47,028 nucleotides of DNA from Calditrichota bacterium (GTDB lineage Bacteria; Electryoneota; AABM5-125-24; Hatepunaeales; Hatepunaeaceae): contig VGIQ01000008.1 in the NCBI GenBank assembly GCA_016867835.1, positions 1 to 47,028 of the forward strand, written 5' to 3'. This document shows positions 1 through 47,028 of the stretch, one piece after another. The number at the start of each line of letters is the position of its first letter. Positions within the stretch are counted from its first letter, which is position 1. A program made the translations under genes and the position numbers. Below the pieces are notes generated by a model, which saw nothing but the letters and a program-made list of their open reading frames with translations, searched no databases and was not told the DNA's origin.

Positions 1-135
1 ACGCGTTGCCAGAAGGCATCTGACACTTCCCAAGATTCGATGCGAGGCATAAGACCCCCGTTTGAACACCTTGGGAAACAATATAAGGAACGATTGACGA
101 AAAGTCAATTATTTACGGATAAGCACTTAATCATC

Positions 136-163
136 ATTCTGTATTCTGCATTCTGCATTCTGC
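136..163. repeat. Heptanucleotide tandem repeat ATTCTGY x4
   Basis: Four head-to-tail 7-bp units (ATTCTGT once, ATTCTGC three times) lie in the leader upstream of the sensor gene that starts at 233. No convincing gene is seen in 1-232. A small TTGAC-GAAAA-GTCAA hairpin lies at about 94-108. Confidence 0.85.
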
Positions 164-232
164 GCTTCAATATAGGTCATCCTTCACCGATTTGCATACC
201 GGGCAGCGATTCCGTATTATGAGTCAGGTAAA

Positions 233-3184
233 ATGGCACTTGGCATCAACACTTTCGCAGCGACGCTGATGCTATTGGCATCGTTTGCGATTCCGGGGCT
301 GGCCGGTCAGTATCCGCTCTACACATATCCAGCGGGGAGTCTGCCTGGTCCCGGCGGCATCAATGCCGTTCATCAGGACCGGCAGGGGCTCATTTGGATT
401 GCCGGCGAGCGCGGTGTCGTTCAGTATGACGGGCGAAACTTCCGGTGTTATTCGGTTGCCGACGGACTCTGCGACAACTACGTCAACCGCTTTGTCGAAG
501 CCCCCGATGGATCGCTTTGGATCTGCACCTGGCGCGGTATCAGCCGCTACGATCCGCGCACCGGAATTGTCGCCCCCCTTCCCGACTGGACCGGCACCGG
601 CGTCCGCGACGTCGTCTTCGCCGGCGATATGATCATCGCGGCTACCGAAGGCGGCATCTTTATCCGCAAAGGCGAAGGATTATATCCCTTCATTTGGGCG
701 CTGCTGCTTCCCGGCGACCGCTCTTCCAACCTCTGCGTCGATCTTGAACGCGACACGGTGACCGGCATCATCTGGGCCGCCACGGAACTGAACGGCGTCC
801 TCGCCTTTCGCCCCGACGACCTCTATCGCCTGTTCGAACTGCGCGATCCGAAATTGCAGCGCGATTACGAGACTCTTCCCAACGACACCTTCCGCGTTCG
901 CCATCCGGACGTTCGCTTCGGCCCGTCGCATTTTCTCTATCAGTCGATAGATAGTTCGCTTATGGTCGATCCGGCCGGGCGGAGCGCTTCGTTTATCAAG
1001 CAACATCGCTACGATGTCGCGGGTCGAACCAGTGGGGAGTGGTTCCTGAACGGCATCGAACAAGACCTGGGAGGCGTCGTCTGGGCTTTTTCGCGGGTGG
1101 GAGGGCTCTTTCGCTGGAACGGCAAGACCTTTGAAGCGGCACCGGAACAGAACCGGTTGGCCGGGAATCCCGTCTATTTCTTTATCGACGACGAAGGTTG
1201 TCAATTCATCGGCGGGTCCGGACGGTTGGTAGCAATTGCTAACGACGACACCCTGACACTCGATAGAGAGTCCGGTCTTTCGGGCGGCGAAGTAGCCGCG
1301 GCGATGCACGACCAGCAAGGGACATTTTGGGTGTTGACCCGCACCGGGGTGGTGCAGAAATTGGTCACCCGTGCGTTTCAAATCTTCACCTCCGAACGAT
1401 ACCCCCTCCTTGCCGGAGCCGGTGCAGTGCTTGCGCTTGACGGCGGCCGCGCCCTCGTCGGTGGTGAAGGTGGATTAGCCGTCTTGAACGGGGATCGGGT
1501 TCAACCCTGGCCGGTTCAGCCGCCCGTCGGTGAAGGTGGTGTCCTGGGGATGACCCTCGATCAAAATGGCGAATTGATATTCGCGACCAAACTGGGCCTT
1601 TATCGTTCGCATAACGAGCGTCGGGATCTACTATTAGGTAAACTCGATCCAGCTTATCAGATTCCGGTCTTTGCCCGCGATTTAGAGGACCGCCTCTGGA
1701 TCAACGCCGGCTGGTTTTTCGGCTCGTGGGATGGAGTTGAACTTACGCCCGATACCGCTGTTGCGGCGCGCGCCTATTTCGCCAATTTTCTCTATGGCGG
1801 CCCGGACGGCAGTCTCCTTATAGGCAATTGGTTCTACTTCTATCGCTACCGGCCGCCGCTCCTTACCCGTTATGACCGAACCTGGATCGAGCGCATCGAC
1901 TTCACCGATTCGACCCGCGCGGTCGTCGGCTTGCGGCATCGCGAGTCGCCACCCTATATGACCGATCTGGTCGTTACCTGCGGCGAGCACTGGCGCGATT
2001 CAACCTACTTCCTCGGCACCTTCAGCGGCACACTTGTCAAGATCGTCGGAGATTCTGCCGAAACGCTTCCGACGCCGTCGCCGCCAGGCCGTTTCAATAA
2101 GTCAAAGAACGTTCGGGACCGCCTCTATTTCCTCGCCAGCGAAGGATTGTTTGTGGTGGACGGGGATACGGTCCGACCGGTTGAACTACACCTGTCGCGG
2201 CGGCTCTCGTTCAACGACTTGATCGCTGCTCCGGACGGAAGGTGGCTGCTGGCAACATCGGGAGGGCTGCTGGTGGCTGAAAGCCTCGATCCTGTCGGCA
2301 GCCGGGCGTCCGCAGCACCCCCGACCCTCTTTGACCGCAATTTCGGCCTGCCGGGCGATGAGGTCGTTGCCCTGCACGATCTTGGCGGGGAGCGCTTCCT
2401 AATTGTCCAGCGCGAGGGCGTGACGGTGCTCGACATGCGCGCCTTGCGGCTAGCCCGGGGTCATCCGCGTCCATTGGTGTTGACCGCAGTCGAAGCTGCC
2501 GGCACAAGGATTGATCTCGTTTGGAACCGGCCGGCTGCAAACTCCGGCGCCGGGACTCCCCGCAGTATCAGCCTTAAGCGCGGGCAACGTGACATCCGTA
2601 TCCGGTGGGCGCTCGGCGACTACACCGACGAACGGCAGAACACCTTTACGTGGCATCTCGAAGGCGCAACTCCCGGCTATGGCAAGTTGACCGGCGAGAC
2701 CGAAGCCGTCTTTCACCACCTGCCTCCCGGAGAACTGAAGTTCTACCTACGCGGTCGCGGCGCGCTCACTCCCTGGAGTGCCTACGATCCCCCGCTGATG
2801 ATCGTCATCCCGGCATACTTCTATGAGACCTGGTGGTTTTGGATTACCCTGATCGGGTCTGGCTTTGCCGCCGGGACGTTGGTCTTGCAGCGACGGCTGG
2901 CTCAGTTGCGCTGGATCAAGGTGCGGCTCGAAGCCCAGGTCGCCGAGACTGAGCGGGAACTTCACGAAGTTGAGGAGACAGTCGAGGTTCTTAGCGGGAT
3001 GATCCCGATCTGCGCCAATTGCAAAAAGGTGCGCGACGACCGGGGCTTCTGGCTGGGCGTCGAGCAATACATTGCCCGGCGCTCCGAGGCGCAGTTTTCG
3101 CATGCCATCTGCCCGGAGTGCACAAAGGCGCTCTACCCGGACTACTATAAGGAGGTCTATGGAAGGCAGAAGGTAGAGGGATGA
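233..3184 (+). CDS. Two-component-type propeller sensor protein without kinase
   Basis: A 983-residue protein with an N-terminal signal or anchor segment (residues 5-24). Next come many repeats of the 'GLIWIAGERGVVQYDG' kind typical of two-component-regulator propeller blades, then a Y_Y_Y-like beta domain (about 790-860). A transmembrane helix (about 868-888) and a short coiled coil (about 890-920) follow. In hybrid sensors of this architecture a HisKA/HATPase or a DNA-binding domain normally follows the membrane segment. Here there is instead a tail of about 60 residues with two CxxC pairs (C927/C930 and C960/C963), a zinc-knuckle-like segment also seen at the end of some PAS and receiver proteins. 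The periplasmic propellers probably bind a ligand; the output is unknown. The final codons lie inside a 7-bp tandem repeat. Confidence 0.8.
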   Translation: MALGINTFAATLMLLASFAIPGLAGQYPLYTYPAGSLPGPGGINAVHQDRQGLIWIAGERGVVQYDGRNFRCYSVADGLCDNYVNRFVEAPDGSLWICTWRGISRYDPRTGIVAPLPDWTGTGVRDVVFAGDMIIAATEGGIFIRKGEGLYPFIWALLLPGDRSSNLCVDLERDTVTGIIWAATELNGVLAFRPDDLYRLFELRDPKLQRDYETLPNDTFRVRHPDVRFGPSHFLYQSIDSSLMVDPAGRSASFIKQHRYDVAGRTSGEWFLNGIEQDLGGVVWAFSRVGGLFRWNGKTFEAAPEQNRLAGNPVYFFIDDEGCQFIGGSGRLVAIANDDTLTLDRESGLSGGEVAAAMHDQQGTFWVLTRTGVVQKLVTRAFQIFTSERYPLLAGAGAVLALDGGRALVGGEGGLAVLNGDRVQPWPVQPPVGEGGVLGMTLDQNGELIFATKLGLYRSHNERRDLLLGKLDPAYQIPVFARDLEDRLWINAGWFFGSWDGVELTPDTAVAARAYFANFLYGGPDGSLLIGNWFYFYRYRPPLLTRYDRTWIERIDFTDSTRAVVGLRHRESPPYMTDLVVTCGEHWRDSTYFLGTFSGTLVKIVGDSAETLPTPSPPGRFNKSKNVRDRLYFLASEGLFVVDGDTVRPVELHLSRRLSFNDLIAAPDGRWLLATSGGLLVAESLDPVGSRASAAPPTLFDRNFGLPGDEVVALHDLGGERFLIVQREGVTVLDMRALRLARGHPRPLVLTAVEAAGTRIDLVWNRPAANSGAGTPRSISLKRGQRDIRIRWALGDYTDERQNTFTWHLEGATPGYGKLTGETEAVFHHLPPGELKFYLRGRGALTPWSAYDPPLMIVIPAYFYETWWFWITLIGSGFAAGTLVLQRRLAQLRWIKVRLEAQVAETERELHEVEETVEVLSGMIPICANCKKVRDDRGFWLGVEQYIARRSEAQFSHAICPECTKALYPDYYKEVYGRQKVEG

Positions 3185-3196
3185 AGGCAGGGGAAG
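3162..3196. repeat. Degenerate heptamer repeat spanning the sensor stop codon
   Basis: Five 7-bp units of the form GARGGYA run from 3162 to 3196: GAAGGCA, GAAGGTA, GAGGGAT, GAAGGCA, GGGGAAG. The stop codon of the upstream gene (3182-3184) lies within them, so the last residues of that protein are encoded by repeat. Confidence 0.6.
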
Positions 3197-3217
3197 AAAT
3201 TGAAGGATGACTTAGTC

Positions 3218-3237
3218 ACGACGACGCAAGTCGTCGT
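3218..3237 (+). terminator. Hairpin after the sensor gene
   Basis: An 8-bp perfect stem (ACGACGAC/GTCGTCGT) with a GCAA tetraloop lies 33 bp after the stop. No U-run follows it, so it may be a transcript-stabilising hairpin rather than a true intrinsic terminator. Confidence 0.4.
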
Positions 3238-3239
3238 CA

Positions 3240-3313
3240 TTCCCGCACCAGCGGGAATCCAGTTTATTCCATTATAATCAATTACATGTTTGGATACCCG
3301 CGTAGGCGGGTAT
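3240..3313. repeat. CCCGC/GCGGG hairpin repeats, locus A
   Basis: Two hairpins: TTCCCGC-ACCA-GCGGGAA (3240-3257) and ATACCCGC-GTAG-GCGGGTAT (3294-3313). They belong to the same family as the hairpins at 6514-6574 and 24574-24593. Each has a 7-8 bp stem and a 4-nt loop and is flanked by GTCAT/GGAATCCAG-like sequence. This is a dispersed intergenic repeat. Confidence 0.7.
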
Positions 3314-3362
3314 GACGCGGACTTATGACATTCTGTATAGACTCGGCTCCTCAAGAGCGATC

Positions 3363-4256
3363 TTATTCCCGATTGCTCCCGACCTTAGTCTTCCACCGTC
3401 TATGGAGCCAGAGATACTGATCCGGGTGGCGGCGCACTTCCGCTTCAAGGCGAGCAGTGATCGCGGCCATTAGGGCATATTCGTCGGTCTCACGGTCTCC
3501 GGTGGAAGGCGGCAGGGAGAGGTTCTCAAAGTGTGCCTGGTAGCGTCGGCCCTTGCGCAGCGCAGCACCGAATACCACCGGAGCGCCGGTCTTGAGGTGA
3601 AAGAGCGCCGGGCCGCGCGGCGTCGAAGCGGGACGCCCAAAGAACGGAACGAAGACCCCGGCGTCGCCGGCGTCCTGATCGCATAACATTGCGACGACAC
3701 GGTTGCGCTTCAAGGCTGAAAGCACGCCTCGGACGGCCTCGCGGCGGGGGATGATCTCGACACCGGCCGTTCTGCGCATCCGGTCCATCCATTCCTCAAC
3801 CCGCCGGTTGGCTTGAGTCGTAACGACATAAGTGATCGGCAGACCCAGCAGCGACGCGCCGGCGCCGAGCCATTCCCAGTTCCCCAGATGTCCGGCTGCG
3901 AAGATCACTCCTTTCCCTTGTTTCAGAGCATCCTGCAGGACTTGGGCGGATGTCATATCGATGTAGCGATCGAGGCTCGCCCGGCTCAAGCGCGGAAGAC
4001 GCGCCATCTCTGCTCCCACCTCGAGGAAATGCCGCCAGACCTTACGATAGATGCGCACCGCCTCACGCTCCGGCATGTCGGGGAAGGCGTGAGTTAGATT
4101 ATCGAGCGCCACACCTTTGCGAATGTTCAGTATCTGCGAGCCTAAGAAAGCCACCGCTCCGGCCAGCCCGCGAGCCCATTCGAGCGGAAGCCAGCGCAGA
4201 ACGAAGGCAAAAGCCAGGAGCAGCGCTTCCTCTGTCCGTTCACGAAAGGGGGTCAT
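3363..4256 (-). CDS. Lysophospholipid (lipid A) acyltransferase, LpxL/HtrB family
   Basis: A 297-residue inner-membrane protein of the usual family length. It has an N-terminal hydrophobic segment (about 12-42) and the catalytic HxxxxE box at residues 123-128 (GHLGNWEW). A 'DQDAGDAGVFVPFFG' block and an 'STPRGPALF' block follow, both typical of the family. Members transfer a secondary acyl chain from acyl-ACP to a lipid A precursor on the cytoplasmic face. Its presence argues for a lipopolysaccharide-bearing outer membrane. It reads away from the methyltransferase upstream and is separated from it by a repeat-rich spacer, so it is probably transcribed on its own. The exact acyl position cannot be told from sequence. 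Confidence 0.85.
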   Translation of the reverse strand: MTPFRERTEEALLLAFAFVLRWLPLEWARGLAGAVAFLGSQILNIRKGVALDNLTHAFPDMPEREAVRIYRKVWRHFLEVGAEMARLPRLSRASLDRYIDMTSAQVLQDALKQGKGVIFAAGHLGNWEWLGAGASLLGLPITYVVTTQANRRVEEWMDRMRRTAGVEIIPRREAVRGVLSALKRNRVVAMLCDQDAGDAGVFVPFFGRPASTPRGPALFHLKTGAPVVFGAALRKGRRYQAHFENLSLPPSTGDRETDEYALMAAITARLEAEVRRHPDQYLWLHRRWKTKVGSNRE

Positions 4257-4447
4257 CGAATGCTAATACTAATGAAAATGACAATTATTAATGGGTGCAG
4301 ATAATTGTGGTATTCTCCATTAGGGCAGGCATTCCTGCCTGCCCTAATGGACGGACAAGAATGTCCGTCCTACTGATGCTACTATTTGATGCCCCGATTA
4401 ATAATATTAGCATCAGCATCAGCATCAGCATTTGCATTGGCATTAGT
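4257..4447. repeat. Modular intergenic element, copy 1 (hairpins plus AGCATC repeats)
   Basis: This stretch contains an 'attattaatgggtgcagata' segment (about 4284-4303) and a 10-bp hairpin AGGGCAGGCA-TTCC-TGCCTGCCCT (4322-4345). Next comes a 9-bp hairpin GGACGGACA-AGAA-TGTCCGTCC (4349-4370). Last is a 6-bp-period tandem repeat of AGCATC-like units (4409-4445) that runs up to the 3' end of the methyltransferase gene. The same parts occur at 35538-35708. The hairpins could terminate the methyltransferase transcript. Confidence 0.7.
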
Positions 4448-5797
4448 TTACGGCGTGCAGGTAAAGAGGTATTCCTGCGTTGGCATCCTCTCGGCCTGCC
4501 CTAACTTGGAGTGAACCGAATCGAGAGCCAGTAGCGCGATCTTCTTCGCCGGATAGTAGTTGCGGAGGATTTCCCGGAAGGCGTCGGCGTGGGGAATAAT
4601 TCCGTTGTGGGAATAGGAGATCACGAGCAGCGTTCCGGCTTCGCGGGCAACTTCGCAGATTTGGCCGACGGCGGCGGCAACCTTGGCCTTGCGAGCGAAC
4701 GGCGATTGATGCCGGTCCTTGCGGTAACGGCCGTCGTGCTCGGTCTCGGGGTAGTCGTAGAGGGTGAGGGTCTCGAGCAGATGATAGAACCGGCTGTAGT
4801 GCCCTTGCGAATAGGGCGGGTCAAGGTAGATGATGCGCGCTTTGCGGATATACTCGTGAACCTCGCTCATGAAAGCGGCGTAGTCTTCGGTCATCACCAC
4901 GTGCGGGCCGAACGGCGACTGCCGGGCGGCCAAGGTTTCTTCGAAGTGGGCAATGCGGTTGAAGAAGATGTCGAGAGCGGGCAGACGGCGCTGGGTTACC
5001 AGCCAGTCCCGGCTCTTCTCGGTTACCCGGGGAATCGCCGCCCAATGTCCCGGCGACGGATTGATCCGGTTGACGACCGCTATCAGCGCCGACATCAAGA
5101 GGCAGCGTTCCAGGAGCGGCTCGCCGCCAGCCTCAGGATGTTCGGGGAGCCATTCGTCGGAAACCTTGTCGATAGCATAGCGGAGCGAGTCGATCTCGAG
5201 TGCCTGCCTAAGACCGACGTAGGAATTGGCGTAGTAGAGCGAGAAGAGGCTGTAAGGCTCCAACTTGTGCAGCGTTCGGTAGGCGTTGATGCGCTGCTGG
5301 GCGAAGAGCAGGGTCAGATCCTCAGGCCAGTCCGAGGCCACCGCCGGACGTCCAACATAGGGGAACGATTCGCAAAAGTCGCAATACTGCTCCCAGCGCG
5401 GCAGCCGCGTTGGGTCTTCGGTGAGAAAGAGCCGTTCCATGCGCAGGGGCGTCTCGAAGAGGCCTTCGAGGTGCCGCATATTAGCGGCGAAGTATCTCCG
5501 GAAGGCGTTGCGAATCTCGCCGTCGAAACGGATTTCCGGATTGTAATTGAGCAGCGTCTGGCCGATCACCATCGAATAGCGCTGGATGTCGTTGGCGACT
5601 ATTAGGCAGCGGTCTTTCATCGCATAGCCGATAGTGTGGGTGCCGGCCATCAGGTCGATGATGATGTCGCCGGGGGACGTAAGGCGCACCAGTTCGCCGG
5701 TTACAAAGTCGAGAATCGCCTTCTTCGACCCCATATATTTCGTAACCAGCAGGGATGCGGTGTTGCGACGGGCAGATGTGGAGGACGACCGGGGCAT
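4448..5797 (-). CDS. D12-class N6-adenine DNA methyltransferase
   Basis: A 449-residue Dam-like methyltransferase. The N-terminal 'KYMGSKKAIL' (residues 20-29) corresponds to the family's KWxGGK-type opening. 'IIIDLMAGTHTIGYAM' (45-60) is the AdoMet-binding motif I. D326-P-P-Y329, followed by 'SQGHYSRFYHLLETL', is catalytic motif IV. The order of motifs (AdoMet first, DPPY late) fits the D12/alpha class. It is longer than Dam (about 280 residues), and the central 200 residues may hold the target-recognition region. No cognate restriction gene is adjacent, so it could be an orphan methylase or a DNA-modification gene of foreign origin. A candidate promoter lies at 5875-5904. Confidence 0.8.
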   Translation of the reverse strand: MPRSSSTSARRNTASLLVTKYMGSKKAILDFVTGELVRLTSPGDIIIDLMAGTHTIGYAMKDRCLIVANDIQRYSMVIGQTLLNYNPEIRFDGEIRNAFRRYFAANMRHLEGLFETPLRMERLFLTEDPTRLPRWEQYCDFCESFPYVGRPAVASDWPEDLTLLFAQQRINAYRTLHKLEPYSLFSLYYANSYVGLRQALEIDSLRYAIDKVSDEWLPEHPEAGGEPLLERCLLMSALIAVVNRINPSPGHWAAIPRVTEKSRDWLVTQRRLPALDIFFNRIAHFEETLAARQSPFGPHVVMTEDYAAFMSEVHEYIRKARIIYLDPPYSQGHYSRFYHLLETLTLYDYPETEHDGRYRKDRHQSPFARKAKVAAAVGQICEVAREAGTLLVISYSHNGIIPHADAFREILRNYYPAKKIALLALDSVHSKLGQAERMPTQEYLFTCTP

Positions 5798-5874
5798 AAG
5801 ATTACCGGACTTGGTGAGCCTGAGGAGGCGCGGTTACAGCGGATCCGGCTATCGGATCCGATCCTTGGGCACTC

Positions 5875-5904
5875 AATATAGCGGATCGGCGGCCGTGAAA
5901 TCAA
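5875..5904 (-). promoter_or_regulatory. Sigma70-type promoter for the D12 methyltransferase
   Basis: On the minus strand TTGATT (5904-5899), an 18-nt spacer and TATATT (5880-5875) lie about 80 bp upstream of the start codon. The same -10 hexamer appears at other promoters in the window. Confidence 0.5.
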
Positions 5905-5965
5905 GCGTTGCCGCAACCGACTACAGCCCGAGCAGGTGAAGACCCCGGCAAAAGCCCGAACCCGA

Positions 5966-5994
5966 TTGCAGAACGGCGTCGAATCGCGTAATAT
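5966..5994 (+). promoter_or_regulatory. Possible promoter for rnhA
   Basis: TTGCAG (5966-5971), a 17-nt spacer and TAATAT (5989-5994). The -10 box overlaps the best ATG of rnhA at 5993. If both are real, translation would have to begin downstream, for example at a near-leaderless TTG at 5999 or 6002. The conflict keeps confidence low. Confidence 0.3.
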
Positions 5995-6466
5995 GATTTT
6001 GTTGAATGACGGTCCAAACCACCCATCGGGACGCCCGCCAACGGTCGTAACGATTTACACCGATGGCGCCTGCAGCGGCAATCCGGGACCGGGCGGATGG
6101 GCGGCGATTCTGCTCTCCGGCGTCCATCGCAAGGAGATTACAGGTTACGAAGCCTCGACGACCAACAACCGGATGGAGTTGACCGCTGCGATCCGGGCGC
6201 TCGAAGCCTTGAAGCGTTCCTCAGTCGTTGAGGTCTATTCCGACTCCTCCTATTTGGTGCGGGGGATGACCGAGTGGCTGCCGGGATGGATCAGGAAGCA
6301 GTGGCGGCTATCGACCGGCGGGGCGGTCGAAAACCGGGACCTTTGGGAACGACTGCAAACACTTGCCGCGAAGCACCGGATCGAGTGGCACTGGGTGCGT
6401 GGGCATGCAGCCGATCCGCTCAACCGCGAGGTTGACCGCCTGGCGCGAACGGCGATTCCGAAATAA
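5993..6466 (+). CDS. rnhA: Ribonuclease HI
   Basis: A 157-residue protein of normal RNase HI length that cuts the RNA strand of RNA:DNA hybrids in the cytoplasm. The Mg-binding carboxylates are all present. These are the Asp of 'YTDGACSGNPGPGGW' (residue 24), the Glu of 'NNRMELTAAI', the Asp of 'VYSDSSYLV' and the Asp of 'NREVDRLAR'. The histidine of 'VRGHA' is also there. I chose the ATG at 5993 over an upstream ATG at 5936, because residues before about 17 are not part of the fold and the upstream extension is Arg-rich and poorly conserved in character. It is divergent from the methyltransferase gene. The 3' flank carries CAAG-rich direct repeats. Confidence 0.93.
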   Translation: MILLNDGPNHPSGRPPTVVTIYTDGACSGNPGPGGWAAILLSGVHRKEITGYEASTTNNRMELTAAIRALEALKRSSVVEVYSDSSYLVRGMTEWLPGWIRKQWRLSTGGAVENRDLWERLQTLAAKHRIEWHWVRGHAADPLNREVDRLARTAIPK

Positions 6467-6946
6467 CAAGCAAGCAAGTATCAAGTTGGAAAGTGTGCGT
6501 AACAAGGGTGTCGTTCCCGCGTAGGCGGGAATCCAGTCAAGTCAATCTCGCCTGGATGCCCGCCTTCGCGGGCAAGACGATCTAAGTTTATTACGCCTAT
6601 TTTCTCAAGCAGATACAAGGGGTCGATCATGTCGGCTTCTGAATTCTTCAGTTACATAAGTGACAGCCGACCCCGTGTTGACTTATGGCCCGGTTGTTGC
6701 CGTATTACATAGAAAATCGAATTCACCATCCGCTTCCCGTCATAAGGGCAGTCATACTGTCATTATGACAGATGCTATTGGCTAAATGGTGACCAATTAT
6801 CAACGGTGGTAATTTACAGTTGCTCGCGTAGGGGCGATTTCCAATTCTCCCAACGGATGTCGGATTGGAATCCGACCCTACGCGAACACCCGCTCTCGGA
6901 AAGGGCAACTGTGAACTGCCCCCCGTAAAACCACCAACGGAGTTCC
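6467..6946. repeat. Gene-free 480-bp region with hairpin repeats (locus B) and inverted repeats
   Basis: No gene is seen. The region holds short CAAG-rich direct repeats (6468-6485), hairpin TTCCCGC-GTAG-GCGGGAA (6514-6531) and hairpin TGCCCGC-CTTC-GCGGGCA (6557-6574). A 26-nt segment at 6589-6614 recurs with one mismatch at 24607-24632. A larger nested inverted repeat lies at 6825-6884: outer arms CGCGTAGGG/CCCTACGCG, inner arms GTCGGATT/AATCCGAC. The last lies about 60 bp upstream of the thioredoxin start and could sit in its leader. Confidence 0.7.
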
Positions 6947-7270
6947 ATGTCTCGTGAGATTACCCTGAGCGACGCCGATTTCGACACCACGATCGATGCT
7001 GCTCAACTGCCCGTTCTGGTCGATTTCTGGGCCCCTTGGTGCGGCCCCTGCCGGTTCATTGCGCCGATCCTCGAACAGATCGCGGATGAGAAAGCCGACC
7101 AACTGAAGATCGGCAAACTGAACGTCGATGACAATCCCCAGGTTGCCATGCGCTACGGCATCCAGGGCATCCCGACGATGATCCTGTTCAAAGGCGGGAA
7201 GCCGGTCGAGCGGATCGTCGGAGCGCTGCCGAAGGAGCATCTGATGCGCGCCCTTGCTCCGCACCTGTAA
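6947..7270 (+). CDS. trxA: Thioredoxin
   Basis: A 107-residue cytoplasmic protein-disulfide reductase of standard length. The active site 'WAPWCGPC' places the redox cysteines at residues 32 and 35. 'DFW' precedes it, and the cis-proline loop 'GIQGIPTMILFKGG' follows at about residues 70-84. There is no signal peptide, so it acts in the cytoplasm, recycled by a thioredoxin reductase that is not in the window. A Shine-Dalgarno-like CGGAG sits 6 nt before the ATG. It appears monocistronic. Confidence 0.96.
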   Translation: MSREITLSDADFDTTIDAAQLPVLVDFWAPWCGPCRFIAPILEQIADEKADQLKIGKLNVDDNPQVAMRYGIQGIPTMILFKGGKPVERIVGALPKEHLMRALAPHL

Positions 7271-7350
7271 GGATTAGTGTAACGCCGGCGTCCGGGAGGG
7301 ATTCGACAGCCGAACGAAGTAAGTAATCACCTCACCACTGGAGGCAACCG

Positions 7351-8973
7351 ATGCGCACTTTACTGATCATTACCTTGCTCACTTGTCTGGGTATGGAATC
7401 GTCGCAGGCGCTTATACTGCGCGTCCCCGAGGATTATGACTTCATTCTGGCTGCCATCGTTGACGCTGAGGAGGGCGACACGGTGATGCTCGCGCCAGGT
7501 GTTTACCGCGAGCGGATCGACTTTGAGGGCCGCAACATCGTCATTGGGGGCACCTATCTTGTCGATAGGGATACGAGTCTGATCGAAGAGACCGTCCTCA
7601 CGCCCGGCGACGATGAGGGGAGCATTGTCGTCTTCGACAATAATGAGAACGAGGGGGCGGTTCTGGAAGGTCTGACTCTACAGGGCGGCGTCGCGCCCTA
7701 CGGCGGCGGGATCTACATAGCGAATGCCTCGCCCCGGCTCAGGAGCCTGCGGGTGACCGGATGCGAAGCCCGGCAGGTCGATCTGCGCGGCGGGGTTGGC
7801 GGCGGCATTTATTGGAACGGCGGGCAAGCCTATCTCTTCGACGTCCGGGTCGATTCCTGCCGGGCGCTTTATGCGGCAGGTCTGCAGATCTCCGGCGCCA
7901 CCGGTGAACTGATTCGCTGCGGTTTTCGCGGCAATGAATCGACCGGCGTAGGCCAGTCGCCCGCCCGGGCGGGTGCTATCATGGCTATGACCGGCCGTTA
8001 CGAGTTTCGGGGCTGCACCATCGAAGGCAACGTTGCCAATGGCGGGGGCGCCGGTCTTTACGCAGCCAATTCGACTGTCAACCTCGATTCCTGCCACATC
8101 CTTAATAATGTTGCATCCGGCGGAGTCGGAACCGGTGGCGGTCTCTCCTTTCAGAACAACACCGTGGCGCGTGTCAATCGCTGCCTGATCGTCGGCAATT
8201 CCGCAACCGTCCAGGGCGGAGCGATTACGATGTATCTTTCGCGCGCCGACATCGTCAACACCACCATCACCGGTAACGATGCCGGACGCGAAGCCGGCGC
8301 GATCTACCAGTTGAACAATTCCCACGTCGTGGCGGTCAACTCCATCATCTGGGACAACGGTCGCAGCCCGTCGGTTTCGTTCAGCGCCCAGTCGAATTCC
8401 TTCACCATTGCCTTTTCCTGCTTCCAATTCGGCGAAGACGGCGTCGCCCTCAACAACGGCGGCGAACTGAATTGGGAGGAGGAGAACACCACCTGGGACC
8501 CGCTCTTCGTCGGAGAAGGGGACTACCATTTGTGGGCCGAGGTAAGCCCCTGCATCGACACCGGGACGCAAGCCTACTCGTGGCAGCGAAGGGAGATCGT
8601 CTGGATCGACGACGAAGACTTCTTCGGCGCGGCCCCCGATATAGGCTGCTATGAATTTGTAGAAGAAGAAGAGGAGTCGGTCCCGCCGGGTTCCGAAGTG
8701 CATCTTCCCGGAGGGATGGCGATGGCGGCCTGGCCTAATCCGTTTAACGGCGAACTGAGCATCGCAGTTCGAGTATCAAGCAGAACGGGGCTTGCCGTCT
8801 TTGATGGTCGAGGAAGGCAACTGGAGGTGATAGCCACGGGCGCATTGCCAGCGGGGTCGCACCGGCTGGTATGGAGAGCCGGCAATCTACCCTCCGGAAC
8901 CTATCACCTGCGCCCGATTGGTAAGGGCGGCGGGAACTTTGGGCCGGGATTGCGGGTTACACTCTTGAAGTAA
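7351..8973 (+). CDS. Secreted right-handed beta-helix protein with C-terminal sorting domain
   Basis: A 540-residue exported protein. The signal peptide (about 1-20) is followed by a DUF1565-like start ('VPEDYDFILAAIVDAEEGD') and a series of parallel beta-helix coils rich in 'GGGIYxxNAxPxLRxxxVTGC' patterns (about 100-340). The C-terminal 90 residues carry 'AAWPNPFNGELSI', a two-sided beta-sandwich pattern and 'LPSGTYHLR'. These are hallmarks of the sorting domain recognised by type IX-like secretion in the FCB group. Beta-helix proteins of this kind often bind or cut polysaccharides, but no catalytic motif is evident and the substrate is unknown. The ribosome site GGAGG is well placed. It ends at a strong bidirectional terminator. 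Confidence 0.8.
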   Translation: MRTLLIITLLTCLGMESSQALILRVPEDYDFILAAIVDAEEGDTVMLAPGVYRERIDFEGRNIVIGGTYLVDRDTSLIEETVLTPGDDEGSIVVFDNNENEGAVLEGLTLQGGVAPYGGGIYIANASPRLRSLRVTGCEARQVDLRGGVGGGIYWNGGQAYLFDVRVDSCRALYAAGLQISGATGELIRCGFRGNESTGVGQSPARAGAIMAMTGRYEFRGCTIEGNVANGGGAGLYAANSTVNLDSCHILNNVASGGVGTGGGLSFQNNTVARVNRCLIVGNSATVQGGAITMYLSRADIVNTTITGNDAGREAGAIYQLNNSHVVAVNSIIWDNGRSPSVSFSAQSNSFTIAFSCFQFGEDGVALNNGGELNWEEENTTWDPLFVGEGDYHLWAEVSPCIDTGTQAYSWQRREIVWIDDEDFFGAAPDIGCYEFVEEEEESVPPGSEVHLPGGMAMAAWPNPFNGELSIAVRVSSRTGLAVFDGRGRQLEVIATGALPAGSHRLVWRAGNLPSGTYHLRPIGKGGGNFGPGLRVTLLK

Positions 8974-9002
8974 CGTCTGTGATACCTGAAGCATGATAAA
9001 CG

Positions 9003-9036
9003 AGCGCCCCGGCGAACAACCTCCCGCCGGGGCGCT
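9003..9036. terminator. Bidirectional hairpin terminator between convergent genes
   Basis: A perfect 12-bp stem AGCGCCCCGGCG/CGCCGGGGCGCT (arms 9003-9014 and 9025-9036) with a 10-nt loop lies between the beta-helix gene (plus) and the M1 peptidase (minus). No long U-run is present on either side, but position and stem strength favour a terminator. Confidence 0.65.
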
Positions 9037-9080
9037 TGACGTATCAGCCTATCTGAAACTGATGCGGGAAGGTTGCCCCC

Positions 9081-11315
9081 TCACCTCCTCCAGACCATCG
9101 GACTCTCGCCCGCCGCCGCCCAGACGCCCTTCTGCACGTTCGTATCGCCCTCGAAGAGCAGGTAACTATACTTTCCGTAATGCGGCAGTTTGCGCGTTCC
9201 GGCTACCGGATCGCCGTAGGGCAGGGTTACCGTTCGGACGATGCACTTCTTACCGGTCGCGGAGGGATGCCAGCCGATAAGGGTTGCGGTCATTGCTCCG
9301 CCGCGGAACATCTCGCCGCGGAAATTGAATCCCTCGGGCACCGGTTTATCTTCCTTCCAACGCGGTTCGCGGCCGGGCAGAAACTCGAGCCTCGTGTCGT
9401 CGTCGGGGTAGTCCCGGCAGAGGAAATTCTCGGCCGGTGAGCCGAAGATCCAGAGTGATTGAGGGGCTTGCCGAGCCTCCTGAATTGCACGGTATTCAGC
9501 GTCGGTCAACACCTTCTGGCCTTCGCTTTTCAATCCCTCGGCGGCTTTGCGATAACTCTCTGCATTTTTACCTTGCGAGGGAACGACGAGGAGGCCCTCC
9601 TTGTCGCCGAAGAACGATGCGAAGGTGAGCGGCGTCTCGCCCGGATAGACTTTGCGGAAGAGGTCGAAGCCGGGATCAAGCACCACGGCTTCAGCACTGC
9701 CCGGCCCGCCGACCACGATCTTCTGCGGTGACTCCTGAATGAAGACCGTGTAGTCCACCCGGCCTTCGTCGGAGATCCCCCGCACCGGCAGGAAATACAT
9801 ATAAGGGCGCTTTCCTTCGCCCCTGGTAACGACTTCCATCACCAGCCGCCACGAGCCTTCCTCTTCTTCGAGGCGCGCCTCACCGATCGAAATCTCCGGT
9901 GCGCCCTGCCATTCGATCCACTGCTCAAAGAACCAGTCGAGCCGCTGACCGCTTTGACGCTCGGACTGCTCTCGCCAGGTCTTCCAGGCAATCGGCTTCC
10001 AAACATTCTTCTTATAGGCATCGCGCAACATGGCCTCGAAGTTACCCGGCTCTTCACGGTCGAGGGTGCCCTTCAGCATGTGGAAGACCATTGCCGTCTT
10101 GCCATAGCCGATGGCGCGGTCGCGCGGGTTCTCGCGTTCGGTGAATTCGACGAGAGGGTAATCCGATCCGGCGGAGACGTAGCCGGCGTAATCGCGCAGG
10201 ATGTTCATTCGGTACTCGACCGCGGCTAGGCTGTCGGAGTCAGCCTTGTAGCGGTAGTCGGCAAGGTAGGTGGTGAGGCCTTCGCACCAGTTCCCGCCGC
10301 GATAATCGACAAGGAGTGAATTGCCGAGCCAGTTGTGGAGCACTTCGTGGCCGAGCGAGACATCCTTGATGAAGGGGAGGCGAATCACCTCCGATCCGAG
10401 CAGCGTCCAGCCTGGCATGCCATAACCCGAGGGCAGGAAGTTGTCAACGACGGCGAATTTCGGGAAGGGATAGGGTCCGATCAGCCGCACATACATCTGC
10501 ATATAGCGCTTGCAGGCGTCGAGGTAGCCGCGTGCGAGTTCGGCCTGAGCCGGCAGGAAGTAGGCTTCGAGCGCAACCCCGTCGATTTCGTCGCCGTAGA
10601 GTTGCCAGGGCGCCGCCGAAAAGTTGACGCCGTCCGAGGGCGTCCGGCTCTCGTGGGTGATTTCAACCCAGGCGGCTTCCTCCTTGTTCGAGGTAACCGA
10701 TCCGTCGGTCACGCATTTCCAGCCTTTGGGGAGACGCGCGGTGATGGTCGTCGGGCAGGGCGCATCGGGCAGCCGGGGATACCACAAGGCGCCAGCCGAG
10801 AGATATATGCCCTCGCTGCCGATGGTGCCATCGACTTCGAAGGCAATCTTTTCGCGCGAGAACTGCCGGTTGTCGGGCGGGCGGTAGAGGCTGCCGTGGA
10901 ACTTCACCTCGAGGATCACCGGAGCCTTCGCCTTGGCCTGCTTCTTCCCGAGTTTGCCGTAATAGAACGCGGCCCGGCCGGGATTCCAGCGTCCGTAGGT
11001 GCCGTAGTGTTCCGTCACCTCGGTTGTGTCGTAGTCGTCAAGTCGCTCGAGGGTGAGCGGTTCACCGGCGAAGGTCGCTTCGGTGACGGTGAAGTCCTTG
11101 TTAAGAAGGAATCCGGCTGACTTGGGACCTTTGGGCGGAAGCGTCAAACGGGCGACGCCTTCGACCCGGTGCGCGGCAGTGTCGAAGCGGACCTCGACTT
11201 GAACAGCCTCCTGCGGCCACCGAACCGAGACCGCCTGAGCCTTTGCGGGCAGGATGGCCATAAGCGCAAGCACCGTCACAAAGGGAACGCCAATACGATG
11301 AAACGAAACGGACAC
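9081..11315 (-). CDS. M1-family (gluzincin) metallopeptidase, exported
   Basis: A 744-residue protein with a signal peptide (about 1-28). An N-terminal M1-type beta domain is followed by the zinc site H323-E-V-L-H327 and downstream glutamate E345 in 'NWCEGLTTYLADY'. By my count 17 residues separate H327 and the glutamate; 18 is usual for M1. The exopeptidase motif GxMEN is replaced by 'GYGMPGWTLLGS', so cleavage specificity may differ from true aminopeptidases. The last 200 residues form a separate domain of unknown role. It starts at a GTG preceded at good distance by GGAGG, and a promoter is visible at 11354-11382. It probably degrades peptides in the periplasm or outside the cell. Confidence 0.8.
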   Translation of the reverse strand: MSVSFHRIGVPFVTVLALMAILPAKAQAVSVRWPQEAVQVEVRFDTAAHRVEGVARLTLPPKGPKSAGFLLNKDFTVTEATFAGEPLTLERLDDYDTTEVTEHYGTYGRWNPGRAAFYYGKLGKKQAKAKAPVILEVKFHGSLYRPPDNRQFSREKIAFEVDGTIGSEGIYLSAGALWYPRLPDAPCPTTITARLPKGWKCVTDGSVTSNKEEAAWVEITHESRTPSDGVNFSAAPWQLYGDEIDGVALEAYFLPAQAELARGYLDACKRYMQMYVRLIGPYPFPKFAVVDNFLPSGYGMPGWTLLGSEVIRLPFIKDVSLGHEVLHNWLGNSLLVDYRGGNWCEGLTTYLADYRYKADSDSLAAVEYRMNILRDYAGYVSAGSDYPLVEFTERENPRDRAIGYGKTAMVFHMLKGTLDREEPGNFEAMLRDAYKKNVWKPIAWKTWREQSERQSGQRLDWFFEQWIEWQGAPEISIGEARLEEEEGSWRLVMEVVTRGEGKRPYMYFLPVRGISDEGRVDYTVFIQESPQKIVVGGPGSAEAVVLDPGFDLFRKVYPGETPLTFASFFGDKEGLLVVPSQGKNAESYRKAAEGLKSEGQKVLTDAEYRAIQEARQAPQSLWIFGSPAENFLCRDYPDDDTRLEFLPGREPRWKEDKPVPEGFNFRGEMFRGGAMTATLIGWHPSATGKKCIVRTVTLPYGDPVAGTRKLPHYGKYSYLLFEGDTNVQKGVWAAAGESPMVWRR

Positions 11316-11353
11316 GACGAGACCTCCGGGAAAAGGATGGGGTGCGACGCCTC

Positions 11354-11382
11354 AATATAGGGTCTATGCGGTGAAGGCGCAA
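11354..11382 (-). promoter_or_regulatory. Promoter of the M1 peptidase gene
   Basis: Minus-strand TTGCGC (11382-11377), a 17-nt spacer and TATATT (11359-11354), about 40 bp before the GTG start. The -10 box matches other TATATT boxes in the window. Confidence 0.55.
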
Positions 11383-11442
11383 GAAGCCGCCGGCAGGCAC
11401 GGGGGAGTATTGGGAAGGTGAACCGAACTTAGCGACGAGAAG

Positions 11443-11515
11443 TTGACAAAAGTGAACGCGCTGTCGCTTATATCCATCTTTGCACTTGACAAGAGCGAGT
11501 ATAATGTCGTATATT
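11443..11515 (+). promoter_or_regulatory. Tandem promoters of the phage-derived block
   Basis: The stronger candidate is TTGACA (11486-11491), an 18-nt spacer and TATATT (11510-11515), 30 bp upstream of the first gene. A second TTGACA at 11443-11448 has only a poor -10 (TTATAT, spacing 19). They open the plus-strand capsid block. Confidence 0.6.
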
Positions 11516-11544
11516 ATCACCATCAAATTAACGAGGAGTCCGGT

Positions 11545-11802
11545 ATGCAACACCACACCGATGAGCCGCTGCCTGCGCCGATCGTCATCGAAGTCGATGT
11601 CGATGCGGTTCTCAGGGAGAATGAGAGCCTGCGCCAGGAGACGGGCGTCACGACAGGACCGGTTGGAAGCGGCGCCTATATGTCGCATATAGACGACATT
11701 CAGCCAGTTCGTGAACCCTCATGGAGCGGCCTGATCCTGCCGGCCGGGAACGAGCGGAGCACATCCCTTGACGCCCCCGAGCGCTTCCGCAGCGGGAGAT
11801 AG
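11545..11802 (+). CDS. Small hypothetical protein, first gene of the phage-derived block
   Basis: An 85-residue acidic protein with no recognisable domain. I chose the ATG at 11545 because it follows an ACGAGGAG ribosome site and a near-consensus promoter; an upstream start would lie inside that promoter. The central part ('DVDAVLRENESLRQETG') could form a short helix. It stands immediately before the decoration and capsid genes, in the position where phages often keep a scaffold-related or regulatory gene, but I see no evidence for either role. Confidence 0.55.
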   Translation: MQHHTDEPLPAPIVIEVDVDAVLRENESLRQETGVTTGPVGSGAYMSHIDDIQPVREPSWSGLILPAGNERSTSLDAPERFRSGR

Positions 11803-11804
11803 CG

Positions 11805-11839
11805 AAGGCTCAGGGCTTAGGGCTCAAGGCTCAAGGCTT
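11805..11839. repeat. Heptamer repeat RRGGCTY x5
   Basis: Five 7-bp units (AAGGCTC, AGGGCTT, AGGGCTC, AAGGCTC, AAGGCTT) begin 3 bp after a stop codon. The same unit recurs at 19809-19843 and 20444-20464. The 30 bp after it resemble the leader at 19844-19876. Confidence 0.9.
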
Positions 11840-11869
11840 AATACCCGTTGACAACCAACAGAGGAAACT

Positions 11870-12310
11870 ATGGCAACGAACTTTCAGATCGACAACAACG
11901 GCATCGGCGGGACGCCGTTTCTGACCTTTCGGGTCGATACCTCCGCCAACAAGGACTTCACCCAGTCGGACCTCGACAACAACCTGACGGCATGCGTCGT
12001 TTCGGACTCGAATGAGGTCGGAATGGGCGCTGCCGGCGACAAACTCTTCGGCAAGGTCGTCTGGGTCTCGCAGGAACTCGGGGCCGGCACCACGGTCCCG
12101 GCGCTTTGCGCAGTGCAGGCGCGCGGCGTGGCGCGCTTCAAGTATGCCGCGACGACGCCGGTGATCAACCAGATGGTCGAGTGCGATGGCGCGGGCAAAG
12201 TGCGGCAAGCCTCCGCCGACGCCGACATCGCCGCCGGAGGCCACTTGATGCGCGGACAGGTGATCGCCGTCGATTCCGGCGCCGGCACTTGCGACGTCTG
12301 GCTCGGATAG
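11870..12310 (+). CDS. Capsid decoration/cement-like protein
   Basis: A 146-residue protein rich in small residues and beta-forming stretches ('GKVVWVSQELGAGTTVPALCAVQARGVARF'). The segment 'MVECDGAGKVRQAS' resembles the DUF2190-type capsid cement proteins of tailed phages. It is directly upstream of the major capsid protein, the usual place for such genes. The ATG follows AGAGG at 6 nt. The assignment rests on composition, a weak family resemblance and position; it could also be a head-fibre protein. Confidence 0.55.
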   Translation: MATNFQIDNNGIGGTPFLTFRVDTSANKDFTQSDLDNNLTACVVSDSNEVGMGAAGDKLFGKVVWVSQELGAGTTVPALCAVQARGVARFKYAATTPVINQMVECDGAGKVRQASADADIAAGGHLMRGQVIAVDSGAGTCDVWLG

Positions 12311-12311
12311 T

Positions 12312-12403
12312 ATCAAGTGCCAAGTAACAAGTGTCAAGAAGTCATAGTTATGAAGCACTGAGTGCCGTCTTGATACTTGATACTTGATACTTGATACTCA
12401 AGT
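12312..12403. repeat. Opposed heptamer arrays NNCAAGT and CTTGATA
   Basis: Four NNCAAGN units (12312-12339) are followed, after about 30 bp, by four perfect CTTGATA units and one CTCAAGT (12369-12403). CTTGATA is the reverse complement of TATCAAG, so the two arrays can pair into an imperfect hairpin in the capsid-gene leader. Confidence 0.85.
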
Positions 12404-12436
12404 TCCAACCCTCAATCACCTAAGGAATTTCACACT

Positions 12437-13498
12437 ATGCAAATCAATCTCGAGAATGCCCGGAAACTAAAGGAGGTCGTGGTAGCGCACTCGCGAGCCG
12501 GCAACCTTGCGCTCTACGCCGAGGCGCAGGAACAGGGACTCTCCTTCAGCGAACTCCTCGAACAGATCGACCCGTCCGAACCGGGATCGCCGCTGGATGC
12601 CTTCGAACGGCAGTTGATGCTGCACGGCATTAGCGCCGAAGGGTCGCGCTCCATAGTCCTCGAGCAGTTCTTCGTCGGGGGCGGGCTGGTTCTCCTGCCG
12701 GAATATATCCTGCGCGAGATCGAGCGGGGCTACCGCAAGGTGCAGAACCCGGTCGAACTGATTGCGGCGTCGGTGCCGGAGAAGGGGCCCAAGGTGCATC
12801 CGATCTACATCCAGACCGGAGTCGCACGGGAATCGCTGGCACATCGTGCCGAAGAGGGTGCCGCCTATCCCCGGGTTCAATTGCTCCACCGCGACAAGGA
12901 AGCCCATATCGTCGATCGCGGTCGGCAATTCGACTTCTCCTACCGCGTTGTGCGCAATCAGAACCTAGCCGAGTTCCGGGTCTTCCTCTGGTGGATCGGC
13001 GCGCAAATGGCCTACGACGAGATAGACGAAATCTACAGCCTGCTCGCCGGAGGCGATAACGTCTCGGCCGGCGCCAGCGACGTCTTCAACGGCAATGCCG
13101 GAACCTTCGCCTATTCCGACCTCGTCCACCTTGCGATGGCTTTCGACGTCCCCGCCCGGATGACCCATATCCTCGCCGCCAAGTCGGACATCGAGACCAT
13201 CGTCAACCTCGACCAGTTCCAGGACCCGCTCGTCTGGCAGGGCAGCGAACTGCTGCAAAAGACCGGCGACTTCCGCTCGATCTACCCGGTCAACGCGCGG
13301 CTCGTCGTTGCGCCGAACGCGACGGCGACCGAGATCATCGCTCTCGACGCCCGGTTTGCGGTGCGTGAATCGGTCGCCCAGCCGCTGATGATCGAAGCCG
13401 AGAAGGTGATCAACCAGAAACTCGAGTCGGCGGTCGTCTCAAAGGAATCGGTCTATACCATCATGGTCGATGGCGCTGCGCTGATGTCGAACTACTAA
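12437..13498 (+). CDS. Phage major capsid protein (HK97-fold type)
   Basis: A 353-residue protein. The N-terminal helix-rich part (1-60) is followed by a flexible joint and an extended body with 'ILREIERGYRKVQNPVELIAASVP' and 'DKEAHIVDRGRQFDFSYRVV'. The 'ALDARFAVRESVAQP' and 'EAEKVINQKLESAVVSKESVYTIM' end is typical of major capsid proteins that bind or encircle DNA in tailed phages. It is the best-supported capsid component of the block together with portal and terminase. There is no separate long scaffold gene. The start has an AAGGAA ribosome site. Family assignment is by pattern and neighbourhood. Confidence 0.75.
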   Translation: MQINLENARKLKEVVVAHSRAGNLALYAEAQEQGLSFSELLEQIDPSEPGSPLDAFERQLMLHGISAEGSRSIVLEQFFVGGGLVLLPEYILREIERGYRKVQNPVELIAASVPEKGPKVHPIYIQTGVARESLAHRAEEGAAYPRVQLLHRDKEAHIVDRGRQFDFSYRVVRNQNLAEFRVFLWWIGAQMAYDEIDEIYSLLAGGDNVSAGASDVFNGNAGTFAYSDLVHLAMAFDVPARMTHILAAKSDIETIVNLDQFQDPLVWQGSELLQKTGDFRSIYPVNARLVVAPNATATEIIALDARFAVRESVAQPLMIEAEKVINQKLESAVVSKESVYTIMVDGAALMSNY

Positions 13499-13585
13499 AG
13501 TCGCGGCGCAAAGCCATGGAATATCTCCGGAGTCCGGGGCTATACGGGTCAAACCAACCTCCGGGCCCTGATGCCCCGGCTCTGG

Positions 13586-13613
13586 AAGGATAAAGGATGA
13601 AGGATGAAGGGAG
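13586..13613. repeat. Heptamer repeat AAGGATR x4
   Basis: AAGGATA, AAGGATG, AAGGATG, AAGGGAG in tandem, 90 bp after the capsid stop. On the minus strand this C/T-rich stretch follows the terminator of the predicted small RNA. Confidence 0.8.
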
Positions 13614-13725
13614 GGAGAAAAGAGAACGGGGCAACCTAAGCCGCCCCGTTCACTTGCCGTTGTCACGCATAAAGCGGTCAACGTAGGCTCGATTCCTTAG
13701 GCCGTGCCTAAGTGCAGCCTGATAC
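13612..13725 (-). ncRNA. Predicted small RNA with 5' complementarity to the tRNA-like gene
   Basis: On the minus strand TTGACA (13760-13755), a 17-nt spacer and TAACTT (13737-13732) predict a start near 13725. The predicted RNA of about 105-110 nt opens with 5'-GUAUCAGGCUGCACUUAGG, complementary to CCUAAGCAGCCUGAUAC of the neighbouring tRNA-like RNA with a 2-nt bulge. It then folds into a perfect 7-bp hairpin (CUUAGGC-ACG-GCCUAAG, 13712-13696). Next is a CGUUG/CAACG hairpin with an inner CGC-UUUAU-GCG. It ends in a 9-bp terminator hairpin (13651-13624) followed by UCUUUUCU. No open reading frame of note. All of this is inference from sequence; no transcript evidence exists here. Confidence 0.45.
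13624..13651 (-). terminator. Intrinsic terminator of the small RNA
   Basis: A perfect 9-bp stem GAACGGGGC/GCCCCGTTC with a 10-nt loop. On the minus strand it is followed by TCTTTTCT, a fair U-tract. On the plus strand no U-run follows, though it could still slow read-through from the capsid gene. Confidence 0.7.
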
Positions 13726-13731
13726 GCTTAC

Positions 13732-13760
13732 AAGTTAACAATGTCTCGAGGCGTTGTCAA
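13732..13760 (-). promoter_or_regulatory. Promoter of the predicted small RNA
   Basis: Perfect -35 TTGACA and a partial -10 TAACTT at 17-nt spacing. The predicted +1 (G at 13725) is the first base of the segment complementary to the tRNA-like RNA. Confidence 0.45.
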
Positions 13761-13785
13761 GCCTTTTGCAAGTTCTACAGGATTC

Positions 13786-13870
13786 AGCGGAGGGTGGGGG
13801 AATCGAACCCCGCCCCGTTAAGGGCAGCAGTGTATCAGGCTGCTTAGGTCACCAGGCCTTCAACCTCCGC
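13786..13870 (-). tRNA. Unusual class II tRNA-like gene, identity unresolved
   Basis: The 85-nt minus-strand RNA has a perfect 7-bp acceptor stem GCGGAGG/CCUCCGC and a canonical T-loop UUCGAUU on a 4-bp G/C stem. It has a long variable arm (GCCC-UUAACG-GGGC), a short AGG/CCU D-stem with GG in the loop, and a 5-bp anticodon stem AGCAG/CUGCU. The anticodon loop is 9 nt (CCUGAUACA). If a C-A pair closes it to 7 nt it reads C-U-GAU-A-C, an Ile-type anticodon, yet the long arm is of Ser/Leu/Tyr type. In an alternative register (GGAGGUU/ACCCUCC, one mismatch) the discriminator is G, as in tRNA-Ser. CCA is not encoded. The linker after the acceptor stem is longer than normal. It is either a decayed tRNA or a specialised tRNA-like RNA. 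A promoter fits upstream. Confidence 0.5.
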
Positions 13871-13876
13871 GACCAT

Positions 13877-13905
13877 AATGTATGCTGATCGTGGCTTCCA
13901 TTCAA
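13877..13905 (-). promoter_or_regulatory. Possible promoter of the tRNA-like gene
   Basis: Minus-strand TTGAAT (13905-13900), a 17-nt spacer and TACATT (13882-13877). The predicted start, 7 nt on, is 13870, the first base of the acceptor stem. The -10 box is weak. Confidence 0.35.
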
Positions 13906-13939
13906 GGATTTAGCGAATCTCGAAACCGATAGGGCAACG

Positions 13940-14308
13940 ATGTCACTCAACCATACCCTGAACTATCTGCTGGCGAAGCGAGCCGAGGTGTTGATCCACT
14001 TCTCGGCCCTCGTTACGACGGCTTCGACGACCTTGAAATGCGCGGGCGGTGAGACCGGCGACGGCCTGCCGCTGCCGCGAGCCGGGTTCATCATCGGGCT
14101 TGACGTCTGGGACGGGGCTAATCACCGCTCGGATGCCGGCGCCGTAGGTTTCGCCGCCGGCGACCGGTTGACACTCTACGCCGAGCATGGCGGCACGACG
14201 TACACCGTCAAAGCCCGGTTGAACGGCGTCGATACGACGATCGCCGCTGCTAACGTCGCCGAGAATGCGACGCTCACCGCGACGGCAACGGTGATGCTGA
14301 TCCAGTAG
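13940..14308 (+). CDS. Hypothetical phage structural protein
   Basis: A 122-residue protein. The N-terminal helix (1-20, 'LNHTLNYLLAKRAEVLIHF') is followed by a beta-rich, small-residue domain. That domain contains 'FIIGLDVWDGANHRSDAGAVGFAAGDRLTLYAE' and a Thr/Ala-rich end. I recognise no family. The segment 'GFAAGDRLTLYAEHGGTTYTV' has the look of a small beta-barrel, as in decoration, head-fibre or tail proteins. It starts 30 bp before the next gene and is probably co-transcribed with it. Confidence 0.6.
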   Translation: MSLNHTLNYLLAKRAEVLIHFSALVTTASTTLKCAGGETGDGLPLPRAGFIIGLDVWDGANHRSDAGAVGFAAGDRLTLYAEHGGTTYTVKARLNGVDTTIAAANVAENATLTATATVMLIQ

Positions 14309-14341
14309 TCATTAACCATACACGAACAGTAGGGAATCCCT

Positions 14342-15193
14342 ATGTCCTGGACCGATTCAACCCTGGTCCTTAACCACCTGCTCAACCTTGACCAGCCGCC
14401 TGCGCAGCATCACGACGTGCCGATCTTAATCGGATCGAACGGCATTGGCATCCTGCCGCATCGCGGCCTGGTGCCGCAGAGCGAGGTCGTCAAGCGGCCC
14501 CTTCCGCCGTCCGAGATAGTCCATCAGCAGGTCATCCTGAACGGCGAGAACTGGGCGTCGCTGGCGCATTTGCAGATCCTCCCGGGCGAAATCGTCGTCG
14601 CGGCGGATGCGGTCCTGCAGCAGATCTATTCGGCGGAGAACGACTTTGCCGTCGATTGGGAAGGCGGGCGCATCCGGCGCATCGAGGATAGCGCGATCCC
14701 GGACGCGTCGAGCGTCGAAATCTGGTATCGCAGTTACGAGGAACTGGAGCGCGACGTCGATTACGACATCAACTACGCGACTGGCGAGGTCTTCAACGTG
14801 ACCGGCAACCGCGACCTGTCGGATACGTTGCTCTTTGTGGACTATCAACTACCGGCGGCAGCCGGCGTTCAAGCCCTTATTCCGCAAGCCATCACCGAGG
14901 TTGAAGCGAAGATACTGCCCCGACTGAAGCCGCCTTATGGGGCGGCATCGACCGACCAGGGACTGATCACCTCGGCGACCGAAATGACCCTCTCGGCGGT
15001 ATGTAGGGGACTAGCAGCGCGAGCCTTGCTCGACGGCGCAACCTCGCCCGAAGGACGGGCGCGCAGTTGGATGCAACTTGCCAACTCCTACGAAACAACC
15101 GCCTGGCAAACGCTTCGCCCGTTCCTGACGCATCCCGTCCAGACGCCGGCCGGCAAATCCGGCAACAGCAGTTGGGAATGGAGCGAACGTTAG
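14342..15193 (+). CDS. Phage head-tail connector-like protein
   Basis: A 283-residue protein. The N-terminal half is beta-rich and contains 'ENDFAVDWEGGRIRRI' and 'VDYDINYATGEVFNV', patterns common in phage baseplate or neck proteins that describe repeated beta strands. The C-terminal 110 residues are helical ('AVCRGLAARALLDG', 'RARSWMQLANSYETTAWQTLRPFL'), similar in general appearance to gp6-type head-tail adaptors. The mixed make-up suggests either a fusion or an uncharacterised neck protein. Function is inferred mainly from its place between the capsid and terminase genes. Confidence 0.5.
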   Translation: MSWTDSTLVLNHLLNLDQPPAQHHDVPILIGSNGIGILPHRGLVPQSEVVKRPLPPSEIVHQQVILNGENWASLAHLQILPGEIVVAADAVLQQIYSAENDFAVDWEGGRIRRIEDSAIPDASSVEIWYRSYEELERDVDYDINYATGEVFNVTGNRDLSDTLLFVDYQLPAAAGVQALIPQAITEVEAKILPRLKPPYGAASTDQGLITSATEMTLSAVCRGLAARALLDGATSPEGRARSWMQLANSYETTAWQTLRPFLTHPVQTPAGKSGNSSWEWSER

Positions 15194-15262
15194 ACGAGGA
15201 ACGGGTAATGAAGTGTGCAGTCTAATCGCTCCCGTGTCCCACCGCTTGGCGGGGGGACTACA

Positions 15263-15308
15263 GGGGGGCAAAAAGCAAAACAAAATTGCCCCCCCGCAAA
15301 GCAGGGGG
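15263..15308. repeat. G/C-run hairpins
   Basis: GGGGGGCAA (15263-15271) pairs with TTGCCCCCC (15286-15294). Then CCCCCC-GCAAAGCA-GGGGGG overlaps it (15290-15308). The two folds are mutually exclusive. A similar C/G-run hairpin lies within 22195-22305. Confidence 0.6.
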
Positions 15309-15359
15309 GAGAATACTGGGTGAACTGCACCAAGCGATGAACTGGTCGTTCTGCCTAAC

Positions 15360-15387
15360 AAAATCCAAAATCCAATATCCAAAATCC
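15360..15387. repeat. Heptamer repeat AAAATCC x4 abutting the terminase start
   Basis: AAAATCC, AAAATCC, AATATCC, AAAATCC, then a degenerate GAAATTG whose TTG is the likely terminase start (15392). A related array stands directly before the gene at 19101. Confidence 0.9.
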
Positions 15388-15391
15388 GAAA

Positions 15392-16699
15392 TTGTGGGAC
15401 TGGATACATACGAACATCCGAACGCTCGATGCCAGAGGTGGAATAAAGCCCTTTCCGGACTACGAATTTGCGCGCCGGATGGTCGAATGCGCATCAGCGA
15501 ACCGGCTTCTCCTGATCGCCAAATCGCGCCAAATGCTGGCCACCTGGTCTATTGCAGCGGTGCATCTCTATCGGGCACTCTACGAACCTTCGGGGCTTTA
15601 CCTCTTCCTCTCGAAGGGTGAGCGCGACTCCCGGGAGTTGGTCAAACGGCTCAAGGTGATGATCCGCGAACTGCCGGAAGGTCTGGGAGAAGGTATCAAG
15701 GTGAAGGAGGGTGAGACGACCTTTCCCAATGGGAGCCGTATCATTGCCCTGCCGGCGACCGAATCGGCCGTCCGGATGCACAGCCCCGCCGGCGTCTTCT
15801 GGGATGAGATGGCTTTCACACCGCGGTCGGAAGGCATCTGGACGGCGGTCAAGCCGGCGGTTGACTCCGGGGGGACGTTCATCGGCGTCTCAACCCCCAA
15901 CGGCACCGACAACGTCTTCTACCGCCTCTGGAGCGATGCTCACGACGCCTGCGCGAAGTTCCGGCTGCACTGGATGGAGCATCCGCTTCGCGACGAAGAA
16001 TGGGAGCGCAGTGCCCGGCGCGGTCTTTCCGAAGAACGCTGGCGGCAGGAACAGGAGATCGACTTCAGTATCCTGGCGGACCGGGTCTATGGCGAGTTCG
16101 ATCCGGAACTGCACATTCTGCAGGAGACTTACTTCTGGCGGAGGGGGCGCGGGCGGACCTTTCGCAGCATCGACTTCGGCTACCGCAATCCCTATGTGAT
16201 CTGGGCGGAAGCACTGCCCGACGGCAGTCTGGTGGTTTTCGACGAATGGGAGGGGAGCGACGCGACGGTCGATTCTATGGGGCTGGCGATACGGGCGGTC
16301 GATTCCCGCAACGGACTGGCCGAGAGCGATGTCATCTGGACGGCTTGCGATCCAGCCGGCGAGCAGCGCACCGACAAGGGCCTTTCGTCGGTTGAACGGC
16401 TGAGGCGGGAAGGCTTTCATATCGTCCACCGGCCGTCGGAAATCCTGACCGGCGTCGATCTCGTAAAATCGCTGCTAAGGGATGCAAACGGCGCGGTGCG
16501 GTTCCGCTTTGCGCCGCAATGCGTCCGGACGATTGAGCATATCCGGCATTACCGGTGGGACCCGGCGGGTGGCCGCAAACCCTACAAGGACGATGTCCAC
16601 GACCACGCCATGGACGCGCTGCGCTACCTCGTCGTCAGTTTGCTGGACGGCAGCAGGCCGGCCTGGTCCGGGGCGCGGGTAGCCGGGGTGGGAAGGTGA
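15392..16699 (+). CDS. terL: Phage terminase large subunit
   Basis: A 435-residue DNA-packaging motor protein with ATPase and nuclease domains. The Walker-A-like 'AKSRQMLATW' is at residues 43-52, Walker B 'GVFWDEMAF' around 134-142 and the coupling motif 'STPNG' at 167-171. The nuclease acidic residues are D261 in 'RSIDFGYRNPY', D320 in 'TACDPAGEQR' and D404/D408 in 'VHDHAMDALRY'. All key motifs are present, so the enzyme looks intact. No small terminase subunit is recognisable nearby. The start is uncertain: a TTG at 15392 directly follows the heptamer repeat, and no strong ribosome site is visible. It lies after the capsid gene and before the portal, an unusual order. Confidence 0.88.
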   Translation: MWDWIHTNIRTLDARGGIKPFPDYEFARRMVECASANRLLLIAKSRQMLATWSIAAVHLYRALYEPSGLYLFLSKGERDSRELVKRLKVMIRELPEGLGEGIKVKEGETTFPNGSRIIALPATESAVRMHSPAGVFWDEMAFTPRSEGIWTAVKPAVDSGGTFIGVSTPNGTDNVFYRLWSDAHDACAKFRLHWMEHPLRDEEWERSARRGLSEERWRQEQEIDFSILADRVYGEFDPELHILQETYFWRRGRGRTFRSIDFGYRNPYVIWAEALPDGSLVVFDEWEGSDATVDSMGLAIRAVDSRNGLAESDVIWTACDPAGEQRTDKGLSSVERLRREGFHIVHRPSEILTGVDLVKSLLRDANGAVRFRFAPQCVRTIEHIRHYRWDPAGGRKPYKDDVHDHAMDALRYLVVSLLDGSRPAWSGARVAGVGR

Positions 16700-16802
16700 T
16701 GCGCAACGCCAAAACCCCTATTTTTTCGGCTTCAATGAAGGAGGAGTAACCTGCGGGCGAGGCTTGGATGGAGGTGGATTCACCCCCCCTGTCTTTTCCA
16801 TG

Positions 16803-16815
16803 CCCCTTAAAGGGG
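16803..16815. terminator. Small hairpin between convergent genes
   Basis: CCCC-TTAAA-GGGG after terL and before the convergent membrane-protein gene. The stem is short and the call weak. Confidence 0.3.
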
Positions 16816-16850
16816 TTCGCGCGGGTGTTGAATCGGATGATGCCTTGCTT

Positions 16851-17519
16851 TCAGACATTTAGTTGATTCTCCTGACTTTCGGATGATGAGACACCGCCCT
16901 TGAGCGGGATTTCCAAGGTGATTTGACCCAACTCGCGTTGAAGATAAACGAAGGAGGTGTCGTAAAGATGCATTCCCTCCTGCGCTGTATATACTGCGAC
17001 GTCTTGCAAAAGAAGTTCCCGCGTCTGACGTGATTCAGAATACTTGGCGACATAGCCATAGTATAGCAGATCGGCAGTGTGATCCCGGACAAATAACCAA
17101 CCGCTGTTGACTTTGGAATCCGGGGAGCTTAGGAATTGCTCCCAAACATCCTCTTCGCCATATCGGCGGGTTGCACCGATGAGTATCCCTAGGCGGTTTG
17201 CCCAAGCGAACTTCCAGGCATAGGAGAGGATGTATGTCAGTGCCACCCCGGCAAGCGTCCCATAGCCGAGCAGTTTGGTGTCAACCCTTGCCTGGCGATC
17301 CAAGAAGAGGGCGATGGGATCCAGGGACTTCATGCCGGGAATCAACAAACTGGCAATGCCTACAAGAAGATACGAGAGAAATGCATAGAGGAATATTCGC
17401 AGGACGACTTCCAAGCCAGACTGTCCTGCCGATGCGATCAACTGCCGGCTGATGAAATAGCAGACCAACCCCGGCGTCACAATCACCAGCAGCCGAAGGG
17501 TCAGTTCGTCGATGTTCAA
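16851..17519 (-). CDS. Membrane protein inserted in the phage block (DUF6338-like)
   Basis: A 222-residue protein on the strand opposite to its phage neighbours. It has three likely transmembrane helices (about 8-27, 37-60, 82-104) and a cytoplasmic domain of about 115 residues. That domain contains 'SGWLFVRDHTADLLYYGYVAKYSESRQTRELLL' and 'VYLQRELGQITLEIPLKG'. The layout resembles DUF6338 proteins, but I am not certain. Its orientation and lack of any virion-type feature make it look like a cargo (moron) gene, perhaps acting in the host cell membrane. A defence or exclusion role is possible but only inferred. Confidence 0.6.
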   Translation of the reverse strand: MNIDELTLRLLVIVTPGLVCYFISRQLIASAGQSGLEVVLRIFLYAFLSYLLVGIASLLIPGMKSLDPIALFLDRQARVDTKLLGYGTLAGVALTYILSYAWKFAWANRLGILIGATRRYGEEDVWEQFLSSPDSKVNSGWLFVRDHTADLLYYGYVAKYSESRQTRELLLQDVAVYTAQEGMHLYDTSFVYLQRELGQITLEIPLKGGVSSSESQENQLNV

Positions 17520-17608
17520 GTTTATTCACGGGTTAGTAACAACGTGAACCAGTTACTATTACAAAGATAATCGACCAGTTTGCACAACGCAAATAAGGGA
17601 CATCTGCA

Positions 17609-18988
17609 ATGAACCTATTCAAACGACGCAGGAATCTTGACGCGCGGACGCTCGACGGCCTGGTGCAGGTGCGCGGCAGGAAACGGTTGCTCGATGCCAT
17701 GGCTGTCATCACTCCAACCCCGCGCCCCTCCCCGGAACGGCATCTGAGACGGGTTTGGGAGCCGCGCGGTCTCGAGCGGGTGATGCGGGGATCGGGCCGC
17801 TTAGAGACCGCCGGGGGTGGACTTTCATACGGCGGCAGCCGGGTGGCTTTGCACCGCTACCTGCGCGATTCGATTCCGATCATTTCGGCGGGCGTCTGGG
17901 CTTGGACGCGGCTCACCGCCACACGGCTGAACCGGACTCTGGAAGGCCCGGCCGATCAGCGCCGTGCGGCGGAGAAATTGCTTGAAGCCCTCGACGACCG
18001 CCTTCTCGAAGCCCCCTATGGCCGTGGATCGGGATTCGTCAAACTGGCCGAAGGCTACTTTCTCGAACTGTTCACTACCGGCCGGTGCGCCCTCGAGGCC
18101 GTCCTCAAGGATGATGGAAAGGGCATCGACCACGTCCGCTTCGTCGATCCCGAGTCGATAGGCTGGGAAGCGACTCCGGACGGCTGGCGCGCCTTTGTCT
18201 TGCGCCCGGCAGGCGACGGCGTGACGGCGGCGCAGCGTCGCCGCAAAGTGCCATCGGGCATCGATGAGAATACCGAAAAGGTCTATTTCGATCCGTGCTA
18301 CTTCTTCTACGGAACGCTGGGGATCGACTTTGCCAACCCTCTCGGCTCGGAACCGCTGGCTTGCATCCCGTTTGTCAGCGAGATCGAGCAACTGATGCTC
18401 GAGGATATGGCGCGGTCATCGCATAATGCCGGGACCCCGCGGCTGCAAATCAAGATCGGCCGGCCCGAGCGGTTCAGTTGGGAGGGCGACTACGAATACA
18501 CCGAACGTGCCAACCGGTTCTTCAACGAAGTGGTGGCGCAGTTCGGCAACCTCGAGCCAGACGACAACCTCTTCACCTGGAGCGATGTCGAAGTTACACT
18601 GGTCGGCGGATCGGGCAAGTCGTGGGAATGGCGGCTCAACCGCGAGCAGGTGATCGAAGATGTCATCACCGGGCTGAAACTCTTTCCCTGGGTGTTGGGC
18701 CGGACGCACCGTTCGACGCAGAACTGGGTCCAGTCGCAATACGATCTGCTGATGCAGGTGGTGCAGTCGCATCAACTGACCGGCGCGGGAGTTGCCGACT
18801 GGGTCGCCAATCTCGAACTGCAACTGAACGGCACGGGCTGCGTCGCGCGGAATGAGTTCGACCGCCATCCCGATCCGTTCCGGTTGGAACGTGCCCAAGC
18901 CGAACGCGCCGAATTCGACTGCATCGACCGAATGGTCGAGCGGGGCTACATCTCGCAGGAGGAAGGCAAGCGGAAGTTAGGGCTTTGA
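17609..18988 (+). CDS. Phage portal protein
   Basis: A 459-residue protein. Features fit tailed-phage portals, which form the dodecameric ring at one capsid vertex through which terminase drives DNA. There is a beta/alpha wing region (about 80-220), 'RFVDPESIGWEATPDGWRAFVL' and 'EKVYFDPCYFFYGTLGID'. A long helical stem and crown with 'NREQVIEDVITGLKLFPWVLGRTHRSTQNWVQSQYDLLMQVV' follow. The C-terminal 'ERGYISQEEGKRKLGL' is typical of portal ends. The ATG follows AGGGAC. It is separated from terminase by the inverted membrane-protein gene, although the two normally adjoin. Confidence 0.8.
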   Translation: MNLFKRRRNLDARTLDGLVQVRGRKRLLDAMAVITPTPRPSPERHLRRVWEPRGLERVMRGSGRLETAGGGLSYGGSRVALHRYLRDSIPIISAGVWAWTRLTATRLNRTLEGPADQRRAAEKLLEALDDRLLEAPYGRGSGFVKLAEGYFLELFTTGRCALEAVLKDDGKGIDHVRFVDPESIGWEATPDGWRAFVLRPAGDGVTAAQRRRKVPSGIDENTEKVYFDPCYFFYGTLGIDFANPLGSEPLACIPFVSEIEQLMLEDMARSSHNAGTPRLQIKIGRPERFSWEGDYEYTERANRFFNEVVAQFGNLEPDDNLFTWSDVEVTLVGGSGKSWEWRLNREQVIEDVITGLKLFPWVLGRTHRSTQNWVQSQYDLLMQVVQSHQLTGAGVADWVANLELQLNGTGCVARNEFDRHPDPFRLERAQAERAEFDCIDRMVERGYISQEEGKRKLGL

Positions 18989-19066
18989 TTTCCGTTCCCC
19001 TCGTTTGCAGAGGGCATCGCAGGGCGGAAATCTGAAGTTGAAGCAAGAAGTGTTTGGCGTGAGTGC

Positions 19067-19101
19067 CAAATCCCAAATCCAAAACCCAAATTCCAAATCT
19101 A
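19067..19101. repeat. Heptamer repeat CAAATCC-like x5 abutting a start codon
   Basis: CAAATCC, CAAATCC, AAAACCC, AAATTCC, AAATCTA. The last base is the A of the start codon at 19101. It resembles the AAAATCC array before the terminase; both are followed by TGG-(G)ACTGG. Confidence 0.85.
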
Positions 19102-19775
19102 TGGACTGGCTATATCGGGAATTATCGGGGCTATTGCTGCCCGATCCGTCGAAAGGCGGCGACGACGACATCATTGCAATCAACAATCTACCTAATCCAC
19201 CGCCGGTGCCGGTAACGGCGCGCGACGTTCAGATCCGTCGCTGCCGTCTGGCGGGAGATGCCGTCGATGCCGGATTTGGCCGCTTCCGGACGGCCGACCT
19301 GCCGAGACTTCTACAACTGGTACAAGGCGCTCCGGCGCTGGTCGGGCATCGCAAGGAAGGCCTCGGTGTAGCCCGGTTTTTCGGCGGCAGCCTGGAAAAG
19401 GACGACCGGACCGGCATAACCTATGTCGTGCCGAAGTTCTATTGGATGCGGGCTCATTCCGCCGCCGAAGACCTTCGCGTCAACATCGACGGCGGCATCT
19501 GGTGCGAGGCCTCGCTCGGCTTCTCGTTTCGCCGTCCGACCTGCTCGGTCTGCGGCGAAGATGTCCGCCGGTGCGATCATACGCCGGGGCGCGACTATGA
19601 CGGCAGCGCGGCCTATTTCTACTATGACGACATCCTGAAGGTCTATGAAGGTTCCTTCGTCTTTCGCGGCGCTCAGCCGGGAACCGGCTTCGCGCTCGCG
19701 GCACCGAATGGCCAAATGCCGGTCAAGGTCCATCGCTTCAGATATCGGGGTGAGTGGTATGAAGTGAGCGAGTAA
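19101..19775 (+). CDS. Putative prohead protease-like structural protein
   Basis: A 224-residue protein starting at the ATG right after the heptamer repeat; upstream in-frame sequence would only translate repeat. 'DDRTGITYVVPKFYWMRAHSAAEDLRVNIDGGIWCEASLGFSF' resembles the core of phage prohead proteases, where an 'xxxSLGF/SIGF' strand follows the active region. After it comes a CxxCG...CxH knuckle ('CSVCGEDVRRCDHTPG'), seen in several phage protease-like proteins, and 'VYEGSFVFRGAQPGTGF'. I cannot point to a certain catalytic Ser-His pair. Directly downstream of the portal, this is the usual slot for a protease. A zinc-binding structural protein is the alternative. Confidence 0.5.
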   Translation: MDWLYRELSGLLLPDPSKGGDDDIIAINNLPNPPPVPVTARDVQIRRCRLAGDAVDAGFGRFRTADLPRLLQLVQGAPALVGHRKEGLGVARFFGGSLEKDDRTGITYVVPKFYWMRAHSAAEDLRVNIDGGIWCEASLGFSFRRPTCSVCGEDVRRCDHTPGRDYDGSAAYFYYDDILKVYEGSFVFRGAQPGTGFALAAPNGQMPVKVHRFRYRGEWYEVSE

Positions 19776-19808
19776 GCGGGTGATTGAGAAAGCGGGCGGA
19801 AAATCGTA

Positions 19809-19843
19809 AAGGCTCAAGGCTTAAGGCTAAAGGCTTATGGCTT
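19809..19843. repeat. Heptamer repeat AAGGCTY x5, second copy
   Basis: AAGGCTC, AAGGCTT, AAGGCTA, AAGGCTT, ATGGCTT. It is followed by AATGTCC and an ACAACTAACAAAGG leader, close to that at 11840-11869, and then the ATG at 19877. Confidence 0.9.
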
Positions 19844-19876
19844 AATGTCCAATTCACAACTAACAAAGGTCTATCG

Positions 19877-20440
19877 ATGAGATTCTGCAAGATCATTTGC
19901 GCGCTCGGTGCTGTTCTCTTCGATTTGTCGTTCGCTCAGCCGGGCGTGTCGCCGGTCGGTACAGCCTCCGACTTCCTGTCGAGCGAACACACTCCCGTCA
20001 TCTGGAGCGGCTCGGGCCGGATCAACGGAGCGGGGAATACCTATACGACATCCTGGCTGCAAATCGGTTACAGCCCATCAGTTGCGGCGGTCGATAACAG
20101 CAACATCGCCCGGTTCAACCCGGAGCGATTCACGCTGACTCTGAAGGTGTCGAATTACAATGTCGGGGATTCGGCGGTGGTGGGTTCAGCGCGGTTTGAA
20201 CTGGCTTACGACACTACCGCGGCGGCTGCGTGGAGCGCCGATTCGACGAACCGGTTCATCCAGTCGGGCGGGTTCAACCATCCGCTCTACGGGCAGGGAG
20301 TCTATGAGGCGTTGTTGGATACGGCGCGGCGGTGGGACTATCCGTTGCGCATCCCGCGCGGCGGATTCATTCGCTTTGTCTTCGGGACTACGACGGCGGA
20401 TAGCGTCAACATCGCTTGGACGCTTTGGGGGGAGAATTGA
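19877..20440 (+). CDS. Hypothetical exported protein in the phage block
   Basis: A 187-residue protein. The start at 19877 is preferred because it gives a clean signal peptide ('MRFCKIICALGAVLFDLSFA', cleavage near residue 20); an upstream start would translate the repeat. The mature part is beta-rich and contains 'RFTLTLKVSNYNVGDSAVVGSARFELAYD' and 'LRIPRGGFIRFVFGTTTADSVNIAWTLW'. The latter resembles the end of receptor-binding or virion beta domains. A Sec signal on a virion-type protein is unusual. Its stop overlaps the next start (ATGA), so the two are translationally coupled. Confidence 0.6.
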   Translation: MRFCKIICALGAVLFDLSFAQPGVSPVGTASDFLSSEHTPVIWSGSGRINGAGNTYTTSWLQIGYSPSVAAVDNSNIARFNPERFTLTLKVSNYNVGDSAVVGSARFELAYDTTAAAAWSADSTNRFIQSGGFNHPLYGQGVYEALLDTARRWDYPLRIPRGGFIRFVFGTTTADSVNIAWTLWGEN

Positions 20441-21666
20441 TGAAAGGCTCAAGGCTTAAGGCTCAAAGGATGCTGCTGGCGTTCCTCGCCATCGGGCTCT
20501 TGACGGCGAGCGACATTGGCTCGTGGGGTCGGGGCGGTTCGCCCAAGTTCAAGGGCGGTGCAGTCGTTCTCCCGACGGTCTTCAACGATACGCTCGACGT
20601 GCTTGGTCGGACGACGCTGAAGGACAGCCTCTCGCTTTGGAACGGCGATTCGCTGGTCTTCAGTGCGACGAAGGCGGGGCGGGTTCTGGCGCGGACACCG
20701 ACGGCGCTCGGCGCTTCGACGGCGATGGGTCTGTTCCTTGACAATCGGGCGGCATCGACCTCCGGCGTAACGGCGCAGGTATCGCCCTCGCTTCGCTTTC
20801 GGGGAACGGCGTGGAAGAGCGCGGCAACTGCCCAGTCCCGCACTTTCGACTGGCAGATTTGGAATCAGCCGGTTGCGGGATCGAGTGCCATCACCTCGAA
20901 CCTGCTCTTTCAAGGCTCGAACAACGGCGCGGCTTATACGACGCCGATGACGCTTACGAGCGACGGCGCACTCACGACCACCGGAGCTATCACCTCCGGC
21001 GGGGATGTGAACGCGGAAGGCTCATCGGGGACATTCAGAAGTGCCGGCACGAGCGACACTCGTGTCCGCGCGGGCGGAGCAACCAATAACGACCTTTATC
21101 TCTTTGCCTCCTCTGGTGGGGCAGGGTCTGGTCGGATTCGGGTTGCGGCACTGGCAGCGGCGGGTTGGACAGGCAACCGGTCGTCCGGTCTCCTTGAGGT
21201 AACGACCTACTACAATCAGGGCGGTGCGCAGACCGGCGTTGACTTTCAAATCAACCGCTCGGACAGCGGAGCGGGGCTTGGCTTTGGCAGCGACATTCAG
21301 CGCCTCATTCGCTGCCTTGTCAATGGAGCGGCACAATTTGTCGTCAACCGGCACGGAGTGTATGCTTCTACCTGCGAAAGTCAGACCTTCGGTCCGGGAG
21401 TTATAACCTTTGCCGTCATCTCCAACACTATGCGCCTCACCGGCGACGGGGGCGGCAATACCATCGGCACTATCACCGGCGGGGAGAACGGACAGACCCT
21501 AACCCTCATCTTCCTCAACGACAAGATTACCATCACCGACGACGCGACGGAAGCGGCGAACTCGGTGAATCTCTCGGCGGCGTTCACGAGCGTGGACGGG
21601 ACGGTCTTGCAACTGGTCTTCGACGGCACGAGTTGGCGGGAGGTCTCAAGGAGCGTGAACGGATGA
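20440..21666 (+). CDS. Fibre-like protein with signal segment
   Basis: A 408-residue protein starting at the ATG of the ATGA overlap. The first 10 residues (KGSRLKAQR) are encoded by three AAGGCTY heptamers, and a hydrophobic segment follows (about 11-24). The body is Gly/Ser/Thr-rich with repetitive 'MTLTSDGALTTTGAITSGGDVNAEG' segments typical of phage tail fibres. The last 50 residues ('GQTLTLIFLNDKITITDD' to 'LQLVFDGTSWREVSRS') match the fibre-tip module common in phage fibres and tail-spike ends. Probably adsorption. The signal-like segment suggests export or membrane anchoring. Confidence 0.65.
   Translation: MKGSRLKAQRMLLAFLAIGLLTASDIGSWGRGGSPKFKGGAVVLPTVFNDTLDVLGRTTLKDSLSLWNGDSLVFSATKAGRVLARTPTALGASTAMGLFLDNRAASTSGVTAQVSPSLRFRGTAWKSAATAQSRTFDWQIWNQPVAGSSAITSNLLFQGSNNGAAYTTPMTLTSDGALTTTGAITSGGDVNAEGSSGTFRSAGTSDTRVRAGGATNNDLYLFASSGGAGSGRIRVAALAAAGWTGNRSSGLLEVTTYYNQGGAQTGVDFQINRSDSGAGLGFGSDIQRLIRCLVNGAAQFVVNRHGVYASTCESQTFGPGVITFAVISNTMRLTGDGGGNTIGTITGGENGQTLTLIFLNDKITITDDATEAANSVNLSAAFTSVDGTVLQLVFDGTSWREVSRSVNG
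20444..20464. repeat. Heptamer repeat inside a coding region
   Basis: AAGGCTC, AAGGCTT, AAGGCTC lie within codons 2-9 of the fibre-like gene. The same unit is intergenic at 11805 and 19809. Confidence 0.85.
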
Positions 21667-21670
21667 CGAT

Positions 21671-21698
21671 AAGTTTCAAGTTTCAAGTATCAAGAACA
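21671..21698. repeat. Heptamer repeat AAGTTTC-like x4
   Basis: AAGTTTC, AAGTTTC, AAGTATC, AAGAACA between the fibre-like gene and the next small gene. Confidence 0.8.
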
Positions 21699-21710
21699 AC
21701 CGGAGGAGCA

Positions 21711-21899
21711 ATGACCTATCGGATTGAAGACAGCGTCTTGATTGCCGAAGCCGAGACGCCCGAAGAAGCGCTCGAACTGGGCGCCAAAGTGAAAGCCATC
21801 GGAACCCGCGAGCAGATAGCAGAATCCTGGCAGCAGGCGTTAGAGTCGGCGCAACGCTGGGCGGGACTCATCGAAGTCTATGACAATCTTGCGGAGTAA
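21711..21899 (+). CDS. Small hypothetical phage protein
   Basis: A 62-residue acidic, helix-rich protein ('EAETPEEALELGAKVKAIGTREQIAESWQQALESAQRW'). The start is fixed by a strong CGGAGGAG ribosome site 5 nt upstream; earlier in-frame starts would translate the heptamer repeat. It stands just before the lysis-like genes with a 2-bp gap. No known domain. Confidence 0.65.
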   Translation: MTYRIEDSVLIAEAETPEEALELGAKVKAIGTREQIAESWQQALESAQRWAGLIEVYDNLAE

Positions 21900-21901
21900 A
21901 T

Positions 21902-22156
21902 ATGACCAAATCCGACCGCGAGGCGATGGATCAACTTCTGGGCTTGCACCTCGACCCGCTGAAAGAGCAACTTCACCGGCATGACGAGTCGCTCTACGGC
22001 AATGGCCGGGAAGGCCTGGTCGTCGAAGTGGACCGGCTCAAGCAACGTTCCGAAGCCGCAACGCTCTCCCGCAATCGCCGGGCTGCGCTGTGGGTCGGAG
22101 CCGTCGTCGCCGGCATCGGGAACACGCTCGCGTTCCTATTTCAGTTGATCAAGTGA
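21902..22156 (+). CDS. XhlA/holin-accessory-like coiled-coil membrane protein
   Basis: An 84-residue protein. An N-terminal coiled-coil region ('LKEQLHRHDESLYGNGREGLVVEVDRLKQRSEAA') is followed by one C-terminal transmembrane helix ('AALWVGAVVAGIGNTLAFLFQLI'). This is the architecture of XhlA-type haemolysin/holin accessory proteins encoded next to endolysins. Its stop codon lies inside the 8-bp repeat at 22150-22189. The role is inferred from architecture and from the endolysin 390 bp downstream. Confidence 0.6.
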   Translation: MTKSDREAMDQLLGLHLDPLKEQLHRHDESLYGNGREGLVVEVDRLKQRSEAATLSRNRRAALWVGAVVAGIGNTLAFLFQLIK

Positions 22157-22189
22157 ACAAGTGATCAAGTGAGCAAGTGGTCAAGGGGG
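22150..22189. repeat. Octanucleotide tandem repeat CAAGTGAN x5
   Basis: CAAGTGAA, CAAGTGAT, CAAGTGAG, CAAGTGGT, CAAGGGGG. The period is 8 bp, unlike the 7 bp elsewhere. The first unit contains the stop of the upstream gene. Confidence 0.85.
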
Positions 22190-22194
22190 AATAT

Positions 22195-22305
22195 ATGAGT
22201 CTGTTGAAAAACGGCTCTTAGGTGTAATTCGTCAGCACCCCCCCTTCATTCCCCCACCTACTTAGTAGGGGGGGCAAAGGGGAGGTAGTTATTCAGCAAA
22301 CTCAC
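22195..22305. repeat. MITE-like element with imperfect inverted ends
   Basis: About 110 bp bounded by ATGAGTCTGTTGAAAAACGG (22195-22214) and the reverse complement of GTGAGTTTGCTGAATAACTA (22286-22305); about 14 of 20 positions match. A C-run/G-run hairpin lies inside (about 22237-22284). It sits between two lysis-type genes. No target duplication is obvious. Confidence 0.35.
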
Positions 22306-22320
22306 TTAAGAAGAAAGCAT

Positions 22321-22557
22321 ATGAAATCGATTCTCTCTGACTCGGACGGCAATTTGTCGTCAAACCGGCTTATCTTCGTGCTCGGCTGGATCCTGGCGCT
22401 CGGGGTATGGCTGTTTGAATCTATCACCGGAGCCGGGATACCCGAACTTCCGGAGTCGCTCATCTGGCTGCTCGGCATCCTAACCGGCGGCAAGGTCGGT
22501 CAGAAGATCGTGGAGCGGGAGCGGAGCGGGAGGACGTCCGACGATGCTCCGTTTTAA
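22321..22557 (+). CDS. Holin-like small membrane protein
   Basis: A 78-residue protein with two hydrophobic helices (about 16-33 and 43-56, 'LIFVLGWILALGVWLFESI' and 'SLIWLLGILTGG'). A charged C-terminus ('KIVERERSGRTSDD') follows. This matches small phage holins, which open the inner membrane so that the endolysin reaches the wall. It overlaps the endolysin gene by 14 bp, as in classic lysis cassettes. Confidence 0.65.
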   Translation: MKSILSDSDGNLSSNRLIFVLGWILALGVWLFESITGAGIPELPESLIWLLGILTGGKVGQKIVERERSGRTSDDAPF

Positions 22558-22909
22558 AACCGACGAGGTAGCCGGTGAGTGGCGTGACGGACGCCTAAGT
22601 TTGCGGCTCCGGGCGGTGGTGCGGTTCGTCGATTCGTGGGTGAAGGAGCAATGCGGCTTCGACATCGTCCTGACGTCGATCTTTCGGCCGCAAACGACCG
22701 ATTCCGGCGTTCACGCAACCTGGCGGGGCGTCGATATCCGAACCCGCGACTGGCCGGAGGGTGTTGCCGAAACGCTCGCCCGAGAGGTGAACCAGATCTT
22801 CAGATATGACGTCTCTCGTCCGCAGATGAAGACGGCGCTCGTTCACGACGTCGGGCAGGGGACTCATCTGCACTTGCAGGTGAAGGCGGGGGAGGGGGCG
22901 TGGGGGTGA
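22544..22909 (+). CDS. Endolysin, M15-like peptidase
   Basis: A 121-residue protein. 'SGVHATWRGVDIRTRDWPEG' (HxxxxxxD) and 'GTHLHLQV' (the HxH end) supply the zinc ligands expected for the D,D-peptidase/M15 fold of small phage endolysins. 'LTSIFRPQTTDSGVH' corresponds to the conserved 'sgyR' entry region. It should cut stem-peptide links of peptidoglycan at lysis. There is no signal peptide, so it needs the holin. Its ribosome site GGGAGG lies within the holin gene. It closes the phage-derived block. Confidence 0.7.
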   Translation: MLRFKTDEVAGEWRDGRLSLRLRAVVRFVDSWVKEQCGFDIVLTSIFRPQTTDSGVHATWRGVDIRTRDWPEGVAETLAREVNQIFRYDVSRPQMKTALVHDVGQGTHLHLQVKAGEGAWG

Positions 22910-22948
22910 GGGGAAGTTGAATCACCCATCCTTGTTGACCACCTCGGA

Positions 22949-22977
22949 TTGACAAGTATCGCCGCCGATCGTATATT
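22949..22977 (+). promoter_or_regulatory. Near-consensus sigma70 promoter of the DUF2335 cassette
   Basis: TTGACA (22949-22954), a 17-nt spacer and TATATT (22972-22977): the best promoter in the window. It shows that the gene downstream must start after about 22985. Confidence 0.75.
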
Positions 22978-23005
22978 GATTTACTTTAATCCTATTACAC
23001 GTGAG

Positions 23006-23254
23006 ATGAGCACAATGCCAAGAGCTATCAGGCTATTGTTGGAAGCAACTTCGACATTCAGGCTCTTTCCCGACGAACCGCCTCGTTTGCCAACAGGAGA
23101 AACTCTTGTTGAGGCACTGGGAAGTCTCCGGCCCAAAAGCGTTGAAGAGGCTCTTGCCAGTGACTGGCAGCGTGTAGGCGAAGCGCTGTGGTCTGCAATG
23201 AACAAAGTCCGAGATCAACATCCGGAACTGAGCTTTGAATCCAAATCGCGCTGA
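23006..23254 (+). CDS. Small hypothetical protein upstream of DUF2335
   Basis: An 82-residue protein. The ATG at 23006 (or the one at 23015) is chosen because an upstream TTG start would lie in the promoter. It is helical with a Pro-rich middle ('LFPDEPPRLPTGETLVEALGSL') and 'EEALASDWQRVGEALWSAMNKV'. No family recognised. It overlaps the DUF2335 gene by 20 bp, so the two are coupled, and may be partners. Confidence 0.6.
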   Translation: MSTMPRAIRLLLEATSTFRLFPDEPPRLPTGETLVEALGSLRPKSVEEALASDWQRVGEALWSAMNKVRDQHPELSFESKSR

Positions 23255-23678
23255 GCGACGAAGAAGCGAGATAGATGCAAGACGGCGGCCCGATCCGTTG
23301 TCGATTGTCAAAGGTAGTGAGACTAAGGTCAATCTTCATTACGGCCCACTACCCCCACCAGATATATTGAAGGGCTATGATGATGTATTGCCAGGTCTTG
23401 CCGAGACCATAACGACTCAGTTCATACGTGAAAGTGAACACCGCAGAAGCGAAGAGAAGTTGGACAGCGAAGCCATGCGATTGGAACTTAAGGCTGCGAG
23501 ATCGGCATTCACCCGAGCGCAGTGGTTTGTGCTGACTCTTGGCGTTCTTACTTTAACCATTGCCGGTATTTTGGCCTATAAGGGTGCGTATGGTTGGGCT
23601 AGCGGCTTCGGGTTGCCTTCACTCGTGGCCGTTGCCACAGCTTTGCTCACCAGTGTACGCAAAGGAAAAGGCTCTTAG
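23235..23678 (+). CDS. DUF2335 predicted membrane protein
   Basis: A 147-residue protein with a TTG start inside the preceding gene. An Arg-rich N-terminus is followed by the family signature 'YGPLPPPDILKGYDDVLPGLAETI' (about 36-59). Next come a coiled coil (about 65-88) and two transmembrane helices (about 96-115 and 122-139). Proteins of this family occur sporadically in bacteria and phages; no biochemical role is established to my knowledge. Coupling to an unknown small gene behind a strong promoter, right after a phage-derived block, suggests a mobile accessory cassette. Confidence 0.75.
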   Translation: MNPNRAERRRSEIDARRRPDPLSIVKGSETKVNLHYGPLPPPDILKGYDDVLPGLAETITTQFIRESEHRRSEEKLDSEAMRLELKAARSAFTRAQWFVLTLGVLTLTIAGILAYKGAYGWASGFGLPSLVAVATALLTSVRKGKGS

Positions 23679-23715
23679 AAGGGTGCCAGCAACAACTCGA
23701 ATAGCTCACTCTCAC

Positions 23716-23745
23716 CTGCCCGACCGGTTGCAATCGGTTGGGCAG
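23716..23745. terminator. Hairpin upstream of the FKBP gene
   Basis: CTGCCCGACCG/CGGTTGGGCAG, 11 bp with one G-T pair and an 8-nt loop, 37 bp after the DUF2335 stop. Weak U-content downstream (TGCCTTATCTT). Likely terminates the cassette. Confidence 0.55.
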
Positions 23746-23781
23746 TGCCTTATCTTGAGGCTTTCTAATCAAAGGTTCCCC

Positions 23782-24474
23782 ATGCGCCGCACCATCATCA
23801 TCGCCTGCGGACTCGTCTTTGCCGGCTGCCAGGGCAACGCCCAGGAGAAGGTCAAACTCGACACCCAGGCCGACAAGGTCAGTTACTCGATCGGCATCGA
23901 CATTGGCCGGTCCTTTAAGATGCAAGGTATCGAGATCAACACCGCCGCCTTCCTGCAAGGCCTTAAGGACGGCATCGAAGGCTCTGGGCAGATGCTCAGC
24001 GACGAGCAGATGTCGCAGACGATGCAGCAGTTCCAGTCCGATATGATGAACAAGGTCGCCGATGCCGACAAGCCGGCCGCCGACCAGAATCAAAAGGAAG
24101 GCGAAATGTTCCTTGCCGAAAACGGCAAACGGCCCGGCGTCGTTACGACCGCCAGCGGTCTGCAATACGAAGTGATCACCGAAGGCACCGGCGATCGCCC
24201 GACCGCGGAATCCTACGTCACCGTCCACTACCGCGGGACGCTGATCGACGGCAAGGAGTTCGACTCTTCCTACAAGCGCGGCGAGCCAACCTCGTTCCCC
24301 CTCAGCGGCGTCATTGCCGGCTGGACGGAAGGCCTCCAGTTGATGAAGGTGGGGTCAAAGTATAAATTCTTCATTCCGCCCAACCTCGCCTACGGACCGC
24401 GTGGAGCCGGATCGGACATCGGCCCGAATGCGACGCTGATCTTCGAAGTCGAGTTGATCGGGTTGCAGAAGTAA
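23782..24474 (+). CDS. FKBP-type peptidyl-prolyl isomerase lipoprotein (Mip/FkpA type)
   Basis: A 230-residue exported isomerase. The signal ends in the lipobox 'LVFAGC' (Cys at about 16), so it is a lipoprotein. A helical dimerisation domain (about 28-115, 'KVSYSIGIDIGRSFKMQGIEI') is followed by the FKBP domain ('VTVHYRGTLIDGKEFDSSYKRGEPTSFPL', 'GWTEGLQLMKVGSKYKFFIPPNLAYGPRG'). The active-site aromatic and Asp residues are in place. It probably folds outer-membrane or secreted proteins in the periplasm. I chose the ATG at 23782 because the upstream in-frame region lies within the DUF2335 gene. Confidence 0.92.
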   Translation: MRRTIIIACGLVFAGCQGNAQEKVKLDTQADKVSYSIGIDIGRSFKMQGIEINTAAFLQGLKDGIEGSGQMLSDEQMSQTMQQFQSDMMNKVADADKPAADQNQKEGEMFLAENGKRPGVVTTASGLQYEVITEGTGDRPTAESYVTVHYRGTLIDGKEFDSSYKRGEPTSFPLSGVIAGWTEGLQLMKVGSKYKFFIPPNLAYGPRGAGSDIGPNATLIFEVELIGLQK

Positions 24475-24573
24475 GGGAGCGTGGGGTACTTCCAGGTGCT
24501 CGCTTACAACGAGAGGTGATATTTGAACGTCGTCCCACGCAGGCTGAAACCCAGATCGGAAGGACTCGACTGG

Positions 24574-24632
24574 ATCCCCGCCTGCGCGGGGATGACGAAG
24601 CAGGGGTATTACGCTTATTTTCTCAAGCAGAT
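24574..24632. repeat. CCCGC/GCGGG hairpin, locus C, with 26-nt shared tail
   Basis: ATCCCCGC-CTGC-GCGGGGAT (24574-24593) and then the 26-nt segment (24607-24632) that also follows the hairpins at 6514-6574 (6589-6614), with one mismatch. Lies between convergent genes. Confidence 0.75.
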
Positions 24633-24646
24633 GAAGGGCGGTAGCC

Positions 24647-25822
24647 CTACCCACTAATCAGCACCCGAATCGTCGTGCCCCGATCGGGCGCCGACTCGGC
24701 GACGAAAATGCGCCCGCGGTGAAAGTCCTCGATGATCCGCCTCGATAGTGAAAGCCCCAATCCCCACCCCCGCGGCTTGGTAGTGTAGCCCGGACGGAAA
24801 ATTTCCCGATGAAGGCGTCGCGGCAACCCGACGCCTTCATCGCTCACGTCGATCGCGACCCTTCGACCCGGCTTCGATCCGATCACCTTTAGCGCCCCCG
24901 AGCGGCCTTTCATCGCCTCGGCACCGTTCTTGACCAGATTCTCAATAACCCATTCGAAGAGCATCGGGTTGACCGCAGCCTGAAGGTCAGCCGGAACTTC
25001 GACGGTTATGGCAACCTGATTGCCGGCGGTCTCGGGCAGACGGCGGCGGATGTAGTTTGCTGCCGATTCAACCACCGGCTTCAGTGCCGTCCTTGTGAGC
25101 GGCGCGGAAGAGCCGATCTGGTTGAACCGCTCGGCAACGGTCCGAAGCCGCTCCAGATCGCGCGCCATTTCTTCCTTCATTGCCGGATCGCCGCCCCGTT
25201 CGCCGAGCAGTTCAACCCAGCCGTAAAGCGAGGTGAGCGGCGTCCCCAACTGGTGTGCCGTTTCGCGCGCCATACCGACCCACACCGACCGCTCTTCACC
25301 CTTCTTGATGCTGACGAATCCAATGTAGCCGATGAGGATCAAGCCTCCGACCAGTGCCACCTCGATATAGGGGAGCAGTCGCAGCCGTATGATCTGGGGT
25401 GTGTCGCCGTAGCAGAAGTAGAAGGTAAGATTGAATTCCGGAATGGCGATTTCGACCGGTTGATTACCGGCACTTAGCCATTCGCGCTGGTAGTCCGCTG
25501 CCCGCAGTCTTGCGGCATCATAAGGAAGGGCTTCGAGTTCCGGCACTCCGGACCAGGACATCGGCAGTCCCTGCCCGTCGGCGACGATGAGCGGGAAGTC
25601 CTTGGTCGCCATTTCGGAGAGATAGGCGTTTAGCGCAGCGTCATCACCGGCGGTGAAGAGGGACTTGAACCGCTCGACCTTAAGCGTCAGGTAACGGCGC
25701 GACGACTCGCGAAGATCGTTCACCATCCGGTCGGTGTAGTAGAGGACGCCGAGAACGATCGCGACCGCCGCTGCGAACATCGCCCCCTTGAAACTGCCAA
25801 TATAGCGATAGGGGATGATCAT
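24647..25822 (-). CDS. Sensor histidine kinase
   Basis: A 391-residue membrane kinase. Two transmembrane helices (about 13-29 and 152-171) bracket a periplasmic sensor of about 120 residues with no known fold by eye. The H-box 'ARETAHQLGTPLTSLYGW' carries the phospho-acceptor H190. The N-box ('NLVKNGAEAMKG'), G1 ('DVSDEGVGLPRRL'), F-box ('IFRPGYTTKP') and G2 ('GWGLGLSLS') of the HATPase follow, so it should be active. No response regulator is adjacent, so it is an orphan in this window. It is separated from the MFS gene upstream by only 22 bp and is probably co-transcribed with it. Confidence 0.9.
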   Translation of the reverse strand: MIIPYRYIGSFKGAMFAAAVAIVLGVLYYTDRMVNDLRESSRRYLTLKVERFKSLFTAGDDAALNAYLSEMATKDFPLIVADGQGLPMSWSGVPELEALPYDAARLRAADYQREWLSAGNQPVEIAIPEFNLTFYFCYGDTPQIIRLRLLPYIEVALVGGLILIGYIGFVSIKKGEERSVWVGMARETAHQLGTPLTSLYGWVELLGERGGDPAMKEEMARDLERLRTVAERFNQIGSSAPLTRTALKPVVESAANYIRRRLPETAGNQVAITVEVPADLQAAVNPMLFEWVIENLVKNGAEAMKGRSGALKVIGSKPGRRVAIDVSDEGVGLPRRLHREIFRPGYTTKPRGWGLGLSLSRRIIEDFHRGRIFVAESAPDRGTTIRVLISG

Positions 25823-25844
25823 AGCGCTCCTTACTCCCCACTAA

Positions 25845-27197
25845 TCAGTGAACCGGGTGCATTTGGGCGCGCAGTGTCCGGTAATCGCCACGTTTCAAGT
25901 CAAGGCGACGCATCCAGATCATCATCAGTCCGGCCAGCATCCAGAGGGCGCTGCTGATAGCCAGCGTCACCGGGCGTCCGAAGAGGCTCATGGAGGCCAG
26001 TCCCAGGAGCGGCGCAAACGAGCCCCTGATGCTCGTCGCAGCCACATGCACCGACTGATAGATGTTCGAGTCCTCACCGCCGGAAAAGCGGATAGACGAA
26101 AGATTCCATAGCACCACGACGCCGCTCATCGCGATACCGAAAACGGCGAACGCCGTATGAATGGCCATCAGCCGTAGGGTGCCGGTGAAGAGCAGCGCGG
26201 ACAGCAGCAGCAGCGGATAGGTCGCGAGCAGCCAGAAGGTCAATGTCCCCATCCGGTGCGGCGTCGAACGGTCGAAGAACCGTCCGCAGACCGGAATAGC
26301 CAGGATCATTGCGGTCTTCATCACCGCGCCCTGGGCAGTGCCGATCTGACGATAGGTTAACTCGAGGTCGTCAACAAGATAGAGCGGCACCACCGGCAGG
26401 ATCATCATGAAGGCGATGCCGTAGAGCATGAAAGCGGTCTCGAAGCGGAGGAAGTCGGGGCGCTTCGTCAGCAGTTCGATCATCTGGGCTACCGGTCGGT
26501 AAGCGAGACGGCCGCCCAGTTCGACCCGGTCGCCGGATGCCCGCCGAGTCGGTATCGTCCCCAAAAGATAGACTGCGCCAAAGAGGATAAGCGCCATGGG
26601 GAGGAAGATATGGCGATAACCGGTATCGACACGGTCCATGTAGATGCCGGCTCCGAAAGCCAGAATCCCCGCGATGCCCATCGCCAGCGACTGTGCCAGG
26701 CCATAGACCCGCCCGGTGCGCCGGGGATCGGTATGCTGCTGCAAGACCCGGTTCTCCGCCTGCCCGAAGAGCGCTTGAATGAAAAGATGATAGAGCAGCC
26801 AGATAGCCAGCAGGTGTCCGACCCCGGAGAGAAACATCCCGCTCGCCACCGAAAGCGCGCCCAGACTGCCGAAGAGGAGGATGAACTTCCCCTGACTACG
26901 GCCTTGCATCAACCTCGCCCACCAGAGCGACGAGGCAGCGCCGAGCGGGGCGATCATGGTCAGCGCGGTTACCTCAAGGGCCGAGGCTCCGAGCGACTTA
27001 CGGGCGATCACTTCTCCGAATCCGAGCAGACCGGGAACCGCCCCCATCAGTGCGGCATAGGTCATATACCGCGTAAGGTGCGAGGGTGACTCGGCTCTCT
27101 GACCCGCGACAGGCACTTCCGGAGCGGTGGTGATGGCGCCCGCCTCCTGAAGGTAGTGACGGGGCCGGAAGCGGATCAAGCGACCGATGATGGACAT
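25845..27197 (-). CDS. Major facilitator superfamily transporter
   Basis: A 450-residue protein with about 12 hydrophobic helices spread over the length. A cytoplasmic loop after helix 6 carries 'GTIPTRRASGDRVELGGRLAY'. 'ENRVLQQHTDPRRTGRVYGLAQSLAMGIAGILAFGAGIYMD' fits the conserved helix 4-5 region of MFS carriers. The substrate cannot be told. It lies upstream of the histidine kinase in the same orientation with a short gap, which hints at co-regulation. Confidence 0.8.
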   Translation of the reverse strand: MSIIGRLIRFRPRHYLQEAGAITTAPEVPVAGQRAESPSHLTRYMTYAALMGAVPGLLGFGEVIARKSLGASALEVTALTMIAPLGAASSLWWARLMQGRSQGKFILLFGSLGALSVASGMFLSGVGHLLAIWLLYHLFIQALFGQAENRVLQQHTDPRRTGRVYGLAQSLAMGIAGILAFGAGIYMDRVDTGYRHIFLPMALILFGAVYLLGTIPTRRASGDRVELGGRLAYRPVAQMIELLTKRPDFLRFETAFMLYGIAFMMILPVVPLYLVDDLELTYRQIGTAQGAVMKTAMILAIPVCGRFFDRSTPHRMGTLTFWLLATYPLLLLSALLFTGTLRLMAIHTAFAVFGIAMSGVVVLWNLSSIRFSGGEDSNIYQSVHVAATSIRGSFAPLLGLASMSLFGRPVTLAISSALWMLAGLMMIWMRRLDLKRGDYRTLRAQMHPVH

Positions 27198-27276
27198 AGG
27201 GATATATTACGACCGGAGCAAAGCAAAGATGCGAAGTTAGGCAGTGTTGGCGCTGCGTTTTCAAGAAAATGGCAAA

Positions 27277-27298
27277 GGGCTGCCGCATAGGACAGCCC
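27277..27298 (-). terminator. Weak terminator after the S41 protease gene
   Basis: On the minus strand GGGCTG-10 nt-CAGCCC followed by TTTGCCATTTTC, about 50 bp past the protease stop. Confidence 0.45.
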
Positions 27299-27348
27299 CT
27301 CGCATCACCTAACGGCGCAAAATGCTGCATCGCACTTGGAAGAAACCT

Positions 27349-29097
27349 CTATTGCCTGGTCCTGTTCCGGCCCAGCGCAACGGTCGAACCGAGCAGAGCA
27401 GCATATTCGTCGGGACTCTTAAGGATCCGAACCGCCTCAGAGATTTGGGGATCGTCGTCGAGGGAGGCTTTGATGCGCCCGTCCCGGCCCTGGGTTGCAT
27501 TCGCGATCTCCCGCTCGAGATTTTGCCGGATGAACTCCCGCAGGGCCGGAGTCGTCGCGCGGCTGTCACGTTGGAGGTGCGCTTCGAGGGAATCGAGGAG
27601 CGTGAAATAGCGTTTGTCGAGTGAATCGGTCCGGCCAATGTCGCGAAGGGCTTTAAGATCCGATTCGCCTCGCAGCGGTGGTGTGAATTTGGCGCTGTCG
27701 AGGAACCGGTCGAAAGACTTCAGCAATCCCGCATCGACTTCGACGCGCTGCGGCTTGCCAAACCTGGTGATCCAGTCGCTGACGAAGGTGAAGAAGAGGT
27801 CGCGACGGAACATTTCCACTCCGGCCGGATCGACGGGCGGGAATTCGACCTTTACATCTGGAGTGATACCGCCGCCGCCGAAGACGCTGCGACCGGCGCG
27901 GGTGGCGAACTTGGGATGCGCCGAATCGCCGTCGGCACTTGCCGTCTGGTCCGGTAGTTCGACGGACTCGCCGGCGTCCTCGTCATCGCTGCCGAACGCG
28001 ACTAAACTGTCGGATACCGTTCGATCGCGCTGGATGAGACGGCCCGAGGGAGTATAGTAACGCGCAGTCGTGATCTTCAAAGCTGCGCCTTCGTTCAGAT
28101 TGATGACCGATTGCACAAGGCCCTTGCCGAAGGTTGTCGTTCCCACCAGCACTCCGCGGTCGAGGTCTTGAATGGCTCCGGCGACTATCTCGGAAGCCGA
28201 AGCGCTGCCTCCGTTGATCAACACCACCAGAGGGATTTCGGCAGCCTTGGGTTCGCCTTTGGCTTCGAATGTCCGGTCCGAGCGCGGCACCCGGCCCTTG
28301 GTGGAAACGATCGGATCGCCGGGCTTCAAAAACTCCTTGGCGACATCGATTGCGGCCGGGAGCAGGCCGCCCGGGTTCGACCTAAGATCGAGTACCAGCC
28401 CCTTGGGTCGTTTCGCCATCAGCATCGTCAGGGCGCTGTCGAGTTCCTTACCGGCGCGGTTAGAGAAGTGCACCAGTTTCAGGTAGGCGATGTCGTTGTC
28501 GAGCATCCCGGCATAGGAGACATCGCGCACCCGAATCAGTTCACGGGTAAGAACGTAGTCCAGCGGCCGGTCGTAGCCCGGACGACGCACGGTGAGGGTA
28601 ACGTCGGTGCCCTGCGGTCCCCGAATGAGACGGGAGGCGTCCGAGGTGGTGAACCCGGCGGTGGACTTACCATCGACGGCGATGATAACATCGCCGGCGC
28701 GAAGTCCCTTGCGAGCCGCGGGGGTTTCCTCGATGGGCGAAATCACCGTCAGTTCCCGCTTTGGCCCCCGCAGACCGATCTCGATCCCAACCCCGCCGTA
28801 TTGGCCATGGGTGATCACCTCGAGGTCTTCGGTCTGGTCCGGCTCGTAAAAGACCGTATAGGGATCGAGCGTTCCGAGCATCCCGCGAATGCCGGCCTTG
28901 ATGAACTTGTCGCTGTCGATCTCCTCGACATAGTTCTTGCTGATTTCGCGGTAGATGTCGCCGAAGAGTCGGATCTGGGAGCCTGTGCCCCGGTAACGCG
29001 CCTCTTGATCTACGGCTGTGCTGCGAGGCTCCTGGGCGGTGAGCAGTCCCACCGCGAGGAGCGATGCCAGCCCCCAAATCGTAAGTCGTTTCAACAC
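27349..29097 (-). CDS. ctpA: C-terminal processing protease, S41 family
   Basis: A 582-residue exported serine protease. It has a signal peptide (about 1-21), an N-terminal helical region, a PDZ domain ('GVGIEIGLRGPKRELTVISPIEETPAARKGLRAGDVIIAVDGK', about 98-140) and the tail-protease domain. 'LINGGSASASEIVAGAIQD' carries the nucleophile Ser and 'TTFGKGLVQ' the general-base Lys. The C-terminal 170 residues form an additional helical domain, longer than in minimal CtpA. It removes C-terminal peptides from periplasmic or envelope proteins. The gene reads toward the MFS gene. Confidence 0.9.
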   Translation of the reverse strand: MLKRLTIWGLASLLAVGLLTAQEPRSTAVDQEARYRGTGSQIRLFGDIYREISKNYVEEIDSDKFIKAGIRGMLGTLDPYTVFYEPDQTEDLEVITHGQYGGVGIEIGLRGPKRELTVISPIEETPAARKGLRAGDVIIAVDGKSTAGFTTSDASRLIRGPQGTDVTLTVRRPGYDRPLDYVLTRELIRVRDVSYAGMLDNDIAYLKLVHFSNRAGKELDSALTMLMAKRPKGLVLDLRSNPGGLLPAAIDVAKEFLKPGDPIVSTKGRVPRSDRTFEAKGEPKAAEIPLVVLINGGSASASEIVAGAIQDLDRGVLVGTTTFGKGLVQSVINLNEGAALKITTARYYTPSGRLIQRDRTVSDSLVAFGSDDEDAGESVELPDQTASADGDSAHPKFATRAGRSVFGGGGITPDVKVEFPPVDPAGVEMFRRDLFFTFVSDWITRFGKPQRVEVDAGLLKSFDRFLDSAKFTPPLRGESDLKALRDIGRTDSLDKRYFTLLDSLEAHLQRDSRATTPALREFIRQNLEREIANATQGRDGRIKASLDDDPQISEAVRILKSPDEYAALLGSTVALGRNRTRQ

Positions 29098-29119
29098 TAT
29101 CGATTACCTTTTAAAATGC

Positions 29120-29147
29120 GGATGACTAATGACCAATGATCAATGAA
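29120..29147. repeat. Heptamer repeat YAATGAY-like x4
   Basis: GGATGAC, TAATGAC, CAATGAT, CAATGAA in the short gap between the patatin and S41 genes. Confidence 0.7.
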
Positions 29148-29177
29148 GCAGCGGTCGGGCGTCATCGACACGGGTCA

Positions 29178-31679
29178 TTAAAATGCGTTTCCTGCCTGCA
29201 GCGATAACAGCGTCTGCGAGGCTATTCCTCCCGACGGGAAGAGATGCCCCAGTTGCAGATGCAGCGGCCCGAAGACCGTATCGAACGCGAAGTAGATCGC
29301 GGCGCCGAACAACCACTCGCGCTGCTCGAAGACCCGCGGTGGATTGTCCCAGGTGGCTCCGGTGTCGAACCGGATGCCGACGTAACTATCGGCGACGATA
29401 CGGCTCAGGAGGTCATAGCGAAACTCAGCACCGCCCGACAACTGATGCTTGCCGGTCAGTTGATCGAGATGCAGTCCCGGAAAGGACTCGAGACCGCCCA
29501 ACCGGGGCCGTTCGTCGAACGGCGTCTGCGGCGACGAGGTAACCCCCTTTAATCGCAGCCCAAGGGTATGCCGGTATTTCGGCGTGGCGAACGATTCCCA
29601 ATAGAACCTCGTCTGCCAGAACTCCCGGCCGATCCGGTCGGCATCGGTCAAGGGGCGAACGGCGGTCTCAAACGAAAGTCCGGCGCTGACGCCCTGATTG
29701 GGATAGGGCCGGCGATCCTCGGTGTCGAGGGCCAGTTCGCCGCCTAACGCAAGAAGCGTATATTGCTCACTGGTGCGATTGGGACGCGACGCGCCGTAAC
29801 GGCCCTGATGTTCCTCCCAGCGACCGGTTATGCGCAAGCCGCCCCAATCGGGCGCTTCGCCGCCGACTTTGACGATCGCGCCGCCGCGCCATTCGCGATA
29901 CGAGCCTACCCGTGCGTGATACTGGTCGTAGATATCCCGTTCGCGCCACCGGTAATGTCCCTCCAGGCTGAACGTCGCCGGATAACCAAAAAAACGGTCG
30001 GCCTCCGAGGAAAGGCTATGTCGGACGTCACGTTGACCGGGTGACGTGAAAAGCGATAGCCGGGCCGCATAATTCGCCGGACTGGGCAGACTCACCTCGG
30101 CAAAGCCGCGAGCGCCTTGCTCATCGTGGTAAGCCAGTCCGAGCCGCACTTGCGGAGCCGGATACTCGATGATCTGGACACGGAGCATCCAGGCGGATCC
30201 CGGTCCGCCGGTGCGTTCAAGCGAAGGATAAACCCCCCTGAAGAGACCGGTGGCGTAGAGGTTCGCCGCGGCTTTGCGCACCCCCTCGCGGGTTATGACT
30301 TTCCCGCGACGAAGCGGTATCTCACGTTCCAGTCCGGTTGTGGGAACCCGCTCCAATCCGATGAACTGGATGTCGCCCAGCCGACCCTCGTCCACCGTAA
30401 CCACCAGCGTCCCGGTCGCCGGATCAAACGACTTCCTGGCGACCTCCGCTACCGGATAGCCCGCTTCCCGGTAACGGCGTTCTATGATCCGGCAGACGCC
30501 GGCGACGGCAATTGAGTCGTAGTTCTGCCCGCTGAGTGCATCGAACCGGGACAATAGATCGCGGCTGTCGAGCATCCGGCAGCCGATCAGCACAACCCGT
30601 CGAAGAACCGTCGGGTTTGCAGGTGAAAGTGCTGCGGCCGACGCTGCCGTATCGCGGCTCGCTCGCTCCTCCAGGAGGTGCAGGATACCGGGAAGCGCCT
30701 TTCTTGCGGCTTCGCGGCCGGCTTCAAGGAAGTCGTCGAACGCCTCGACCGGGGCGCTGGCAAGATCGCCGAGTTCGGGCCTGATGATAAGGTCGGCGCC
30801 TGCCAGGGAGTTGGCCATCGTTTCGCGCTCGAGGATGGTTGTCACTTGATCGACGATCTGCCACGGTTGATAAGGCAGTCCGGCCGGCTTGAGCGGCGAG
30901 GTGGCATCGACCGCAATCACGATACTCCCCAGTTGGCGCGCCGCCGAGACTGGGATGTTCTCGGCAATGCCGCCGTCGATGAGCAACGAGTCGCCGTAGG
31001 GAAGCGGATCGAACAGCAGCGGTAGAGCCATCGAACCGCGCACTGAGGGGGCCGGATCGCCCCGCTCGATCACCACCATCGAGCCGGTAACGAGGTCGGT
31101 CGCTACGATCCGAAGCGGCACCGGAAGATCGTCCCAATGCTTGCTCGAGCGCGCCGGCAGTTGAAGCGTCAACCAGAGAAGACGGTCGTAAAGGGCTTGG
31201 CCGGGCGAGATCGCAGCCGGGACAATCGGGGTCAGGTCTTCCCCCAGCCGCAAAGTTACCAGATGGCGGGACTGGTTGGCGCGACGCGCCAGAGGAAGGC
31301 TGCGCCGTTCCGGCTGATCGAGGAAGATTTCGTTCCAGTCCACAGCCCGCAGGTGCATCTCGATGTCGCGGCCGTTCCAACCGCAACTGTAAAGTGCCCC
31401 CACCAGCGCTCCGACCGATACTCCGGCGATCCCGCCGATTTCAACACTTGCAGAATCGAGAACCTGCAAGACCCCCACATGAGCCAGGCCTCGTGCGCCT
31501 CCTCCCGAAAGCGCCAGCACCAGGGGCGGCTTGGCGCCGTTTTCGGCACCCGGTGAGGAGATGGCGGTTGCACAAGGCGCAAGAATAAGCGCCAGCAACA
31601 GGATTCCTCCTGCCGGATCGAGTGGATGGGGACAGAGGTGGCGGTTCCTCCGGAATGTTCCCCCCGGCCGACTCTGCAT
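29178..31679 (-). CDS. Patatin-like phospholipase fused to POTRA and Omp85-type barrel (PlpD-like)
   Basis: An 833-residue protein. It has a signal peptide, then the patatin domain with oxyanion loop 'SGGGARGLAHVG' (about 58-69), nucleophile Ser in 'GVSVG' (S88) and the catalytic Asp in 'LLIDGGIAENIPV' (about 236). Next comes a POTRA-like part ('VTVDEGRLGDIQFIGLERVPTTGLEREIPLRRGKVITREGV', about 430-480). Last is a C-terminal beta barrel rich in alternating aromatic strands and ending in Phe ('QTLLSLQAGNAF'). This is the layout of type Vd autotransporters such as PlpD. It should sit in the outer membrane with a phospholipase passenger. I chose the ATG of the TGATG overlap with the upstream carboxypeptidase gene, so the pair is coupled. 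Confidence 0.88.
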   Translation of the reverse strand: MQSRPGGTFRRNRHLCPHPLDPAGGILLLALILAPCATAISSPGAENGAKPPLVLALSGGGARGLAHVGVLQVLDSASVEIGGIAGVSVGALVGALYSCGWNGRDIEMHLRAVDWNEIFLDQPERRSLPLARRANQSRHLVTLRLGEDLTPIVPAAISPGQALYDRLLWLTLQLPARSSKHWDDLPVPLRIVATDLVTGSMVVIERGDPAPSVRGSMALPLLFDPLPYGDSLLIDGGIAENIPVSAARQLGSIVIAVDATSPLKPAGLPYQPWQIVDQVTTILERETMANSLAGADLIIRPELGDLASAPVEAFDDFLEAGREAARKALPGILHLLEERASRDTAASAAALSPANPTVLRRVVLIGCRMLDSRDLLSRFDALSGQNYDSIAVAGVCRIIERRYREAGYPVAEVARKSFDPATGTLVVTVDEGRLGDIQFIGLERVPTTGLEREIPLRRGKVITREGVRKAAANLYATGLFRGVYPSLERTGGPGSAWMLRVQIIEYPAPQVRLGLAYHDEQGARGFAEVSLPSPANYAARLSLFTSPGQRDVRHSLSSEADRFFGYPATFSLEGHYRWRERDIYDQYHARVGSYREWRGGAIVKVGGEAPDWGGLRITGRWEEHQGRYGASRPNRTSEQYTLLALGGELALDTEDRRPYPNQGVSAGLSFETAVRPLTDADRIGREFWQTRFYWESFATPKYRHTLGLRLKGVTSSPQTPFDERPRLGGLESFPGLHLDQLTGKHQLSGGAEFRYDLLSRIVADSYVGIRFDTGATWDNPPRVFEQREWLFGAAIYFAFDTVFGPLHLQLGHLFPSGGIASQTLLSLQAGNAF

Positions 31680-34600
31680 CAAGGCAGAAGCAGTAGTTTC
31701 AGTTTACGGGGTGCTGAATTCAAGTCGGCTCCGATCCGGGCTTGGACGACGTATAGCCCGGCGGGATGCCCTCCTGCATTCCAGTCCCAACTGAGGGCGC
31801 CATCGTCGCGGCTCTGCAACCTGACTCCCCCGACCAATCGGCCGGCGAGATCATAGACCCGAAGATCAACCGGCTCGCTCGGAGCCGTCTCGATTGATAT
31901 GGTCGTTCGGGCGTTGAACGGGTTGGGGTGAGCGTTCAGGATCGATTTTCGGGCCGGCATCGGGTCCGGTTCAAGAAGCGCCATCAAGAGCGTCAGGCCA
32001 TCCCGGGTGAACCGGTCCGGACCTGAAACCGGCATCAGCCGCACCTCGCGACTTCCTTCGCCCTCAATTGGACGCCAAAGCGCGCGGATTCGTTCCCCTT
32101 CGGCATAGCCTGAACCGCCCGGCTCAGTCTCGCCCCATATAGCTGCCCCCTGACGGAGACCCTGCAAAGAATTCAGGCCGGTTTCCAAGGCACCGCAGAT
32201 GTTACCCTCGCCATCGAAGAACTGGATAGTCCCGGTCAGGGGCGGCTCAAGCCATTCCAGGATGAGGCTCTGATTTTCGGGACCGGGGGCGTCATAGATG
32301 GGGTTAGAGGCGGCTACGAACCGGATGCGGTGTCGGATAATCCCCTCGACTTCCGGGTAGATCAAGGTGTCCGAGCGGCGCATTTTTAACTTGTATCCGT
32401 TACCGGGCGCGAGGTCGCCGAGGTTATTGAAGCCTTCCTCGACGGCCCAGAACCGGCCCGCTCCATCCTTGACATGCAGCAGATTGTCCCGCACCGATGC
32501 GAGGGCCTCAGGGGCGTCAAGCGGAGTTTCGGGCAGATAGGCAATCGTATTCCAGCCGGTCAGAAGCGGTATGGGGGACTCCGCGGCGACGAGTTCACCG
32601 GCAAAGACGACCTCGGCGGCTTCAGTCAACCAGACGTGATATCCGGCAAGCGGATTCCAGTCTCCTAACTGATCGATATTCCAGTCCGGCAGGATGAACC
32701 GGCCGAAGCCGTTCTTGATGAGGATCAAGCGGTCGTCATCGATCAGACGTGCAAAAATACTCGCGACCGATGGCGGATCGGTGCTCACCGGGGCACTGAC
32801 GAGCGACCAGCCGCGGGGAAGCGCCAGGGTGACGCCGGGCCTTGCACCAGCCTGCCGGGGCGGAGACCAGAACGACCTGTCGCCCTCGGCATCGAACGCC
32901 TGCACTTGATACTCGAACTCGTCGCCCCGGAACCGGTCATCCCACTCGGTCGCATCAAGACTGTCGGCAAGCACCGCCTGGTCTTCATAGGCCGCCAGCG
33001 GCCCGATGTCGTCGATGAAGGCTATCTCATCGTTGCGCCGCGAGCCAAATTGGTAATGCCGGAACCGGATGCGCCGCATTGCATCGGCTTCACCGCCGGT
33101 GGTCCACCAGGCCCGCCGCCAGCCGTTGGAATTGCCGGTCAGGACCGGCCCGAGGTTCTGATCGTTCAGCACCAGATTACGGGTGCTATCGCCCGGCAGA
33201 GGATGCCACTCGAAGCCATCGCTGGAGATTTCGCAAGCCAGACCGTGTCCGTTTTGGGTGCGCAGGTTGTAATTGACCCAGGCCCAAATAGTGTCGGGCA
33301 GGGGGATTTCCTCGCGGAGGGTGAGCGTCGCCATGATCGAAGCGATCGAAGCGCGGTAGGAACGCTGGCCGCTGTGTTGATCGACCTGCGAAATGGCGAA
33401 ATTGACCCGCTCCCAAAGCGCGCCGCCAGACTCGGCATCGTCGAAGATCGGCTCTACGGGCCGTTGCACCCGCACCCGGTAGCCTGACGGGGGATTGTCG
33501 TCGTCCTCAACCTCATCCCACACAAGGTGGACTGCGTCTGCTTCGGGTCGATAGATCGCTTCGAATCCGGTTACCGCGGGTGGCCTTAGAACGCGGGAGG
33601 GAAGGTCGGCAAACTCCGCCACCGCCAGGCAGGTCTCAATATTCTCCCGCACCAGCGGTTCGACCCGGTTGAGCGGCGGCCAAAAGAAGTCCTCCACCGA
33701 GCCGACCTCGACCGTGTAGGCGTAGATTGGACGGTGCTCATCGGAAAAATAGAGCCAGTCGTCGCTCGACCCGTTGACACGGTAGATGATCTCCCAGGGG
33801 GCACCGACGAGATAGTCGTTTTCAAGAGCCATCCGGCGGCCCAGGGCGTTGAAGACGGCCAGATCGGGCGGCTGGAGGAAGTCGTAGCCGACCGGATAGA
33901 GGCAGAGGTTGCTGTAGGAATGGAAGTAGATTGAGATGCTGAAGCGGCGATTGTTGACCCACCGGCGAACCGCATCGGTCTCGGGCTCCGAGAAGGCGCT
34001 CGGTCCACGATAGGTCTCGGAATTGCCGCTGGGGCTCGAGCCGACGTTGTCGAAACCCCACTGGAAGCCGAAATTGCGGTTGAGATCGACGCCGATCGTG
34101 CCGTCGCCGTTGTTGCGCATATTCTTACGCCACATCCCGCCGCCGTCGGGGTTGGAGCGCTCGTTCTCGTAGTATCCATCCGGGTTGTGACAGAGGATGA
34201 ACCAGAGTTGACGTTCATCTACGAGTCGGGTGATGCGGTCGTCGGCGCCGTAGTTGCCGATCAGGTGCTCGATCACTCCAAAGAGGACCTCGGCGGTGAT
34301 CACCTCCCGGGCATGGATAAGTGAGGTGTAGAGCGCTTCCGGCTCATCCTCCTCGTCCTCGTCGGGATTGTCGGAGACCTTGACGGCATAGATCGGGCGG
34401 TCCTGCAGACTGCGCCCGATGACGACCGGCTCGCTGACGAGGTCGGAGGCGATCTCGCGCAGTTCGTTCATCCGGGCGACGATTTCAGCAAAGGTCATGT
34501 AGCCGCCCATATCGTCGCGACGTGCGGCTCCGAGGCGGCGGGCAAAGAACGACTCGACATCCTCGATGGCGACGTAGTAGTTTAGGCCGAGCGAGTTCAG

Positions 34601-34804
34601 CCGCGCGCGGTCGGAGTCGTCCCGGAGCGCGACCTCGACCATCCCGTCGGGGGAGAGGTGCGTCAGGTCGAGCCCGGCAGCCTGCAGGCGCTCAAAGTCC
34701 CGATAGTCCTCCACCGCCACACGCACCAGTTGGGTGGCGTGCAGCGGTGCGAGAAGGGCTATTAGCAGTGTTGCACCGTTGATTATCCTACTGAATCGGG
34801 TCAT
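31679..34804 (-). CDS. Secreted M14 zinc carboxypeptidase with C-terminal sorting domain
   Basis: A 1041-residue exported enzyme starting at the ATG at 34804, which gives a clean signal peptide ('MTRFSRIINGATLLIALLAP'). The M14 zinc site is present: 'LIHAREVITAE' (HxxE) and the distal His in 'IYFHSYSNLCLYPVGYD'. The substrate-binding 'DLNRNFGFQWG' and catalytic Glu in 'YTVEVGSVEDFFWPP' are also there. A fibronectin-like domain and an immune-activation-like beta domain (about 430-640) follow, then a long region of unknown fold. The C-terminal 'NAHPNPFNARTTISI' to 'LYVVQARIG' end is a type IX-like sorting domain. It probably digests proteins outside the cell. Translationally coupled to the patatin gene. 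Confidence 0.9.
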   Translation of the reverse strand: MTRFSRIINGATLLIALLAPLHATQLVRVAVEDYRDFERLQAAGLDLTHLSPDGMVEVALRDDSDRARLNSLGLNYYVAIEDVESFFARRLGAARRDDMGGYMTFAEIVARMNELREIASDLVSEPVVIGRSLQDRPIYAVKVSDNPDEDEEDEPEALYTSLIHAREVITAEVLFGVIEHLIGNYGADDRITRLVDERQLWFILCHNPDGYYENERSNPDGGGMWRKNMRNNGDGTIGVDLNRNFGFQWGFDNVGSSPSGNSETYRGPSAFSEPETDAVRRWVNNRRFSISIYFHSYSNLCLYPVGYDFLQPPDLAVFNALGRRMALENDYLVGAPWEIIYRVNGSSDDWLYFSDEHRPIYAYTVEVGSVEDFFWPPLNRVEPLVRENIETCLAVAEFADLPSRVLRPPAVTGFEAIYRPEADAVHLVWDEVEDDDNPPSGYRVRVQRPVEPIFDDAESGGALWERVNFAISQVDQHSGQRSYRASIASIMATLTLREEIPLPDTIWAWVNYNLRTQNGHGLACEISSDGFEWHPLPGDSTRNLVLNDQNLGPVLTGNSNGWRRAWWTTGGEADAMRRIRFRHYQFGSRRNDEIAFIDDIGPLAAYEDQAVLADSLDATEWDDRFRGDEFEYQVQAFDAEGDRSFWSPPRQAGARPGVTLALPRGWSLVSAPVSTDPPSVASIFARLIDDDRLILIKNGFGRFILPDWNIDQLGDWNPLAGYHVWLTEAAEVVFAGELVAAESPIPLLTGWNTIAYLPETPLDAPEALASVRDNLLHVKDGAGRFWAVEEGFNNLGDLAPGNGYKLKMRRSDTLIYPEVEGIIRHRIRFVAASNPIYDAPGPENQSLILEWLEPPLTGTIQFFDGEGNICGALETGLNSLQGLRQGAAIWGETEPGGSGYAEGERIRALWRPIEGEGSREVRLMPVSGPDRFTRDGLTLLMALLEPDPMPARKSILNAHPNPFNARTTISIETAPSEPVDLRVYDLAGRLVGGVRLQSRDDGALSWDWNAGGHPAGLYVVQARIGADLNSAPRKLKLLLLP

Positions 34805-34884
34805 TCTTCGCTCCCTTATAGCCTTCAGAAACCTGCCGGACGAAGGCGTCCGGCGAGCACAAGTATCTTTGTCGCTCAATGTTC

Positions 34885-35463
34885 TCAATTCCTCACCTCC
34901 TTCAACACCATCCCCTTCACCCCCGTCCCGGCATGAATCTGCATCGCAAGCGCCTCCGCTTTCGACCGGTCAGTGAACCGTCCGACGGTTACTGCGATCA
35001 AGTCCCTGCCGTCGGGATACTTCTTCGTGACATACTCCACTTTGCCGAACCGCGCGATACGGCGGGCGAAAGACTCGGCACCGGAGCGTGACGAAAAGGC
35101 GCCGGTTTGCACCGTCCATAAAGACCCCGGCTCCGACAACAAAGGACTCGCCATCGTATTCGCATCGGAGGCAGCCTGAGCGGCGCGTCGGTGCTGGTCG
35201 AGACGGTCGCGCAGGAGGATTTCGAGTGCAGGGCTTGGATTCAGTTCCAAAGCCCGGCTGAAACAAGTCTTTGAAACGGCACCATCCGCCTCGAACAAGC
35301 CGCGAAGGAACTGCCCGGATGCGGTCGAGTCCGGGGTCGATGCGAGCGCAGCCTCGAGCGCAGCGACATCCGAGGCGTGATAGAGCTCGACCAGCGCTTC
35401 ATCGGGGAGCGCGGCGAAGGCAGTAAGGCTTCCCGTCGTCAATAATAGAGCGAGAGCGCTCAT
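34885..35463 (-). CDS. SPOR-domain protein, exported
   Basis: A 192-residue protein. It has a signal peptide (about 1-18), a TPR-like or helical region (about 20-90) with 'LPDEALVELYHASDVAALEAALAS', and a C-terminal SPOR domain (about 112-190, 'SLWTVQTGAFSSRSGAESFARRI' to 'VTVGRFTDRSKAEALAMQI'). SPOR domains bind denuded peptidoglycan glycan strands, usually at the division septum. It probably acts in the periplasm at the wall. It lies upstream of the carboxypeptidase gene in the same orientation. Confidence 0.85.
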   Translation of the reverse strand: MSALALLLTTGSLTAFAALPDEALVELYHASDVAALEAALASTPDSTASGQFLRGLFEADGAVSKTCFSRALELNPSPALEILLRDRLDQHRRAAQAASDANTMASPLLSEPGSLWTVQTGAFSSRSGAESFARRIARFGKVEYVTKKYPDGRDLIAVTVGRFTDRSKAEALAMQIHAGTGVKGMVLKEVRN

Positions 35464-35537
35464 TCCTCACTTATGATTGGTGCCTAATCTGCTTTTGCTC
35501 CCCCGATAAATCGGGAAGCCACCAGTAGTCTCTTTTG

Positions 35538-35708
35538 CATTAGCATCAGCATTATTAATCAGTGCAGAAAAGAGTTGACTTGGAGGGCGGACTATCTTGT
35601 CTGCCCTTGCCTAATAGGAACTCTTCATCAGGGCGGACAGGAATATCCGCCCTCCAGGAACGGCAACAATAATCTGCACCTCCTAATAGCATCAGCATCA
35701 GCATATCA
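35538..35708. repeat. Modular intergenic element, copy 2
   Basis: 'gcattagcatcagcattatt' (from about 35538), then AGGGCGGAC-TATCTT-GTCTGCCCT (35584-35607) and AGGGCGGA-CAGGAATA-TCCGCCCT (35630-35653). After these comes 'caataatctgcacc', the reverse complement of the GGTGCAGATAATTG-like segment at 4294, and AGCATC units up to the lapB end. Same parts as 4257-4447. Confidence 0.7.
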
Positions 35709-36875
35709 CTTTCTGCGGTCGCCGTAAAAGGTGTGCCATTCGCCGCACGCCGGGCACCTCGGCAGGATCCGCTCGGCTTCCGCCCCGCACGACCGGCAGT
35801 AGAGCGATAGCGATTTCGCAATCAATGCCTGGACCATTCGGTCGAGATGCCGTCCGGCTTCGTCGTCGGCACCCCGCCGCCTCAGGAGTTGCGTCTTCAG
35901 GAGCAACAAGGTCGCGTCGTCGGGATTCGACTCGAGCGCCCGGTCGCAGAGGTCGAGTGCGTCGTCCACCTCGCCCTTCTTGGACTTCAGATCGATGAGG
36001 GCTACCGCCAGCGCGCGATTGGCCGGCGCCTGTTCGAAGGACTTTTTCAAGATAGATTCGACCTCACCGAAACGGCCCAGATCGTAGAGGAGCGGTTCGA
36101 GCAGGGAGAGGGCAAGGTGCGCCTGATCGGGTTGTTCGCGCATAAATTTCGAGAGCCACTCGAAGGCGTCGTCGCCGCGGCTCTCGCGGGTGTAGGAGGC
36201 TGCAATGTGGAGCATCCCGGTGGGCGCCTGGGGATCGACCCGCATCGCATCCTTGAAGGCGACGCGCCCGTCATGTTCCTTGCCGGCAGCGCAGAGCGCT
36301 TCGCCCTCCTGCAACAGGTAGAGGGCCATTCGCCGGTCGTCGGGACGGCCGGTTACGGAGTTGAGTTTCTTCAGCGACTCGGCCGCATCGCGCCAGCGGT
36401 TCTGATGTTCCAGCAGTCGCAGCCGGATGATGAGGTCGTCGGGCGTCCCCGGGTCCAGGGATCGAGACCGGTCGAGGTAGCGATGGGCGCGGTCGAGGTT
36501 GCCGGCTTGCTCGTGGTCACAGGCGAGTTCGCGGTAGATCGCCGCGAGGACGTGAGGCGGCTGGTCGGCACGGACCGAAAGTTCGAGGTGAATCTGCGCA
36601 GCGCGGCGCGGCTTGCCCATCTGCCGGAGAATGCTCCCCAATTTCAGATAGGCGTCCATATGATCGGTATTGGCGCGGATGGCGTCGGCAAAGGCGGACG
36701 CGGCTTCGCGCAGCCGCCCGGCGAGGAGGTGGTTCAGCCCCTCGGTATAGGGATCGCGCGGGATGACGCGCCGGGTTTGCTGTTTTTGCCACCAACTGTA
36801 AGCCGCAACGCCGACGATAGCCGCCAGCGCCGCGACGAACATCCAGAGCAGGCCGCTGTCAGGCTGAGGAGTCAT
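35706..36875 (-). CDS. lapB: Lipopolysaccharide assembly protein B (TPR/rubredoxin-like)
   Basis: A 389-residue protein of LapB (YciM) length. It has one N-terminal membrane helix (about 8-25), a stretch of TPR repeats (about 40-345) and a C-terminal rubredoxin-like zinc module ('YCRSCGAEAERILPRCPACGEWHTFYG'). In characterised bacteria LapB works with FtsH to control LpxC turnover and LPS output at the inner membrane. Its partner lapA is 37 bp upstream, and ftsH lies 2 kb away on the other strand. The last codons abut the AGCATC repeat. Confidence 0.9.
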   Translation of the reverse strand: MTPQPDSGLLWMFVAALAAIVGVAAYSWWQKQQTRRVIPRDPYTEGLNHLLAGRLREAASAFADAIRANTDHMDAYLKLGSILRQMGKPRRAAQIHLELSVRADQPPHVLAAIYRELACDHEQAGNLDRAHRYLDRSRSLDPGTPDDLIIRLRLLEHQNRWRDAAESLKKLNSVTGRPDDRRMALYLLQEGEALCAAGKEHDGRVAFKDAMRVDPQAPTGMLHIAASYTRESRGDDAFEWLSKFMREQPDQAHLALSLLEPLLYDLGRFGEVESILKKSFEQAPANRALAVALIDLKSKKGEVDDALDLCDRALESNPDDATLLLLKTQLLRRRGADDEAGRHLDRMVQALIAKSLSLYCRSCGAEAERILPRCPACGEWHTFYGDRRK

Positions 36876-36912
36876 TGGAGCCGGGCCTTTCGGGGTGAGG
36901 TGGAGGTGTCGT

Positions 36913-37227
36913 TCACTCTTCGCCTCCGTCGGCCATCAGTTCATCGTCGAGCGTTACGGTCCGCAGACGGTCGAGTTCGGTGCGGAGGCGGCTGATCTCC
37001 TTATTTGCCCGGTGCAGTTTCATCCGGTGCTGCACTTGATTGACCGCTGCAATCAGTGCGGCCAATATAATGCCGACCGCGAATGCCGCGTAGGCGACGA
37101 GGTAGAGCGGCACCGGCTGCGACTTCCAGGTCCAGAGCATCACTTCGACGCTCCCGGCATTCTGCATCGCAAAGCCGGCCACGATCAAGGTTACCGCGCC
37201 GATGATCGTCCAGCGTATTATCCACAT
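36913..37227 (-). CDS. lapA: Lipopolysaccharide assembly protein A (DUF1049)
   Basis: A 104-residue inner-membrane protein. Two transmembrane helices (about 4-22 and 43-64, 'LYLVAYAAFAVGIILAALI') flank the family signature 'NAGSVEVMLWTWKSQPVPLYLV'. A C-terminal coiled coil ('HRANKEISRLRTELDRLRTV') follows. It pairs with LapB. A promoter TTGCTT-17-TATATT lies at 37285-37313. Confidence 0.88.
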   Translation of the reverse strand: MWIIRWTIIGAVTLIVAGFAMQNAGSVEVMLWTWKSQPVPLYLVAYAAFAVGIILAALIAAVNQVQHRMKLHRANKEISRLRTELDRLRTVTLDDELMADGGEE

Positions 37228-37284
37228 AGTGCCTTCCTTACGGCCGATTCAGGCCGGTTCCTTCTGCCGATTGCCCGAATGTTG

Positions 37285-37313
37285 AATATAGACTCCCCGC
37301 CCGGCGAAAGCAA
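37285..37313 (-). promoter_or_regulatory. Promoter of lapAB
   Basis: Minus-strand TTGCTT (37313-37308), a 17-nt spacer and TATATT (37290-37285), about 60 bp before the lapA start. Confidence 0.6.
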
Positions 37314-37396
37314 GCCCGACGCGCAGGATTGCCGGATAGGGTTGGGGGCAGTGTATATTGTGAGCCGGATGATTATTCAAGTTCCGCCTCGCTTGC

Positions 37397-38896
37397 ATGT
37401 CCCGTAGAAGTCATAACGCAACATCGACGGAAGCCACTCCAACGAGATTTGCCGGGTCGATCATACGGCGTTTCAGGGCTGAATGCCGCCGGTTGGGCAT
37501 CCTGACGCCCGGCAGTTGCAGCCTGGTTGCCTGTTCGGGAGGACCCGACTCGGCAGCGCTGCTCGATCTGGCGGTTGGACTAACCCGTGAAACCGATGCC
37601 CGCATCCGGGTGGCGCATTTCGATCATTCGCTTCGTCCTGAGTCGGCAGGCGAAGCCGAAGCCGTCGGTCAAATGGCGCATAAGTATGGCGTGCCATTTA
37701 TCACCGGACAGGCCGGTGCGGAGATCGCACACGCTCCGGATGGGCTGCACGCCGCAGGACGACGACTACGGTACCGTTTTCTGACTTCCGCCGCTCGCGA
37801 GTGGCTTGCCGAAGAGCCGGAAGCGTCCAACGTCGCGATTCTGCTTGGACATCAGCAGGACGACCAGATCGAAACCGTCCTGATGCGGCTCCTTGCCGGC
37901 TCCGGAGTCGAAGGACTGGGAGGGATGGCGGAGCAGATTATGGGGGAAGGCGATCTGCGCATCCGGCTGGTCCGGCCGCTGCTGTCGTTTCGCCGGGAGG
38001 AACTCGAAGCCTATTGCCGCGAACGCGGCCTGGCTTACTTCACCGATCCGAGCAACGACGAGTCGCGCTATCCCCGGTCGGCGCTGCGAAAGACGATCAT
38101 TCCGCTTCTTGAGGCGCAGTTCGGGCCCGTAGTGCGCAAGGGTATCCTTAGATCGGCGGGACTGATTCGCGAAGCCGGCAGCGAGATGGCTCGAATGATC
38201 GACGAGGCAGAGCACAATTCCCGTCTCGATGCCGGTCCGGGCTGCGTAACTCTTGATTATGTCCGCTATGCTTCGTATTATAGTTTGATTAGGCAGGGAC
38301 TGCTCCAACGCGCAGTGCGGCAACTGCTTATGGCAGGCAGGAGCGATGCGATCCCGCTTCGCATTGCGCTGGAGCGATGCCAAAAGGCCGATGCGGCGAT
38401 CCTCACCGGACGTCGCGGTCCGACCGAAATGGGCGGGGGCGTCGGCATCATCAGGTCCGGCTCGACGATCCGGATATATCTTGCGCCGGTCGAATGGCGC
38501 GAAGCGTTGTTGCGACCGGGTGAGAAGTTCTACCTGCCGGACGGCAGCCTGATAATCATCGAGCAGGTTGCCGCCGCCGCGGTCCGACTTCCACCGGTTT
38601 CAGGGGAACTTGTCATCGACGGCGATGGACTGCCATCGGAGGGCCTTCTGATCCGGCCGGCCCGTCCCGGCGACCGCATGCTGCCGCTGGGCGCCGGTCA
38701 TCCCTGCCGCGTGTCCGACCTTCTCCGGGCTGCCGGAGTGCCGCTTGAGCAGCGGCGAACGGCTCCGGTTCTGATCGTTGGCAGCGACATCGCTGCCCTG
38801 CCTCCCTATCGCATCGGGGAGCATTTTCAACTTCGAGCGGCCACCCGCCGCGCCCTGCTGATCCGCCTGGAGCGTCGATCGCAGGCTGACATCTAA
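37397..38896 (+). CDS. tilS: tRNA(Ile)-lysidine synthase
   Basis: A 499-residue enzyme that converts the wobble C of tRNA-Ile(CAU) to lysidine with ATP. The PP-loop 'SGGPDS' is at residues 47-52. It is followed by 'RVAHFDHSLRPES', 'LHAAGRRLRYRFL' and 'LLGHQQDDQIETVLMRLLAGSGVEGL', all conserved in TilS. The C-terminal part carries the TilS substrate-binding domain ('LLIRPARPGDRMLPLGAG', 'LRAAGVPLEQRRTAPVLIVGSDIAALP'). First gene of the operon with ftsH (8-bp gap). The order tilS-ftsH is common in bacteria, though the usual hpt between them is missing. Confidence 0.93.
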   Translation: MSRRSHNATSTEATPTRFAGSIIRRFRAECRRLGILTPGSCSLVACSGGPDSAALLDLAVGLTRETDARIRVAHFDHSLRPESAGEAEAVGQMAHKYGVPFITGQAGAEIAHAPDGLHAAGRRLRYRFLTSAAREWLAEEPEASNVAILLGHQQDDQIETVLMRLLAGSGVEGLGGMAEQIMGEGDLRIRLVRPLLSFRREELEAYCRERGLAYFTDPSNDESRYPRSALRKTIIPLLEAQFGPVVRKGILRSAGLIREAGSEMARMIDEAEHNSRLDAGPGCVTLDYVRYASYYSLIRQGLLQRAVRQLLMAGRSDAIPLRIALERCQKADAAILTGRRGPTEMGGGVGIIRSGSTIRIYLAPVEWREALLRPGEKFYLPDGSLIIIEQVAAAAVRLPPVSGELVIDGDGLPSEGLLIRPARPGDRMLPLGAGHPCRVSDLLRAAGVPLEQRRTAPVLIVGSDIAALPPYRIGEHFQLRAATRRALLIRLERRSQADI

Positions 38897-38904
38897 AGGA
38901 CGTT

Positions 38905-41374
<2,470 letters not shown>

Positions 41375-41382
<8 letters not shown>

Positions 41383-41932
41383 GGACAAAATCCGCCGTGC
41401 CGTGAGGCTTATCCTCGAAGGTATCGGAGAAGACCCCGACCGCGAAGGCCTCGCCGGGACGCCCGACCGGATCGTCCGGATGTTCGGCGAAATCTACAAG
41501 GGGGTCGGGGTCGAGCCGTCCGAAAAGGTGTCGCTCTACACCTCGGAAAACCAGGACGAGATGATCGTCGTCAAGGACATCCCGTTCTATTCGATGTGCG
41601 AGCATCACCTGCTCCCCTTCTGGGGGCACGTCTCGATAGGCTACATTCCGGGCAACAATCAGGTAACCGGCTTTTCGAGTCTGGTGCGGCTGGTTGAAAC
41701 CGTCGCTGCCCGCCCTCAGATTCAGGAGCGGATGACGACCGAACTGGCGGATGTTCTGGTGCAAAGGCTGAAGCCGAACGGGGTCATCGTGGTGATCAAG
41801 GCGCGGCACCTCTGCATCGCGATGCAGGGCGTCCGGCGGGAGGCGACCGAGACGATCACCTCGGCGCAACGAGGCTACCTGAGGAAGCAGATCACCCGGC
41901 TGGAAGCGCTCAATCTGATGGGCGGGCGATAG
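41375..41932 (+). CDS. folE: GTP cyclohydrolase I
   Basis: A 185-residue enzyme that makes 7,8-dihydroneopterin triphosphate from GTP, the first step to folate and biopterin. 'MCEHHLLPFWGHVSIGYIPG' and 'ARHLCIAMQGVR' carry the zinc-binding Cys/His residues, and 'VTGFSSLVRLVETVAARPQIQERMT' is the family's next block. The ATG at 41375 overlaps the ftsH stop by 8 bp and gives the normal length; longer forms would translate the ftsH extension in another frame. Translational coupling to ftsH is likely. Confidence 0.95.
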
Positions 41933-41933
41933 G

Positions 41934-42989
41934 ATGGGGCTTAACTCATTCGACAGCGATTTCGATGCACGACTGCCTCTATCGCACCGACTATTGCGCG
42001 CTGTCGGTTCACTCCGCGAGTTTCGCGGGCAAGAAGCGCTCTTTATCAGGCAGCGTCCCGAAGTTCTACAAGCCCTGCGCCGCACCGCCATCATAGCATC
42101 GACGGAGTCGAGCAACCGGATTGAGGGAATTGCCCCCCCGCGAAAGCGGTTGGTGGAAATCGTCGAGGGGCAAGCCCCCAATGGTGACCGATCCGAACAG
42201 GAGGTCGCTGGCTACCGGGACGTTCTCAACACTATACATGAGCACCACCGGGGTATTCCCTTCAATGTGAACATCGTCCTCCAATTCCACCGCGATCTCT
42301 TCAGATACACCGCTGCCGGCGGGGGGCATTGGAAGGTCTCACAGAACGAGATCACCGAGACCCTGCCCGATGGCAGCAGGTGGCAACGATTCCTTCCGGT
42401 CGCGCCGCACTTGACCGATCAAGCGATGCGGGACCTGCACGAGTCCTTCGACCGAAACTGGCAGGCGCAGCAAATTGACCCGTTGCTCCTGATACCGGCA
42501 TATGTTTTCGATTTTCTCTGCATCCACCCCTTTGGCGACGGCAACGGCCGGATGGCGCGCCTTCTCACCCTGCTCTTGTTCTATCGGGCAGGGTTCGAGG
42601 TCGGTCGATACATCAGCCTTGAGCGAATCATAGAGAAGACTAAGGAGGAATACTACCGAACGCTCGAACTGTCGTCCGCCGGTTGGCATAATGGCGAGCA
42701 CAGTCTGGCGCCGTGGACGGAATACTTCCTCGGCATGCTGACGGCTGCGTATCGCAAATTTGAGGAAAGGGTTGGAAAGGTGTCGGGAAAGCGAGGCTTC
42801 AAGCGCGATATGGTGCTGGCAGCAATAGAGAGTCGAGCCGCTTCGTTCACCATTAGAGAGATCGCGGAGCGCTGTTCAATAGTAGGCATCGACCATATTC
42901 GTCAGGTGCTGAATGCGGCCCGGCGAGAGGGACGCTTGGAGGTTGTCGGACATGGCAAAGCGGCGCGCTGGCGGAAGACGGGACTGTGA
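41934..42989 (+). CDS. Fic-domain protein (AMP-transferase type)
   Basis: A 351-residue Fic protein. The catalytic loop HPFGDGNGR is at 198-206 (His198 is the catalytic residue). An N-terminal helix carries 'SNRIEG', matching the [S/T]xxxE[G/N] inhibitory motif found in class II Fic proteins, so activity is probably self-restrained. The C-terminal about 75 residues look like a winged helix ('ASFTIREIAERCSIVGIDHIRQVLNAARREGRLEVVG'), as in many cytoplasmic Fic proteins. Targets are unknown. It starts 1 bp after the folE stop, so it is the last gene of the operon. Confidence 0.9.
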   Translation: MGLNSFDSDFDARLPLSHRLLRAVGSLREFRGQEALFIRQRPEVLQALRRTAIIASTESSNRIEGIAPPRKRLVEIVEGQAPNGDRSEQEVAGYRDVLNTIHEHHRGIPFNVNIVLQFHRDLFRYTAAGGGHWKVSQNEITETLPDGSRWQRFLPVAPHLTDQAMRDLHESFDRNWQAQQIDPLLLIPAYVFDFLCIHPFGDGNGRMARLLTLLLFYRAGFEVGRYISLERIIEKTKEEYYRTLELSSAGWHNGEHSLAPWTEYFLGMLTAAYRKFEERVGKVSGKRGFKRDMVLAAIESRAASFTIREIAERCSIVGIDHIRQVLNAARREGRLEVVGHGKAARWRKTGL

Positions 42990-43159
42990 AGGCAATGAAA
43001 TCGACTTTGGGGCATTTTGGGGCATTTATGGTATTAGAATCTCCAGCCAGACTACCTTCCACGATGCACAACTCAATTTATTTTAATAAGTTACACGATT
43101 GTCTCGATTAGCGTATGCCAGAGTATTAGTGGCATTAAAGTGGTTGTTGATACCACTAA

Positions 43160-43273
43160 TCGCCGCCTCGCGTTCTCACCATCGACGCCACCGCCCTCCC
43201 CGCCGGGTGGTATCAGTTGAATCTCACTGCAGGAAATCGGACGGTCAGCAAGTCTATCGTATTGGGAAAATAG
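43160..43273 (+). pseudogene. Remnant of a type IX-like C-terminal sorting domain
   Basis: The frame opened by a stop at 43157 reads about 37 codons ending in 'VLTIDATALPAGWYQLNLTA' and then 'GNRTVSKSIVLGK' before TAG (43271-43273). 'LPAGxYxLxLxxGxxxxSKxxVLxK' is the end pattern of PNPFN-type sorting domains. Upstream codons contain stops and no start. It is the 3' scar of a lost secreted-protein gene. Confidence 0.65.
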
Positions 43274-43278
43274 ATATC

Positions 43279-43344
43279 TCACCACAGAGAGCACAAAGGG
43301 ACACAGAGATTTGACTCTGTGCTTCTCCGTGTCCTCTGTGGTGA
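43279..43344. repeat. CACAGAG inverted repeat
   Basis: Outer arms TCACCACAGAG (43279-43289) and CTCTGTGGTGA (43334-43344), 11 bp perfect; inner arms CACAGAG (43302-43308) and CTCTGTG (43315-43321). It lies 10 bp before the TPR gene. Confidence 0.8.
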
Positions 43345-43354
43345 ATAAAAGTCA

Positions 43355-44962
43355 GTGTTTCTCACCGATCACCTCGCCTATCTTTCCGGCTGGATACCCT
43401 TCGGCCTTGGCATAATCCCGCTCGTGGGCGGAGCCTTCACCTTCATCTGGTGGACGGTCTGGAAGGGGACGGGATTCTACACCGTCCGGCGCTTTCGCCT
43501 TGTCCTACTCATTGGCTGGGCATCTGTCGTGACGCTCTATACGGCGCTCTGGTCGCTCAAGCCTCCGCCGCCGGTGCCGATCCGGGTCCACACGATCCTA
43601 TACGACCCTACCTACTACACCACCGGCGCGTGGCGGACGCAACTGGTGTCGGAAACGATCCAGAACCGGCTCGTCGCATCGCCGGACCCGATCAACGTCC
43701 GGATCGGCAACTTCACGCCGGGCAGTTGGTTCGTGCCGCCCGATCCTCATGCTCTCGACCGATTGCTCCTCGATCTGCGAGTCAACTACATCGTTCGGGT
43801 GGGACTGAAGGACACCGCCGGCGTCGTCACGGTGCATATTCTGCGGCGGAGCGGGGAGACCTACCGCGAGGTCGCGGAGTTCGATACGCCGCCCGTCGAA
43901 GGGCCGCGCGCCGCAGTCTGGGCGGCGCGGGAAGTTGCCGTCAGGATCGGCGACCGGTCGAATCCAAATCCCTGGCCCGGAATGCCTCCCAATCTGCCGG
44001 GCATTGCCTTCCAACGCTACTACACCGCACTTGCTAGCCTGACCCGGGAAACGACTCAAGCGCCGCTCGACAGTCTGCGGCAACTCGCTGCCGACTATCC
44101 CAAGTGGGCAGCGCCCCGAATCGCATTCGCGAGCCACCTCCTGCAGAGCAATCCGGGGCTTTATCCAGACGAGATCGACTCGCTGCTGACCGAGGCTCTT
44201 CATGTCGAACCGGACCGTGCCGAAGGGCTCCTGCAATATGGTCGGTTCAACCTCGAGTTTCGCCGCTGGGACGAAGCCGAGTCGGCGCTCAAGTTGGCTT
44301 TCCACTATGGCCCCGATGATCCGCGGGTCTATCTCTACTTGGCACGGCTATCAGAAGCGCGACTTGCCGACCTCCGATTGAAGTCGCGGATTGACCTCCT
44401 CGAGCGGGCGATCGTCCTCGATCCCGGCTATGAGGCGGCGCGGCTGCTCCTGGCAAGTGAGTGGAAACGTCGCGGGCGCCGGCCGATCGCCCATAAGGTG
44501 CTTGAAGACGGCCTCGCGATCAATCAAAAATCGCCGACGCTGCTTCTGTCGAAGTCGTCGCTCGAGATCGAAATGACCCGCTTTCCGGCAGCCATCGCGA
44601 CCTGCGATTCGCTCCTTACATACTCGCCCCGTCATCCGAAGGCACTCTATAACCGCGGCCTGGCGCTTATCGGGGTAAAACGTTACGATGAAGCGGTCGG
44701 GTCCTTCAAGGAGTCGCTCGAAGCCGGCGGGACGCCCGAAAATTACTACTACCTCGGAGTCGTCCATCAGAAAACGGGACGTTACGAGGAGGCCATTAAA
44801 TGGTATCAGCGACGCTTCGCTGCCCTCAAGAGCAGCGATGACCAGGGCGCCAAGTCGGCCCGGGCGCGCATCGAGATGTTGCGCGCCTGGCTCGCCGATA
44901 CGACCCGGTCTCGTCCGACGTTGAATGTGGACCATGAAGTGGAGGCTGCGGCCGATGATTAG
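43355..44962 (+). CDS. Membrane-anchored TPR protein
   Basis: A 535-residue protein read from a GTG; the true start is uncertain, as the region just upstream is an inverted repeat. Two N-terminal transmembrane helices (about 13-33 and 47-67) are followed by a beta-type domain of about 130 residues ('VPIRVHTILYDPTYYTTGAWRTQLVSETIQNRLV'). TPR units (about 235-500) come next, including 'HPKALYNRGLALIGVKRYDEAVGSFKESLEAGGTPENYYYLGVVHQKTGRYEEAIKWY'. Probably a scaffold for an envelope complex; the partner is unknown. It overlaps the next gene by 8 bp. Confidence 0.75.
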   Translation: MFLTDHLAYLSGWIPFGLGIIPLVGGAFTFIWWTVWKGTGFYTVRRFRLVLLIGWASVVTLYTALWSLKPPPPVPIRVHTILYDPTYYTTGAWRTQLVSETIQNRLVASPDPINVRIGNFTPGSWFVPPDPHALDRLLLDLRVNYIVRVGLKDTAGVVTVHILRRSGETYREVAEFDTPPVEGPRAAVWAAREVAVRIGDRSNPNPWPGMPPNLPGIAFQRYYTALASLTRETTQAPLDSLRQLAADYPKWAAPRIAFASHLLQSNPGLYPDEIDSLLTEALHVEPDRAEGLLQYGRFNLEFRRWDEAESALKLAFHYGPDDPRVYLYLARLSEARLADLRLKSRIDLLERAIVLDPGYEAARLLLASEWKRRGRRPIAHKVLEDGLAINQKSPTLLLSKSSLEIEMTRFPAAIATCDSLLTYSPRHPKALYNRGLALIGVKRYDEAVGSFKESLEAGGTPENYYYLGVVHQKTGRYEEAIKWYQRRFAALKSSDDQGAKSARARIEMLRAWLADTTRSRPTLNVDHEVEAAADD

Positions 44963-45695
44963 CCCCTTCGACGGATTCATGCTGAGCGCGCACCGGGGCG
45001 GGCTTTACTACCGCCCTGAGAACAGCCTCGCAGCGTTCGCCTACTCGCTTGACAATGGCATCGGCTGGGTCGAGTGCGATGTGCGTCTCTCGAAAGACCT
45101 GAAATGCGTCCTCTATCACGACGAGGAGGTTGTCTTCCCGCATAACGGCTCGAAGCGGGTGCGGGAGTTGACAAGTGCCGAGTTGCGCGCTGCCGACATC
45201 GGCGGCGGCGAAGGCGTAACGACGCTCGATGATGCCTTTCGACGTTTCGGCGGGCAACTGGCCTTCGATGTCGAACTGAAGGAACTCGACGCCGTCGAGC
45301 ACGCGCTCGACGTGATCGACCGGTGTCATATGAGCGACCGGTCTATGGTCACGTCGTTCATTCCGGAAGCGCTGCAGGCTGCCCGGGACCATAAGCCGTC
45401 GCTCGTGCGGGGGCTTCTGGTGGACCGGCTAACGGGCCGGATAGTCCGCGGTCGCAGCGGTGTCCGAGGGGCGCTCCTGTTGGGCTGCGACTATCTTCTC
45501 CCTCATCATACCCTCCTGACGCCCGAATGGGTCGTCGAAGCCCACGTCGAGGGGCTCAAGGTCGTCGCCTGGACGGTGAACCGGCTGGACGATGCGGCAA
45601 GGCTACTTGATTGGGGCATCGACGGGATCATCTCCGACCGTCCCGACTACCTTAAACCGCTCATCCGCGAAAAGCGGCCGGGCGAAGGCATTTAA
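44955..45695 (+). CDS. ugpQ: Glycerophosphodiester phosphodiesterase
   Basis: A 246-residue enzyme without a signal peptide, thus cytoplasmic like UgpQ. 'SAHRGGLYYRPENSLAAF' supplies catalytic His13 and the Glu of 'PEN'. 'VECDVRLSKD' gives the metal-binding Glu/Asp, 'LAFDVELKE' the next acidic pair, and 'IDGIISDRPDYL' is the C-terminal signature. It hydrolyses deacylated phospholipids to glycerol-3-phosphate and an alcohol. The ATG at 44955 overlaps the TPR stop by 8 bp; an ATG at 44925 is the alternative. Confidence 0.9.
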   Translation: MISPFDGFMLSAHRGGLYYRPENSLAAFAYSLDNGIGWVECDVRLSKDLKCVLYHDEEVVFPHNGSKRVRELTSAELRAADIGGGEGVTTLDDAFRRFGGQLAFDVELKELDAVEHALDVIDRCHMSDRSMVTSFIPEALQAARDHKPSLVRGLLVDRLTGRIVRGRSGVRGALLLGCDYLLPHHTLLTPEWVVEAHVEGLKVVAWTVNRLDDAARLLDWGIDGIISDRPDYLKPLIREKRPGEGI

Positions 45696-45816
45696 TGCTC
45701 CTCCGGTAACTCCGCATCACCCTATCCAATTTCTTGATTTTCGATTCGTCTAACGCTCGTAGGCCGGACTTCACAGGATTCTTCTCTTCCCATACCCTTT
45801 TCCATTTGTAAGTAGA

Positions 45817-46965
45817 ATGGGTTTACGCAAACTACAGACCCTCCGCAGCGCAAACGGCCGCGAGGCGCACCACGAGACGAGATGGACCAGCGATCCTGCG
45901 GTCCGTAAGGTGCGGGTAGGACCGCTCCAGATCGGCGGCGGCGCGCCGGTGGTCGTTCAGTCGATGTGCTCGACCGACACCCGCGACGTCCGGACGACCC
46001 TTGCGCAGGTGCATCGTCTCGTCGAAGCCGGCTGCGAACTGGTGCGCGTCGCGGTGCCGGACGAGGAGGCTTCGGCAGCGCTGCCGGACATCGTGAGAGA
46101 GGCCGGCGTCCCGATCGTCGCCGACATTCACTTTCACTACAAGCGGGCGCTCGAAGCGATCGCCGCCGGCGTCGCCAAGGTGCGGCTCAATCCGGGCAAC
46201 ATCGGCTCGCGCGACCGGGTGAAAGCGGTCGTCGAGGCTGCCGGCGAAGCCGGTATTCCGATCCGAATCGGCGTCAACAGCGGCTCGATGCCCGACGACA
46301 TCCTCCAGCGCGATAACTACATCGTTACGCCGCAGGGGATGGTCGATGCCGCTCTCCGCGAGGTCGAACTCCTCGAGCGGGAAGGCTTCCGCGACATCGT
46401 CGTTTCGATGAAGGCAACGGAGACGAAGGTGATGGTGGAGGCGAACCGCCTCTTTCGCCGGGCGACCGACATCCCACTCCATCTGGGGATCACCGAAGCG
46501 GGGCTGGAGGGCTACGGCTCGATCAAGTCGGCGATCGGGATCGGCAGTCTCTTGATCGATAGCATCGGCGAGACGATCCGGGTCAGTCTGACTGCCGAGC
46601 CGGAAGAGGAGATCAAGGTCTGCTGGTGGATACTCGAATCGACCGGGGTGCGGCGTCGTTCGCCGGAACTGGTCGCCTGCCCGACCTGCGGGCGGATCGA
46701 GATTGATCTCTTCAGCCTGACGGCGGAGGTTGAGAAAATGCTGAAGGGCCTCGATTTGCCGATCAAAGTGAGCGTGATGGGCTGCGTCGTCAACGGGCCG
46801 GGGGAGTGCCGCGACGCCGACATTGGGCTGGTGGGCGGCAAGGGAAAAGGGCTGATCCTGCGCCATGGCGCAATCGTCCACACCGTCGCGGAGGAGGATC
46901 TGCTGCCGAAGTTCCGGGAGGAACTGGCGGCGCTGGTGGAAGAGGAGCGAGGTCGAACCGCGTAA
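45817..46965 (+). CDS. ispG: 4-hydroxy-3-methylbut-2-en-1-yl diphosphate synthase
   Basis: A 382-residue iron-sulfur enzyme of the MEP isoprenoid pathway. The N-terminal TIM barrel ('VQSMCSTDTRDVRTTLAQVHRLVEAGCELVRVAVPD', 'VADIHFHYKRALEAIAAGVAKVRLNPGNIG') is followed by the 4Fe-4S domain. That domain has C288 and C291 ('VACPTCGRIEIDL'), C323 and E330 ('GCVVNGPGE'). It is the short bacterial type without a central insert. The first about 25 residues before 'RKVRVGPLQIGG' are variable, so the start could be slightly later. A hairpin terminator follows. It implies that the organism makes isoprenoids by the MEP route. Confidence 0.95.
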   Translation: MGLRKLQTLRSANGREAHHETRWTSDPAVRKVRVGPLQIGGGAPVVVQSMCSTDTRDVRTTLAQVHRLVEAGCELVRVAVPDEEASAALPDIVREAGVPIVADIHFHYKRALEAIAAGVAKVRLNPGNIGSRDRVKAVVEAAGEAGIPIRIGVNSGSMPDDILQRDNYIVTPQGMVDAALREVELLEREGFRDIVVSMKATETKVMVEANRLFRRATDIPLHLGITEAGLEGYGSIKSAIGIGSLLIDSIGETIRVSLTAEPEEEIKVCWWILESTGVRRRSPELVACPTCGRIEIDLFSLTAEVEKMLKGLDLPIKVSVMGCVVNGPGECRDADIGLVGGKGKGLILRHGAIVHTVAEEDLLPKFREELAALVEEERGRTA

Positions 46966-46982
46966 TGACCGATGCCCGGTAG

Positions 46983-47002
46983 GGGCGCGAAGAATCGCGC
47001 CC
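46983..47002 (+). terminator. Hairpin after ispG
   Basis: GGGCGCGA-AGAA-TCGCGCCC, an 8-bp stem with a tetraloop, 17 bp after the ispG stop, flanked by GTAGGGG/CGTAGGGG. Little U-run follows. Confidence 0.5.
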
Positions 47003-47028
47003 GCGTAGGGGTTTGATGCTTGTGGCAC

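Follow-up and report, generated by a model that had tools for sequence, protein, structure and literature searches.

Between two structural genes of a capsid operon in a Calditrichota bacterium, the minus strand carries two predicted RNA genes with mutual complementarity, which raises the question of whether they form an antisense pair or came to resemble each other in some other way. We analyzed the whole 47,028-nt stretch of contig VGIQ01000008.1 (assembly GCA_016867835.1; hereafter the window). The two RNAs, termed RNA A and sRNA B, both run opposite to the operon between the major capsid protein gene (12437-13498, plus strand; phrog_3922, E 3.9e-39) and the next structural gene (122 aa, plus strand, starting at 13940), in agreement with the first-pass annotation, which had located them within a capsid operon. 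The reading we prefer, at a probability of roughly 0.5, is that A and B form a non-coding "moron" in that operon, each RNA gene being transcribed on its own, and that their complementarity is a by-product of local copying.

The capsid operon and its insertion site

Of 39 phylum genomes, 34 have the capsid gene, nearly always as one copy; in the sole exception, G002, it is split across two contig ends. Gene order in the capsid cluster was conserved in the genera compared. Across GTDB genomes, 390 stretches encode capsid relatives; among the matches listed, many are titled Zixibacteria, and the close relatives carry the titles Calditrichaeota, Candidatus Hatepunaea and Candidatus Electryonea. 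This single-copy, syntenic and phylum-wide pattern suggests a vertically inherited, domesticated capsid cassette or candidate gene transfer agent; no paper linking gene transfer agents to Zixibacteria or Calditrichaeota turned up in a literature search. Within the window, the capsid/terminase/portal cluster spans 11870-20440.

Directly 3′ of the capsid gene lies a family-wide hairpin (13525-13588, plus strand), a separate sense-strand element found at the same place in eight family genomes and an IMG/VR contig (L005), with double-sided changes in 11 of its 14 consensus pairs and no Rfam match. The relative G005 has a second, weaker copy of this hairpin at C1:286067-286129.

The A/B insert itself is patchy. 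Six family members examined (G006, G001, G002, G003, G007 and G008) have no insert at the capsid site, G005 is the only relative found with both RNAs, and L005 has B with no A within its 8.4-kb contig; flanking genes were syntenic where compared. This distribution points to repeated loss or to more than one acquisition. In the capsid trees, the window genome groups with G006 and G005 (support 81/85, a provisional placement), and L005 groups with G001 (support 98/98).

A conserved small RNA and its tRNA-like neighbor

sRNA B (13725-13617, minus strand) is predicted to comprise a P1/P2 stem-loop, the conserved GGAATCGA, a P3 hairpin and an intrinsic terminator (13651-13624, minus strand; a 12-bp hairpin with a T-rich tail). 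Its fold (-51.4 kcal/mol, z -4.85) was not equaled by any of 200 shuffles, and a promoter-like TTGACA-17-TAACTT, read directly, precedes it at 13760-13732 on the same strand, bearing out the earlier description of a terminated small RNA with its own promoter. Homologs at the same site and on the same strand occur in G005 (L008:2822-2719) and in the IMG/VR contig (L005:1615-1503). These were first noticed by eye in intergenic sequences; to avoid circularity, a leave-one-out covariance model (R3) was built solely from the G005 and L005 sequences. It matched the window at 13725-13618 (34.8 bits, E 2.5e-6), starting exactly at 13725, the 5′ end that had been proposed, and its next match in 470 kb of related loci had an E value of 0.48.

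The promoters of A and B in the window both fall below the promoter-scan threshold; the G005 counterparts match the consensus at 11 of 12 positions and the one in L005 at 9 of 12, in the same placement relative to the RNA. An alignment of B from the three genomes shows double-sided changes in 7 of 24 consensus pairs, with promoter and terminator positions held in common, and the most conserved stretches are the 5′ end, GUGU/GUAU-[C/G]AG, together with GGARUCGA in mid-RNA. Comparison of the minus strand with 4227 Rfam families, up to E 10, gave no match to B. Judged by these comparisons, sRNA B is a new conserved sRNA with a predicted terminator. Further copies elsewhere in the genomes were considered and rejected: nearly all genomes yielded 20-30-bit matches, which, judged collectively and not one by one, resembled the background of terminator hairpins. 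The genome search gave no B match at capsid loci beyond those already known, a DNA search of phages and plasmids gave no match, and viral contigs scanned with a pattern of the B head yielded the L005 contig only.

RNA A (13869-13788, minus strand) corresponds to the tRNA-like gene reported on this strand by the first-pass annotation. The presence of this tRNA-like sequence was confirmed. Its best Rfam match in a permissive cmscan was tRNA-Sec (RF01852), which it matched over the full length with 38.2 bits (E 3.8e-6) where the cut-off of the model is 47 bits; ARAGORN called no tRNA gene at this position, and RNA A was not among the 43 tRNAs of a whole-genome RF00005 search (E ≤ 0.001). RNA A is thus tRNA-like but sub-threshold, and its identification as a canonical tRNA was rejected, no cloverleaf having exceeded the thresholds of the tRNA models. 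Genuine tRNA-Ser genes reach about 42-46 bits on the tRNA-Sec model and so outscore RNA A, which means that its match indicates class II form and not selenocysteine.

The predicted fold of RNA A (-37.5 kcal/mol, z -1.66) has an 8/4 acceptor/T branch with a U6.C67 mismatch, 12 nt of acceptor plus T strand ahead of G73, an optional extra C0-G73 pair, a D-arm-like region, an anticodon-like loop CUGAUAC (GAU) and a variable-arm-like GCCCUUAACGGGGC; no CCA is encoded. A weak promoter-like TTGAAT-17-TACATT (13905-13877, minus strand; 8/12, read directly) would place its start near 13870. The counterpart in G005 lies upstream of B behind a promoter of its own (11/12 consensus), ends in GCGGGGTTCGATTCCCCCGCCCTCCGCCA, and has an 8-bp acceptor, a 4-bp T stem, G73 and CCA. 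By inspection of the pairing, the two A RNAs have the U6.C67 mismatch in common, pair 7-66 is U-A in the window versus C-G in G005 (one compensatory pair), and the 8/4 reading of the branch leaves one mismatch in the window and two in G005. The interiors differ, with D-, anticodon- and variable-arm-like parts in the window versus a single long hairpin in G005; a long variable arm together with G73, the SerRS identity of allo-tRNAs, is seen in window A, and the variable arm is absent from the G005 counterpart. As a comparison of two sequences, this gives thin evidence for selection on the structure of A.

Complementarity, possible copying and competing explanations

The 5′ end of B, GUAUCAGGCUGCACUUAGG (13725-13707, minus strand), is complementary to CCUAAGCAGCCUGAUAC in A (13848-13832, minus strand), a segment running from the end of the D arm to the anticodon loop. 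As had been described earlier, 17 pairs with a 2-nt bulge begin at the first base of B; with small gaps the complementarity reaches about 27 nt. Chance was rejected here as it had been before, since the inverted alignment scored 16.5 versus a maximum of 12.0 over 2000 dinucleotide shuffles, none of which reached its score. The role as antitoxin, sponge or regulator that the first-pass annotation had raised as a possibility for this pairing was not supported. Conservation of the complementarity in relatives had been set beforehand as its refutation test, and the complementarity is not kept in G005: the two RNAs there are direct paralogs that align over 57 nt (score 31.5 versus a shuffle maximum of 12.5), and their antisense score of 8.0, reached by 451 of 2000 shuffles, amounts to no significant complementarity. 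In the window, the gain from cofolding A and B (-10.0 kcal/mol) was equaled or exceeded by 48 of 200 shuffles. Given paralogs without complementarity in G005 and a cofold gain at shuffle level, the pairing looks like local inverted copying and not like a maintained antitoxin-target pair. Among the options proposed at the outset, an inverted duplication is the best fit as an origin, with direct copies in G005 and inverted copies in the window.

One point against the by-product view comes from L005, where the B head is conserved and still pairs with window A: it shares 14 of 17 bases with the A segment and can form 16 of the 17 possible pairs, in a predicted duplex of -26.7 kcal/mol, and two of its three differences preserve pairing as wobbles. 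This conservation could reflect selection for a target of that sequence. A functional antisense pair, in which the 5′ end of B binds A to block or titrate it as an RNA antitoxin, or in which A sponges B, would account for the retained head and for 17 non-random pairs starting at the first base of B, yet we consider it improbable, as the only relative with both RNAs shows no such complementarity, the L005 contig offers no A to pair with, both segments in the window are buried within intramolecular helices, and the cofold gain is one that shuffles also attain. Window A and L005 B can also be aligned in antisense (score 14, shuffle maximum 11.5), which might point to a tRNA-like character of B's own sense strand; as this alignment depends on many gaps, we gave it no weight.

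Also doubtful is cis-antisense control, by which A and B, perfectly antisense to the intergenic capsid mRNA, would modulate expression or processing at the junction of the capsid gene with its downstream neighbor. Position and orientation are alike in all three B loci, and the terminator of B lies just past the hairpin in the capsid 3′ UTR, so antisense transcription would stop before the capsid gene; set against this, the insert is absent from the corresponding site in most family members, and B has a conserved structure of its own, which pure cis-antisense action does not need.

Under the preferred reading, that of a non-coding moron whose complementarity came from copying, A and B would be two separately transcribed RNA genes inserted against the direction of the inherited capsid operon. 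RNA A would be tRNA-derived, keeping its T arm and 8-bp acceptor around an interior copied from its neighbor B, in direct orientation in G005 and inverted in the window genome; the complementarity would then be a by-product of local copying and, at most, let A serve as sponge or decoy of B in this lineage. We infer that both RNAs are transcribed, that A undergoes tRNA-type processing, that B functions by base pairing, and that copying took this route; with two sequences of A and three of B known, how the copying proceeded, and in which direction, is guesswork. Our best guess from the sequences is an autonomous moron in which B would be a base-pairing sRNA and A a derivative of a tRNA scaffold, possibly sponging B. 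A long shot would go further and have capsid production gated by an RNA-only module, with an sRNA family in a domesticated capsid operon controlled by a neighboring RNA on a tRNA scaffold, the interior of which would be rebuilt time and again by copying the sRNA, direct or inverted, to serve as decoy or antisense sponge.

The family genomes other than those of the window and G005 all have selA, selB and a tRNA-Sec above cut-off; in the window genome and G005, none of the three was found above cut-off. The genomes without these genes are exactly the two family members that carry RNA A. Lacking selA, selB and tRNA-Sec, these genomes would have no use of RNA A as a working selC, and a functional tRNA-Sec was rejected for RNA A, with 38.2 bits where 47 are required, no selA or selB, no UCA anticodon and no 13-bp branch. 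That it might be a selC remnant in lineages that lost selenocysteine is quite improbable: class II form, a UGGU D-loop and the best Rfam match agree with such an origin, as does the coinciding absence of the selenium genes, but the acceptor branch has 12 bp and not 13, host tRNA-Ser genes score higher on the same model, and selC of the relatives is located elsewhere. With two genomes, the coincidence may reflect one shared history. The idea that the B head regulates or binds a host tRNA sharing the arm, which had also been raised, was rejected and we give it very little credence, for although its predicted duplex with tRNA-Ile(GAU) of relatives reaches -20.0 kcal/mol with 8 contiguous pairs over the anticodon, tRNA-Asp of its own genome gives -20.9 kcal/mol and so marks that duplex as background, the best of the host tRNAs examined has 11 of 17 matches, and tRNA-Ile was not found in the assembly.

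Comparison with known RNAs and elements

By sequence and predicted structure, RNA A appears closest to the allo-tRNA(UAU)-like RNAs. Allo-tRNAs vary in anticodon and have branches of the 8/4 or 9/3 type; members of their (UAU) group, with mismatched stem positions and an additional pair at -1, are not functional in translation and have been suggested to be parts of mobile elements or toxin-antitoxin systems (PMC7609411). With these RNAs, RNA A shares a 12-bp branch readable as 8/4, class II form, G73, an extra pair at -1, an Ile-type anticodon loop and stem mismatches. Unlike allo-tRNAs, it sits within a capsid operon and in a different phylum, is partnered with a conserved sRNA to which its interior is related, and has a G005 copy without D arm or canonical anticodon arm. 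The locus would provide allo-tRNA-like RNAs with a second type of genomic setting, in the form of a capsid operon passed on vertically, and sRNA B a linked partner for these poorly understood RNAs, as well as an addition to a possible phylum-wide gene transfer agent of uncultured bacteria.

Phage morons are inserts between structural genes that have their own promoter and terminator and are patchy among relatives; A and B resemble them in all these respects and differ in being non-coding and oriented against the operon. The phage P4 CI RNA and sRNA sponges such as the tRNA 3′ETS give a precedent for a tRNA-derived sponge, and A/B likewise involves a short phage-type RNA complementary to its neighbor, but the pairing is not conserved and each RNA is a terminated unit of its own, unlike a leader attenuator. 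In the bacterial Y RNA (YrlA), a small RNA is associated with a tRNA-like module, a combination also seen here. The conserved GGARUCGA of B suggested a Ro motif, and B as a Y RNA was rejected because none of 39 phylum genomes has a Ro60 (TROVE) partner gene; the lack of an Rfam match is a further difference. The literature searched held no matching layout of a conserved sRNA and a tRNA-like RNA within a capsid operon, as the first-pass annotation had stated.

Short tandem GGATGAA/GGATAAG repeats adjoin the insert (window 13583-13613, L008:2672-2699, L005 ~1186-1215) and also occur scattered through the genomes of relatives. In L005, three approximate copies of a ~30-nt repeat containing GAGTACACGCTTCA are visible by eye at ~1360-1450, in the interval separating B from the capsid gene.
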